Notes under the pieces: generated by a model | Told to the model about the DNA's origin: nothing | Database searches by the model: none | What the model saw: only the letters and a program-made list of their open reading frames with translations | Part shown: in pieces, positions 1-37,541 of the stretch | Position numbering within the stretch: position 1 is the first letter of the stretch | Layout: each line of letters starts with the position of its first letter | Virus record (IMG/VR): IMGVR_UViG_3300035187_001598 | Coordinates: 1-37,541 of that record | Strand: one strand, 5' to 3' | Length of the DNA stretch: 37,541 nucleotides | Origin: a virus | Translations under genes and position numbers: made by a program

Positions 1-180
1 CAACAACAACGGATACTCGAAAAACTGCATCTCTGTTTTTGGTTCTGGAACCCTCGTAGAGGACTGCGAGTTCTTAAACGTCGGTGTTGGTTCGACTGAT
101 CTAGTTGGAGGCACTCCAGAATCTTTCACAGTCTTCGCGAAACTTTCGTCCTCAAACGCAGACGGATCGCAGGGCGCAAT
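1..180. repeat. Terminal direct repeat, left copy (circular junction)
   Basis: These 180 bases recur at 37362-37541 with 178 identities. The mismatches are at 19 (G here, A at 37380) and 53 (C here, G at 37414). Both copies lie within one reading frame, which stays open across the join. This is expected when a circular or circularly permuted genome is assembled and opened at an arbitrary point. Unequal copies argue against a fixed physical terminal repeat and suggest two strain variants or read errors. Confidence 0.9.
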
Positions 181-2374
181 CGTCCGCCGCTGCATATTCC
201 GAGACGTCGGAAATTGCACAGCGTCCGGAGTTTCGACAGTTGTCGCAGAGAACACCTGCGTGTCGATTGGCGGTTACATCGACTCGAGCGCAAATTACCT
301 CTATGCCAGCGGCGTGGTTGTCGAAGACTGTAAGGTTTCCGGGTCGTACAACATCACGACTCAACGCGCACCTTTGCACGGTCTTTCGGTTTCAATCACC
401 AAGGGGGCGGTCGTCACTCGCAACTTTTTCGACGGTTATCAAGGGGTCTGCTACTACGCGGACACATGGCCGCAAATCGGAACCAAAATCTACAACAACA
501 AGGCCACCAACGTCTGGGGCTTTGTCCAGTTGAGTGCGTACAACTGGAACCGTGTGACAGGCGCTCCACTTTATCGGATCCCGTATTTCCAAGACATCTC
601 GATCACCCGGAACACAGCCACAATCGTTCAAGGCGCTGTCACATACTACAATTACACAGTCGCCGCAGACTACGGATTCGTTGTCGCTTATCTCTACGAC
701 TACGACCTGTTCCCGACATATCCCGGCCACACAAACGTGCAGGTTTCCGGGAACTCGTTCACACCGGCCACTGGCAGGAATTACGTCATGTGGAACATCG
801 GTGGATGGTGGCCTCCAATCAACAACTTCGCGGCTCCTCCGACATACAGCTACGTCAACCCAACGATTTACGAGACCGCGTCTGGAGGGGTTGTTGGTGA
901 GTTCAACACGCCCAAGATTTTCACGCTGCCAGTCGATTGGCGCGAGTTCGGTCAGTCGTTCGAGAACAAGGCGATCCGTGACCAGATCGGTTTTGGACGC
1001 GAGAAGTTCGAGAAGGTCTACACTCTGGCGAACGCATCGGAGTCTGAACTCCGAGCGATTTCGCAAAACCAAAACGAGATTGGGAAGATGCTCCGATTCT
1101 TCCAGCTCCACGGGACTGGGGGATCGTTTTGGGTTCCGGTGTGGAGGTCTGCGACAAACCTCTCGGCAAACATCGCGGCGGCATCGGTCACGTTCACTGT
1201 TCAATCGGCAACTGGATTCAAGGTCGGCGACTGGCTGGCGTTCATGCAGCCCGCAGGAATCGTTGCTCGTTCTCGAGTTGTTTCGATTGTCGGGACCACA
1301 ATCACAGTCTCATCCGCTCCCGGTGCGCTCTCAAAGGACGCCACTGTGGTCGCGCCGCTTGTACTCGCCCGCGTGCAGCGTCCGAGGCTCCAATTCGACT
1401 GGAGCAACGACAGCGTCGCGGAGGCTCGATTCCTCGTGTCCGAGGTCCCGCAGGAATACTTCGAGGGAACAGACCAGATCACGTCCAAGAATCTCGGCCT
1501 GCTGCTTACCCGCGGATACATCTACGAGTTGAGCCAGACCATCGGAGGCACGACGACCACGACACGGCTTACCTCGTTCGAGCGCGATCTGACGGTGCTC
1601 GGTCAAACGTACACGGCGCGAAAGATTGACCACGGTGCGATCAAGCAAAGCCTCTTCCTGGACCGGGACGAGATCGACGTCCGGTCAGACGTTGTCGCCG
1701 CGGATCCGTTCGTGAAGATCGCCACGAACCAATCTGAGGCTCCCCTGCGCCTCACCATCAAGTCCGTCGACGTGGTTGGATCTGTTGGTACAGACTCGCA
1801 GGTTCTGTTCACTGGAGACGTCGTCAGCGTCGCCGTAAAGGGTTCTCGTTTGACCGCCAAAGCGGTCTCGGCTGGAACTGTGTTCGATAGGCAGTATCCA
1901 CGCTTCCGGATGCAGGTTGGCTGCAACCATTCTCTGTTCTCGGTGGGTTGCGGATTGCTGACGAGCAACTGGAAGTTCACCGGCACCATCACAAATCCCG
2001 GCACGGCTGGCTTCCCGTTCGAGTTTGTGCTCGGATCAATCGCCCGGGTTGTCGGTGTTCTCCCGACGATCTCCGCGGGTTGGTTTTCCGGCGGCTGGAT
2101 CGAGATTGGGTCCGGGGACTCGATGGTCCGACGTGCGATCATCAACAACACTGCGTTGTCCGCTGGATCGCTCACCGTGACGTTGTCCCGCGACCCGACG
2201 CCATTCCCTGCGGCTGGGACGACGGTGGCTATTTACCCCGGGTGCGACGGTGCTTTCGCGACGTGCAGCAGCAAATTCTCGAACCAGTTGAACTTCGGTG
2301 GGCATCCATTCCTTCCGCCTAGCAACCCGTCGATGTTCCGAGTCTCGAAGAACATCGGAGGAGGAAAGAAGTGA
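1..2374 (+). CDS. Baseplate hub protein, C-terminal part (beta-helix end, second hub domain, DUF2163-like)
   Basis: This is the 3' part of the gene that starts at 36286. The frame is open from base 2 and matches the frame at 37363, giving a joined protein of 1149 residues, of which 360-1149 lie here. Residues to about 640 continue a parallel beta-helix, with recurring rungs such as VVEDC, VRRC and VTRN. Residues about 670-845 form a globular domain with FWVPVW and NDSVAEARF motifs, related to one at the N-terminus. Residues about 855-1149 resemble DUF2163/BR0599 phage proteins, with an RFRMQVGCNHSLFSVGCGL stretch near 998 and a final segment of CDGAFATC, NFGGHPFLP and NP. In gene transfer agents this family is the tail hub. 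The following peptidase gene fits that order. An ATG at 260 is not the real start. Confidence 0.85.
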   Translation, partial: NNNGYSKNCISVFGSGTLVEDCEFLNVGVGSTDLVGGTPESFTVFAKLSSSNADGSQGAIVRRCIFRDVGNCTASGVSTVVAENTCVSIGGYIDSSANYLYASGVVVEDCKVSGSYNITTQRAPLHGLSVSITKGAVVTRNFFDGYQGVCYYADTWPQIGTKIYNNKATNVWGFVQLSAYNWNRVTGAPLYRIPYFQDISITRNTATIVQGAVTYYNYTVAADYGFVVAYLYDYDLFPTYPGHTNVQVSGNSFTPATGRNYVMWNIGGWWPPINNFAAPPTYSYVNPTIYETASGGVVGEFNTPKIFTLPVDWREFGQSFENKAIRDQIGFGREKFEKVYTLANASESELRAISQNQNEIGKMLRFFQLHGTGGSFWVPVWRSATNLSANIAAASVTFTVQSATGFKVGDWLAFMQPAGIVARSRVVSIVGTTITVSSAPGALSKDATVVAPLVLARVQRPRLQFDWSNDSVAEARFLVSEVPQEYFEGTDQITSKNLGLLLTRGYIYELSQTIGGTTTTTRLTSFERDLTVLGQTYTARKIDHGAIKQSLFLDRDEIDVRSDVVAADPFVKIATNQSEAPLRLTIKSVDVVGSVGTDSQVLFTGDVVSVAVKGSRLTAKAVSAGTVFDRQYPRFRMQVGCNHSLFSVGCGLLTSNWKFTGTITNPGTAGFPFEFVLGSIARVVGVLPTISAGWFSGGWIEIGSGDSMVRRAIINNTALSAGSLTVTLSRDPTPFPAAGTTVAIYPGCDGAFATCSSKFSNQLNFGGHPFLPPSNPSMFRVSKNIGGGKK

Positions 2375-2811
2375 GCTGGTGGACTCCAGAACGTTTGTCT
2401 GTCCTTGAGGCCGAGGCCGTGTCGTGGATCGGCACTCCGTTCGCTGCGAACAGTTGCAGCAAGGGTGATGGGGTCTCGTGCGCGAAGCTCTGCGGGGCGC
2501 TCTACACGGCAGCAGGATTCGAGGGGATCATTGTCCCCGACGGACAGACCGCGCACGCACGGTTCAATCAAGCGTCGATCATCACGCCGTTCTTCGACGG
2601 CCACCCATACTTTGCATCCGTAGACCCAGCCTCTCGTATGGCTGGAGACGTCCTCGGATTCACGATTGGAAAATGCGTGCATCACATGGGAATCCTCCTT
2701 GGTGGAGATCACTTCATCCATTCGTGCGACCATGTCGGAGTGATCGTCTCGGATGTAAAAGACGCGACGTGGCTGAGTCGGCTGTCTAACGTGTGGAGAC
2801 CTAAAGCATGA
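2371..2811 (+). CDS. NlpC/P60-type tail-tip peptidase
   Basis: This is a 146-residue protein starting with GTG in a GTGA overlap with the hub gene, behind a strong GGAGGAGG ribosome site. Residues 12-120 resemble phage NlpC/P60 cell-wall peptidases. A candidate catalytic Cys37 sits in GVSCAKLCG, His105 in VHHMGILLG and His117 in HFIHS. The Asp that usually precedes the cysteine is Ser here. Proteins of this type sit in the tail tip and cut peptidoglycan peptides during DNA entry. In gene transfer agents the homologous gene (g14) lies between the DUF2163 hub gene and the large tip protein, exactly as here. No signal peptide is visible, consistent with incorporation into the virion. Family assignment rests on motifs and context. 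Confidence 0.8.
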   Translation: MSWWTPERLSVLEAEAVSWIGTPFAANSCSKGDGVSCAKLCGALYTAAGFEGIIVPDGQTAHARFNQASIITPFFDGHPYFASVDPASRMAGDVLGFTIGKCVHHMGILLGGDHFIHSCDHVGVIVSDVKDATWLSRLSNVWRPKA

Positions 2812-3002
2812 AGGGCGCGAGCAACATCAAACCGGATCCGGAGCTGGAGATCGCAAACAACAACCCGGACGACTACTCGACCAACCAAGAGGCGACTGTC
2901 ATGCCGTGGTTCACCGGAGAACAGAAAATCGCAGTCCGGTGGATCTCTCCAGTTTACGAGCAACAGACCAAGGCGGTCACAGATCGCCCCGGCAAAAAGT
3001 AA
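2808..3002 (+). CDS. Small protein between tail peptidase and tail-tip protein
   Basis: This 64-residue protein starts in an ATGA overlap with the peptidase gene and ends 9 bases before the tail-tip gene. It is hydrophilic, with an Asn/Asp/Pro-rich first half and a more ordered second half around MPWFTGEQKIAVRWISPVYE. No signal peptide or membrane segment is visible. I do not recognise the family. Its position in the tail-tip operon suggests a minor tip component or assembly factor, by context only. Confidence 0.65.
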   Translation: MKGASNIKPDPELEIANNNPDDYSTNQEATVMPWFTGEQKIAVRWISPVYEQQTKAVTDRPGKK

Positions 3003-3011
3003 GGAAACACT

Positions 3012-6000
3012 ATGGGAGGCGGAGGAAAAGGCGGCGGCGGCGGGGCATCAACTTACGACTACTTCGGCTCGATCGCCGGTGCGATTTGTATAGGACAGAT
3101 CGACTCGATCCTCGCGATCCTCATCGACTCAAAGATCGTTTGGCCGAAAGAGCCGGAGTGGAAATCCGGTGAGTCCATCTCAATCTACGCGTTGAGGACG
3201 TACAACGGCGCAGTCTATCAAGCGCTCCAAAGTCACACGACGTCCGGTGCCAACCAGCCGCCTAACTCCAGTTTCTGGACGCGCTACCAGTTGGTCCGGC
3301 CTGCGGCTCCCACTTGGACTGCTGGGACGACGTTCCAGCAGTACAGTTACTGCACGTTCAACGGGACGGTCTACATCGCCGTCCAGACCCACACCTCAGC
3401 GGTTGCCAACCAGCCTCCCAACGCGACCTATTGGGCAGCGTCCCAGATTGGCCCGCAATCGATCACGGTTCCGGATTATGGCACCGCGTATCTTTACTGG
3501 GGCACAGACACCCAAACGCTCGACACTGTCTCCGAAAAAGTCCTAAGCGACAACGGTCACCCACCGTACAGAAGGCAAGCGATTCTCGTATTGCGGAACT
3601 TCTATTTCGGTCGCGAACGAAACGCTGCGCCAAACGTCGAGGTGATCGTCCGGAGGGCTCCGCAACAGTCTGCGATCCCGTTGTCATCGAGTGCAGCCTA
3701 CCTAGGAGATGGACAGGCCAACCCGGTTGGAGCGCTGGTCGACTTGTACACGAACCCGGTCTATGGGGCCGGACTCACGCTCGACGCCGTTGGAGGACCA
3801 GACTCAACGACAGCCGCGGCAACGGCGAACGCTCTGATCACAGAAGCAAACCAGACGTGGATCTCTCCGATCCTCCAGCAGGCCAAGACGCTGCGCCAAT
3901 TCACCGCGGACATGCTCGCGTATTTCGACGGCTGGATGCGGTTCTCGAAGTCCGGCGAGATCGAGTTTGGGAAGTTTCCGCACAACACCGCCGCTCCGGT
4001 ATTCACTCCCGCAAATACGATCGACTTCTCCGATCTCATCGACGAGATCACCTACTCAGCCGAGGGTTTTGCGAGCACCTACAACCAGACCCAAGTGAAG
4101 TTCAACGACCGCGAGAGGTCGTTCAAAGACAGCGCAGTCAACAGCGTGTCTGGGTGGAACATCGCGGTGACCGGTGAGCCCAGGACAGCGAAGATTGACC
4201 GCCCGTGGATCACGCGACGCCAGCAGGCAAGCGACCACGCAGCCGAGTGGCAGAAGATTTACTCAGAGCCAAAGGTCAGTGGGAGCCTCGTGGTCCGCTC
4301 CGAAAAGGCGGAGACGATCCTCCCCGGCGATCTATTCCTTCTCACGCACGACGATCTCTCGGTGTCGATGGTTTGCCGGTGCATTGGCAAGGACATCGCG
4401 CAACCTCCAGCGGGTCGCGTCACGATCCGATTCGAGACTGACAGGGCGTCGTCCGGCCTGCCGTACCAGCCGACACCGGCGGCAAGCTCCGGCATCGAGT
4501 ACCCAGACGCGGAACAGATCACGCTCTACCAGTTCTTTCAGCCTCCCGCAGGAATGATCGAAGGCGCTGAGACCTATTCTCTTTGCGCTCTGATGGCCCG
4601 CACAAGCGCTTTGACGACCGGGGCCACGGTCTACCTACAGCAGGAGGACAAGTCGGCCTTCTACGAGTTGGAGAAGACCATTGGGTTTGCTGTCCACGGA
4701 ACGCTTTCGCAGTCTTACAACCCAACGATGACCCGCACGACGTCGACTCGTGCGCGGACTTCTAACGTTGTCACGATCACCACGCCGACAGCCCACGGTC
4801 TGATGGCTGGAATGACTGTCCAGATCAGTGGTCTAGGAGGAAACGGCTTCAACGGTCGGTTCCAGATCGAGACAGCTCCCCCCAATTCTCCAAACCTTTT
4901 TACCTACATATCGCCGGGAGCAAACGTCGGCACGACAACCGACACTGGCGGCACGATCGACCCGTTCAACGACGACGTAAGCGAGGATTTCCGTTTCACG
5001 CTCAACGCGAACTCGGTGTCTGCTGACGTCGCTCGAATCCTGTCGGCCACCCAGACCGAGGACGCGATCAACGACCGTCGGATTTACGTCATGTCGTTCG
5101 ACTACACGGACACGACTAAGTTCGAGATCTTCACCCTGCGCGCTGCCGCGGTCACGAGTGGAGTCTACCGTCTGAAGCTCCGCCGACAGGAGTTTGGATC
5201 AACCAAACGTACCGGAGCGACCGGTGATCTTGTCTGGATCGGATACCGAAGCGACCTCGTGCCGCTTCAGCCCCAGCAGTTCATCGGAGCGGTTGCAGAG
5301 AACAAGAACGTCACGTTCCGAATCCAGTCCCAGAACGGGGTCAACACTGCCGATCTTGCTGACACGACAGTCTGCCCCAACATCGCGTTCGCATTTGCGG
5401 ACCCCTACAAGCCGGAATTCGTTTTCGAGTCGGTCCGGAAGGACGGTGTCGAGATCACGGACTTCTCAGTCCACTACGAGACCGACGACGTGTGGAACGT
5501 GAGCGGCAAGATCACAGACAAGTCCGGCAACATCACCGATTCTTCGGTCTACGCTCTCGACGGCGCAATCAAACTACCAATCTGGATCAACGCCTCAGAA
5601 CCGGTCGCCGAGGTGCGTTTTGCGACTCGTTTCGTTCTGCCGTCCGTCGGGACATGGCAGGTCTTCGCAGAGGCCCGCGATTCGTCTGGGCGCATCGTCC
5701 GAAAGCAACTCACCGCGGCGGCTGCTCCGAACACACCGGTCACGATCCAAATCCGCCAGAACAACCAAGCGGCCACACCAACGGCCAGCCCAGTCGGACA
5801 AGTGTTCCCTCAAGGCACCGCATGGCCAAAATCGGTGACGCTTTCATCTGCTACGGCTGGAAGCTCAATCGACTACGAGATTGTCGACGTCGGAGCGATC
5901 TCAACCGGGACTTGGACCACGATCGCTGCGACGAGTGGAACGGTGTCCGTTGCGTTGAACAAACGCGTTTACGCTCGCGCCCACACAACCGGCCAGAACT

Positions 6001-6086
6001 ACAGTTCGACCGTATTTTGGGACTACACAGAAGCGTGGAACACGCTTAGGCCAAGCGGCGGAACGATCTCAACGACGGCGTCTTAA
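3012..6086 (+). CDS. Large tail-tip / host-specificity protein (gpJ or GTA megatron-like)
   Basis: This 1024-residue protein ends the tail operon. Its start is a glycine-rich MGGGGKGGGGG followed by YDYFGSIAGAICIG, a form common at the N-terminus of central tail-tip proteins. Residues about 50-90 and 101-141 are two tandem modules, each ending in ANQPPN plus an aromatic and Trp; they resemble carbohydrate-binding modules of family 5/12. The middle (about 160-480) carries the conserved host-specificity region, including ILVLRNFYFG, ITYSAEGF and a LPGDLFLL-like segment. Beta-rich modules follow. The C-terminus (about 925-1010) resembles a chitobiase C-terminal-type repeat (PKSVTLSSATAGSSIDYEI). 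It should form the tail tip that contacts the cell surface. It has no TIM-barrel domain that I can see, unlike the gene transfer agent homologue. Start: ATG after GTAAGGAAACACT. Confidence 0.85.
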   Translation: MGGGGKGGGGGASTYDYFGSIAGAICIGQIDSILAILIDSKIVWPKEPEWKSGESISIYALRTYNGAVYQALQSHTTSGANQPPNSSFWTRYQLVRPAAPTWTAGTTFQQYSYCTFNGTVYIAVQTHTSAVANQPPNATYWAASQIGPQSITVPDYGTAYLYWGTDTQTLDTVSEKVLSDNGHPPYRRQAILVLRNFYFGRERNAAPNVEVIVRRAPQQSAIPLSSSAAYLGDGQANPVGALVDLYTNPVYGAGLTLDAVGGPDSTTAAATANALITEANQTWISPILQQAKTLRQFTADMLAYFDGWMRFSKSGEIEFGKFPHNTAAPVFTPANTIDFSDLIDEITYSAEGFASTYNQTQVKFNDRERSFKDSAVNSVSGWNIAVTGEPRTAKIDRPWITRRQQASDHAAEWQKIYSEPKVSGSLVVRSEKAETILPGDLFLLTHDDLSVSMVCRCIGKDIAQPPAGRVTIRFETDRASSGLPYQPTPAASSGIEYPDAEQITLYQFFQPPAGMIEGAETYSLCALMARTSALTTGATVYLQQEDKSAFYELEKTIGFAVHGTLSQSYNPTMTRTTSTRARTSNVVTITTPTAHGLMAGMTVQISGLGGNGFNGRFQIETAPPNSPNLFTYISPGANVGTTTDTGGTIDPFNDDVSEDFRFTLNANSVSADVARILSATQTEDAINDRRIYVMSFDYTDTTKFEIFTLRAAAVTSGVYRLKLRRQEFGSTKRTGATGDLVWIGYRSDLVPLQPQQFIGAVAENKNVTFRIQSQNGVNTADLADTTVCPNIAFAFADPYKPEFVFESVRKDGVEITDFSVHYETDDVWNVSGKITDKSGNITDSSVYALDGAIKLPIWINASEPVAEVRFATRFVLPSVGTWQVFAEARDSSGRIVRKQLTAAAAPNTPVTIQIRQNNQAATPTASPVGQVFPQGTAWPKSVTLSSATAGSSIDYEIVDVGAISTGTWTTIAATSGTVSVALNKRVYARAHTTGQNYSSTVFWDYTEAWNTLRPSGGTISTTAS

Positions 6087-6106
6087 AACTGGGCTTTTTT
6101 GCGAGA

Positions 6107-6136
6107 AACCGAAGATTTTCACGCTTCGTTCTTTTC
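6107..6136 (+). terminator. Weak hairpin after the tail-tip gene, possible terminator
   Basis: Five-base arms CGAAG (6110-6114) and CTTCG (6124-6128) enclose a 9-base loop and are followed by TTCTTTT. It lies 24 bases after the last tail gene and before the first early gene, a sensible place for termination. The stem is short and the T-run is interrupted, so this is tentative. The rest of 6087-6168 shows no gene. Confidence 0.25.
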
Positions 6137-6168
6137 GTGCCGTCGTCTCGCCGTAGATTGGTGACGCA

Positions 6169-6357
6169 TTGAACGCGCACTCGCAGCAGACTGACGACAC
6201 GTTGTTGACAGCCCGGCAGGTCGCCGAACTTCTCCAACTGTCTCCCCGCCGGATCCGTGAATACGCGGCGAGTGGGAAAATCCCAGCGATCCGTTTGAAC
6301 AAGCGTGATCTCCGTTTTCATTGGCCGACCGTTCTTCAGCGGTTGGCTGAAAGTTGA
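6169..6357 (+). CDS. Excisionase-family HTH DNA-binding protein
   Basis: This is a 62-residue protein. Residues 10-58 form a MerR/excisionase-type helix-turn-helix (HTH_17) domain: LLTARQVAELLQLSPRRIREY, a small loop, then SGKIPAIRLNKRDLRFHWPTVLQRL. Such proteins bind DNA as excisionases or small regulators. The TTG start is forced, because the upstream GTG at 6161 runs into a stop after three codons. It is the first gene after the tail operon and stands before recT, so it may control early genes. No integrase is found anywhere in the window, so an excisionase role is less likely than a regulatory one. Confidence 0.75.
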   Translation: MNAHSQQTDDTLLTARQVAELLQLSPRRIREYAASGKIPAIRLNKRDLRFHWPTVLQRLAES

Positions 6358-6375
6358 AACCAAACAAAGTATCCA

Positions 6376-7173
6376 ATGAACCAAACCAAACAGTCAGCGC
6401 TCGCGGTTATGGCGAGCAAGTACAGCGTCGAGGCTCCCAAGCTCCTCGACACCCTCAAGTCGACACTGATGCCGAAAGCGTCAAACGAGGAGATGATGGC
6501 GTTTGTCCTCGTGGCCAACAGTTACGACCTCAACCCGTTCACGAAGGAAATTTACGCCTTCCCAAACCGGTCTGGCGGCATCTCTCCGGTGGTCAGTGTG
6601 GACGGCTGGATGAAACTGATGAACCGCCAGCCCCAGTTCGACGGGATATCGTTCCGCTGCGAGGAGGCCGACGGCAAACCGGTTAGCGTCACTGCCACTA
6701 TCTACCTCAAGGACCGCTCAAGGCCTGTCGAAGTCACCGAGTATTTTGCCGAATGCTACCGATCAACGGAGCCTTGGAAATCCCACCCGCGGCGGATGCT
6801 CCGGCACAAGGCTCTCATCCAAGCTGCTCGCGTCGCGTTTGGCTTCTCCGGAATCACCGACGAGGACGAGGCCGCGAACGTGGTCAATCTCAATGCCGAA
6901 CCCGCAAAGCCGATCTTTAAGGAGCCGAAGTCTGCGGAGGTCATCATCGAGACGAAGGCCATAGAGGCCGAGAAAACGATCCAGCAGCAACTGGCGGACA
7001 TCGTGGTTGGCGCTGGATTCACATGGGCTGCGTTTGAACCGTTCGCTGTCGGGCTCGATCTAATCGAGGCTGGTAAGTTCACGACCTTCGACGACCTGCC
7101 GGACGATGTTGTGACCAAGTGCCTAGTGGCCAAAAATGGGATGGTGCGCGCTTTGAAAGGGGGAAATAAATGA
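6376..7173 (+). CDS. RecT/Bet-family single-strand annealing protein
   Basis: This 265-residue protein matches the lambda Bet / RecT family in its first 170 residues: LNPFTKEIYAFP, then GGISPVVSVDGWMKLMNRQPQFDGISF, and PRRMLRHKALIQAARVAFGFSGI. Such proteins bind single-stranded DNA, form rings or filaments, and anneal complementary strands. The C-terminal 90 residues are variable. It is paired with the Cas4-like nuclease at 7450, as lambda bet is with exo. The ATG is preceded by GTATCCA instead of a Shine-Dalgarno site. Its stop overlaps the next start (ATGA). Confidence 0.92.
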   Translation: MNQTKQSALAVMASKYSVEAPKLLDTLKSTLMPKASNEEMMAFVLVANSYDLNPFTKEIYAFPNRSGGISPVVSVDGWMKLMNRQPQFDGISFRCEEADGKPVSVTATIYLKDRSRPVEVTEYFAECYRSTEPWKSHPRRMLRHKALIQAARVAFGFSGITDEDEAANVVNLNAEPAKPIFKEPKSAEVIIETKAIEAEKTIQQQLADIVVGAGFTWAAFEPFAVGLDLIEAGKFTTFDDLPDDVVTKCLVAKNGMVRALKGGNK

Positions 7174-7457
7174 ACCCCAAACTTGAAGCAATCGCTGCGG
7201 AGGCCGGAAGGCAACTCTCGGCTCTAATTGGGGAGGCCGCTGACGACATCGCCCGTGGCATTGAAGTGGCCGTTGAGGAGGCGCAGGCAAACGAGACGGA
7301 GGCCAAGTTCTCCATCTCGTTCGCAGTGCAGTTGAACCTCGACCGCAACACGGTCACACACCGGCTGGCATTTGCGACTCGGCACAAGTTTGAGAGCGTC
7401 GGCTCGATGCCGGATCCGGACCAAATGAAGCTGCCGATTGGAGGTGACCATGAGTGA
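7170..7457 (+). CDS. Small conserved-looking recombination-operon protein
   Basis: This 95-residue protein lies between recT and the exonuclease gene and overlaps both, behind an AAGGGGG ribosome site. The first half is helical and acidic (residues 1-45). The second half looks like a beta-hairpin unit: KFSISFAVQLNLDRNTVTHRLAF, then Asp-Pro-Asp-Gln and LPI. I recall similar small proteins next to phage RecT and nuclease genes, but none with a firmly known function. By position it may be a partner of the annealing protein or exonuclease; that is inference only. Confidence 0.75.
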   Translation: MNPKLEAIAAEAGRQLSALIGEAADDIARGIEVAVEEAQANETEAKFSISFAVQLNLDRNTVTHRLAFATRHKFESVGSMPDPDQMKLPIGGDHE

Positions 7458-8535
7458 CGAACGCGAAGGGCTCCCTAGTGCGTCAGCGTTCTCGCGATAC
7501 GCTCTTTGCCCCGGATCGTGGGCTCTGGAGCAGACAATCCCAGAGGAACGCACCAGCGACGACGCTGCGATGGGAACACGCATTCACGCTGCGCTGGCCG
7601 GGGAGAGGGTGCAGCTTAACGACGACGAGAATCGGATCGCTGATCTATGCAGCGAGCACGAGTCCCGATTGGTCATCGACACGTTCGGACCGGTCGTCAT
7701 GTCCCCGGTGCGCGAGGAGCGTCTCTGGGGCTACGATCACCGGCTCCAGCGGACGTTCTCCGGAAAGCCGGACGCGGTGTATGTCCACGAAGGCCGGGCT
7801 CTTCTGATCGACTACAAGACTGGCCGAGGATCGGTGGAACACGCATCGGAAAACCTCCAGCTCCGAGCGCTTGCAGTGCTGGCGGCAGAGAAATGGGAAG
7901 TCCACGACGTCACGGTCGCGATCATTCAGCCGATGGCCGGACATCCCACAATGGCCCGCTATCGCGCAAACGATCTCGATAGGGCGTTTTTCGAGGTCAA
8001 AGGGATAGTGGACTCGATCCGGCTGCCGCACGCGCCCAGAAGGCCAAGCGCGGACGCCTGCAAATGGTGCCGAGGGAAGGCCGCATGCCCCGAAGCCCGT
8101 GAGGCTGCCGTTGCCCCGGTGCTGGACCACGCGCCGGTGGGCATAACGCCGGACGCTATGGCTGCAACGCTGACGTCTGAGACGTTGGGCCTGTTCCTCG
8201 AGCGTGCAGCGATGGCTGAGTCGATTATCGAGGCGTGCAGGGCAGAGGCTCGACGCCGCATCTCCGAGGGAGAAAAAGTGAAGGGTTGGAAGCTCAAGGA
8301 AGGCGCAACCCGGGAGACCATTACCAAACCGGAAACGGTCTTCGCTCGCTTCTGCGAAGCCGGTGGCACCAGCGAGCAGTTCCTGCCGGTTGTCACCGTC
8401 GCCAAGGCAAAGCTCAAGGATGCCTTGAAGACCGTCACCGGAACCAAAGGCAAAGATCTTGAAACCAAACTTTCCGAGCTGCTGGAAGGCTGCACGGAGT
8501 CCAAACAAACAACACCAAGTCTAGTTGCAGAATGA
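7450..8535 (+). CDS. Cas4-like PD-(D/E)XK exonuclease with iron-sulfur cysteines (DUF2800-like)
   Basis: This 361-residue protein carries the nuclease core GTRIHAAL (His46), GKPDAV (Asp108) and LLIDYKTG (Asp121, Lys123), the PD-(D/E)XK signature. Four cysteines are arranged as in Cas4 and AddB: Cys20 near the N-terminus, then Cys204, Cys207 and Cys213 in CKWCRGKAAC. They probably hold a 4Fe-4S cluster. It should resect double-stranded DNA ends so that the RecT protein can load. I chose the ATG at 7450, 5 bases after GGAGG, over an in-frame TTG at 7438. The ATG overlaps the previous stop. The C-terminal 120 residues are likely DNA-binding or partner-binding. Confidence 0.9.
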   Translation: MSDEREGLPSASAFSRYALCPGSWALEQTIPEERTSDDAAMGTRIHAALAGERVQLNDDENRIADLCSEHESRLVIDTFGPVVMSPVREERLWGYDHRLQRTFSGKPDAVYVHEGRALLIDYKTGRGSVEHASENLQLRALAVLAAEKWEVHDVTVAIIQPMAGHPTMARYRANDLDRAFFEVKGIVDSIRLPHAPRRPSADACKWCRGKAACPEAREAAVAPVLDHAPVGITPDAMAATLTSETLGLFLERAAMAESIIEACRAEARRRISEGEKVKGWKLKEGATRETITKPETVFARFCEAGGTSEQFLPVVTVAKAKLKDALKTVTGTKGKDLETKLSELLEGCTESKQTTPSLVAE

Positions 8536-8960
8536 AAACAGAAGTCGAAATGGTCCGTGAATTCATGACCGCGTTCGGACAGCGGACACCATCAACGCCG
8601 TGCCTACCGGACGGCGAAACTCAACGCCTCCGGTGGCTCCTAGTCGCCGAAGAAGCGAAGGAATTGGGAGACGCTAACACCATGGTGGACTACCTCGACG
8701 CCGTCGGGGATCTCCTCTACGTCGTGTTCGGTTCTGCCGTCGCAGCAGGTCTCAGCGCAGAGGCTGTCACCGCTGCGTTTTTCGAGATCCACCGCTCAAA
8801 CATGACCAAGTTTTGGTTGCCGGAGGAGATTGAGACGATGCCGGGAAACTGGACGGCATCACCGGCTGGCAACGGTCGGTTCGTCGTACGCGATGGAACA
8901 GGCAAGGTTCGCAAGAGCCCATCGTATCAACCCGCACGATTGGAGGAGTTCACGCGATGA
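8532..8960 (+). CDS. MazG-like nucleoside triphosphate pyrophosphohydrolase
   Basis: This 142-residue protein has the all-alpha NTP pyrophosphatase signature in its first 75 residues: LVAEEAKELGDA (Glu40, Glu41, Glu44) followed by DYLDAVGDLLYVVFG (Asp56, Asp60). These acidic residues bind magnesium in MazG and related enzymes, which hydrolyse (d)NTPs to monophosphates. Phage versions are proposed to clean up nucleotide pools or lower host alarmones. Residues 95-142 form a small C-terminal part with a possible beta-hairpin (GRFVVRDGTGKVRKSPSYQPA), typical of phage PRA-PH-like proteins. It is coupled by ATGA to the exonuclease gene and to the next gene. Confidence 0.8.
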   Translation: MKTEVEMVREFMTAFGQRTPSTPCLPDGETQRLRWLLVAEEAKELGDANTMVDYLDAVGDLLYVVFGSAVAAGLSAEAVTAAFFEIHRSNMTKFWLPEEIETMPGNWTASPAGNGRFVVRDGTGKVRKSPSYQPARLEEFTR

Positions 8961-9292
8961 ACAAGATGCAGGGATGGTGCGTTGGCACCGTTTATTCCGG
9001 CCCACACCGCGTCGAAACACACGGAGGGAAGTCCGGTGTCGAAATCATCGTCCGACTCAAGGAACGGGCCACAGAAGACGGCAGAGCGTATCATCAAAGG
9101 GTTGTGGTTCGCACCTACCAACGGGACCACGAGGATCTCATGCAGACACTGAGAAAAGGCTCGCAGGTGATCTGCCACGGCGAGGTCGATGCAAAAATCC
9201 ATGAGGCGGAAGCCGGTGGAGTGTTCGCAAATCCTCGGATCATCGGTCGAATTGACCCGTTCGAGCCCGACGATTACCCGGACCATGGCTAG
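8957..9292 (+). CDS. SSB-like OB-fold protein
   Basis: This 111-residue protein has the order expected of a single-stranded DNA-binding OB fold: a first strand (WCVGTVYSGPHRVETHGG), central strands with RVVVRTYQ, a helix (HEDLMQTLRKG) and SQVICHGEVDAKIHE, then a last strand with a RIIGRIDPFEP end. KGSQV-GEV resembles the KG..V.v.G.l motif of SSB proteins. The C-terminus lacks the usual acidic-Pro-Phe tip. It lies between pyrophosphatase and RusA genes in a recombination operon, behind a GGAGG site. A second SSB-like gene is at 14989. Confidence 0.6.
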   Translation: MNKMQGWCVGTVYSGPHRVETHGGKSGVEIIVRLKERATEDGRAYHQRVVVRTYQRDHEDLMQTLRKGSQVICHGEVDAKIHEAEAGGVFANPRIIGRIDPFEPDDYPDHG

Positions 9293-9743
9293 GCCCACGA
9301 GCATGCAATTCCGAGTCTTCGGCGTCCCAAAAGCGCAGCCACGGCCGAAGGCGTTCCGCCGCGGCAATCACGTCGGCGTCTACGACCCCGGCACCGCTGC
9401 TGGCTGGAAGAAGCTGATCCAAGACGAGGCTCGGAAGATCTGGTCCGGACACAAGCTAGTCGGACCGCTGCACGTCACGGTTGGGTTCATCATGCCGAGG
9501 CCGAAGTCGCATCTCAAAGGCGACGGATCGCTGCGAAAGCAGGCTCCGATCCATTGCACCAGCAAGCCGGACGTCGACAACCTCGCGAAGGCTGTGCTCG
9601 ACGCACTGACGGATCTGGGCGTGTGGCGTGACGACAGCGAGGTCTGTTTCCTCGACATCGGGAAGGTCTACGGAGCCGAACCCGGAGTCATAGTTTCGGT
9701 TCAACCGGCGTGCGACACTTCGCACATCGTTTGTTCCGTGTAG
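9285..9743 (+). CDS. rusA: RusA-family Holliday junction resolvase
   Basis: This 152-residue protein (from ATG 9285; ATG 9303 is also possible) matches RusA endonucleases. The diagnostic segment is KPDVDNLAKAVLDALTDLGVWRDDSEV, with acidic residues Asp96, Asp98 and Asp116/117 expected to bind magnesium. The N-terminus has the typical PKAQPRPKAFRRG entry and YDPGTAAGWKK. RusA cuts four-way DNA junctions symmetrically, resolving recombination or replication intermediates before packaging. The start overlaps the end of the SSB-like gene by 8 bases. It is the last gene of the recombination operon; a 164-base non-coding stretch follows. Confidence 0.92.
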   Translation: MARPTSMQFRVFGVPKAQPRPKAFRRGNHVGVYDPGTAAGWKKLIQDEARKIWSGHKLVGPLHVTVGFIMPRPKSHLKGDGSLRKQAPIHCTSKPDVDNLAKAVLDALTDLGVWRDDSEVCFLDIGKVYGAEPGVIVSVQPACDTSHIVCSV

Positions 9744-9907
9744 TGGTTGGTCATCCCCGGGGGCGCGCATCGGGAACAAACGCGCAACTCGCCCAGATTT
9801 GAGGGGTCGAAAAAAAGTTCAAAAAGGTGTGGACGACATCCATCCTTTGCTTTAAATCTAGGTGCGTCGCGAGGGAAGCCTCCGGCGAGTATCACAACAA
9901 ATCTTGT
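9744..9907 (+). promoter_or_regulatory. Intergenic leader with repeated elements
   Basis: This is a 164-base non-coding stretch. It holds GGGGGCGCGCATC at 9759-9771, repeated almost exactly in the next gap at 10114-10127 as GGGGGCCGCGCATC. An A/T-rich block follows (GAAAAAAAGTTCAAAAAGG, 9809-9827), then GCTTTAAATC near 9850, and GTATCACAACAAA at 9889-9901 just before the next start. A promoter is plausible, but I cannot define good -35 and -10 boxes. Confidence 0.4.
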
Positions 9908-10105
9908 ATGACTAACCATCACCCGATCTGCGGATCGCACTTCTCGGCGAAAACCCTTCGGTCCCTTTCCAAAAAGGGATTGTTCCTCGTGAGCGCAACG
10001 TATGTCCCCGGCGAAGACGGGACTTACGCAAACGGCGAAACCGCCTACGCTCTCAGCAACGGCAAGCTGGTGTCGTTCCTCGACGTGCTCAAGCTCGCCG
10101 AATAA
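9908..10105 (+). CDS. Small protein of unknown function
   Basis: This 65-residue protein has predicted helix KTLRSLSKKGLFLV, then a beta-hairpin around SATYVPGEDGTYANGETAYALSNGKLV and a C-terminal helix FLDVLKLAE. The layout resembles a small winged helix, but no family is recognised. It stands alone between two intergenic gaps that share sequence elements. An in-frame GTG at 9827 would add 27 residues; I prefer ATG 9908 because the GTATCACAAC element that precedes other starts lies just upstream. Confidence 0.6.
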   Translation: MTNHHPICGSHFSAKTLRSLSKKGLFLVSATYVPGEDGTYANGETAYALSNGKLVSFLDVLKLAE

Positions 10106-10167
10106 CTCACAACGGGGGCCGCGCATCCCACACGCGGAATTTCACAACCAACCAAAAGTATCACACC

Positions 10168-10407
10168 ATGCGCAACTCCCAGTATCTCAACGATTATCTT
10201 AGCTCTAACAAGTCCCGCGGAACAGGCAAGGGCCTCACAGTTGGCAGTTACATTACATACGTCCTACGCGGATCAGCGAAGTCCTATTCCGGAAAGTATC
10301 GCCGCGCACTGGAGAACAGCCTTGACCGCGAAGTGGCAGCCGGTCGCGTTCGGATCGGGGCGTCAGCCCTTGGGCGGACGGCATACTACCTCGTCGAGGC
10401 TCTCTGA
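10168..10407 (+). CDS. Small basic protein of unknown function
   Basis: This is a 79-residue, basic protein. Predicted helices at the N-terminus (residues 1-14) and middle (YSGKYRRALENSLDREVAAG) are followed by two short strands (VRIGASALGRTAYYLVEAL). A small DNA-binding fold is possible, but no family is recognised. The ATG is preceded three bases upstream by GTATCAC (10158-10164) and by an A/C-rich leader (CAACCAACCAAAA), with no Shine-Dalgarno site. The 62-base gap before it repeats the GGGGGC(C)GCGCATC element. Confidence 0.6.
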   Translation: MRNSQYLNDYLSSNKSRGTGKGLTVGSYITYVLRGSAKSYSGKYRRALENSLDREVAAGRVRIGASALGRTAYYLVEAL

Positions 10408-10454
10408 GCCTCTTTCACCCCATGTATCACAACAAAAACGAACGTATCACTCCA

Positions 10455-10805
10455 ATGTGTTTATCTGCGATCATCGCAATCCTTGTGTCCATCGAGTCCA
10501 ACGGCAACGACCTCGCAATAGGCGACGGCGGCGCAGCCCGTGGTCCGCTCCAGATCCACCGCAGCGTGGTGGAGGACGTCAATCGGATCAGCGGCAAATC
10601 ATTCCAGTGGCGTCGCATGACTAACCGCTCCGAGGCCACGCAGGTCGCCACCATCTACCTCTCGCACTACGCCACCGAGGCCCGGCTCGGACACAAACCG
10701 ACCGGCGAGGACGTGGCGCGGATCTGGAACGGTGGCCCCAACGGTTATCGCCGCGCCGCGACCGATGGCTACGCCCGCAAGTTCAAGGCTTTCTCAACCA
10801 AGTAA
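10455..10805 (+). CDS. Lysozyme/transglycosylase-like protein
   Basis: This 116-residue protein begins AIIAILVSIESNGNDLAIGDGG with Glu14 in the place of the catalytic glutamate of lytic transglycosylase/lysozyme folds. ARGPLQIHRSVVEDVNR and ARIWNGGPNGYRRA follow, both typical of that fold (substrate-cleft glycine-rich turn and final helix). It may cleave peptidoglycan glycan strands, as endolysin or otherwise. There is no signal peptide. ATG 10422 would add 11 residues, but the stretch between holds two GTATCAC elements seen before other starts, so 10455 is preferred. It is far from the lysis-type genes at 32-33 kb. Confidence 0.65.
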   Translation: MCLSAIIAILVSIESNGNDLAIGDGGAARGPLQIHRSVVEDVNRISGKSFQWRRMTNRSEATQVATIYLSHYATEARLGHKPTGEDVARIWNGGPNGYRRAATDGYARKFKAFSTK

Positions 10806-10809
10806 GACC

Positions 10810-11019
10810 ATGAGACAACGACCCCAATCCATCCAAGTCACAGACAGCCTCCCGCCGGAGGTCAACATCAGCCCGGACTACGTCAACGCCAAGTTCCGAG
10901 CATGGTTGCAACGCCGCGGACTGACTGACCCATCGTTCCAAGATGAGCTGAAGGCCTTCGACAAACGATCCCAGTTCTCGGTTCGCCGTAACCGTCACTC
11001 CAAATCCAAAACCAAATGA
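10810..11019 (+). CDS. Small basic protein of unknown function
   Basis: This 69-residue protein starts at ATG 10810, 4 bases after the lysozyme-like gene. The first 25 residues are polar (SIQVTDSLPPEVNISPDY). A helical segment VNAKFRAWLQRRGLTDPSFQDELKAFDKR follows, and the end is a strongly basic tail (RRNRHSKSKTK) suited to nucleic-acid contact. No known family is recognised. The stop overlaps the next tiny gene (ATGA). A longer reading frame from 10732 lies inside the upstream gene and is rejected. Confidence 0.55.
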   Translation: MRQRPQSIQVTDSLPPEVNISPDYVNAKFRAWLQRRGLTDPSFQDELKAFDKRSQFSVRRNRHSKSKTK

Positions 11020-11105
11020 ACAAACACCTGCAAATTGCGCTGTTGCTCTGGGGAGCCTGCGCCTTGTTCCTGCTAGGGTATCTGGCCGCTGGGGGTGCCC
11101 TGTGA
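11016..11105 (+). CDS. 29-residue single-membrane-span peptide
   Basis: This tiny gene starts in an ATGA overlap with the previous stop and ends in a GTGA overlap with the next gene, which supports it being real. The product begins MNKHLQ and continues as one hydrophobic helix, IALLLWGACALFLLGYLAAGGAL, long enough to cross a membrane once with the positive end inside. It lies 210 bases after a lysozyme-like gene, so a small holin-like or accessory membrane role is possible. This is only a suggestion. Confidence 0.55.
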   Translation: MNKHLQIALLLWGACALFLLGYLAAGGAL

Positions 11106-11515
11106 GCCCTCTGGAACGCCTTGGTCTCACCCGGGACCAAGTCCTCAACACGCTGCGCCCCGGGGTCACCGCGGTACCGGAGACAGTCAAAAAGCCGATC
11201 GTGAGCGATTTGATTGACGCGAGGCTCAAGGCTTCCGTCGAGCGGTTGGATCGCAACGGACAGACCGTCATGCAGATCGCACGGGAACTCCGGATCACAA
11301 CTGGGGCAGTCCGCCGGGCTCTCGGTAGGACCGGCAGGGGAGGACCGCGCAAGGATCGGCTGTTCCATCCAAAGCTCACCGCAGACCAAGTCCGCGAACT
11401 GCGACGACGCTACGATGCCGGGGAGAGGGTCGTAGACATCGCGAAGATCATCGGGTGCAGCATCGCATCCGTGACCCACATCGGAAGCCGACAGACCCGT
11501 CTGGACGTCGTTTGA
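11102..11515 (+). CDS. Double helix-turn-helix DNA-binding protein
   Basis: This 137-residue protein starts with GTG in a GTGA overlap. Two helix-turn-helix units are visible. One is at about 57-77 (NGQTVMQIARELRITTGAVRRAL). The second is at about 98-130 (ADQVRELRRRYDAGERVVDIAKIIGCSIASVTHI). The linker is basic (RTGRGGPRKDR). The second unit resembles resolvase- or Hin-type HTH motifs. It probably binds DNA as a regulator of early or late transcription. No repressor or sigma-factor family is recognised. Confidence 0.7.
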   Translation: MSPLERLGLTRDQVLNTLRPGVTAVPETVKKPIVSDLIDARLKASVERLDRNGQTVMQIARELRITTGAVRRALGRTGRGGPRKDRLFHPKLTADQVRELRRRYDAGERVVDIAKIIGCSIASVTHIGSRQTRLDVV

Positions 11516-11588
11516 CCGCGGCTGCTCGTAGGCTCACAAAACCCACAAACATCTTGTAAAGTCGTGCAACTTCTGATCCAGATTCAAC

Positions 11589-12338
11589 GTGAACATCACC
11601 CGTGGCTGGCGGCGTGTCATGGCCGTCGGCTGCTCCCACGGGTCGAGGGCCAACCAGAAGGCGCTCGAAGCCGTCCTCAGATTCCGAGACCAATACAAGC
11701 CAACCGAGATCATTCATCTCGGGGATGCTTACGATCTGGCTGCGCTCCGAGCAGGAGCGCTCTCCAACGCAGCATCGGAGGACGCAGCGGATGATTACAT
11801 GGACGACATCGACCAAGGACGCCGCTTCCTCAACGACCTTCGCCCGACTGTCTTCTGCCTCGGCAACCACGATGAACGAGCCAAACGCTTCCTTCAGCAC
11901 CACAACGCCGTCGTCCGGGGATTCGCCGAGGCCGTCTGGACCAGAATGCTCGAGCCGATCAAGCGGCACACCAAGGTCTTCGTCGAGCACCACGGAGTCC
12001 TCCCCAACTGCTGGTACGAGCTGGGAGGCTTCAAGTGGGGTCACGGGACGCTCTTCAGCGAGAACTTTCTCAGAGACAGCGCCGAGACTTGGGGCAACTG
12101 CGTTGTTGCCCACGCGCACCGCGCTGGACAGGCGACTGGTCGGAGATCCGATAACCCGCTGGCACTCTCGCCGGGAACTCTCGCGGATCTACCAGCCATG
12201 GAATACGCTCACAAACGGAGAGGCACTCTAGCATGGAGCCACGGAATCGTGTTCGGGGAGGTCAGCAAAGACCAAGCCCATCTCTACGTGCACCAATGGC
12301 CGCAGGGGGAGACAAGGTGGATTCTTCCAAGCTTCTAA
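11589..12338 (+). CDS. Calcineurin-like metallophosphoesterase
   Basis: This is a 249-residue phosphoesterase. Metal-binding blocks are present in order: GDAYD (Asp46, Asp49), GNHDE (Asn93, His94), a WGHG histidine and AHAHRAG near the end. The first block, normally DxH, reads GCSHG, so the first Asp is Cys15 while His17 is kept. Related phage enzymes act on phosphodiesters or phosphoproteins. Start: GTG 11589 after a 73-base gap; ATG 11619 would remove the N-terminal ten residues and still keep the motif. It overlaps the next gene by at least 22 bases. Confidence 0.8.
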   Translation: MNITRGWRRVMAVGCSHGSRANQKALEAVLRFRDQYKPTEIIHLGDAYDLAALRAGALSNAASEDAADDYMDDIDQGRRFLNDLRPTVFCLGNHDERAKRFLQHHNAVVRGFAEAVWTRMLEPIKRHTKVFVEHHGVLPNCWYELGGFKWGHGTLFSENFLRDSAETWGNCVVAHAHRAGQATGRRSDNPLALSPGTLADLPAMEYAHKRRGTLAWSHGIVFGEVSKDQAHLYVHQWPQGETRWILPSF

Positions 12339-12556
12339 AAGCCCTTCGGGATGAGCTGAAGGGACGCGAGGAGACTGTCCCGGACGGGTGGAAAAAATCC
12401 ACGGAGTTCGCCGAGGACTGGGGATTCTCAATCAGCCACACAAACCGACTCATCACGATGGGAGTCAAAAAGGGTCTCATTGAGGTCCGACGGTTCCGGA
12501 TCAACAACGGATCCCGCGGAGTTTTTCCGATTAACCATTACAGACCGAAAAAATGA
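12296..12556 (+). CDS. Small winged-helix-like protein
   Basis: This is an 86-residue protein from ATG 12296. GTG 12317, just behind a GGGGGAG site, would give 79 residues and may be the true start. Residues 7-22 form a helix (SSKLLKALRDELKGRE). A helix-turn-helix of the type STEFAEDWGFSISHTNRLITMGVKKGLI follows, then two strands (EVRRFRINNGSRGVFPINHY) forming a wing. It probably binds DNA. The start lies inside the phosphoesterase gene and the stop overlaps the next gene (ATGA). Confidence 0.65.
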   Translation: MAAGGDKVDSSKLLKALRDELKGREETVPDGWKKSTEFAEDWGFSISHTNRLITMGVKKGLIEVRRFRINNGSRGVFPINHYRPKK

Positions 12557-12744
12557 TCGCAGAAGGCACTAAGTTCCAGCACTCACGCTTCCCCTCCACA
12601 GTCGTCGAATTCGTTGCGGAGGCCGAGTACCGACTCGCAGAGATCAAGACCGCAGTCGTGATCTACCGCCGAAAAGAGAAGTTCTACGTCCGGCGCAAGA
12701 CCGAGTTTCTCGCCAATTTTAAGCCATTGACAACACCGGCTTGA
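12553..12744 (+). CDS. Small basic beta-rich protein of unknown function
   Basis: This 63-residue protein begins in an ATGA overlap. The sequence looks like a compact beta barrel: GTKFQHSRFPSTVVEFVAE, then YRLAEIKTAVVIYRR and KFYVRRKTEFLANFKPL, with many Lys/Arg. No family is recognised. The coupling to the winged-helix gene suggests joint expression. A 73-base gap with a hairpin follows. Confidence 0.6.
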   Translation: MIAEGTKFQHSRFPSTVVEFVAEAEYRLAEIKTAVVIYRRKEKFYVRRKTEFLANFKPLTTPA

Positions 12745-12774
12745 TCTGGTCCTAGAGACCGCTAGATTGACCTC

Positions 12775-12790
12775 GTCCTCGCTTGAGGAC
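12775..12790 (+). promoter_or_regulatory. Perfect hairpin GTCCTC-gctt-GAGGAC
   Basis: Six-base perfect arms surround a four-base loop in the gap between two small genes. It is not followed by a T-run, so it is not a typical intrinsic terminator. A second inverted repeat, GGTC-ctaga-GACC, lies about 20 bases upstream. An RNA processing or operator role is possible; function unknown. Confidence 0.35.
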
Positions 12791-12817
12791 ACGGGATTTG
12801 CACCCCGGAACAACGCC

Positions 12818-12940
12818 ATGACCCAAACAGAACCCCCAGTCCAGCCAGCATCGGAAGGCTTCACGGAGCATCTCCTGCTCCTGCGTTGTGCCTGTGCAAA
12901 CCGGTGTTGGTTGGACTGGGGCTTTTGCTTTGAGCAATGA
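12818..12940 (+). CDS. Cysteine-containing 40-residue protein
   Basis: This short frame starts with ATG after ACAACGCC and ends in an ATGA overlap with the HNH nuclease gene, the junction style used across this genome. The product starts MTQTEPPVQPASEGFTEHLLLL and continues with four Cys in the last 18 residues (RCACANRCW and GFCF), enough for a small metal site. I do not recognise it. Support is the overlap and the otherwise unexplained gap; it could still be a leader peptide or chance. Confidence 0.4.
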   Translation: MTQTEPPVQPASEGFTEHLLLLRCACANRCWLDWGFCFEQ

Positions 12941-13497
12941 AGACCAAACGAAAGGCAATCTCCAAACGGATCCGCTTTGCGGTTTTTTCCCGTGACGGAT
13001 TCGCTTGCCGATACTGCGGCGCAACCTCTGAAAAAGTGCAGTTGGTGTTGGATCACATCCACCCAGTCTCAAAGGGTGGAACGGACGAGCCGGAGAACCT
13101 TGTCACATCATGCTTCGACTGTAATTCCGGCAAGTCTGACAAGACGATCGAGCAGGCAGCTATCAACGAAACCCATCGCCTAGCACTTGCGCAGGAAATG
13201 AGGGAGCAAGCGCAGGCCCTAGAGGTTGCCAGAAAAGCTTCAGAAGCAAGAGCGAGACTGAGGCAGGAGATTTGCAACTACTACTGCGAATTGAGAGGCG
13301 TCGAATCAGTTAGCAGGTCTTGCCTCCAAACATACGTTTCTCTTGCCGAAAAGCACGGCCCAGAAACTCTCTTCCAGTGGATGGATTGCGCGGCTCAGTT
13401 TTTAAGTCAGCGAGCCAACGATGTCGACTTTGTCCGTTACGTCTGCGGGATCCGAAGAAACCAACTCGCCCAGCAGGAAGGAGGCGCAAATGCCTAA
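12937..13497 (+). CDS. HNH endonuclease
   Basis: This is a 186-residue protein with an N-terminal HNH domain: CRYCG (Cys24, Cys27), LVLDHIHPVSKGG (Asp39, His40), EPENLV (Asn54) and CFDCNSGK (Cys59, Cys62). The four Cys hold a structural zinc and the His and Asn residues form the metal-dependent nuclease centre. Residues 75-115 are a long charged helix. The C-terminal region is helical and unlike known HNH partners. The gene is placed inside the replication cluster, not next to the terminase, so it may be a homing-type or replication-associated nuclease and not a packaging HNH protein. It overlaps the next gene by 8 bases. Confidence 0.85.
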   Translation: MKTKRKAISKRIRFAVFSRDGFACRYCGATSEKVQLVLDHIHPVSKGGTDEPENLVTSCFDCNSGKSDKTIEQAAINETHRLALAQEMREQAQALEVARKASEARARLRQEICNYYCELRGVESVSRSCLQTYVSLAEKHGPETLFQWMDCAAQFLSQRANDVDFVRYVCGIRRNQLAQQEGGANA

Positions 13498-14227
13498 TCG
13501 CTACGTCAGAGAGTCCGCGATTGAGTCCGATCGGGTCAACGCGCTGTCTTGGCAAGGGGAGGTTTTCTTTCGACGGCTTATTAACCGAGTCGACGACTTT
13601 GGAAGGTTCACAGCCTCAATCCCGCTTTTGAGAGCATCGCTGTTCCCGCTGCAACTCGATCGGGTTTCCGAAAAGGACGTTCTTCGTCTGCTGAACGAAG
13701 CCGAAGAAAACGGGCTTCTGGCGACCTACGAGATCGACGGCAAGCGTTACCTCTCGCTCGCCAAGTGGGAACAGGGACGCGCAAAAGCAAGCAAGTATCC
13801 ACAACCACCCGCAAACATCGACGAGCGCCTGCAAACATATGTTTACAGATTCGGACAGATGAATGTGGATGCTCCCGACTCCGATCCCGATACCGACCAC
13901 GACACCGATACCGGCTCCGACAACTTATCTTTGTCGGTTTTGGAGCAGGCCAAGACAAGAATCGGGTCTTGGTTCAAGCGCAGGCCTACGACTGGATGGC
14001 ACACAAAGGAGGTCAAGGCTTTGAAGTCTGTCTTGAACTCAAAGCCAACGGACGAGGAATGGGATCTGATGGAGGCTCGCTACCAATCCGGGAACCAGTA
14101 TCTCCGCCGGGACATTCTAACCCTGCTGAACAACTGGAACGGAGAACTCGACCGGGCTAGACAGCCGGAGCGATCCTACCAGCCCACCCTCATCGGAACC
14201 AGCACCCCAAGCGACGCCCCGTTCTGA
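13490..14227 (+). CDS. Phage replication initiator / replisome organiser-like protein
   Basis: This is a 245-residue protein starting at ATG 13490 behind AAGGAGG. The N-terminal part (1-90) looks like the winged-helix region of phage replication proteins: WQGEVFFRRLINRVDDFGRF, SEKDVLRLLNEAEENGLLATY and the strand KRYLSLAKW. An Asp-rich low-complexity linker (PDSDPDTDHDTDTGSD) lies at about 130-145. The C-terminal domain (150-225) is helical. It is followed directly by a DnaC-like loader gene, the usual partner order. Role by context: origin binding and loader recruitment. A longer frame from 13421 lies within the HNH gene. Confidence 0.7.
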   Translation: MPNRYVRESAIESDRVNALSWQGEVFFRRLINRVDDFGRFTASIPLLRASLFPLQLDRVSEKDVLRLLNEAEENGLLATYEIDGKRYLSLAKWEQGRAKASKYPQPPANIDERLQTYVYRFGQMNVDAPDSDPDTDHDTDTGSDNLSLSVLEQAKTRIGSWFKRRPTTGWHTKEVKALKSVLNSKPTDEEWDLMEARYQSGNQYLRRDILTLLNNWNGELDRARQPERSYQPTLIGTSTPSDAPF

Positions 14228-14229
14228 AC

Positions 14230-14985
14230 ATGGAAACCATTGAGCACATCACTGCCATTTGCGAGGACTGCCGCGAGGCATTCGAGGCCGCAATCGCCCG
14301 CAGTCCGTTCGACTCGTCGCGCATCATCGCACGCCAGAGGCGCTGTGAGCCCTGCGTGACCGCATTTGAGGTGAGGATAGCGGACGAGGCCCGAAAAGCC
14401 CGCCACGAGGCAGCTAGGGCCCAAAGCGAGGCTGTTTGGGAAGACGTCTGTCCCAAACTTTACCGATCCATCGAGGAAGGCGGTCTCACGGACCCGATCC
14501 AACTTGCGAGGGACGTGGCGAAACTCTACGAGATCCTTAGCCATCCTCTCGGCCATCGCGGATTGATTCTTCGAGGCGACACCGGAGCAGGGAAAACTCG
14601 GGCAATGTACCGGCTCCTTCGGCGCTACCACGAGACATCCCCGAGGCCTTCCATGATCGCCATGTCCGCTGGAGAGTTCGACCGCGCCGCTCGGGATGCC
14701 GCCGGGAAGTTCCAGCTCACCGAGTGGTTCAGCCGGATTGCCAACGCGGACGTCCTCTTCATCGACGACCTTGGGAAGGGCAAATGGACACCGTCAACCG
14801 CGGGTCAGTTCTGGGAGGTCATCGACGCCAGATCGAAGGAAGGCCGTCCGGTCTTCATCACAACCAACTGCTCCGGAGAGACCCTCGTCCGCTCAATCGG
14901 CCTAGACAAGGACGTCGCCGAACCCCTTTTGAGACGCCTTCGGGAATCCTGCAAGGCTCTCGTTCTGCAAGTTAAACAAGACTAA
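14230..14985 (+). CDS. DnaC-like AAA+ helicase loader
   Basis: This 251-residue ATPase has Walker A GDTGAGKT (116-123), Walker B VLFIDDLGKG (175-184), a sensor-1-like ITTNCSGE and an arginine-finger-like LLRRLRESC, the DnaC/IstB pattern. Its N-terminus has a Cys pair set (Cys11, Cys14, Cys39, Cys42) that could bind zinc, followed by a charged helix. It should load the host replicative helicase at the origin marked by the preceding gene. No phage helicase, primase or DNA polymerase is seen, so replication must depend on the host machinery. Confidence 0.85.
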   Translation: METIEHITAICEDCREAFEAAIARSPFDSSRIIARQRRCEPCVTAFEVRIADEARKARHEAARAQSEAVWEDVCPKLYRSIEEGGLTDPIQLARDVAKLYEILSHPLGHRGLILRGDTGAGKTRAMYRLLRRYHETSPRPSMIAMSAGEFDRAARDAAGKFQLTEWFSRIANADVLFIDDLGKGKWTPSTAGQFWEVIDARSKEGRPVFITTNCSGETLVRSIGLDKDVAEPLLRRLRESCKALVLQVKQD

Positions 14986-14988
14986 ACC

Positions 14989-15270
14989 ATGATCAAACTC
15001 AGCATTAACGTCACGAAAATCGACAAGTCGCACCTCATCGAGGGCAAGTCCGGGAAATACCTCGAGCTGATCCTTAACGAGAACAAGCAAGGCGTTGACC
15101 AGTACGGGAACGAAGGCTTTGTCACGCAGGGCGTTTCAAAAGCCGCACGAGAAGCCGGTCAACGCGGTCCAATCGTTGGGAACTACAAGACCGTCGGAGC
15201 CAAGCCAAAGCCACAACCAACGCTTCCAATCGCCACCAGCAACGACAACCACGACGACGTCCCTTTTTGA
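14989..15270 (+). CDS. Single-stranded DNA-binding-like protein with acidic DDVPF tip
   Basis: This is a 93-residue protein. Residues 1-50 are strand-rich (IKLSINVTKIDKSHLIEG, KYLELILNENKQG) as in small phage SSBs. A flexible Pro/Lys/Gln linker follows (AKPKPQPTLPIATS). The last residues NHDDVPF match the acidic tip with terminal Pro-Phe by which SSBs bind replication and repair enzymes. It follows the helicase loader by 3 bases. The start has an AAACC leader and no Shine-Dalgarno site. The tip is the best evidence for function. Confidence 0.75.
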   Translation: MIKLSINVTKIDKSHLIEGKSGKYLELILNENKQGVDQYGNEGFVTQGVSKAAREAGQRGPIVGNYKTVGAKPKPQPTLPIATSNDNHDDVPF

Positions 15271-15271
15271 T

Positions 15272-15481
15272 ATGAGCGAACGAGTTACCGTAAGGGAATA
15301 TCAGACACGGCCCGGAGTCTGGGTCGTCGACGCCGACTTCGCGCACAAACTGGCTGAAGAACTGGCCGAGGCTAAGGAGCGCATCGAGCAACTCGAGGGT
15401 CTGCTGGCCGGGGAAAAGTGGATCGCCCAAGACGCTAAGGCGCTGGCCGAGGTGCTGCGAATCGTGGAGGCTAAGCCATGA
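15272..15481 (+). CDS. Small coiled-coil protein
   Basis: This is a 69-residue protein. A short beta segment (VTVREYQTRPGVWVVDADF) is followed by an acidic helix with heptad pattern (AEELAEAKERIEQLEGLLAG) that should form a coiled coil. It begins 1 base after the SSB-like stop. It ends VEAKP in the first of four repeated stop-start cassettes (15464-15481). No known function. It may multimerise or bind a partner among the neighbouring coiled-coil proteins. Confidence 0.6.
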   Translation: MSERVTVREYQTRPGVWVVDADFAHKLAEELAEAKERIEQLEGLLAGEKWIAQDAKALAEVLRIVEAKP

Positions 15482-15882
15482 CCGATCATATCGGTGAGCC
15501 CGACGGAATGACTTGCCCTCACTGCGGCCTGCCTGCGGATCGCAAACAAAACGGGATCCAAAGCTATCGCTGCGGGTCGTCCTACTGCGAGACGTTCCGG
15601 CCTCAGTGGGCACGCTCCATGACGTGTATGGAGATTGAGAATAAAAGGCTTCGAGAGCGAATCAGTGTCATGGACGACGAATCTCTTCTGTCGAGCGACG
15701 TGTTTGAGACAGACAGGTCTATCAAGTGGGATCTGTCCCAGCAGATCGAAAAACTGAAACGCGAACTCCATGCGGCCAACGACCGCATCAAGCGGCTGGA
15801 GGAGGCTGGAGATGCGATGGCTCAGGACCACAATCCGTTTACCTTCATCGACTGGCAACGAGTCAAGGAGGTAAAGCCATGA
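15478..15882 (+). CDS. Zinc-ribbon and coiled-coil protein
   Basis: This is a 134-residue protein. Residues 11-45 form a likely zinc ribbon: CPHCGLPADRK and CGSSYCETF (two Cys pairs). A long charged helix (MEIENKRLRERISVM and IEKLKRELHAANDRIKRLEEAG) follows, predicted to be a coiled coil. Similar small zinc-ribbon proteins occur in phage early operons with unknown roles. It starts and ends in the repeated coupling cassettes. The C-terminus (KEVKP) is set by the cassette. Confidence 0.65.
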   Translation: MTDHIGEPDGMTCPHCGLPADRKQNGIQSYRCGSSYCETFRPQWARSMTCMEIENKRLRERISVMDDESLLSSDVFETDRSIKWDLSQQIEKLKRELHAANDRIKRLEEAGDAMAQDHNPFTFIDWQRVKEVKP

Positions 15883-16112
15883 TCTACTGCATGGCTGGAA
15901 TCGTACTGCTCACAGTCTACAGCGCGGTACTTACGTTCTACATCATCCTCACAATTGAAAAGCACAACATACTGTGCGGAGCTGTTAGAGACCTAAATGA
16001 CAAACTGTCGAGGTTTGAACGCAGTGATGAGTGGGGTCGCCTTCAAAAGCCGTTATCCGATCACTACACACTAGGCACTGACATCGCGGCGAACAAGGAG
16101 ATCAATCCATGA
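15879..16112 (+). CDS. Small single-span membrane protein
   Basis: This is a 77-residue protein with one N-terminal hydrophobic segment (AGIVLLTVYSAVLTFYIILTI, residues 6-26) and a cytoplasm-type charged tail with a helical stretch (GAVRDLNDKLSRFERSDEW). It has the form of an inner-membrane protein anchored at its N-terminus. No family is recognised. It begins behind AAGGAGG in a coupling cassette and ends KEINP in another. It might alter host membranes early in infection; that is speculation. Confidence 0.6.
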   Translation: MIYCMAGIVLLTVYSAVLTFYIILTIEKHNILCGAVRDLNDKLSRFERSDEWGRLQKPLSDHYTLGTDIAANKEINP

Positions 16113-16396
16113 GTGACGAGACGCCAAGCCAAGTGGATCTAGTCGGCCAGTTGTACGACGAGAACCAGAAGTTGAAGGAATACGTCGCCCAGCTTGAGAA
16201 GCGTCTGACAGCCCTTTGGGCCAAGTACTACTCGGATGCAAACTACTACGGAAAACGCATGTGCGCGTTAATAGAAGCCGGAAACTCAATGTATGAGTTT
16301 ATCAATCCTCCAACACCCTGCATGAGAACAACCAGAATGGACAACCTGTTGCAGGGATGGGATGACGCGAAGATCGCAAAGGAGGCCAAGCCATGA
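16109..16396 (+). CDS. Small coiled-coil protein
   Basis: This 95-residue protein contains a strong heptad helix at residues 8-40 (VDLVGQLYDENQKLKEYVAQ continuing to LEKRL). A second helical part near YGKRMCALIEAGNSMYEF follows, then a cysteine and the cassette end KEAKP. No known family. It is the third gene in the run to carry a predicted coiled coil. The start is an ATGA overlap with an AAGGAG ribosome site. Confidence 0.6.
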   Translation: MSDETPSQVDLVGQLYDENQKLKEYVAQLEKRLTALWAKYYSDANYYGKRMCALIEAGNSMYEFINPPTPCMRTTRMDNLLQGWDDAKIAKEAKP

Positions 16397-16623
16397 GTTG
16401 CGAAACTGCTGTCTTCGTCTACCGCAAGGACCACGAGGTTCGAGTCATGCAAATGAACTCGGCCATGATGATGGACAAAACCCTCAAAGAGGCTGGATGG
16501 GAGCACACCGCGACCATCGACTCTGTTGGGTTCATTCGCTGGCTGCTCTCAGCGCACCCAGACGAGGTTGCGGACGAAATCCGAGAGATCGGTGCGCCCT
16601 CCATCGAGATGCCAACAGACTGA
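16393..16623 (+). CDS. Small protein of unknown function
   Basis: This is a 76-residue protein starting in the last coupling cassette. The N-terminus is strand-like (CETAVFVYRKDHEVRVMQM). A helix (MMMDKTLKEAGWEHTATI) and a second helix (GFIRWLLSAHPDEVADEIREIG) follow. The fold may be small alpha/beta. It does not end in the cassette; an 8-base gap precedes the next gene. Function unknown. Confidence 0.6.
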   Translation: MSCETAVFVYRKDHEVRVMQMNSAMMMDKTLKEAGWEHTATIDSVGFIRWLLSAHPDEVADEIREIGAPSIEMPTD

Positions 16624-16631
16624 ACAAAACC

Positions 16632-16850
16632 ATGACAGCGACACTCACATTCGACATCCCAGAAGAACGAGAACTCCACATCCGAGCCATCTACGGTATG
16701 GACTACCGCGGGCTGATCGCAGACCTAGACAACGAGTGCAGGATGGCGATCAAGCACGGACACAAGCACAAGAGCCCAGAAGAAACCCTGCAATGGGTGC
16801 GGGACTTCATTTGCGAGGGACTCAACGACATCCACGACATCGAGACATGA
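16632..16850 (+). CDS. Small acidic protein of unknown function
   Basis: This is a 72-residue protein from ATG 16632 behind an AACAAAACC leader without a Shine-Dalgarno site. It begins with a strand (TATLTFDIPEER), continues with helices (ELHIRAIYGMDYRGLIADLDNECRM) and ends with a helix (EETLQWVRDFICEGL). Similar small alpha/beta proteins occur in phage early regions; I cannot name it. The stop overlaps the secreted protein gene (ATGA). Confidence 0.6.
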   Translation: MTATLTFDIPEERELHIRAIYGMDYRGLIADLDNECRMAIKHGHKHKSPEETLQWVRDFICEGLNDIHDIET

Positions 16851-17353
16851 ACCATCTTGTTGCCGTCACCAAAATGGTTGGACTGCTTCTGGTGCTACCA
16901 TTAGCGGCTCAGATCGCCACGGAAAACCTGCCGCTGAGGCTCGAGGCACCACACAGCGCGGAGGATTACCAGTGGTCTCTGGGTGGACGTGTAATCCCCG
17001 GAGCTACCAATCAAGTCCTTGAGATCCCTTCCGCGCAAGAAGCCGACGCTGGGACGTACAGGGTGGAAAGCAGCACGGGACACTCTGCGCTCTTCAAGGT
17101 GCGCTTCCAGCGCAACGTCCGCGTGCAGGTCAACGGGGTGGACGTGCGAGGCGACAGGGTCAGCATCAGAGGGCCGTCACAGATCCGCCTATCGTCACCG
17201 CTTGGGCCATTGCCCATCCGCTACACGCTGGACGGAACCGAACCGACGGCGGCATCCCAGCTCTACCGCACGCCGGTGCTGGTCACCAACTCGTGCCTTC
17301 TACGCGCAGCAATCGTGATCCCAGAGGGGGATTCGATTCAGATCGTGCGCTGA
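16847..17353 (+). CDS. Secreted protein with Ig-like and chitobiase C-terminal-type domains
   Basis: This is a 168-residue protein. Residues 10-23 (VGLLLVLPLAAQIA after a Lys) form a signal peptide or anchor. Residues about 30-90 are an Ig-like domain with the typical pattern YQWSLGGRVIPGATNQVL (Trp43) and EADAGTY (67-71), very common in Verrucomicrobiota and Planctomycetota surface proteins. Residues about 105-165 resemble the chitobiase C-terminal beta domain: IRYTLDGTEPTAASQLY (124-140). It is not part of a virion operon but closes the early gene block before a terminator-like gap. Possible roles: altering the host surface, blocking rival phages, or a host gene picked up. The start is an ATGA overlap. 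Confidence 0.75.
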   Translation: MNHLVAVTKMVGLLLVLPLAAQIATENLPLRLEAPHSAEDYQWSLGGRVIPGATNQVLEIPSAQEADAGTYRVESSTGHSALFKVRFQRNVRVQVNGVDVRGDRVSIRGPSQIRLSSPLGPLPIRYTLDGTEPTAASQLYRTPVLVTNSCLLRAAIVIPEGDSIQIVR

Positions 17354-17358
17354 CACTT

Positions 17359-17436
17359 TGGCCTCGAGTGAGGCCAGCCGGATCATCGCCCCTCCTGCCA
17401 GCCTGTAGCTGGCCGCGGTGGTCCGGTTTCTTTTTT
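17359..17436 (+). terminator. Two hairpins and T-run after the early operon
   Basis: The first hairpin is TGGCCTC-gagt-GAGGCCA (17359-17376), a perfect 7-base stem 6 bases after the last early stop. The second is GCCAGC-ctgta-GCTGGC (17397-17413), followed at 17426-17436 by TTTCTTTTTT. The T-run is 12 bases from the second stem, so a stem formed by GGCC..GGTCC could be closer. It probably ends early transcription. Confidence 0.45.
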
Positions 17437-17470
17437 CAGAATCGACAGACCGAAAACGGGAAATAAAAAG

Positions 17471-17493
17471 CAGGCATGGACAGGCACGGACAG
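17471..17493. repeat. Tandem 10-bp repeat CAGGCAYGGA, 2.3 copies
   Basis: CAGGCATGGA is followed at once by CAGGCACGGA and CAG, one mismatch per 10-base unit. The period of about one helical turn would place bound proteins on one face. A doublet GGACAGAACGGACAG with the same GGACAG core occurs at 21655-21669 beyond the large terminase. Confidence 0.6.
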
Positions 17494-17511
17494 CCCACCC
17501 CCCAGATGGGA

Positions 17512-17542
17512 ACCCTATGGGTCAAAACCCCTCACGCAGGGG
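17512..17542 (+). promoter_or_regulatory. Three overlapping, mutually exclusive hairpins
   Basis: Hairpin A is ACCC-tat-GGGT (17512-17522). Hairpin B is GGGT-caaa-ACCC (17519-17530) and shares GGGT with A. Hairpin C is CCCCT-cacgc-AGGGG (17528-17542) and shares CCC with B. A and C can coexist; B excludes both. It could act as an RNA switch or be DNA structure linked to packaging. Confidence 0.4.
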
Positions 17543-17722
17543 CCAAATAAGTCGCGACGAGTCCCCGAGCGTAAACACTCCGCACCACGATAACCACAAA
17601 GGCCCCAGACTTGCCTGTAGTCGCGTTTTTGGAATCGAGGGATACTCCCGAGATGGTCAAAAAAACAGAGGCACCTCAAATCGACTCCTAGCGCGTCACC
17701 CAACCCGAAACACCCATCTCCG

Positions 17723-17932
17723 ATGACAGGCCTCCAATTTACGCTCGAAAACCTGCCGCCAAATCTGATGCGCTGGACGGTCTCAAGACTGCGTGCGCGG
17801 ACGGTCTCTCCGGAGCAGGTCGCCTCCCAGTTCTACCCCAACGAAAGCGACCCGCGGCGGAGGGTTGTAATCGAAGGGCTCCGCGAACTGTCGACGATGC
17901 CGGAGGCCAAACTCCCGGAGTGCGTCCGATGA
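17723..17932 (+). CDS. Small protein upstream of the small terminase
   Basis: This is a 69-residue basic protein from ATG 17723. Helices are predicted at PPNLMRWTVSRLRARTV and SPEQVASQFYP, followed by DPRRRVVIEGLRELSTM. The last part resembles a short helix-turn-helix. The stop overlaps the small terminase start (ATGA). It may be a DNA-binding partner in packaging or a regulator of the late operon. No family is recognised. Confidence 0.55.
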   Translation: MTGLQFTLENLPPNLMRWTVSRLRARTVSPEQVASQFYPNESDPRRRVVIEGLRELSTMPEAKLPECVR

Positions 17933-18522
17933 CACAGGCCGACTACGCCAGAGCCGCAGGGCTGACCCGAGGAAGGGTGTCGCAACTGGTCAAAGCTGGG
18001 ATGCCGTTGACCTCGAAGGAGGCCGCAGATCAGTGGCGCGGCATGTCGGTCCAGCAGAGGGCTAACCCTACGCAGCCCGACGCCGGACCCTACCGTCCGC
18101 CCGAGGCACAGGCCCCACCCGACCCCGCTGCGATCTCCGCGGACACCCCTCTGGGAGCCTACGAGCGGCAAAGGAACATTGAGCGAGCAGCCTATGCCCT
18201 TGCGGCAAGGGCTTTAAAAAACGGTCAGCCGGACGCCGGACGCCTCGTGTCGATCCACGCGCAAGCAGCTCGAAACCTAACCCAAGCCCGGCAGGAGGTC
18301 CTAGACCTGTCAGAACGCGAGCGCACCCTAGTCTCCGGCGATTGGGTTCGGAAGGTCATGACTGAGCATGACGGCGCAGTCGCCACGCTCATCAAGTCGA
18401 TGCCCAGACAACTCGCTGGCCGCATCGCACCTCACGACCCGGAGCACGCCGAGCGAGAACTGGAACGCTGGGTGCAGGACATTTGCCTCGCAACTCTTCA
18501 CTCAACAGACCCGTGGAAATGA
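17929..18522 (+). CDS. Terminase small subunit (Nu1-like)
   Basis: This is a 197-residue protein. Residues 2-35 carry a helix-turn-helix of the Nu1 type: QADYARAAGLTRGRVSQLVK, then AGMPLTS and KEAADQWR. A Pro/Ala-rich linker (45-75) is followed by a long helical oligomerisation region (YERQRNIERAAYALAARALK and further). It should recognise the packaging site and recruit the large subunit encoded at 19687. The start is ATG 17929 (ATGA overlap); GTG 17920 adds three residues. A methyltransferase gene separates it from the large subunit gene. Confidence 0.75.
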   Translation: MTQADYARAAGLTRGRVSQLVKAGMPLTSKEAADQWRGMSVQQRANPTQPDAGPYRPPEAQAPPDPAAISADTPLGAYERQRNIERAAYALAARALKNGQPDAGRLVSIHAQAARNLTQARQEVLDLSERERTLVSGDWVRKVMTEHDGAVATLIKSMPRQLAGRIAPHDPEHAERELERWVQDICLATLHSTDPWK

Positions 18523-19697
18523 AACACGCCGACAAGATCGAACTGATCGAGATCGAGAAGCTGATTCCCTACGCCCGCAATTCCCGGACACACTCAGACG
18601 AGCAGGTCGCGCAGATCGCCGGAAGCATCCGGGAGTTCGGATTCACCAACCCGGTGCTCGTAGACAAGGACGGGACCATCGTTGCAGGTCATGGCCGCGT
18701 CATGGCTGCTCGAAAGCTCGGGATGGCATCGGTGCCGTGCCTACGGCTTGGTCACCTTACCGAAAGCCAAGTCCGAGCCTACGTCATCGCGGATAACAAG
18801 CTCGCGCTGAACGCAGGGTGGGATGAAGAGATGCTGAAGTCCGAGATTGCCGCAATCAAAGACGACGGCTTCGAAATCGACCTGCTTGGATTCTCTGACG
18901 ACGAACTTTCAGAACTTCTGCAACCCGAGATTGTGGAAGGCCAAACCGATCCGGACCAAGTTCCAGAAGCCCCGGAGGAACCAGTAACAAAGCCGGGAGA
19001 TCTTTGGCTGCTCGGGGAGCACAGGCTGCTTTGCGGAGACTCGACGAAGGCGGATGATGTCGAACGGCTGATGGCTGGTAAGACGGCTGGACTAGTATTT
19101 TCTGATCCGCCCTATGGCGTGGAGTTTCGCTCCAACATGAGCAAACGCTTTGATGTGCTGAAGAACGATGAAAAGATCTTGGAGATCGCGCCGGTTGTCT
19201 GGGAAGCGATGGCCGACAACACGGCAGCGTTCATCTGGACCAGCCACCACGTCTATCCGGTGTGGCGAGCGCAGTTTGAGAAGTTCTACAAGCAGACCAT
19301 TGTCTGGCACAAAGGCGGTGGTGGAATGGGCGATCTCGACGGGCAGTACGCACTCGACTACGAGCTTGCCTTATTCTGCGCCAAGGGAAGCCCGAAGTTC
19401 CGTGGAAGCCGCGGCATGGCTGTCTGGCAAGTATCAAAAGACGCCGCATCATCCTATGTTCATCCGACGCAGAAGCCAGTGGCGCTTGCCGAACGCGCAC
19501 TTAATGACTTCAGCGACAAGCGCGCTGTCGTGCTCGACCTTTTCGGTGGGAGCGGCAGCACTCTGATCGCCTGCGAAAAGACTGGTCGCCAAGCCCGCTT
19601 GATGGAACTGGACCCTCGTTATTGCGACGTGATCGTTAAGCGATGGGAGGATTTCACCGGAAAGAAAGCCGTTCTCGAGTCTGCCAATGCTGAGTGA
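18519..19697 (+). CDS. ParB-like domain fused to DNA methyltransferase
   Basis: This is a 392-residue protein. Residues 8-100 form a ParB/Srx-like domain (IPYARNSRTHSDEQVAQIAG and GHGRVMAARKLG at 57-68). Residues 160-385 form an N4-cytosine/N6-adenine methyltransferase: DLWLLGEHRLLCGDS, the catalytic DPPY at 196-199, a target region, then DLFGGSGSTLIAC as the S-adenosylmethionine motif near 355, so the order is catalytic motif first. It probably modifies phage DNA against host restriction or marks it for packaging. Its placement between the two terminase genes, ATGA-linked to the first and overlapping the second by 11 bases, suggests co-expression with packaging. Confidence 0.88.
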   Translation: MKHADKIELIEIEKLIPYARNSRTHSDEQVAQIAGSIREFGFTNPVLVDKDGTIVAGHGRVMAARKLGMASVPCLRLGHLTESQVRAYVIADNKLALNAGWDEEMLKSEIAAIKDDGFEIDLLGFSDDELSELLQPEIVEGQTDPDQVPEAPEEPVTKPGDLWLLGEHRLLCGDSTKADDVERLMAGKTAGLVFSDPPYGVEFRSNMSKRFDVLKNDEKILEIAPVVWEAMADNTAAFIWTSHHVYPVWRAQFEKFYKQTIVWHKGGGGMGDLDGQYALDYELALFCAKGSPKFRGSRGMAVWQVSKDAASSYVHPTQKPVALAERALNDFSDKRAVVLDLFGGSGSTLIACEKTGRQARLMELDPRYCDVIVKRWEDFTGKKAVLESANAE

Positions 19698-21495
19698 CCT
19701 CCAGCGCGACATCCTCGAATTCCGGCGTCAGCAGTACCGCCCGACGCCGCGGCAGACCGTCGTTGAGTGGAGCGAGTCGAATCTCAAACTGACGCAGCGG
19801 CAGACGGAACACCCGGGACCGTTCACGACTAGCATTCGACCCTATACGCGGGAACCAATGGAGGCTTGGAAGGATCCGTCTGTCTCGGAATGCACTCTCT
19901 GTTGGGGATCACAGACAGCGAAGACAACTACGCTGATGGCTGGTCTGGCGTGGCTGATCGACAACGAGCCTTGCCCGGCACTGTGGCTCATGCCGACAGA
20001 GAACCTTGCCCGGTCGTTCAGCAAAAGCCGGTGGCTCCCGATGCTCGAGGATGCCCCGGCGATGGTTGCCCATTTTCCGGCTGACAAAGACAAGCTCACG
20101 AACCTTGAGCAACACTTCGACCGCTCGACGTTGACGTTTGTTGGATCGAACTCACCGGCGAACCTAGCCAGCCGTCCCGTACGGGTGCTGATCGCAGACG
20201 AGGTGGACAAGTTCGCTTCGGCATCCGAAAAGGAAGCGGACGCCTTGGACCTCGCAGAGCAGCGACTCAAGGCTTTCTCGTCCTCAAAAGCTTTTCTGAC
20301 ATCAACACCAACGGTAACGGAAGGCCGGATCTGGCAACGGTTCCTACGCGGAGATCAGCGTCGGTTCTATGTGCCTTGTCCACACTGCAAAGTCCCGATC
20401 AAGCTCGAGTGGCGGCAGGTCAAATGGGACGAGACCGCAAAGCTCGAGGATGGGAAGTGGGACTTCACCCGGGTCCGCGCTTCCGCTCGGTACGAGTGCC
20501 AGTTATGCAAGGGCAACATCTCGGACGCGCAAAAGGTGGCCGCGCTTCGGTCCGGTGTCTGGATCGCGGAGAACAAGGGAGCTCTCCCCGGCGTGCGATC
20601 ATACCACCTGTCGAGCCTCTACAGCCCGGACCGCAAATGTACATGGGGCCACCTCGCGGTTGCATTCCTTGAGGCAAAGGACTCGCTGCTGGGACTCCAA
20701 GGTTTCATCAACGGAAACTTGGCCGAGCCATGGGAGAACCAGTCAGCGCCAAGGCAACGGGACGAGATCGTTGTGGCTGGAGCGGAAGCAACGGACGAGA
20801 AGTCGATCAAATTCATGACGGTCGATTGCCAAGCGACCAGCCCGCACTTCTGGTTTGTCGTCCGAGCATGGGCTGACGATGGATCGTCCCGGACTCTCGA
20901 CTCGGGATCTCTGGACACTTGGCAAGACGTCCGGGACAAACAGCTTGAGCACGGAGTGCAGGATGTCCATGTCGTGATCGACTCCGGCTATGATGCCCCA
21001 GCGGTTTACGCGGAGTGCCTGCGCTACGGCAGGTTTGCAAATCGCGCCGGACGAGTTCCCCTTTGGATCGGCTGGATGCCATCAAAGGGGATGCCGCGCC
21101 GGGGATGGCGCAACGCGAAGAGTGGCGTGGACGAACCGTTCTTCCTTCGCGGGATTGACCCACGAGTTGGCGACAACGCAGGAAGGCAGGGGTCGCTTGA
21201 ACTCAAGCTCCTCGAGTTCGGCGCCGACGTCACAAAAGACATTCTCGAGCGCCTTCGCCGTGGCGGAACAAAAGTTCGATGGGAGGTCGTTGAGAAGGCT
21301 GCCAGCACCGACTACTGGCGTCACATGGACTGCGAGCAAAAGATCGCTCGCTTGTCTAGCGCCACCGGTCGGACGACTTGGACGTGGCTGCCGCGCTCCT
21401 CAAAATGGCCGAACCATCTCTTTGATTGCGAAGTCATGCAGGTCGCCGCCGCGCTCTTCCACAACCGACTCCGACTCACCGCCGATGCAGGCTGA
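19687..21495 (+). CDS. Terminase large subunit (lambda gpA family)
   Basis: This 602-residue protein belongs to the gpA terminase family. The ATPase motif CWGSQTAKTTTL (72-83) is the deviant Walker A found in this family, and RVLIADEVDKF is Walker B with the catalytic acidic pair. PSTVTEGR-type coupling text reads STPTVTEGRIW. A zinc-ribbon pair CPHC and CQLC (near 230 and 270) is typical. The C-terminal nuclease part follows from about 370 (MTVDCQ). It pumps DNA into the prohead and cuts concatemers, probably at a cos site. Start ATG 19687 overlaps the methyltransferase end. Confidence 0.95.
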   Translation: MLSDLQRDILEFRRQQYRPTPRQTVVEWSESNLKLTQRQTEHPGPFTTSIRPYTREPMEAWKDPSVSECTLCWGSQTAKTTTLMAGLAWLIDNEPCPALWLMPTENLARSFSKSRWLPMLEDAPAMVAHFPADKDKLTNLEQHFDRSTLTFVGSNSPANLASRPVRVLIADEVDKFASASEKEADALDLAEQRLKAFSSSKAFLTSTPTVTEGRIWQRFLRGDQRRFYVPCPHCKVPIKLEWRQVKWDETAKLEDGKWDFTRVRASARYECQLCKGNISDAQKVAALRSGVWIAENKGALPGVRSYHLSSLYSPDRKCTWGHLAVAFLEAKDSLLGLQGFINGNLAEPWENQSAPRQRDEIVVAGAEATDEKSIKFMTVDCQATSPHFWFVVRAWADDGSSRTLDSGSLDTWQDVRDKQLEHGVQDVHVVIDSGYDAPAVYAECLRYGRFANRAGRVPLWIGWMPSKGMPRRGWRNAKSGVDEPFFLRGIDPRVGDNAGRQGSLELKLLEFGADVTKDILERLRRGGTKVRWEVVEKAASTDYWRHMDCEQKIARLSSATGRTTWTWLPRSSKWPNHLFDCEVMQVAAALFHNRLRLTADAG

Positions 21496-21679
21496 ACTAC
21501 ACACCGTCAAAGAACTGGCCGGGCTGCTCAAGCGGGCCACGTCCTACGTCTACGCGATGCGCGCGCAGGGATTCGAGATGCCGGGAGGCCGGGCGACACT
21601 CCAACAGGCCGTTGACTGGCTCCGAGAAAACCCGCACCCCCGGCAGAACAAACGGGACAGAACGGACAGCGGCGAGTGA
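21485..21679 (+). CDS. Small HTH protein after the large terminase
   Basis: This is a 64-residue protein starting inside the end of the large terminase gene (11-base overlap). Residues 6-50 resemble a Nu1-like or MerR-like winged helix-turn-helix: TVKELAGLLKRATSYVYAMR, AQGFEMPGGR, then TLQQAVDWLRENP. The tail is basic and polar (RQNKRDRTDSGE). It may help in site recognition or regulate late genes. The last codons contain the GGACAG doublet noted at 21655-21669. Function inferred from fold only. Confidence 0.65.
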   Translation: MQAELHTVKELAGLLKRATSYVYAMRAQGFEMPGGRATLQQAVDWLRENPHPRQNKRDRTDSGE

Positions 21680-21723
21680 TTTGACCGGTCGACAGATCGG
21701 ACTCTAGGCCGCCGGATTAGAGC

Positions 21724-22086
21724 GTGGCCGCCTCGACGCCATTCGTCCGCAGTTATCTCCGCAACCTTTGGGCTGAAGCCCAAGCTGCGAATCTGACGCT
21801 GCTCGCAAAACTGACGGCTCTCAACGCGTCGGCGGTCACAGCCGTTTCGTCTGGGAAAGTCCTGCAGAGCACGTCCGGGAATGGACGCAGCGTCACCTTC
21901 CAAGTCAACGGAACCGAGGGTGTCACTCCTACCGAGCTGGTGGAGATGCTCGACCGACTCATCAATCTCTACGATGCCGCGGTGGCTGCCGGGAACACGA
22001 CGGACTCGGCTAGATACGCTTACATGCTCGCGGCGCTCCGGCCCATCACAGCGTATCACTCGAAGTTCCAGACTTTGCTCCGATGA
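21724..22086 (+). CDS. gpW-like head-tail joining protein
   Basis: This is a 120-residue protein between large terminase and portal, the position of lambda W. It starts with GTG. The middle shows the gpW plan: a helix (LLAKLTALNASAVTAVSSG), a hairpin with KVLQSTSGNGRSVTFQV, then a helix (TPTELVEMLDRLINLYDAAV). Lambda gpW is 68 residues; this protein has extra helices at both ends. gpW plugs the portal after DNA filling. The assignment rests on position and pattern. The start is after a 44-base gap. Confidence 0.6.
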   Translation: MAASTPFVRSYLRNLWAEAQAANLTLLAKLTALNASAVTAVSSGKVLQSTSGNGRSVTFQVNGTEGVTPTELVEMLDRLINLYDAAVAAGNTTDSARYAYMLAALRPITAYHSKFQTLLR

Positions 22087-23516
22087 ACCTGTCTCAACGC
22101 ATCGCCGCGGCTGTCCGGTTCGTGGTTTCACCGAAGGCCCGCTATGAGGGAGCCCGGCACTCAACCAGCCGCTCAACGCTTCACGGAAGCGTGCAGGCTG
22201 CTCGGTATGACATCGACCCCTACACCCGCTATGAGCTGGTCCGTAGGTCGCGCTATTTCGAGCGGAACAACGCATTCGTCAATCGCCTCGCGGACCTTTT
22301 CGAGCAGTACACCGTGGGGCAAGGGCTCGCCTTCTTCCCAGCCTCGCAAGATACCACGTGGAACGCTTCGGCTCTGCAGTATTGGAGAGACTGGACAAAG
22401 TTCGCCGATCTCTCTTCTCGCCTTTCGTTCGGGACGCTCCAAGGAGTCATCGCTCGTTCGCTTTTCGTGGACGGCGAGATTTTCGTTTTGCTGACCCGCG
22501 GTGAGACCGGAAACCCTCGGATCCAGCTCATCGAGTCTCACCGAGTTGAGACTCCGCCGGATGCCAAGGCCAACGTCATCGACGGCGTTGAGATCGACAG
22601 CCGGGGACGACCGGTGGCCTACCACATCGCCACCGAGGACGCCCGCAAGATCAAGACGTACAGCCGCGCCGCTGCGGAGTTCGTCGTGCACATCTTCGAG
22701 CCCGGACGCCCCGGCCAGTACCGCGGACTCCCAGCGCTCTACCCAGTCATGAACGACCTTCATGATCTGGACGACCTGCAGCTCCTCGAGATGCAGGCCG
22801 CAAAGGACGCGGCGCAGGTGCAACGCGTCATCAAGACCTCGACTGGGGAGGTCTCCGACGACGATCTCATTCGCGGAACTGTCACCGGATCCGACAACGT
22901 CGAGCGGTCCTCCTATTACAAGGATGTTTTCCAAGGCAGCGCCGTCGTGCTGAAGCACGGTGACGAGTTCCAGCAGTTCGCGGTTGAACGTCCCAGCGCT
23001 GCGACGAGCGGATACTGGGATTACCTCACCGCAAAGGTTTGCGCTGGCGTTGGCATCCCCAAGGAAATCGTCCTCCCATCCTCGATGCAGGGGACGTCGA
23101 TGCGATCCGTTCTGGACATCGCGAACTCGTTCTTTAGGTCGCGTTCCTCGGTGATCGCTGACCACCTCAAACGCGTTTACGAGTATGTGATGGAGGTCGG
23201 CATCCAGACCGAGCCATTCCTGCAGCCCGCGCCGTCGGATTGGTATCGGTCGAACTACCGATCACCGCGAGCCATCAACGTCGACGTGGGGCGCAACTCC
23301 GCTGCTGCGGTTGCTGAGTTCAAAACCGGCATGCGGACTCTCCAGTCGATCTACGCTGAGACAGGCGAAGATTGGCGCGAGCAGTTGCGGCAAAAGGCGG
23401 CAGAAATTGCGTATGCCCGCGATCTTGCCACGGAGTTCAATGTCGACCGCGCCGAGATCATGACTCTCGATCCGAACGAGTTGTCATCGAACAACGCAGC
23501 CAACCCCACCGAATGA
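22083..23516 (+). CDS. Portal protein (lambda gpB family)
   Basis: This is a 477-residue protein of the lambda-type portal family: RYELVRRSRYFERNNAFVNRL near the start, DGEIFVLL, IQLIESHRVETPPD, a RGLPALYPVMNDLHDLDDL helix region and ASASxY-like text GVGIPKEIVLPSSMQG. The portal forms the dodecameric ring where DNA enters and leaves the head and where the tail attaches. Length is close to lambda gpB (533). It overlaps its neighbours on both sides by ATGA junctions, as part of a continuous packaging-head operon. Confidence 0.93.
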   Translation: MNLSQRIAAAVRFVVSPKARYEGARHSTSRSTLHGSVQAARYDIDPYTRYELVRRSRYFERNNAFVNRLADLFEQYTVGQGLAFFPASQDTTWNASALQYWRDWTKFADLSSRLSFGTLQGVIARSLFVDGEIFVLLTRGETGNPRIQLIESHRVETPPDAKANVIDGVEIDSRGRPVAYHIATEDARKIKTYSRAAAEFVVHIFEPGRPGQYRGLPALYPVMNDLHDLDDLQLLEMQAAKDAAQVQRVIKTSTGEVSDDDLIRGTVTGSDNVERSSYYKDVFQGSAVVLKHGDEFQQFAVERPSAATSGYWDYLTAKVCAGVGIPKEIVLPSSMQGTSMRSVLDIANSFFRSRSSVIADHLKRVYEYVMEVGIQTEPFLQPAPSDWYRSNYRSPRAINVDVGRNSAAAVAEFKTGMRTLQSIYAETGEDWREQLRQKAAEIAYARDLATEFNVDRAEIMTLDPNELSSNNAANPTE

Positions 23517-24883
23517 GCACTTGGTTCGACATCAAAGCGAAGGCTGAGGCCGAGGCTGACGTCTTTCTCTACGACGAGATCGGCGGTTTTGGCGTAAACG
23601 CTCGAGACTTCATCTCTCAGATCCGCGCTAGTGGGGCCAAGAAGATCAACTTGCGGATCAACTCCCCGGGTGGGTCTGTCTTCGACGGGCTCGCGATTTA
23701 CAACTTCCTCAAGGAGCAGGATGTCACCGTGCAGGTCGATGGTCTCGCTGCTTCCATCGCTTCGGTCATCGCGATGGCTGGGAAGGAAGTCCGGATCGCA
23801 AGCAACGGATTCCTCATGATCCACAATCCTTGGGGTGGCGCGATGGGCGACTCCGAGGAGATGCGGCAGACTGCTGATCTCCTCGACAAGATCCGGGACA
23901 GCCTCGTCGGGACCTACGCCAAAAAGACCGGCAAGGACGCCGAGACCATCAAGCGGTGGATGGACGAGGAGACTTGGTTTTCCGCCGAGGAAGCCAAGGA
24001 GAACGGCTTCGTCGACACGATCACGGACGAGGTAGCGTTTTCGGCTTCTGTCCGCTCATTCAAGAAAGCGCCGGCGATCTTGAACAAGCCGAGCACGACC
24101 GCCCCGGATGCCGCAAAGCGCGCATTCCGCAAGGGCATCCAGCAGGTCGAGGACGGCAAGGCCGGTGACGGTCTCGAGCCTGCAACCGTTAGAGAGGCTC
24201 GCGCACTCGCTGCCGGTGAGACTCCGACCGATGCCAAGGTCCGAAAGGCCAACCGATGGTGGGCTCGCAACGAGCGCTTCCTCGATGCCGAGGCTGACAG
24301 TCCTGCTGACGTCTCCGCCAACCTCTGGGGAGGTGCTGCTGGCCGTGATTGGTTCCGCGCTAAGTACGCAGAGCTGGAGCTGCAGGAAGACGACGACGAT
24401 CTAGACGACAACAACAACAACACAGACATGGAAAAACTTCTCAACGCATTGGCTGGGGTCGGGCTCGTCCCGTCTGCTCAGATCGACGAGGACGCTGCAG
24501 TCGCTGCGTTCACCGCTGCTTTCGCTTCGGTCACCGAAACTCACAAGACTGCAATCGAGGCTCTGACCTCCGAGCGTGACGCGCTCAAGGCCAAGCTCGA
24601 CGAGGCCGCCAAGGTTGAGATCTCTAACAAGGTCGAGACCGCTATCAAGGAAGGCCGCATCAAGTCCGACCTCAAGGACCAGTGGATTGCTCAGATCTCT
24701 GCCGACTCTTCCGCGCTGGAACTCCTCAACTCGATCTCCGCTCCCGTCATCGGAGCCGAGCCGGTTGGAGCTCCTGCTGCAAAAACTTCGGTCGATCTCC
24801 GCGCTGAGTTCGACGCGATCACTGACCCCAAAAAGCGCTCCGCTTTCTGGTCCGCTAACAAGGCCCAGTTGCTGAAGAAGTAA
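23513..24883 (+). CDS. ClpP-like prohead protease fused to scaffold
   Basis: This is a 456-residue protein. Residues 15-190 are a ClpP/S14 peptidase: INSPGGSVFDGLAIYNFL, GLAASIASVIAMAG with Ser81 as nucleophile, and LMIHNPWGGAMGD with His104. Residues 200-290 form a linker with WxxR and NLWGGAAG text. After an acidic-Asn stretch (DDDDLDDNNNNTD) a helical scaffold domain of 151 residues runs to the end, rich in Ala, Glu and Lys. In lambda, gpC is likewise a protease with the scaffold Nu3 encoded in its 3' part. The protease trims head proteins and itself during prohead maturation. Confidence 0.92.
   Translation: MSTWFDIKAKAEAEADVFLYDEIGGFGVNARDFISQIRASGAKKINLRINSPGGSVFDGLAIYNFLKEQDVTVQVDGLAASIASVIAMAGKEVRIASNGFLMIHNPWGGAMGDSEEMRQTADLLDKIRDSLVGTYAKKTGKDAETIKRWMDEETWFSAEEAKENGFVDTITDEVAFSASVRSFKKAPAILNKPSTTAPDAAKRAFRKGIQQVEDGKAGDGLEPATVREARALAAGETPTDAKVRKANRWWARNERFLDAEADSPADVSANLWGGAAGRDWFRAKYAELELQEDDDDLDDNNNNTDMEKLLNALAGVGLVPSAQIDEDAAVAAFTAAFASVTETHKTAIEALTSERDALKAKLDEAAKVEISNKVETAIKEGRIKSDLKDQWIAQISADSSALELLNSISAPVIGAEPVGAPAAKTSVDLRAEFDAITDPKKRSAFWSANKAQLLKK
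24428..24883 (+). CDS. Nested scaffold protein (internal start in the protease gene)
   Basis: An in-frame ATG (codon 306) opens a 151-residue scaffold-only product, MEKLLNALAGVGLVPSAQID onward, with a coiled-coil segment (TERDALKAKLDEAAK-like; actual text TSERDALKAKLDEAAK). It is preceded by GACAACAACAACAACACAGAC, close to the CAACAAACACACAAC leader of the major capsid gene at 24902. Lambda makes its Nu3 scaffold from an internal start in the same way. The internal start is inferred from this analogy and the leader. Confidence 0.5.
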   Translation: MEKLLNALAGVGLVPSAQIDEDAAVAAFTAAFASVTETHKTAIEALTSERDALKAKLDEAAKVEISNKVETAIKEGRIKSDLKDQWIAQISADSSALELLNSISAPVIGAEPVGAPAAKTSVDLRAEFDAITDPKKRSAFWSANKAQLLKK

Positions 24884-24901
24884 CCTCAACAAACACACAA
24901 C

Positions 24902-25792
24902 ATGCCCAATACCCTCGACTCCGGCCTAAATGGGACGCTGATCTCCCAAGCGGGCCTCGATGCCTTCGTCGGTGCTTTTGCTCCGATGCAGGCCTTCACC
25001 ACTGACTTCGATCCGGCCCCGGCCTCGAAGTCTGACACGATCCAAGTGCCATACGTTCCGGCTGCTTCTGCCGCCGCTGACTTCTCCGGCACCTACACCC
25101 GGCAGGACTCGACCCTCAACAAGCGCACGATCACGCTGAACAAGCACAAGTTTGTGTCTTGGTATCTCAGCGATGTCGCCATCGCTAAGAGCCCCGCGGT
25201 TGCTCTCGAGCGCTTCGGCATGCAGAAAGGCTACCAACTCGCGAAGGCTGTTTTCCAAGACATCCTTTCGGCTGTGACCCTCGCGAACTTCGGCGCTGCC
25301 GCTCACACTGGTGTGGCCGCGAACTTCGACTTCGCCGACGTGATCGACATCAAGCAGGCCTGCGACGCCGCTGACATGCCCGAGGCTCCTCGGTCGCTGG
25401 TGCTCGGCTCGTCCTACTACAACGCGCTGCTCAAGGACTCCGTTATCAAGGACGCGTCCGCTCTTGGTGCGACCGCCAACCAGACCGGCAGCCTGCCGAA
25501 TCTGTCCGGATTCATCACCTACCGCTCGAGCCTCGTTCCGGCAAACGCCGAGAACCTCGTTGGCTTCGCCGCCTACCCGAGCGCGATCGTGACCGCCATG
25601 CGGTATCTCCAGCCCTCTGGCCGTAGCCAAGACGGCGTGTATCGCCCCGTCGCTGACGAGAACACCGGCATTACCCTCGGTTACCGCGAGTTTTACGACA
25701 ACGACAAGGGCGAGGTCGTGGCGGTGCTGGAGGCGTTCTATGGCTACGCACTCGGCGAAGCCTCAGCGCTCAAGCGTGTCATCAGCGCCTAA
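24902..25792 (+). CDS. Major capsid protein
   Basis: This is a 296-residue protein directly after the protease-scaffold gene and before small head genes, the usual place of the major capsid gene. It is Ala-rich with beta and helical segments, e.g. DTIQVPYVPAASAAADFSG, KHKFVSWYLSDVAIAKSP, RSLVLGSSYYNALLKD and NTGITLGYREFYDNDKGEVV. The final part resembles the A-domain end of HK97-fold capsid proteins. No long N-terminal delta domain is present, consistent with a separate scaffold. The start has a Shine-Dalgarno-free CAACAAACACACAAC leader. Capsid role is strong by context; the fold is inferred. Confidence 0.85.
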   Translation: MPNTLDSGLNGTLISQAGLDAFVGAFAPMQAFTTDFDPAPASKSDTIQVPYVPAASAAADFSGTYTRQDSTLNKRTITLNKHKFVSWYLSDVAIAKSPAVALERFGMQKGYQLAKAVFQDILSAVTLANFGAAAHTGVAANFDFADVIDIKQACDAADMPEAPRSLVLGSSYYNALLKDSVIKDASALGATANQTGSLPNLSGFITYRSSLVPANAENLVGFAAYPSAIVTAMRYLQPSGRSQDGVYRPVADENTGITLGYREFYDNDKGEVVAVLEAFYGYALGEASALKRVISA

Positions 25793-25797
25793 TTGCC

Positions 25798-26010
25798 ATG
25801 CGCTCCGCAATTCTGATCGCTGACGGCAAAGTGGTCCTCGGACCCTCTCCGGCCTCTGAGGTCGAAGCGGAGTTCAAGGCGACCGTGCAGCTTGGCGGGA
25901 ACGGATGCAGCGTCATCGAGCTGTGGTCTGAGGACCGCGGTTGCGAGCGCAAGCAGAAGTTCGCCTCTGCTCCCAAGACGGCTGACAAGCCATCGAAGAA
26001 GAAGAGCTGA
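25798..26010 (+). CDS. Small head-operon protein
   Basis: This is a 70-residue protein following the capsid gene by 5 bases. Residues 1-52 look beta-rich (AILIADGKVVLGPSP, FKATVQLGG, CSVIELWSEDRGCERKQKF). A basic, disordered tail (KTADKPSKKKS) follows. It could be a minor head or connector component. No family is recognised. Shortness and position match accessory genes often found after phage capsid genes. Confidence 0.6.
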   Translation: MRSAILIADGKVVLGPSPASEVEAEFKATVQLGGNGCSVIELWSEDRGCERKQKFASAPKTADKPSKKKS

Positions 26011-26011
26011 C

Positions 26012-26326
26012 ATGAACATCGCAGACACGGCACTCGCGCAGGGATTTGACGGATTGCTGGCAATCGCCGGTGACACCGTCACGTTCCGCGGAGTGTCCGT
26101 GTCTGCGGTTGTCGACTGGACGCCATTCGATGAAAAGCCTCCCGGAGCCAACCTCCCGGACTTCGACGAGCAGTCCACCAGTCGAATCGAGATAAAGACC
26201 AGTTCCGTGGCGTCGACTCCGATCGTCGGCGAGATCATCACGACCACTGGCCAGGTTTATCACCGAATCGCCAAGGTGAAGTTCAACGGGTCCGCGTGGA
26301 TCCTTGAGTGCGAGGTGAACTTGTGA
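26012..26326 (+). CDS. Head-tail connector / head completion protein
   Basis: This is a 104-residue protein, starting 1 base after the previous stop. The N-terminal helix (DTALAQGFDGLLAIAG) is followed by strands DTVTFRGVSVSAVVD, STSRIEIKTSS and a final sheet with IVGEIITTTGQVYHRIAKVK, NGSAWILECEV. This is the layout of head-closure proteins of the lambda gpFII / adaptor-stopper type, which bridge portal and tail. Assigned by fold pattern and position before the tail genes. Confidence 0.65.
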   Translation: MNIADTALAQGFDGLLAIAGDTVTFRGVSVSAVVDWTPFDEKPPGANLPDFDEQSTSRIEIKTSSVASTPIVGEIITTTGQVYHRIAKVKFNGSAWILECEVNL

Positions 26327-27039
26327 CCGTGACCTTCCAGACGAACCTTGATCGGTTCAACGACGCGCTCTCCGATTACCTTGCGGTGACACGCCTGTCG
26401 ACGCAGGAGGCGGTTGCGAAGAAGTCGGCGGACTTTGCGTTCCGTTTGAGCACGAAGATGAAGTCCTTTTCCCCGGGGAAAGGCGTCATTCGTGCCGAAC
26501 GATTGGCCGCATTAAAGTCTGGAGAAGGCGTCAAGATTCGCCCGTCAGCTTGGGAGCGAGCCTACAAGACGCAGGGCGTTTCGCAGGACATCAAGACGCG
26601 CAAGTTCGCGTTCAATCGTCGCGGCAAAACCTACGGATCGAAACGGATCAAAGGTGGCAAGCGCTTGAACCTCCAAGCGATCGCCGTTCAGAAGGAACTC
26701 AACATCCGCGAGAGTGGCCGAGGGTTCCTCGGATACGCCACAAGGCTGAAGAGCGTCATCCAGAAGTTCGCGATCAAAGACGACATCGACGTCTATCGGA
26801 TGCTTCTCGATCGGTACAACCGATTCCTGTCGTCTGTCGGTTTCAAGACCGATGCCGACAAGGCCGAAATGACTTTCAAGTGGGGCGGCAACAAATCTTC
26901 CGGCGAGATCGCTGTCGCACTGCAAAAGCCAAAGCAGCAGACCGCAATCGCCCAAGCCTTGGACGAAAGCCGCGCGGATATGCTCGAGTACATCCTCAAG
27001 CGCCAGAACCGCGCCAAGGCACCGCTGCGCTCAATCTGA
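26323..27039 (+). CDS. Neck or tail-completion protein, unrecognised family
   Basis: This is a 238-residue basic protein starting with GTG in a GTGA overlap. The N-terminal helix region (DRFNDALSDYLAVTRLSTQE, KSADFAFRLSTKM) resembles the start of gp10/tail-completion-like proteins. The middle is very Lys/Arg-rich (NRRGKTYGSKRIKGGKRLN), and the C-terminal 40 residues are helical. Position between head-closure and tail-terminator genes fits a neck role (as with lambda Z). An unusual length and basic middle leave the exact family open. Confidence 0.55.
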   Translation: MTVTFQTNLDRFNDALSDYLAVTRLSTQEAVAKKSADFAFRLSTKMKSFSPGKGVIRAERLAALKSGEGVKIRPSAWERAYKTQGVSQDIKTRKFAFNRRGKTYGSKRIKGGKRLNLQAIAVQKELNIRESGRGFLGYATRLKSVIQKFAIKDDIDVYRMLLDRYNRFLSSVGFKTDADKAEMTFKWGGNKSSGEIAVALQKPKQQTAIAQALDESRADMLEYILKRQNRAKAPLRSI

Positions 27040-27040
27040 C

Positions 27041-27493
27041 ATGCTCGCCATCGGATCCATCCAGTCGACGGTGAAGTCGCAGATCGACGCGAACGCGTTT
27101 TTCTCTGCGGCTCCTACTGTCGCCTGCATCATCGACGACGGAACGCAGGACGGAGCAATCGAAACGCAGCTTAGGTCAAAGGGGTTCGTGATCGTGCTAC
27201 CGAACATTCTCAAAGCCGGACGGCGTGACCTTGGCGGTGGGAGACTCGCTCTCGACGCCGAGTTCGTGGTGCGTGTGCTCGCCAACCCTCACGTCAACAC
27301 CGCGGTCGGAGGCGCAAATCGGAACGTGTATTCCGCGATCGGCGCGGTCGTTTCGTCAGTTCTTTCTTGGAACCCGGTGAATGCTGGGGACCGGAAGTTT
27401 GAAGCGGCGGCAGAGTGGCTGCAGCTCACAACGCAGGATCCCGGCCTCATGGCTTACGACCTGTTTTTCACGAAACTCTCAACCCTCAACTAG
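27041..27493 (+). CDS. Tail terminator-like protein (gpU position)
   Basis: This is a 150-residue protein. The layout (N-terminal helix GSIQSTVKSQIDANAFFSA, strand VACIIDDG, then GFVIVLPNI, DAEFVVRVLANP and a C-terminal AAEWLQLTTQDPGLMAYDLFF) suits the alpha/beta fold of tail terminators such as lambda gpU. These cap the tail tube and join it to the head. The gene lies directly before the tail tube gene. Identity rests on position, length and pattern. Confidence 0.65.
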   Translation: MLAIGSIQSTVKSQIDANAFFSAAPTVACIIDDGTQDGAIETQLRSKGFVIVLPNILKAGRRDLGGGRLALDAEFVVRVLANPHVNTAVGGANRNVYSAIGAVVSSVLSWNPVNAGDRKFEAAAEWLQLTTQDPGLMAYDLFFTKLSTLN

Positions 27494-27505
27494 CAGAAAA
27501 CACAA

Positions 27506-28039
27506 ATGAACACCGGAGCAGTCATCCTCGGCAATCACGGCTTTTTCTTTCGCGAAGGCCTTTCCTACACCGTTCCGTCGGCTGGCACTTCCAGCCGTGC
27601 AACCAAACCCGGAGCCGCGGACACCGGCTGGGTTGATCTCGGAATTCTCTCCGAAGTCACCATTCAGCACGAGCGCGAGGAGCGCGACATCTTCGCGCCG
27701 ACTCCCGGCGTGTTGCGCCTGTACGACGTGCTGGAGACCAAGCGCCAGCTCAACATCAATCTCACGGCGCAGGAGATGAGCCCGAAGGCTTTTGAGCTCA
27801 TTTTCGGAACCGACTTTCTGACCTCTGCTTCGACGAACTACAACCCGCTTGAGGGGTCCACCAAACGCGGTTGGCTCAAGATTCAGCAGTACGGCCAAAG
27901 CGACGCCTTGTTCAACACGATGGATGTCTGGGTGCAGATGAAGGTCTCCGGCGAAGTCAGCTTCGGCGAAAATATCGTCTCTGTGACATTCGAGGCTCGA
28001 GTCCTGCACTCGACGCAGAACACCGGCACCCTCGCCTAA
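27506..28039 (+). CDS. Major tail tube protein
   Basis: This is a 177-residue protein with beta-rich sequence: WVDLGILSEVTIQHERE, then a loop and helix (VLRLYDVLETKRQLNINLTA, SPKAFELIFG) and a final sheet (RGWLKIQQYG, DVWVQMKVSGEVSFG, IVSVTFEARVLHS). This is the common plan of siphovirus tube proteins. It follows the terminator gene. Start ATG 27506 has the leader CAGAAAACACAA and no Shine-Dalgarno site, as does the capsid gene, so the two most abundant virion proteins share this start style. Confidence 0.75.
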   Translation: MNTGAVILGNHGFFFREGLSYTVPSAGTSSRATKPGAADTGWVDLGILSEVTIQHEREERDIFAPTPGVLRLYDVLETKRQLNINLTAQEMSPKAFELIFGTDFLTSASTNYNPLEGSTKRGWLKIQQYGQSDALFNTMDVWVQMKVSGEVSFGENIVSVTFEARVLHSTQNTGTLA

Positions 28040-28050
28040 AAAATCAAGCC

Positions 28051-29373
28051 ATGCCAGCCGACCCGATTACGCCCGGCTTGGCCGCGGCGTGGACTACGAG
28101 CGCTTCGGACACAATCCGTCCGAATGCCTTTGTCGATTGCGTTGTTCGGGTGCAAACGAACCTCGCATCATTCACTCCAGTTGCAGCGGTTCTCGATGGT
28201 GTCGACATCGGTGGCCCAGAAGCTCTAAAAAGCCAAAGGCTCGTTTTGTTGACTGCACAGTCAACGACGCATCAGAACGGAATCTACGAGGCCGCTGCAA
28301 CTGGAGCCGCAGTAGCGTTTTCAGAAACCTATTCGGCTGGAGGATTGGCGACTAAGACGGGGCTCACCGCTGGGCGCTTGTATCACTGGGCCAAAGGCAA
28401 CGGCATCACTTGCTCTAACGGAGTGATGACGCTCGGTTCGTCCGGGTTCATCGCCGCAAGTTCATCTGGAACATTGAGCTTCACAGGGCCAACCAACACC
28501 GCGACGACTGACATCCTCAAAGAGGCTGCTATTGCAAGAAATGCGCTCTTCAACGAGCCGGTCGAGCTGCCGGCTGGACTCACAGCGCGAGTGCTAGGCG
28601 GATCGTCTGCTGGGTCATTCTGGGTGCTTCAATCCGATGTCCCAACGGTTGGAGTTTCAGCGGTGACTTTTGCGCTTGCAACTAGCGGAAACAAGACGGT
28701 TGCAAACGACATCGTCAACAATACTGGAGACGCTGCTGGATCTAAGACTCCTTCTCTCCAAGAAGCGTTTACGGCATCCGGAGCGTCTGACAAAACAATC
28801 GCTAACAACGTCGCGAACAATACCGCGGACGCAGCAGGATCGAAGACCACGGCTCTTGAAGCCGCTTGGACTGTCGCTGGGTCGAGCAGCAAAACACCAG
28901 CGAACGACATCTCCAACAACACCTCGGACGCCGCGTCTCAAGTCGGGATTTCACTCGATGACAGTTGGACGGCTAACGGGGCGGATTCGAAGACTGCGAC
29001 TCCAAACAACAACTGGGACAACAACGGTGCGACAAATATCGTCCTGCAAGGAGAGGTCGCTCCTGTCGCCGGTAACACCACACCGGCCAGCCCAATCGCT
29101 GTCCCGTTCAACACGACGCTTCTTGCAGGAACAAACTACCTCGTCGAGGTCGGCGGTCGTGCCTCGATCGTCACGGTTACGCTGCCGGATCCTCCGAGCC
29201 TCACGCAGCGCATCGAGATTGCGGATGTCTCCGGCCACGGATCGGCTTTCCCGATCACGGTAAACGCCGGAACAAAAGTCATCTCGGACACGAACTCGTC
29301 AACGTACAGCATCGACCGCAGCTACGCCGTGCTGGTGTTGTCTTACACCGGAACCGCTTGGAAGATCCTCTGA
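28051..29373 (+). CDS. Tail fibre-like protein with 33-residue repeats
   Basis: This is a 440-residue protein. Residues 20-130 carry a fibre motif of the type AVLDGVDIGGPEALKSQRLV followed by HQNGIYEAA, common in phage tail fibres. Residues 210-308 hold three 33-residue repeats (KT.AND..NNT.DAAGSKT..L..AWT) and a partial fourth. The C-terminal 95 residues form a beta domain with VTVTLPDPPSLTQRIEIAD and a final SYTGTAWKIL, a common fibre tip. It should form a trimeric appendage on the virion. Unusually it sits right after the tube gene and before the chaperone genes. Confidence 0.75.
   Translation: MPADPITPGLAAAWTTSASDTIRPNAFVDCVVRVQTNLASFTPVAAVLDGVDIGGPEALKSQRLVLLTAQSTTHQNGIYEAAATGAAVAFSETYSAGGLATKTGLTAGRLYHWAKGNGITCSNGVMTLGSSGFIAASSSGTLSFTGPTNTATTDILKEAAIARNALFNEPVELPAGLTARVLGGSSAGSFWVLQSDVPTVGVSAVTFALATSGNKTVANDIVNNTGDAAGSKTPSLQEAFTASGASDKTIANNVANNTADAAGSKTTALEAAWTVAGSSSKTPANDISNNTSDAASQVGISLDDSWTANGADSKTATPNNNWDNNGATNIVLQGEVAPVAGNTTPASPIAVPFNTTLLAGTNYLVEVGGRASIVTVTLPDPPSLTQRIEIADVSGHGSAFPITVNAGTKVISDTNSSTYSIDRSYAVLVLSYTGTAWKIL
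28678..29037 (+). repeat. Tandem 99-bp (33-residue) repeats in the fibre gene
   Basis: Units at 28678-28776, 28777-28875 and 28876-28974 each encode 33 residues, starting ATSGNKTVAND, ASGASDKTIANN and VAGSSSKTPAND. A fourth (28975 to about 29037) is partial and degenerate (ANGADSKTATPNNNW). The protein is better conserved than the DNA, so the duplications are old and under selection for length or fold. Confidence 0.85.
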
Positions 29374-29376
29374 TCC

Positions 29377-29661
29377 ATGATCTCGAAAATTGAGGTGCAA
29401 ACAACGGCGACGCTCGTCTCCGGAGCGAAGGAGCGGAACTGGCTCATGCTCCAGAACCAAAGCGACACGCCGATCTTCCTGTCGTTCGAGGGGACTTCGA
29501 CAGTCACGATCGACTCTGGCGGCTCGCCGGGGATCCGCCTCGCTCCTTGGGAGACAATCACGTCCGACGACGCTGCCGGACGCTTTACGGGAAACAACTT
29601 GCCAATCTACGCCATCCACGGCGGCGCCGGGGTCAAAGTCCTCGCCCTCCACGAAGCCTAA
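29377..29661 (+). CDS. Small beta-rich protein in the fibre region
   Basis: This is a 94-residue protein with all-beta pattern: SKIEVQTTATLVSGAKERN, WLMLQNQSDTPIFLSFEG, TVTIDSGGSPGIRLAPWETI and GVKVLALHEA. Small sandwich proteins with a QNQSDTPIFL-type strand occur as accessory genes next to phage fibre or head genes. It may decorate the virion or join fibre to tail. No firm family. It follows the fibre gene by 3 bases. Confidence 0.65.
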   Translation: MISKIEVQTTATLVSGAKERNWLMLQNQSDTPIFLSFEGTSTVTIDSGGSPGIRLAPWETITSDDAAGRFTGNNLPIYAIHGGAGVKVLALHEA

Positions 29662-29673
29662 GCCCGCAAAACC

Positions 29674-31803
29674 ATGTCTTGGAATATTGAGAAACCCGGT
29701 GACCGCATCAATGGCCCGGTGACAATCACCGGAAACACGACGCTGACAGGAACCGCTACCATCAGCGGCGACCTCACGGTCGACACGTCGACGCTCAAGA
29801 TTGATGCGACCAACAACCGCGTGGGTGTTAACACTGCCACCCCGTCGACTGCGTTTGACGTGGTCGGAGACGCTAAGGTGAGCGCAAATCTGCTGATCGG
29901 AAGCTCGTCGCTGGTCAACGGCCCGCTACAAGTCGGAAGCACCGGGATGGCGTCGTCGTATCTCCAAATGCTTGCCGCCCCGACAGGGTTTTCGGCAATT
30001 CATTTTGGAGATGCAGGCGCTGGCACCGCTGGTTCTTACGCTGGGTATCTGTTCTACGATCACACCGGAAACTACTTATCGTTCGGAACAGACAGCGTTG
30101 CGCGGTTCCTAATGTTAGGAAGCCAGTTCATGTCCTATAGCAACGGGACGGCTTCGGCACCTGTCTTCTCAATGGCAACAGATGGGAACACCGGCCTCTA
30201 TTTCCCAGCGGCAGACACCATCGCGCTGGCGACTGGTGGCACCGAAAGGCTCCGTGTCGACTCCTCCGGCAACCTTGGGTTGGGGGTGACGCCTAGTGGA
30301 GCATACAAACTCGAAGTCGGTTCATCTCAAAGTTCTGTTTTTCTAGCAAGCACAGTTGGATATGGAGCAGCAAGTGAGCAGTACTCATCGTTTCGGTTTC
30401 ACAATACGTCATTTTCTGGCGGAAACAGCGAAATCCGGAACATTGTAAACGGATCTGTCTCTGTAGGGTCTTCACTTTCGTTTTATACATCACAAAACGG
30501 AACTGGTGCCTTAACGCAGAGGATGACCCTCGACGCCTCGGGCCGCCTTGGCATCGGGACGGCGACGCCGACGCTTCCACTACACGTCGAGTGGAATGGG
30601 CAAGCCGAACTTCGTCTCAAAAGCACCAGCGCATCCGGACTGGCTGCCATTGGGTTCGTCGCAGGTGGGCAGACAAATCCGTGGTACGTTTACACGAACT
30701 CCAATCGAGACTTCATTTTTCAAGACAACACCACCGAGCGCCTTCGCATCGCTGCAAACGGAACCGTTGGATTGGCAGTCACTCCTAGCGGATGGACTGG
30801 CGGTTCCGTCCTAATGATGGCCCCTTCTGGTGCGATTTCATACATGGGAACCACAGGAAACATGGTTTCCAATGGATACTTCAGCGACCAGTGGCGGTTT
30901 TACGGAAACGGCAGGTTCTCGCAGTATTACCAAAACAACGGCGACCACGTTTTCTATTCGTCCGCGAACAACACGTCCGGGGCAGCCGCAGCTCTGACGC
31001 CTGTCGAGGTTGCGAAAATCAACTCAGCCGGAAGGTTTGCCGTCGGCTCGGCTGTTGCTCCCCTCAACGCGGCGCAAATCCAAGGCGCAGGCCAAGCGGC
31101 GACATCGGTTTCTGACTCCGGAGACGCATCCGCGCTGTTCCTTTCGGACACCGGTGGCGGCGTGAACAACGGTGGCCTGCTGTTGTTTGGTGCGGCAACC
31201 ACCAACGGGCAGAGGCCTCACGCTGGGATCAAATCGCTGCTGAACAACGGTGGTGCGAATGGCACCGCTGATATGATTTTCGTCACGAGGACGGCGACTG
31301 GAGACGCCACGCTGTCGGAGAAAATGCGGCTGACGACGGCCGGCAACCTTGGGTTGGGGGTGACGCCGAGCGCGTGGAACACATCGTTTCGGGCGATCGA
31401 GTTTTCGAGCGCAAGTCTGATGTCTGGCACCAATGGCTCGGTTGCCCAGTTGGGTGCGAACACATTCATCAACGCTTCCTCTCAGTACATTTACAAAGGC
31501 AACGGAAAGGCTGCCATCTACCAGCTCTCGAACGACGGGCTGCACGTCTGGTACAATTCCGGAACCTCGAACGGAACTGGTGGCGCTGCTTATTCTCCGC
31601 TGCAAAGAATGGTCCTCGACGATTCCGGAAATCTGCTTGTCGGAATGAGCACCGCAGCAACTTCAAGCTCCAAGACTTTGCACCTCGGAAACGCTACCGC
31701 TCCGTCGGCCAATCCTTCGGGAGGCGGTGTCCTCTATGTGGAGGGTGGTGCGCTCAAATACCGCGGATCCTCTGGAACGGTCACAACCATTGCCAACGCT
31801 TAA
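29674..31803 (+). CDS. Long tail fibre with repeated beta motifs
   Basis: This is a 709-residue protein. The N-terminus (GPVTITGNTTLTGTATISGD) and repeated units of the type LRVDSSGNLGLGVTPS, MTLDASGRLGIGTATP, LRIAANGTVGLAVTPS, MRLTTAGNLGLGVTPS and MVLDDSGNLLVGMST, spaced some 70-190 residues apart, are typical of trimeric phage fibres. Many such proteins end in an intramolecular chaperone (peptidase S74); none is visible here, where the end is LYVEGGALKYRGSSGTVTTIA. It is followed by a fibre-assembly-like gene. It probably binds the host surface. Leader CCCGCAAAACC lacks a Shine-Dalgarno site. Confidence 0.85.
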   Translation: MSWNIEKPGDRINGPVTITGNTTLTGTATISGDLTVDTSTLKIDATNNRVGVNTATPSTAFDVVGDAKVSANLLIGSSSLVNGPLQVGSTGMASSYLQMLAAPTGFSAIHFGDAGAGTAGSYAGYLFYDHTGNYLSFGTDSVARFLMLGSQFMSYSNGTASAPVFSMATDGNTGLYFPAADTIALATGGTERLRVDSSGNLGLGVTPSGAYKLEVGSSQSSVFLASTVGYGAASEQYSSFRFHNTSFSGGNSEIRNIVNGSVSVGSSLSFYTSQNGTGALTQRMTLDASGRLGIGTATPTLPLHVEWNGQAELRLKSTSASGLAAIGFVAGGQTNPWYVYTNSNRDFIFQDNTTERLRIAANGTVGLAVTPSGWTGGSVLMMAPSGAISYMGTTGNMVSNGYFSDQWRFYGNGRFSQYYQNNGDHVFYSSANNTSGAAAALTPVEVAKINSAGRFAVGSAVAPLNAAQIQGAGQAATSVSDSGDASALFLSDTGGGVNNGGLLLFGAATTNGQRPHAGIKSLLNNGGANGTADMIFVTRTATGDATLSEKMRLTTAGNLGLGVTPSAWNTSFRAIEFSSASLMSGTNGSVAQLGANTFINASSQYIYKGNGKAAIYQLSNDGLHVWYNSGTSNGTGGAAYSPLQRMVLDDSGNLLVGMSTAATSSSKTLHLGNATAPSANPSGGGVLYVEGGALKYRGSSGTVTTIANA

Positions 31804-31806
31804 ACC

Positions 31807-32130
31807 ATGAACTGGAAAATCGAACAAATCTGGGTCAAGCCGGTCGACGGCGACCTCACCAACGTCGTCGTCACTGCCGCTTGGCGGTGCAACGGAGAGC
31901 AGACCTCCGACGGCAAAACCTACAGCGGGACGTGCTACGGCACCGCGTCGTTCTCGCCTGCAGATCCTGCGGCGTTCGTGCCGTTAGGTGACCTCACCGA
32001 GGCTGAAGTGCTCGCTTGGGTTTGGGGCGCTGGCATCGACAAGGTTGCCACCGAGGCCTCCATACAGCAGCAGATTGACGATCAGATCACGCCTGCCATC
32101 GTTGTCCCGCCGCTCCCGTGGGCGGTCTAA
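31807..32130 (+). CDS. Tail-fibre-associated small protein
   Basis: This is a 107-residue protein. It starts with a strand (WKIEQIWVKPVDGDLTNVVVTAAWRC), a cysteine-containing turn, and FVPLGDLTEAEVLAWVW followed by a helix and polyproline end. The pattern (W.I, VVV..W, F.P...LTE.EV..WV) matches small proteins often encoded right after phage tail fibres and proposed as fibre or assembly components. The fold fits; the molecular role is unknown. Follows the fibre gene by 3 bases. Confidence 0.7.
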   Translation: MNWKIEQIWVKPVDGDLTNVVVTAAWRCNGEQTSDGKTYSGTCYGTASFSPADPAAFVPLGDLTEAEVLAWVWGAGIDKVATEASIQQQIDDQITPAIVVPPLPWAV

Positions 32131-32142
32131 CAACGAAAGCAA

Positions 32143-32319
32143 ATGGAACCCAAGATCACCCTCGAACTCACCTCTGCCGAAGCTCAAGCGCTCGTCAACT
32201 GTCTCGACATCGCAACCAAGGCAGGCGGCCTCCAAAACGCCCGCGTCGCGTTGCCGATTGCTGAGAAGATCATGATCGCGGCTGAGGCTCTGAAGCCCCA
32301 GACCAATGCAGTCGAATGA
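32143..32319 (+). CDS. 58-residue helical protein
   Basis: This short gene encodes a soluble helical protein: MEPKITLELTSAEAQALVNC, LDIATKAGG, then LPIAEKIMIAAEALK. A TSAEAQALVN segment like this is found in small phage proteins of unknown role (LT..Ea..l...L). It lies between the fibre accessory gene and the membrane proteins, overlapping the next gene by 14 bases. The leader is AACAACGAAAGCAA. Confidence 0.6.
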   Translation: MEPKITLELTSAEAQALVNCLDIATKAGGLQNARVALPIAEKIMIAAEALKPQTNAVE

Positions 32320-32536
32320 TGTCACAAGCCATGTTCACGACGTGCGAGATGGAGCGATCGGGATGGCCTCTGGGCTATCCTCTGCGCTGATCCACTGGCT
32401 ACGACCGCTTGGCGAGGTCGCGTCCCATATTGGCTCCATCGCGACATGCATCATCGCGTGCATTATGCTCTACCGCATTCTGCGAGGTCCCAAAAAGGAC
32501 GAGAAGAAAGACCAACCCAAGGAAACGAATGACTAA
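32306..32536 (+). CDS. Single-span membrane protein, holin-like
   Basis: This is a 76-residue protein. Residues about 20-63 include an amphipathic part (GLSSALIHWLRPLGEVASHI) and a membrane span (GSIATCIIACIMLYRIL). The tail is highly charged (RGPKKDEKKDQPKETND), a typical holin C-terminus. With the next gene it could form a holin or antiholin pair. The start overlaps the previous gene by 14 bases; the end overlaps the next start by 8 bases. Confidence 0.6.
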   Translation: MQSNDVTSHVHDVRDGAIGMASGLSSALIHWLRPLGEVASHIGSIATCIIACIMLYRILRGPKKDEKKDQPKETND

Positions 32537-32714
32537 CTGGAAGACTACTGTTGCCGGAATCGGCGCGATCCTCGTGGCTGTTGGCGGCGCTCTCGTGGCG
32601 CTGTTCGATGGCAACCCCATGACCAACGTAGATCTCACGGCGACCATAGCCGCGGTCTCCGCTGGCATCGGTCTGATCGTGGCTTCGGATTCCTCGAAGC
32701 CCAAGGCCGAGTGA
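32529..32714 (+). CDS. Two-span holin-like membrane protein
   Basis: This is a 61-residue protein with two hydrophobic segments, TTVAGIGAILVAVGGALVALF (6-26) and ATIAAVSAGIGLIVAS (39-54), separated by a short polar loop (DGNPMTNVDL). The end is short and charged (DSSKPKAE). This is the form of small phage holins, which open the inner membrane at lysis. It lies between another membrane protein and spanin-like genes. No endolysin is next to it; a lysozyme-like gene is at 10455. Confidence 0.65.
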   Translation: MTNWKTTVAGIGAILVAVGGALVALFDGNPMTNVDLTATIAAVSAGIGLIVASDSSKPKAE

Positions 32715-32914
32715 TTCTGGACTGGATCACTGAACTGTATCGCGAGAGGGGAGCCACCGACGGCTCCTCTCTCTTTGCAGTTGTGGCGGTCGAGACGGAT
32801 GCCTCCGGCCATTGGCTGATCTACCGAGACGCTCACGACTACGCAGCCAAGACGCACCGGATGCGCGGAACCGAGTTCTTCGAGCGTTTTGAGGCAGTTG
32901 CCGCCCGCGGATGA
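32711..32914 (+). CDS. Small protein in the lysis region
   Basis: This is a 67-residue soluble protein, starting with GTG in a GTGA overlap. Helix (ILDWITELYRERG), strands (SLFAVVAVETDASGHWLIYR) and a helix (HDYAAKTHRM, FFERFEAVA) follow. No family is recognised. It ends in an ATGA overlap with the spanin-like gene, so it is probably expressed with the lysis genes. Confidence 0.6.
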   Translation: MILDWITELYRERGATDGSSLFAVVAVETDASGHWLIYRDAHDYAAKTHRMRGTEFFERFEAVAARG

Positions 32915-33090
32915 ACTGGATCGAACAGATCATCACTGCGCTGCTCAAATGGCTGCACGGACTCGCAAGAGAGGACAGAACCGTTGAAGAAGCCAAAGGC
33001 CAACAAGATCTTCGCGACGATCTTCGCCGCCGCATTGACGATCACGAGCAACGGCTGCGCCAGCCGAGTGATTCTGATCCCAAGCGGTGA
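32911..33090 (+). CDS. Candidate inner-membrane spanin (Rz-like)
   Basis: This is a 59-residue protein, too short for many gene finders. It starts with ATGA overlap. The N-terminus (NWIEQIITALLKWLHGL) is hydrophobic/amphipathic and could anchor in the membrane, followed by a charged helix (DRTVEEAKGQQDLRDDLRRR and DDHEQRLRQ) predicted as a coiled coil, as in Rz. A lipoprotein gene (32984) starts inside it in another frame, the classical Rz/Rz1 arrangement. The anchor is weak and the protein is shorter than lambda Rz (153). Confidence 0.5.
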   Translation: MNWIEQIITALLKWLHGLAREDRTVEEAKGQQDLRDDLRRRIDDHEQRLRQPSDSDPKR

Positions 33091-33214
33091 TCCGGTTCGA
33101 CTGGCCGAACCAGTCAAAGCCCGCGTCTGGGTCCCGGACTCAAGCGGGAAGATGGTTCGAAGCCAGAACCGCGTCACGATCCCCGCAGGCTGGTACGCTT
33201 TGCCCCGTAACTAG
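32984..33214 (+). CDS. Lipoprotein nested out of frame, candidate outer-membrane spanin
   Basis: This 76-residue protein starts at TTG 32984, 8 bases after GAGAGGA. The N-terminus is a lipoprotein signal (MKKPKANKIF, ATIFAAALTITSNGC) with the acceptor Cys25. The mature part starts ASRVILIPSGDPVRLAEPVK and ends with IPAGWYALPRN, a pattern I recall in small phage proteins near lysis genes. It overlaps the coiled-coil gene over 107 bases, as Rz1 lies in Rz. Lambda Rz1 is proline-rich; this protein is not especially so. A spanin role is inferred. Confidence 0.6.
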   Translation: MKKPKANKIFATIFAAALTITSNGCASRVILIPSGDPVRLAEPVKARVWVPDSSGKMVRSQNRVTIPAGWYALPRN

Positions 33215-33223
33215 AAACCCAAA

Positions 33224-33577
33224 ATGGACAACAAAACTGAAACCATGCTCGGTGGCCGCCCTGTGGTCGCCGCTTACCTAGACGGCACCCACGAAACAGT
33301 GAAGGTGCAGCAACTGCTGATCCGTCAGCTTCCGGAATACCTCGCAGCCATCGACAACGAGAACAAGCTGGTCGAATTGCTCTGCGACAAGCCTTCGGGA
33401 TGGTCAGACAACCTCCGCATTGAGTCGCACGAAGCGATTCTCGCGGCGGGGGAGGAGTTGAACTCCGAGCGTTTTTTCGCGTGGCTTCGCCGGAGGGTTT
33501 CCCGGCAGGAGCAGCTGGTGCCGGGGTCAAGCGGCGAGTTGGGAAGGCAGCTTCTGTCAACCTTGCCGACTACGTAG
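33224..33577 (+). CDS. Tail assembly chaperone (gpG-like)
   Basis: This is a 117-residue soluble protein directly before the tape measure genes. A beta part (RPVVAAYLDGTHETVKVQQL) and helices (LIRQLPEYLAAIDNENKLVE, HEAILAAGEELNSERFFAWL) match phage tail chaperones such as lambda gpG and its relatives. It should bind the tape measure during tail assembly. A slippery TTTTTTC lies near its end (33472-33478) and allows the longer fusion described in the next entry. The leader is AAACCCAAA. Confidence 0.8.
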   Translation: MDNKTETMLGGRPVVAAYLDGTHETVKVQQLLIRQLPEYLAAIDNENKLVELLCDKPSGWSDNLRIESHEAILAAGEELNSERFFAWLRRRVSRQEQLVPGSSGELGRQLLSTLPTT

Positions 33578-33804
33578 CGGAGTGCGCGGTCCGCTTAGGG
33601 ATGACGGTCTCCCAAGCCGTCGATCACAGTCCGGCCCAGCTTAAACTTCTGATGGAGGCAGCCTCTCGGATTGACGCATCCGATGGGCTCCTCAGTCTGC
33701 ACGTCACCTACGCCGCGACAGTTGCGACGCAGGTGAAGGAGGGTCGCCCCATTATGGAGCGCCTCCAGAAGCAACTATTGAAGAAAGCGAAGGGCCATGG
33801 CTGA
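33224..33804 (+). CDS. Frameshifted tail assembly chaperone (gpGT-like)
   Basis: A -1 shift at T TTT TTC (33472-33478) would take ribosomes from the gpG-like frame, after Phe85, into the frame that runs to 33804, giving a 193-residue protein. The added 108 residues are helical (SVNLADYVAECAVRLGMTVS, QAVDHSPAQLKLLMEAASRI) and end 8 bases into the tape measure gene. GT-type fusions are made at low level in almost all lambda-like siphoviruses and recruit tube subunits. A separate start at GTG 33481 is possible, but it lacks a good ribosome site. Confidence 0.82.
33472..33506 (+). promoter_or_regulatory. Programmed -1 frameshift signal
   Basis: The slippery heptamer T TTT TTC is in the zero frame of the chaperone gene (codons CGT TTT TTC). 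Ten bases downstream a hairpin GCCGG (33489-33493), 8-base loop, CCGGC (33502-33506) can pause the ribosome. The -1 frame is open from here to 33804. All three elements are at the expected spacing. Confidence 0.85.
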
Positions 33805-36289
33805 CACAAATCTGCGGATCAAAATCGGACTGACTGGATCGGCGGAAGTCGCGTCCGGACTCAAGGCCATTGGCGGCGCTGCCAGCAGCCTCAAGACGAG
33901 CCTTCTAGCCATCGGCACGGCTCTGGCAGGGGCTGCTGGTCTCGGAGCCCTTGGCGCGGCTGCTGTCGCCACTGCGAGGCTAGGCGGTCAACTGTCTGAC
34001 CTGTCGGCCCGAACTGGGATCTCCGCCCGGTCACTGATTGTTCTGCGGCAAGCCTTCCAAGACGCTGGAGTGGGTGCCGAGGCTGTCGGCGGAACGATCA
34101 ACCGCCTACAACGCACGATCGTCGAGGCCGCTTCCGGGGGTGGGGCTGCTGCGGATGCATTGGCTGGCCTCGGGATCTCCGCTCAGAGCATCGCCACGCT
34201 CGCGCCGGAGGACCAGTTTTCGCAGGTCGCCGCGGCAATCTCCGCAATCGCAGACCCGGCCCAGCGCTCCGCGGCTGCCATGGCAATCTTCGGGAAGTCT
34301 GGGGCCGAATTGCTGCCGCTCTTTTCCGAAGGCGGAGCGATCCAGAACGCGGAGAAGGTCCTCGGCAATATGCCGGACGTCCTGTCCCGGAACGTCCCAG
34401 TTCTCGACGCGATCTCCGACTCGTTCGATCGGCTACCCAACAAGGCGACCCAGTTGTTCGCCGGGATCCTCGATCAGCTTGGCCCCACGGTGCAGGCCGT
34501 CCTCGAAGCGTTCGAGTCGATCGACCTCACTGGTATCGGCCAGAAGATCGGGGCCTTCGTCAACGTGGCGATCGACGAGTTCAAGGCTGGCCGCTTCGGT
34601 GACTTCATCGCGTTAACAGTCGAGGCTGGATTCGAGCTGGGAATCAACGCTGTCGGTTCGATGTTCGCGAAGCTCCGCGACTACCTAAGCTCAAGCACGT
34701 TCTGGATCCAAGTCGGCAATGCGCTTCTGACGTCAATCAACGCCGCGATGAAGGGCGTCGTGACGCTGATCCTCAATCTGTTGGTGCCGTTCGCTGCCGT
34801 CTTTGATTACGTCAAAAACGGGCTGATCTACGCATTCCAGTCGGCGGTCAGCGCTTTCAACACGGCGTTCCGGACAGCAATCAACGTCATAATCGAGAAG
34901 CTCAACTCCTCGTTCGGGGCTCTCGGCGTGAGCATCCAGAAGCTACCGATGGCCGTCGAAGAGGCTTTCGAGGCTCCGGACTTCTCCAAATCTTGGGACA
35001 TCGCAAAGCAGGGAGCGGAAGCTGGCACCGAATACGCACGCGAGTTCTTCGATTCATCGACGCAAGCGTTCCGGGAACTAGGTGGGATCTCGGACTTCTC
35101 GGTTGGAGATTCTGCGCTCAAGCGGCTCGACGAGCTGATGGCATCCCGCCTCAAGGGTCGCGAAGACACTGCAGGTGCAGGCGCTCCAGTTCCGGCAAAG
35201 GGTGGCGGTGCAGAGCCCCCGATGGACATGGCGGTCACTCTCAAGGAGCGAGAGATCGACCTCACTCGGAAGCTGGACATCATAAATGAACGCAAGGCCC
35301 GGGTTGAGAACTCGTGGCTGACGACGAGCGCGGAGAAGTTCGCAGTTCGCAAAAAACTGCTCGAGCAGGAGGCCGAGATCATCGAGTCCGAGATCGCGTC
35401 TCTCGACGAACTCAGCAAAAAGGCGCTCCCGTCCGAGCAGCTCGCAATCGAGCAACGGATGGCGAAGCTGCAAAGTCGATCCGGTGGAATCCAGACCGAG
35501 AGGATGGGAATGGGTCCAGACCCGGAGTCGTTCTCGGAGAACTTCTCGGCTACCCTCATCAATCTCCAGAACCAATTCGGCACCGTTGCCCAGCAAATGG
35601 CCCAGACGTTTGCTGACGTGTTCAACGCAGCGACAGCGTCGATCTCCAACAGCATTCAAGGGCTTATCTACGGCACGATGACTTGGGGCGCTGCGCTCGC
35701 GAACATTGGCACCGGGATCATCAAGAGTCTGATCCAGTCGTTTGCGGACATGGTGGCGTCGTGGATCATGTCGCATGTGATAATGAAGGGCGTGCTGACT
35801 GCGTGGGGAGCGTTCAAGTCTCTGTTCGTCGCCAAAGACGTGGCTGTCTCAAACGCCGGTGAAGCTGCAAAGACTCCAGCGCTCGCGACGAATGCGACAC
35901 TGGCATCCATCAGCTCATGGGGAATCGCGGTCGGCGTCGGACTCGCTGCCATTGCCGCAATCCTCGCTGCCACTGGAGCGTTTAAGGAGGGTGGCTACAC
36001 CGGCGACGGCAATCCCAACGACGTCGCTGGCATCGTCCACCGCGGCGAGTACGTTGTCCCGGCTGACGCTGTAGACCGCATCGGTGTGGGTACACTCGAG
36101 GCGATGACATCCGGAGGACCTGCGACCTCTCCGATGTTCACCAGTGGTGCCGCTCCGGCTCCGATCACGCTCAACATGGGCGTGTTCGACGATCCTCGTC
36201 GCCTCTCTGATTGGGCTCGATCCAACGAAGGGCGCACGGTTCTCATCGACATTCTGAAGCAACACGCTCACGAGTTCACCGCCTCATGA
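33797..36289 (+). CDS. Tail tape measure protein
   Basis: This is an 830-residue protein. N-terminal part: LKAIGGAASSLKTSLLAIGT, the hydrophobic run ALAGAAGLGALGAAAVATA, LSDLSARTGISARSLIVLRQ, then PEDQFSQVAAAISAIADPAQ and IFGKSGAELLPLF, the conserved signature of lambda-like tape measures. Further membrane-compatible segments lie near 310-340 and at about 690-725. The C-terminus has EGGYTGDGNPNDVAGIVHRGEY, a recurrent motif. A central coiled-coil segment is at about 495-560. By the 0.15 nm per residue rule the tail would be about 125 nm long. It overlaps the chaperone and hub genes. Confidence 0.93.
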   Translation: MADTNLRIKIGLTGSAEVASGLKAIGGAASSLKTSLLAIGTALAGAAGLGALGAAAVATARLGGQLSDLSARTGISARSLIVLRQAFQDAGVGAEAVGGTINRLQRTIVEAASGGGAAADALAGLGISAQSIATLAPEDQFSQVAAAISAIADPAQRSAAAMAIFGKSGAELLPLFSEGGAIQNAEKVLGNMPDVLSRNVPVLDAISDSFDRLPNKATQLFAGILDQLGPTVQAVLEAFESIDLTGIGQKIGAFVNVAIDEFKAGRFGDFIALTVEAGFELGINAVGSMFAKLRDYLSSSTFWIQVGNALLTSINAAMKGVVTLILNLLVPFAAVFDYVKNGLIYAFQSAVSAFNTAFRTAINVIIEKLNSSFGALGVSIQKLPMAVEEAFEAPDFSKSWDIAKQGAEAGTEYAREFFDSSTQAFRELGGISDFSVGDSALKRLDELMASRLKGREDTAGAGAPVPAKGGGAEPPMDMAVTLKEREIDLTRKLDIINERKARVENSWLTTSAEKFAVRKKLLEQEAEIIESEIASLDELSKKALPSEQLAIEQRMAKLQSRSGGIQTERMGMGPDPESFSENFSATLINLQNQFGTVAQQMAQTFADVFNAATASISNSIQGLIYGTMTWGAALANIGTGIIKSLIQSFADMVASWIMSHVIMKGVLTAWGAFKSLFVAKDVAVSNAGEAAKTPALATNATLASISSWGIAVGVGLAAIAAILAATGAFKEGGYTGDGNPNDVAGIVHRGEYVVPADAVDRIGVGTLEAMTSGGPATSPMFTSGAAPAPITLNMGVFDDPRRLSDWARSNEGRTVLIDILKQHAHEFTAS

Positions 36290-37541
36290 TCGCAACGACC
36301 ATCAACTCGATCGCAGCCTACCTCGTAAACGACGTCCCAGACTGGGAGTCGAGCGTCAGAGCCACGTTTGAGGCTGTCAGCCAGTTCGAGGAGTCTCTGT
36401 CCGGTCACGAGGCACGCAGACCGCACGCGCACACAATCCGGATGCGGCTCCAGCAGTCCTACACGCTGGAGGGATCAACCGCTTTCACGTTTGCCGCGCT
36501 GCTCAGAGACTACAAAACGCAGCCGATTCTTGTTCCGCTATACCAGTCGAGCGTCGTCTGGTCTGACAGGGCAAACGCTCCGATCACCGGGAAGCTCAAG
36601 CTCGCGCACAAATCGGATTGGTCGCAGTGGGAACTCTACACGACCGTCGAGCCCGGTTGGGTGCTCGCGACGGACTACGTCTGCCCAGTCGTCTGGGGCC
36701 GTCTTGAGTCCACTGAGGTCCGGTGGCTCAACGATTCGGTGGCCAAGTTCGAGATGGATCTCATCGAGAACGGTCCAGAGGAATACGCCATCAGCGCGAA
36801 GGAATATGCCTTCGACGACGGCCCGAGTACCGCCGGATGGGACGCTCCAAACCGATGGGTCGGACCCGCTCTCACGGAAGCGGACAAGCCATATCGTCCC
36901 GAATACTACAACGAGAACACAGGAGCCTACACTCCCAACACGTTCACACCGCTTGCCAACACGGGCACAAACGCGGCTTTGCGAATAAACTGGGTTCTCA
37001 TAGCGCAAGGGCGCGTCGAGCTTGCGGAGGGTATATACACGCTCGGCGTGACTGGGTCGACGGATCCATCATTTTACGCTGCACCGTACAATATGATTTT
37101 GTTCGGAGACACTACTCCGATTCTTAATGGCAAAGGCTACCCAAAGGACAACGTCAAAATCATTGGGCGCGGAATCGGAAAAACGACGCTCCGAATCTGT
37201 GACAACAGCCCGCAGTTGAGGGCCGGAGGTGTCGGAGGAATGCCGGGAGACATCATGCGGATGATCTACTCGACAGCCCCATCCGGAGTTCCGTTCGGAG
37301 GTCAGCCATGCAACAACGCACTGATCAAAGGCATCTCGTTCGATGCTAACCACAACGAAGCCAACAACAACGGATACTCAAAAAACTGCATCTCTGTTTT
37401 TGGTTCTGGAACCGTCGTAGAGGACTGCGAGTTCTTAAACGTCGGTGTTGGTTCGACTGATCTAGTTGGAGGCACTCCAGAATCTTTCACAGTCTTCGCG
37501 AAACTTTCGTCCTCAAACGCAGACGGATCGCAGGGCGCAAT
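36286..37541 (+). CDS. Baseplate hub protein, N-terminal part (runs off the window, continues at base 2)
   Basis: This is the 5' part (residues 1-418 here, of which 360-418 lie in the repeat) of a 1149-residue protein completed at 1-2374. It starts in an ATGA overlap with the tape measure gene. Residues 1-165 form a globular domain with PILVPLYQSS (around 80) and LNDSVAKFEMDL (around 150), in which I see a second copy at residues 670-845. From about 235 a beta-helix starts with the pectate-lyase-like AQGRVELAEGIYTLG and NVKIIGRGIGKTTLRI. The N-terminal domain takes the place where gene transfer agents encode a separate distal tail protein. It is the central tail hub plus a likely surface-binding or degrading module. 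Confidence 0.85.
   Translation, partial: MIATTINSIAAYLVNDVPDWESSVRATFEAVSQFEESLSGHEARRPHAHTIRMRLQQSYTLEGSTAFTFAALLRDYKTQPILVPLYQSSVVWSDRANAPITGKLKLAHKSDWSQWELYTTVEPGWVLATDYVCPVVWGRLESTEVRWLNDSVAKFEMDLIENGPEEYAISAKEYAFDDGPSTAGWDAPNRWVGPALTEADKPYRPEYYNENTGAYTPNTFTPLANTGTNAALRINWVLIAQGRVELAEGIYTLGVTGSTDPSFYAAPYNMILFGDTTPILNGKGYPKDNVKIIGRGIGKTTLRICDNSPQLRAGGVGGMPGDIMRMIYSTAPSGVPFGGQPCNNALIKGISFDANHNEANNNGYSKNCISVFGSGTVVEDCEFLNVGVGSTDLVGGTPESFTVFAKLSSSNADGSQGA
37362..37541. repeat. Terminal direct repeat, right copy (circular junction)
   Basis: This is the second copy of bases 1-180, with A at 37380 and G at 37414. In the encoded protein the first change is silent (Ser) and the second is Val here versus Leu in the left copy. 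Removing one copy gives a circle of 37361 bases. Confidence 0.9.

Follow-up and report, generated by a model that had tools for sequence, protein, structure and literature searches.

The tail genes of a viral contig (record IMGVR_UViG_3300035187_001598, 37,541 bp, analysed over its full length and termed here the window) raise the question of how a phage can build a large extra domain into the core of its baseplate, and what such a domain may do there. The gene concerned runs off the contig end. The two ends of the window share a terminal overlap of 180 bp (Table 1), so the contig is circular or permuted, and ORF 36286-37541 therefore continues at 181 and stops at 2374, giving a protein of 1149 residues. 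The frame stays open across the join with either copy of the overlap. A reading made earlier from the sequence only had also proposed a single 1149-residue protein. This part stands, as a sibling contig (IMGVR_UViG_3300032233_001405) carries an uninterrupted ORF of 1180 residues that is 85% identical over residues 1-1144 and has the same domain order; the span 36286-37541 given for the protein, however, covers residues 1-418 only. The two bases that differ between the copies of the overlap probably reflect a circle closed from mixed strains, or else a permuted contig. These mismatches are also what speaks for an artefact, in which joined contig ends or a chimeric assembly created the architecture. 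With the whole ORF uninterrupted and in identical domain order in an independent contig, an artefact is exceedingly improbable and was rejected.

Table 1. Coordinates of the tail-tip features in the window; residue numbers refer to the joined 1149-residue protein.
Feature	Position	Strand	Remarks
Terminal overlap	1..180 = 37362-37541	+	180 bp identical but for 2 mismatches
Insert part two, residues 419-666	181..922	+	profile link to PF13229 protein family
Second Dit lobe, residues 667-850	923..1474	+	equivalent to JBD30 gp49 domain IV; OB-like decoration region (GFKVGD...)
DUF2163 / BR0599 upper-baseplate domain, residues about 860-1149, stop codon	1502..2374	+	PF09931, PF09356
NlpC/P60 peptidase gene, next in tail-tip module	2371..2811	+	PF00877 E 1.5e-7
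Central tail hub gene (Phage-tail_3)	3012..6086	+	PF13550, PF02839; phrog_1101 tail protein
Separate tail-fibre gene	29674..31803	+	phrog_18345 tail fiber protein E 1.3e-25
Tape measure protein gene	33797..36289	+	several PHROG tape-measure families; directly abuts Dit gene
First Dit lobe, residues 1-185	36286..36840	+	equivalent to JBD30 gp49 domain III
Insert part one, residues 186-418	36841..37541	+	long lobe junction
Beta-helix-like core, residues about 288-612	37147-37541 joined to 181-760	+	profile link to PF13229 protein family

The two stretches that flank the insert are lobes of a distal tail protein (Dit). When residues 1-182 and the second copy were each represented by a profile of 17 proteins, the two profiles matched with a score of 42.5 (E 5e-6), whereas 300 column shuffles reached at most 21.1, and a second profile comparison gives E 1.4e-5 over 130 columns. 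The motifs noted earlier as repeated on both flanks are thus similar beyond chance, and the flanks share one fold; neither lobe profile matches a DUF2163 control profile. In hhalign, lobe one aligns to residues 174-371 of JBD30 gp49 (E 0.0013), and lobe two to residues 402-567 of the same protein (E 0.0021) and to residues 378-556 of YuA gp72 (E 2.5e-9), so that gp49 is matched in order by both lobes. An AF2 model of the sibling protein, made from 30 sequences, covers the lobes and the DUF2163 domain well, with pLDDT mostly 80-93 in both lobes. When compared by VIA-align, residues 7-881 of this model superpose on the Chi Dit (8vjh_B; Z 22.0, 354 residues, rmsd 5.9) and residues 4-877 on JBD30 gp49 (8rk3_D; Z 21.0, 345 residues, rmsd 5.0), after which the structural match falls to Z 12. 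Lobe two carries a beta-rich insertion of 60 residues at the place of the OB decoration (model strands 787-826), where lobe one has only a short one.

The Dits of JBD30 (gp49, PDB 8rk3), Chi (8vjh) and YuA (gp72) have the same tandem beta-sandwich lobes, the same place in the gene order and apparently a similar OB-like decoration region in lobe two. Unlike the protein described here, they are not fused to the DUF2163 protein, and nothing large is inserted between their lobes. The JBD30 Dit forms a trimeric ring whose subunits have two lobes of the same fold, and through it the symmetry steps down from six-fold in the tail to three-fold in the baseplate (PMC11445458). The lobe duplication is therefore real but already known for this class of Dit, since the JBD30 and Chi proteins are two-lobed as well.

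Past the second lobe lies the DUF2163-like domain that had been proposed there, with PF09931 (E 2.8e-8) and PF09356 (E 1.4e-19) both above curated Pfam cut-offs. Its relatives in the PDB, which include GTA and R4C proteins, are 8vjh_D (Chi gp27), 6tba_7A, 8rk3_g (JBD30 gp50) and 8gtc_P. Upper baseplate or baseplate hub 1 proteins of this kind (JBD30 gp50, Chi gp27, GTA, R4C) share the pair PF09931 and PF09356 and four cysteines near the C-terminus, which form a putative metal site in JBD30 gp50 and are kept in 25-29 of 29 sequences here. In YuA, JBD30 and others, DUF2163 is encoded by a separate gene after Dit, and the Chi protein is separate too; in the window lineage it is fused to Dit. The gene order of tape measure, Dit, DUF2163 and hub, with Dit between the tape measure and the DUF2163 and hub genes as expected for a two-lobed Dit, is that of JBD30 and YuA. 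The protein is thus a two-lobed Dit of the JBD30/Chi type fused to a DUF2163 upper-baseplate protein, the counterpart of JBD30 gp49 plus gp50. It had been called a central hub. Its Dit lobes and upper-baseplate domain contradict this name, which belongs to the next large gene, 3012-6086. The latter has a match to CBM_5_12, a carbohydrate-binding module of the chitin type, at residues 63-85, common to one relative (L004).

What sets the protein apart is the insert of 481 residues (186-666), placed precisely where the two lobes meet. In IMG/VR, 41 loci were found by a scan with the second lobe and DUF2163, and the lobe junction, taken from the conserved end of lobe one to the GFGR motif of lobe two, was compared in 29 distinct fused proteins (28 loci and the window). 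It spans 37-50 residues in all 27 insert-free relatives, 522 in the window and 554 in the sibling. Present in 2 of 29 fused proteins, the insert is thus the exception in the family. Identity to the nearest insert-free relatives is 51-53% over lobe one, 44-47% over lobe two and 67-68% over DUF2163. In a tree of the scaffold, the two insert-bearing proteins pair (100/100) inside well-supported nodes of insert-free proteins, which indicates that the insert was gained. These comparisons show that a 481-residue domain was inserted at the lobe junction in one phage lineage, and a single gain would be the simplest reading of the tree.

In two relatives, the stretch from tape measure to Dit holds three or four additional genes (L004:4545-7320 and L005:4299-7261); one is tail-fibre-like, one weakly LamG-like, and some have starts that resemble signal peptides. 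The idea that the insert replaced intervening fibre genes, as found at this place in JBD30, YuA, L004 and L005, was dropped because the tape measure and Dit genes of the closest insert-free relatives also abut.

The sequence-only reading took the insert for a beta-helix of the pectate-lyase type. Rungs are visible by eye (VVVEDCKV, ISITRNTA, VQVSGNSF and others) and suggest a right-handed beta-helix, and a simple rung motif, when counted, reaches only weak significance (P 0.06 and 0.015). Searches of Pfam (E 10), PHROGs, NCBIfam and PDB sequences gave no direct match to the insert, nor did a Pfam carbohydrate-binding module match it, and no relatives were found in annotated phages, plasmids, bacterial genomes or the PDB. 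A distant relative in a virus contig (L083), however, matches PF13229 (Beta_helix) above cut-off. A profile of the two insert sequences scores 39.8 against the family of this protein, compared with a maximum of 24.8 in 300 column shuffles and at most 17.3 for 11 decoys, which were other proteins of the same phage. Because the L083 protein was picked from 158 pattern-matched stretches, the significance of the link is somewhat inflated; it would still be good, if not overwhelming, support for a beta-helix. Rows of the PF13229 family were left out of the insert alignment, as MAFFT placed them on the wrong domains. In the whole-protein model from 30 sequences, only two cover the insert and its pLDDT is about 25; a whole-protein AlphaFold run from 5 sequences gave pLDDT 27. 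Overall, the insert is very probably a beta-helix, as the profile link to a PF13229 protein argues, with no direct match to a pectate-lyase or tailspike family in the searches above.

The two insert-bearing proteins differ from each other mainly within the insert. It is 72% identical between window and sibling, with both flanks at 96-97%; identity drops at about residue 205 and returns at about residue 665. The insert has a dS of 1.42 and a dN/dS of 0.14, whereas the lobes and DUF2163 have a dS of 0.23-0.44. A step of this kind in dS inside a single gene indicates recombination as the source of the insert in one sibling at least. The low dN/dS (0.08-0.17 for residues 185-600) indicates in turn that the domain is constrained. 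The insert thus appears, as judged from these substitution rates, to be a constrained cassette that has been exchanged. Elsewhere in the tail module, about 700 bases of the tape measure gene (from 1793 to 1073 bases upstream of the Dit start) are too divergent from the sibling to be aligned, another sign of mosaicism. The fibre shows mosaicism as well: its genes (L032:2394-3494 in the sibling) have a common N-terminus but differ in sequence and in length (709 residues in the window, 366 in the sibling).

How might such a cassette act? By analogy with JBD30 and Chi, three Dit copies would form a ring, whose six lobes would fit the six-fold symmetry of the tail tube and provide the transition to the three-fold hub. 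The beta-helix would leave the ring on the inter-lobe loop, placing three helices around the tail tip; their position outside the ring is suggested by the placement in the inter-lobe linker, which is between 37 and 554 residues long in the family. The helices would then bind, and perhaps trim, host surface polysaccharide, bringing the tip to the cell. Recombination within the conserved lobes would allow phages to exchange the insert as a swappable specificity cassette, and exchange of this pattern is typical of adsorption modules. Binding to glycans is suggested by the probable fold, the exchange pattern and the precedent of the evolved Dits. Dit inserts that contain carbohydrate-binding modules restore adsorption or infection of lactococcal phages on strains covered with exopolysaccharide (PMC10688798), and saccharide-binding inserts are on record in the Dits of several phage groups that infect Gram-positive bacteria (PMC7291167). 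Most likely, the insert acts in the manner of an evolved Dit, as a glycan-binding and possibly cutting module of the tail ring. The model as a whole, a trimeric ring with outward beta-helices that bind and perhaps trim host polysaccharide and can be swapped, is in our judgement somewhat favoured. An earlier claim had a possible polysaccharide-binding or cutting module built into the central hub and not carried on a separate tailspike; what survives of it is a probable beta-helix that is part of a ring protein, not of the hub. As the window also has a separate fibre gene, the insert is an extra module that need not replace all other adhesins, and the fibre could be the real adhesin.

Phage depolymerases are usually built on a beta-helix. 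The insert may accordingly be seen as active itself, cleaving capsule or exopolysaccharide as a lyase or hydrolase and making the tail ring an enzyme, and the purifying selection on its conserved core (residues 185-600) fits this reading as well. The family profile searches of the insert, however, revealed no enzyme family match or identifiable active site, and known enzymes are mostly trimeric spikes, whereas here each helix would hang on one ring subunit. An active depolymerase is a less likely alternative, with cleavage by the insert possible. Its boldest form, with three catalytic beta-helices turning the Dit ring into a sugar-cutting spike and host range changing as cassettes are exchanged through lobe recombination, is unlikely.

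A minor alternative is that the insert is no receptor binder but holds another adhesin, the fibre for instance, as a docking arm. Extensions of this kind have precedents: that of the Sf11 Dit holds tailspikes (PMC12724387), and the Dit and upper baseplate of JBD30 hold fibres (PMC11445458). A separate, diverging fibre gene is present in both window and sibling. A docking arm is nevertheless quite improbable, given that a 481-residue beta-helix is far larger than known docking helices and that the close relatives without it, whose tape measure and Dit genes already abut, have no obvious need of a dock.

Comparison with known systems places the glycan-binding module, the reading we prefer, among several partial likenesses. 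Evolved Dits of lactococcal, lactobacillus and streptococcal phages also have a large and variable internal insert with both ends aligning to an insert-free Dit, as is found here. Their inserts are carbohydrate-binding modules of the BppA type in galectin-domain loops of hexameric Dits, whereas the present one is a beta-helix-like domain between the lobes of a double Dit. The fusion is thus likened to an evolved Dit in its action and is not filed as one. The distal tail protein gp17 of Sf11 is another Dit enlarged for host attachment; its extension holds separate trimeric tailspikes, while here the likely binding domain lies within the ring protein. Beta-helix tailspikes and depolymerases probably share with the insert a right-handed beta-helix on the tail tip, but they are separate trimeric spikes, which the insert is not, and it matches none of their families. 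None of the papers searched describes a Dit with an inserted beta-helix, though such a description may still exist.

The protein is best described as a real, uncommon architecture in which the idea of the evolved Dit recurs in a different Dit class, with an insert of another probable fold and with the upper-baseplate domain fused to it as well. Dit inserts that help adsorption are known from phages of Gram-positive bacteria, in hexameric Dits with a single lobe. In the present case the Dit has two lobes, is itself fused to the next baseplate protein and has acquired a probable beta-helix at the junction of its lobes. The family offers a clean natural comparison of related scaffolds with and without the insert, and two diverged insert alleles in nearly identical scaffolds. 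It can thus be asked how a symmetry-adapting ring tolerates a domain of 50 kDa, and whether a tail ring can carry receptor specificity.

Some relatives of the fused protein vary in other ways. In one fused Dit (L061:4471-5370, from IMGVR_UViG_3300009168_001108), lobe one is preceded by about 290 additional residues resembling a serine protease of the trypsin type (LLVTVKHIAAFIG ... DICYVFVDQDI ... DQDSGSPVF). No Pfam family matches the extension at E 0.1; judging by the motifs of the extension, this tail ring protein may bear an N-terminal enzyme module. In four loci (L067, L069, L070 and L072), proteins of about 480-493 residues seem to have only one Dit lobe followed by DUF2163, which points to lobe fission and fusion in the family. 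At L058:3807-5342, a histidine kinase and response regulator gene directly precedes the Dit fusion, at the place of the tape measure in most relatives. The Dit fusions L005:7320-9431 and L004:7317-9404 contain TGVPPV or TGILPV peptides, which we take to resemble dispersed repeats of Verrucomicrobiota or Planctomycetota genomes and which may hint at the host.
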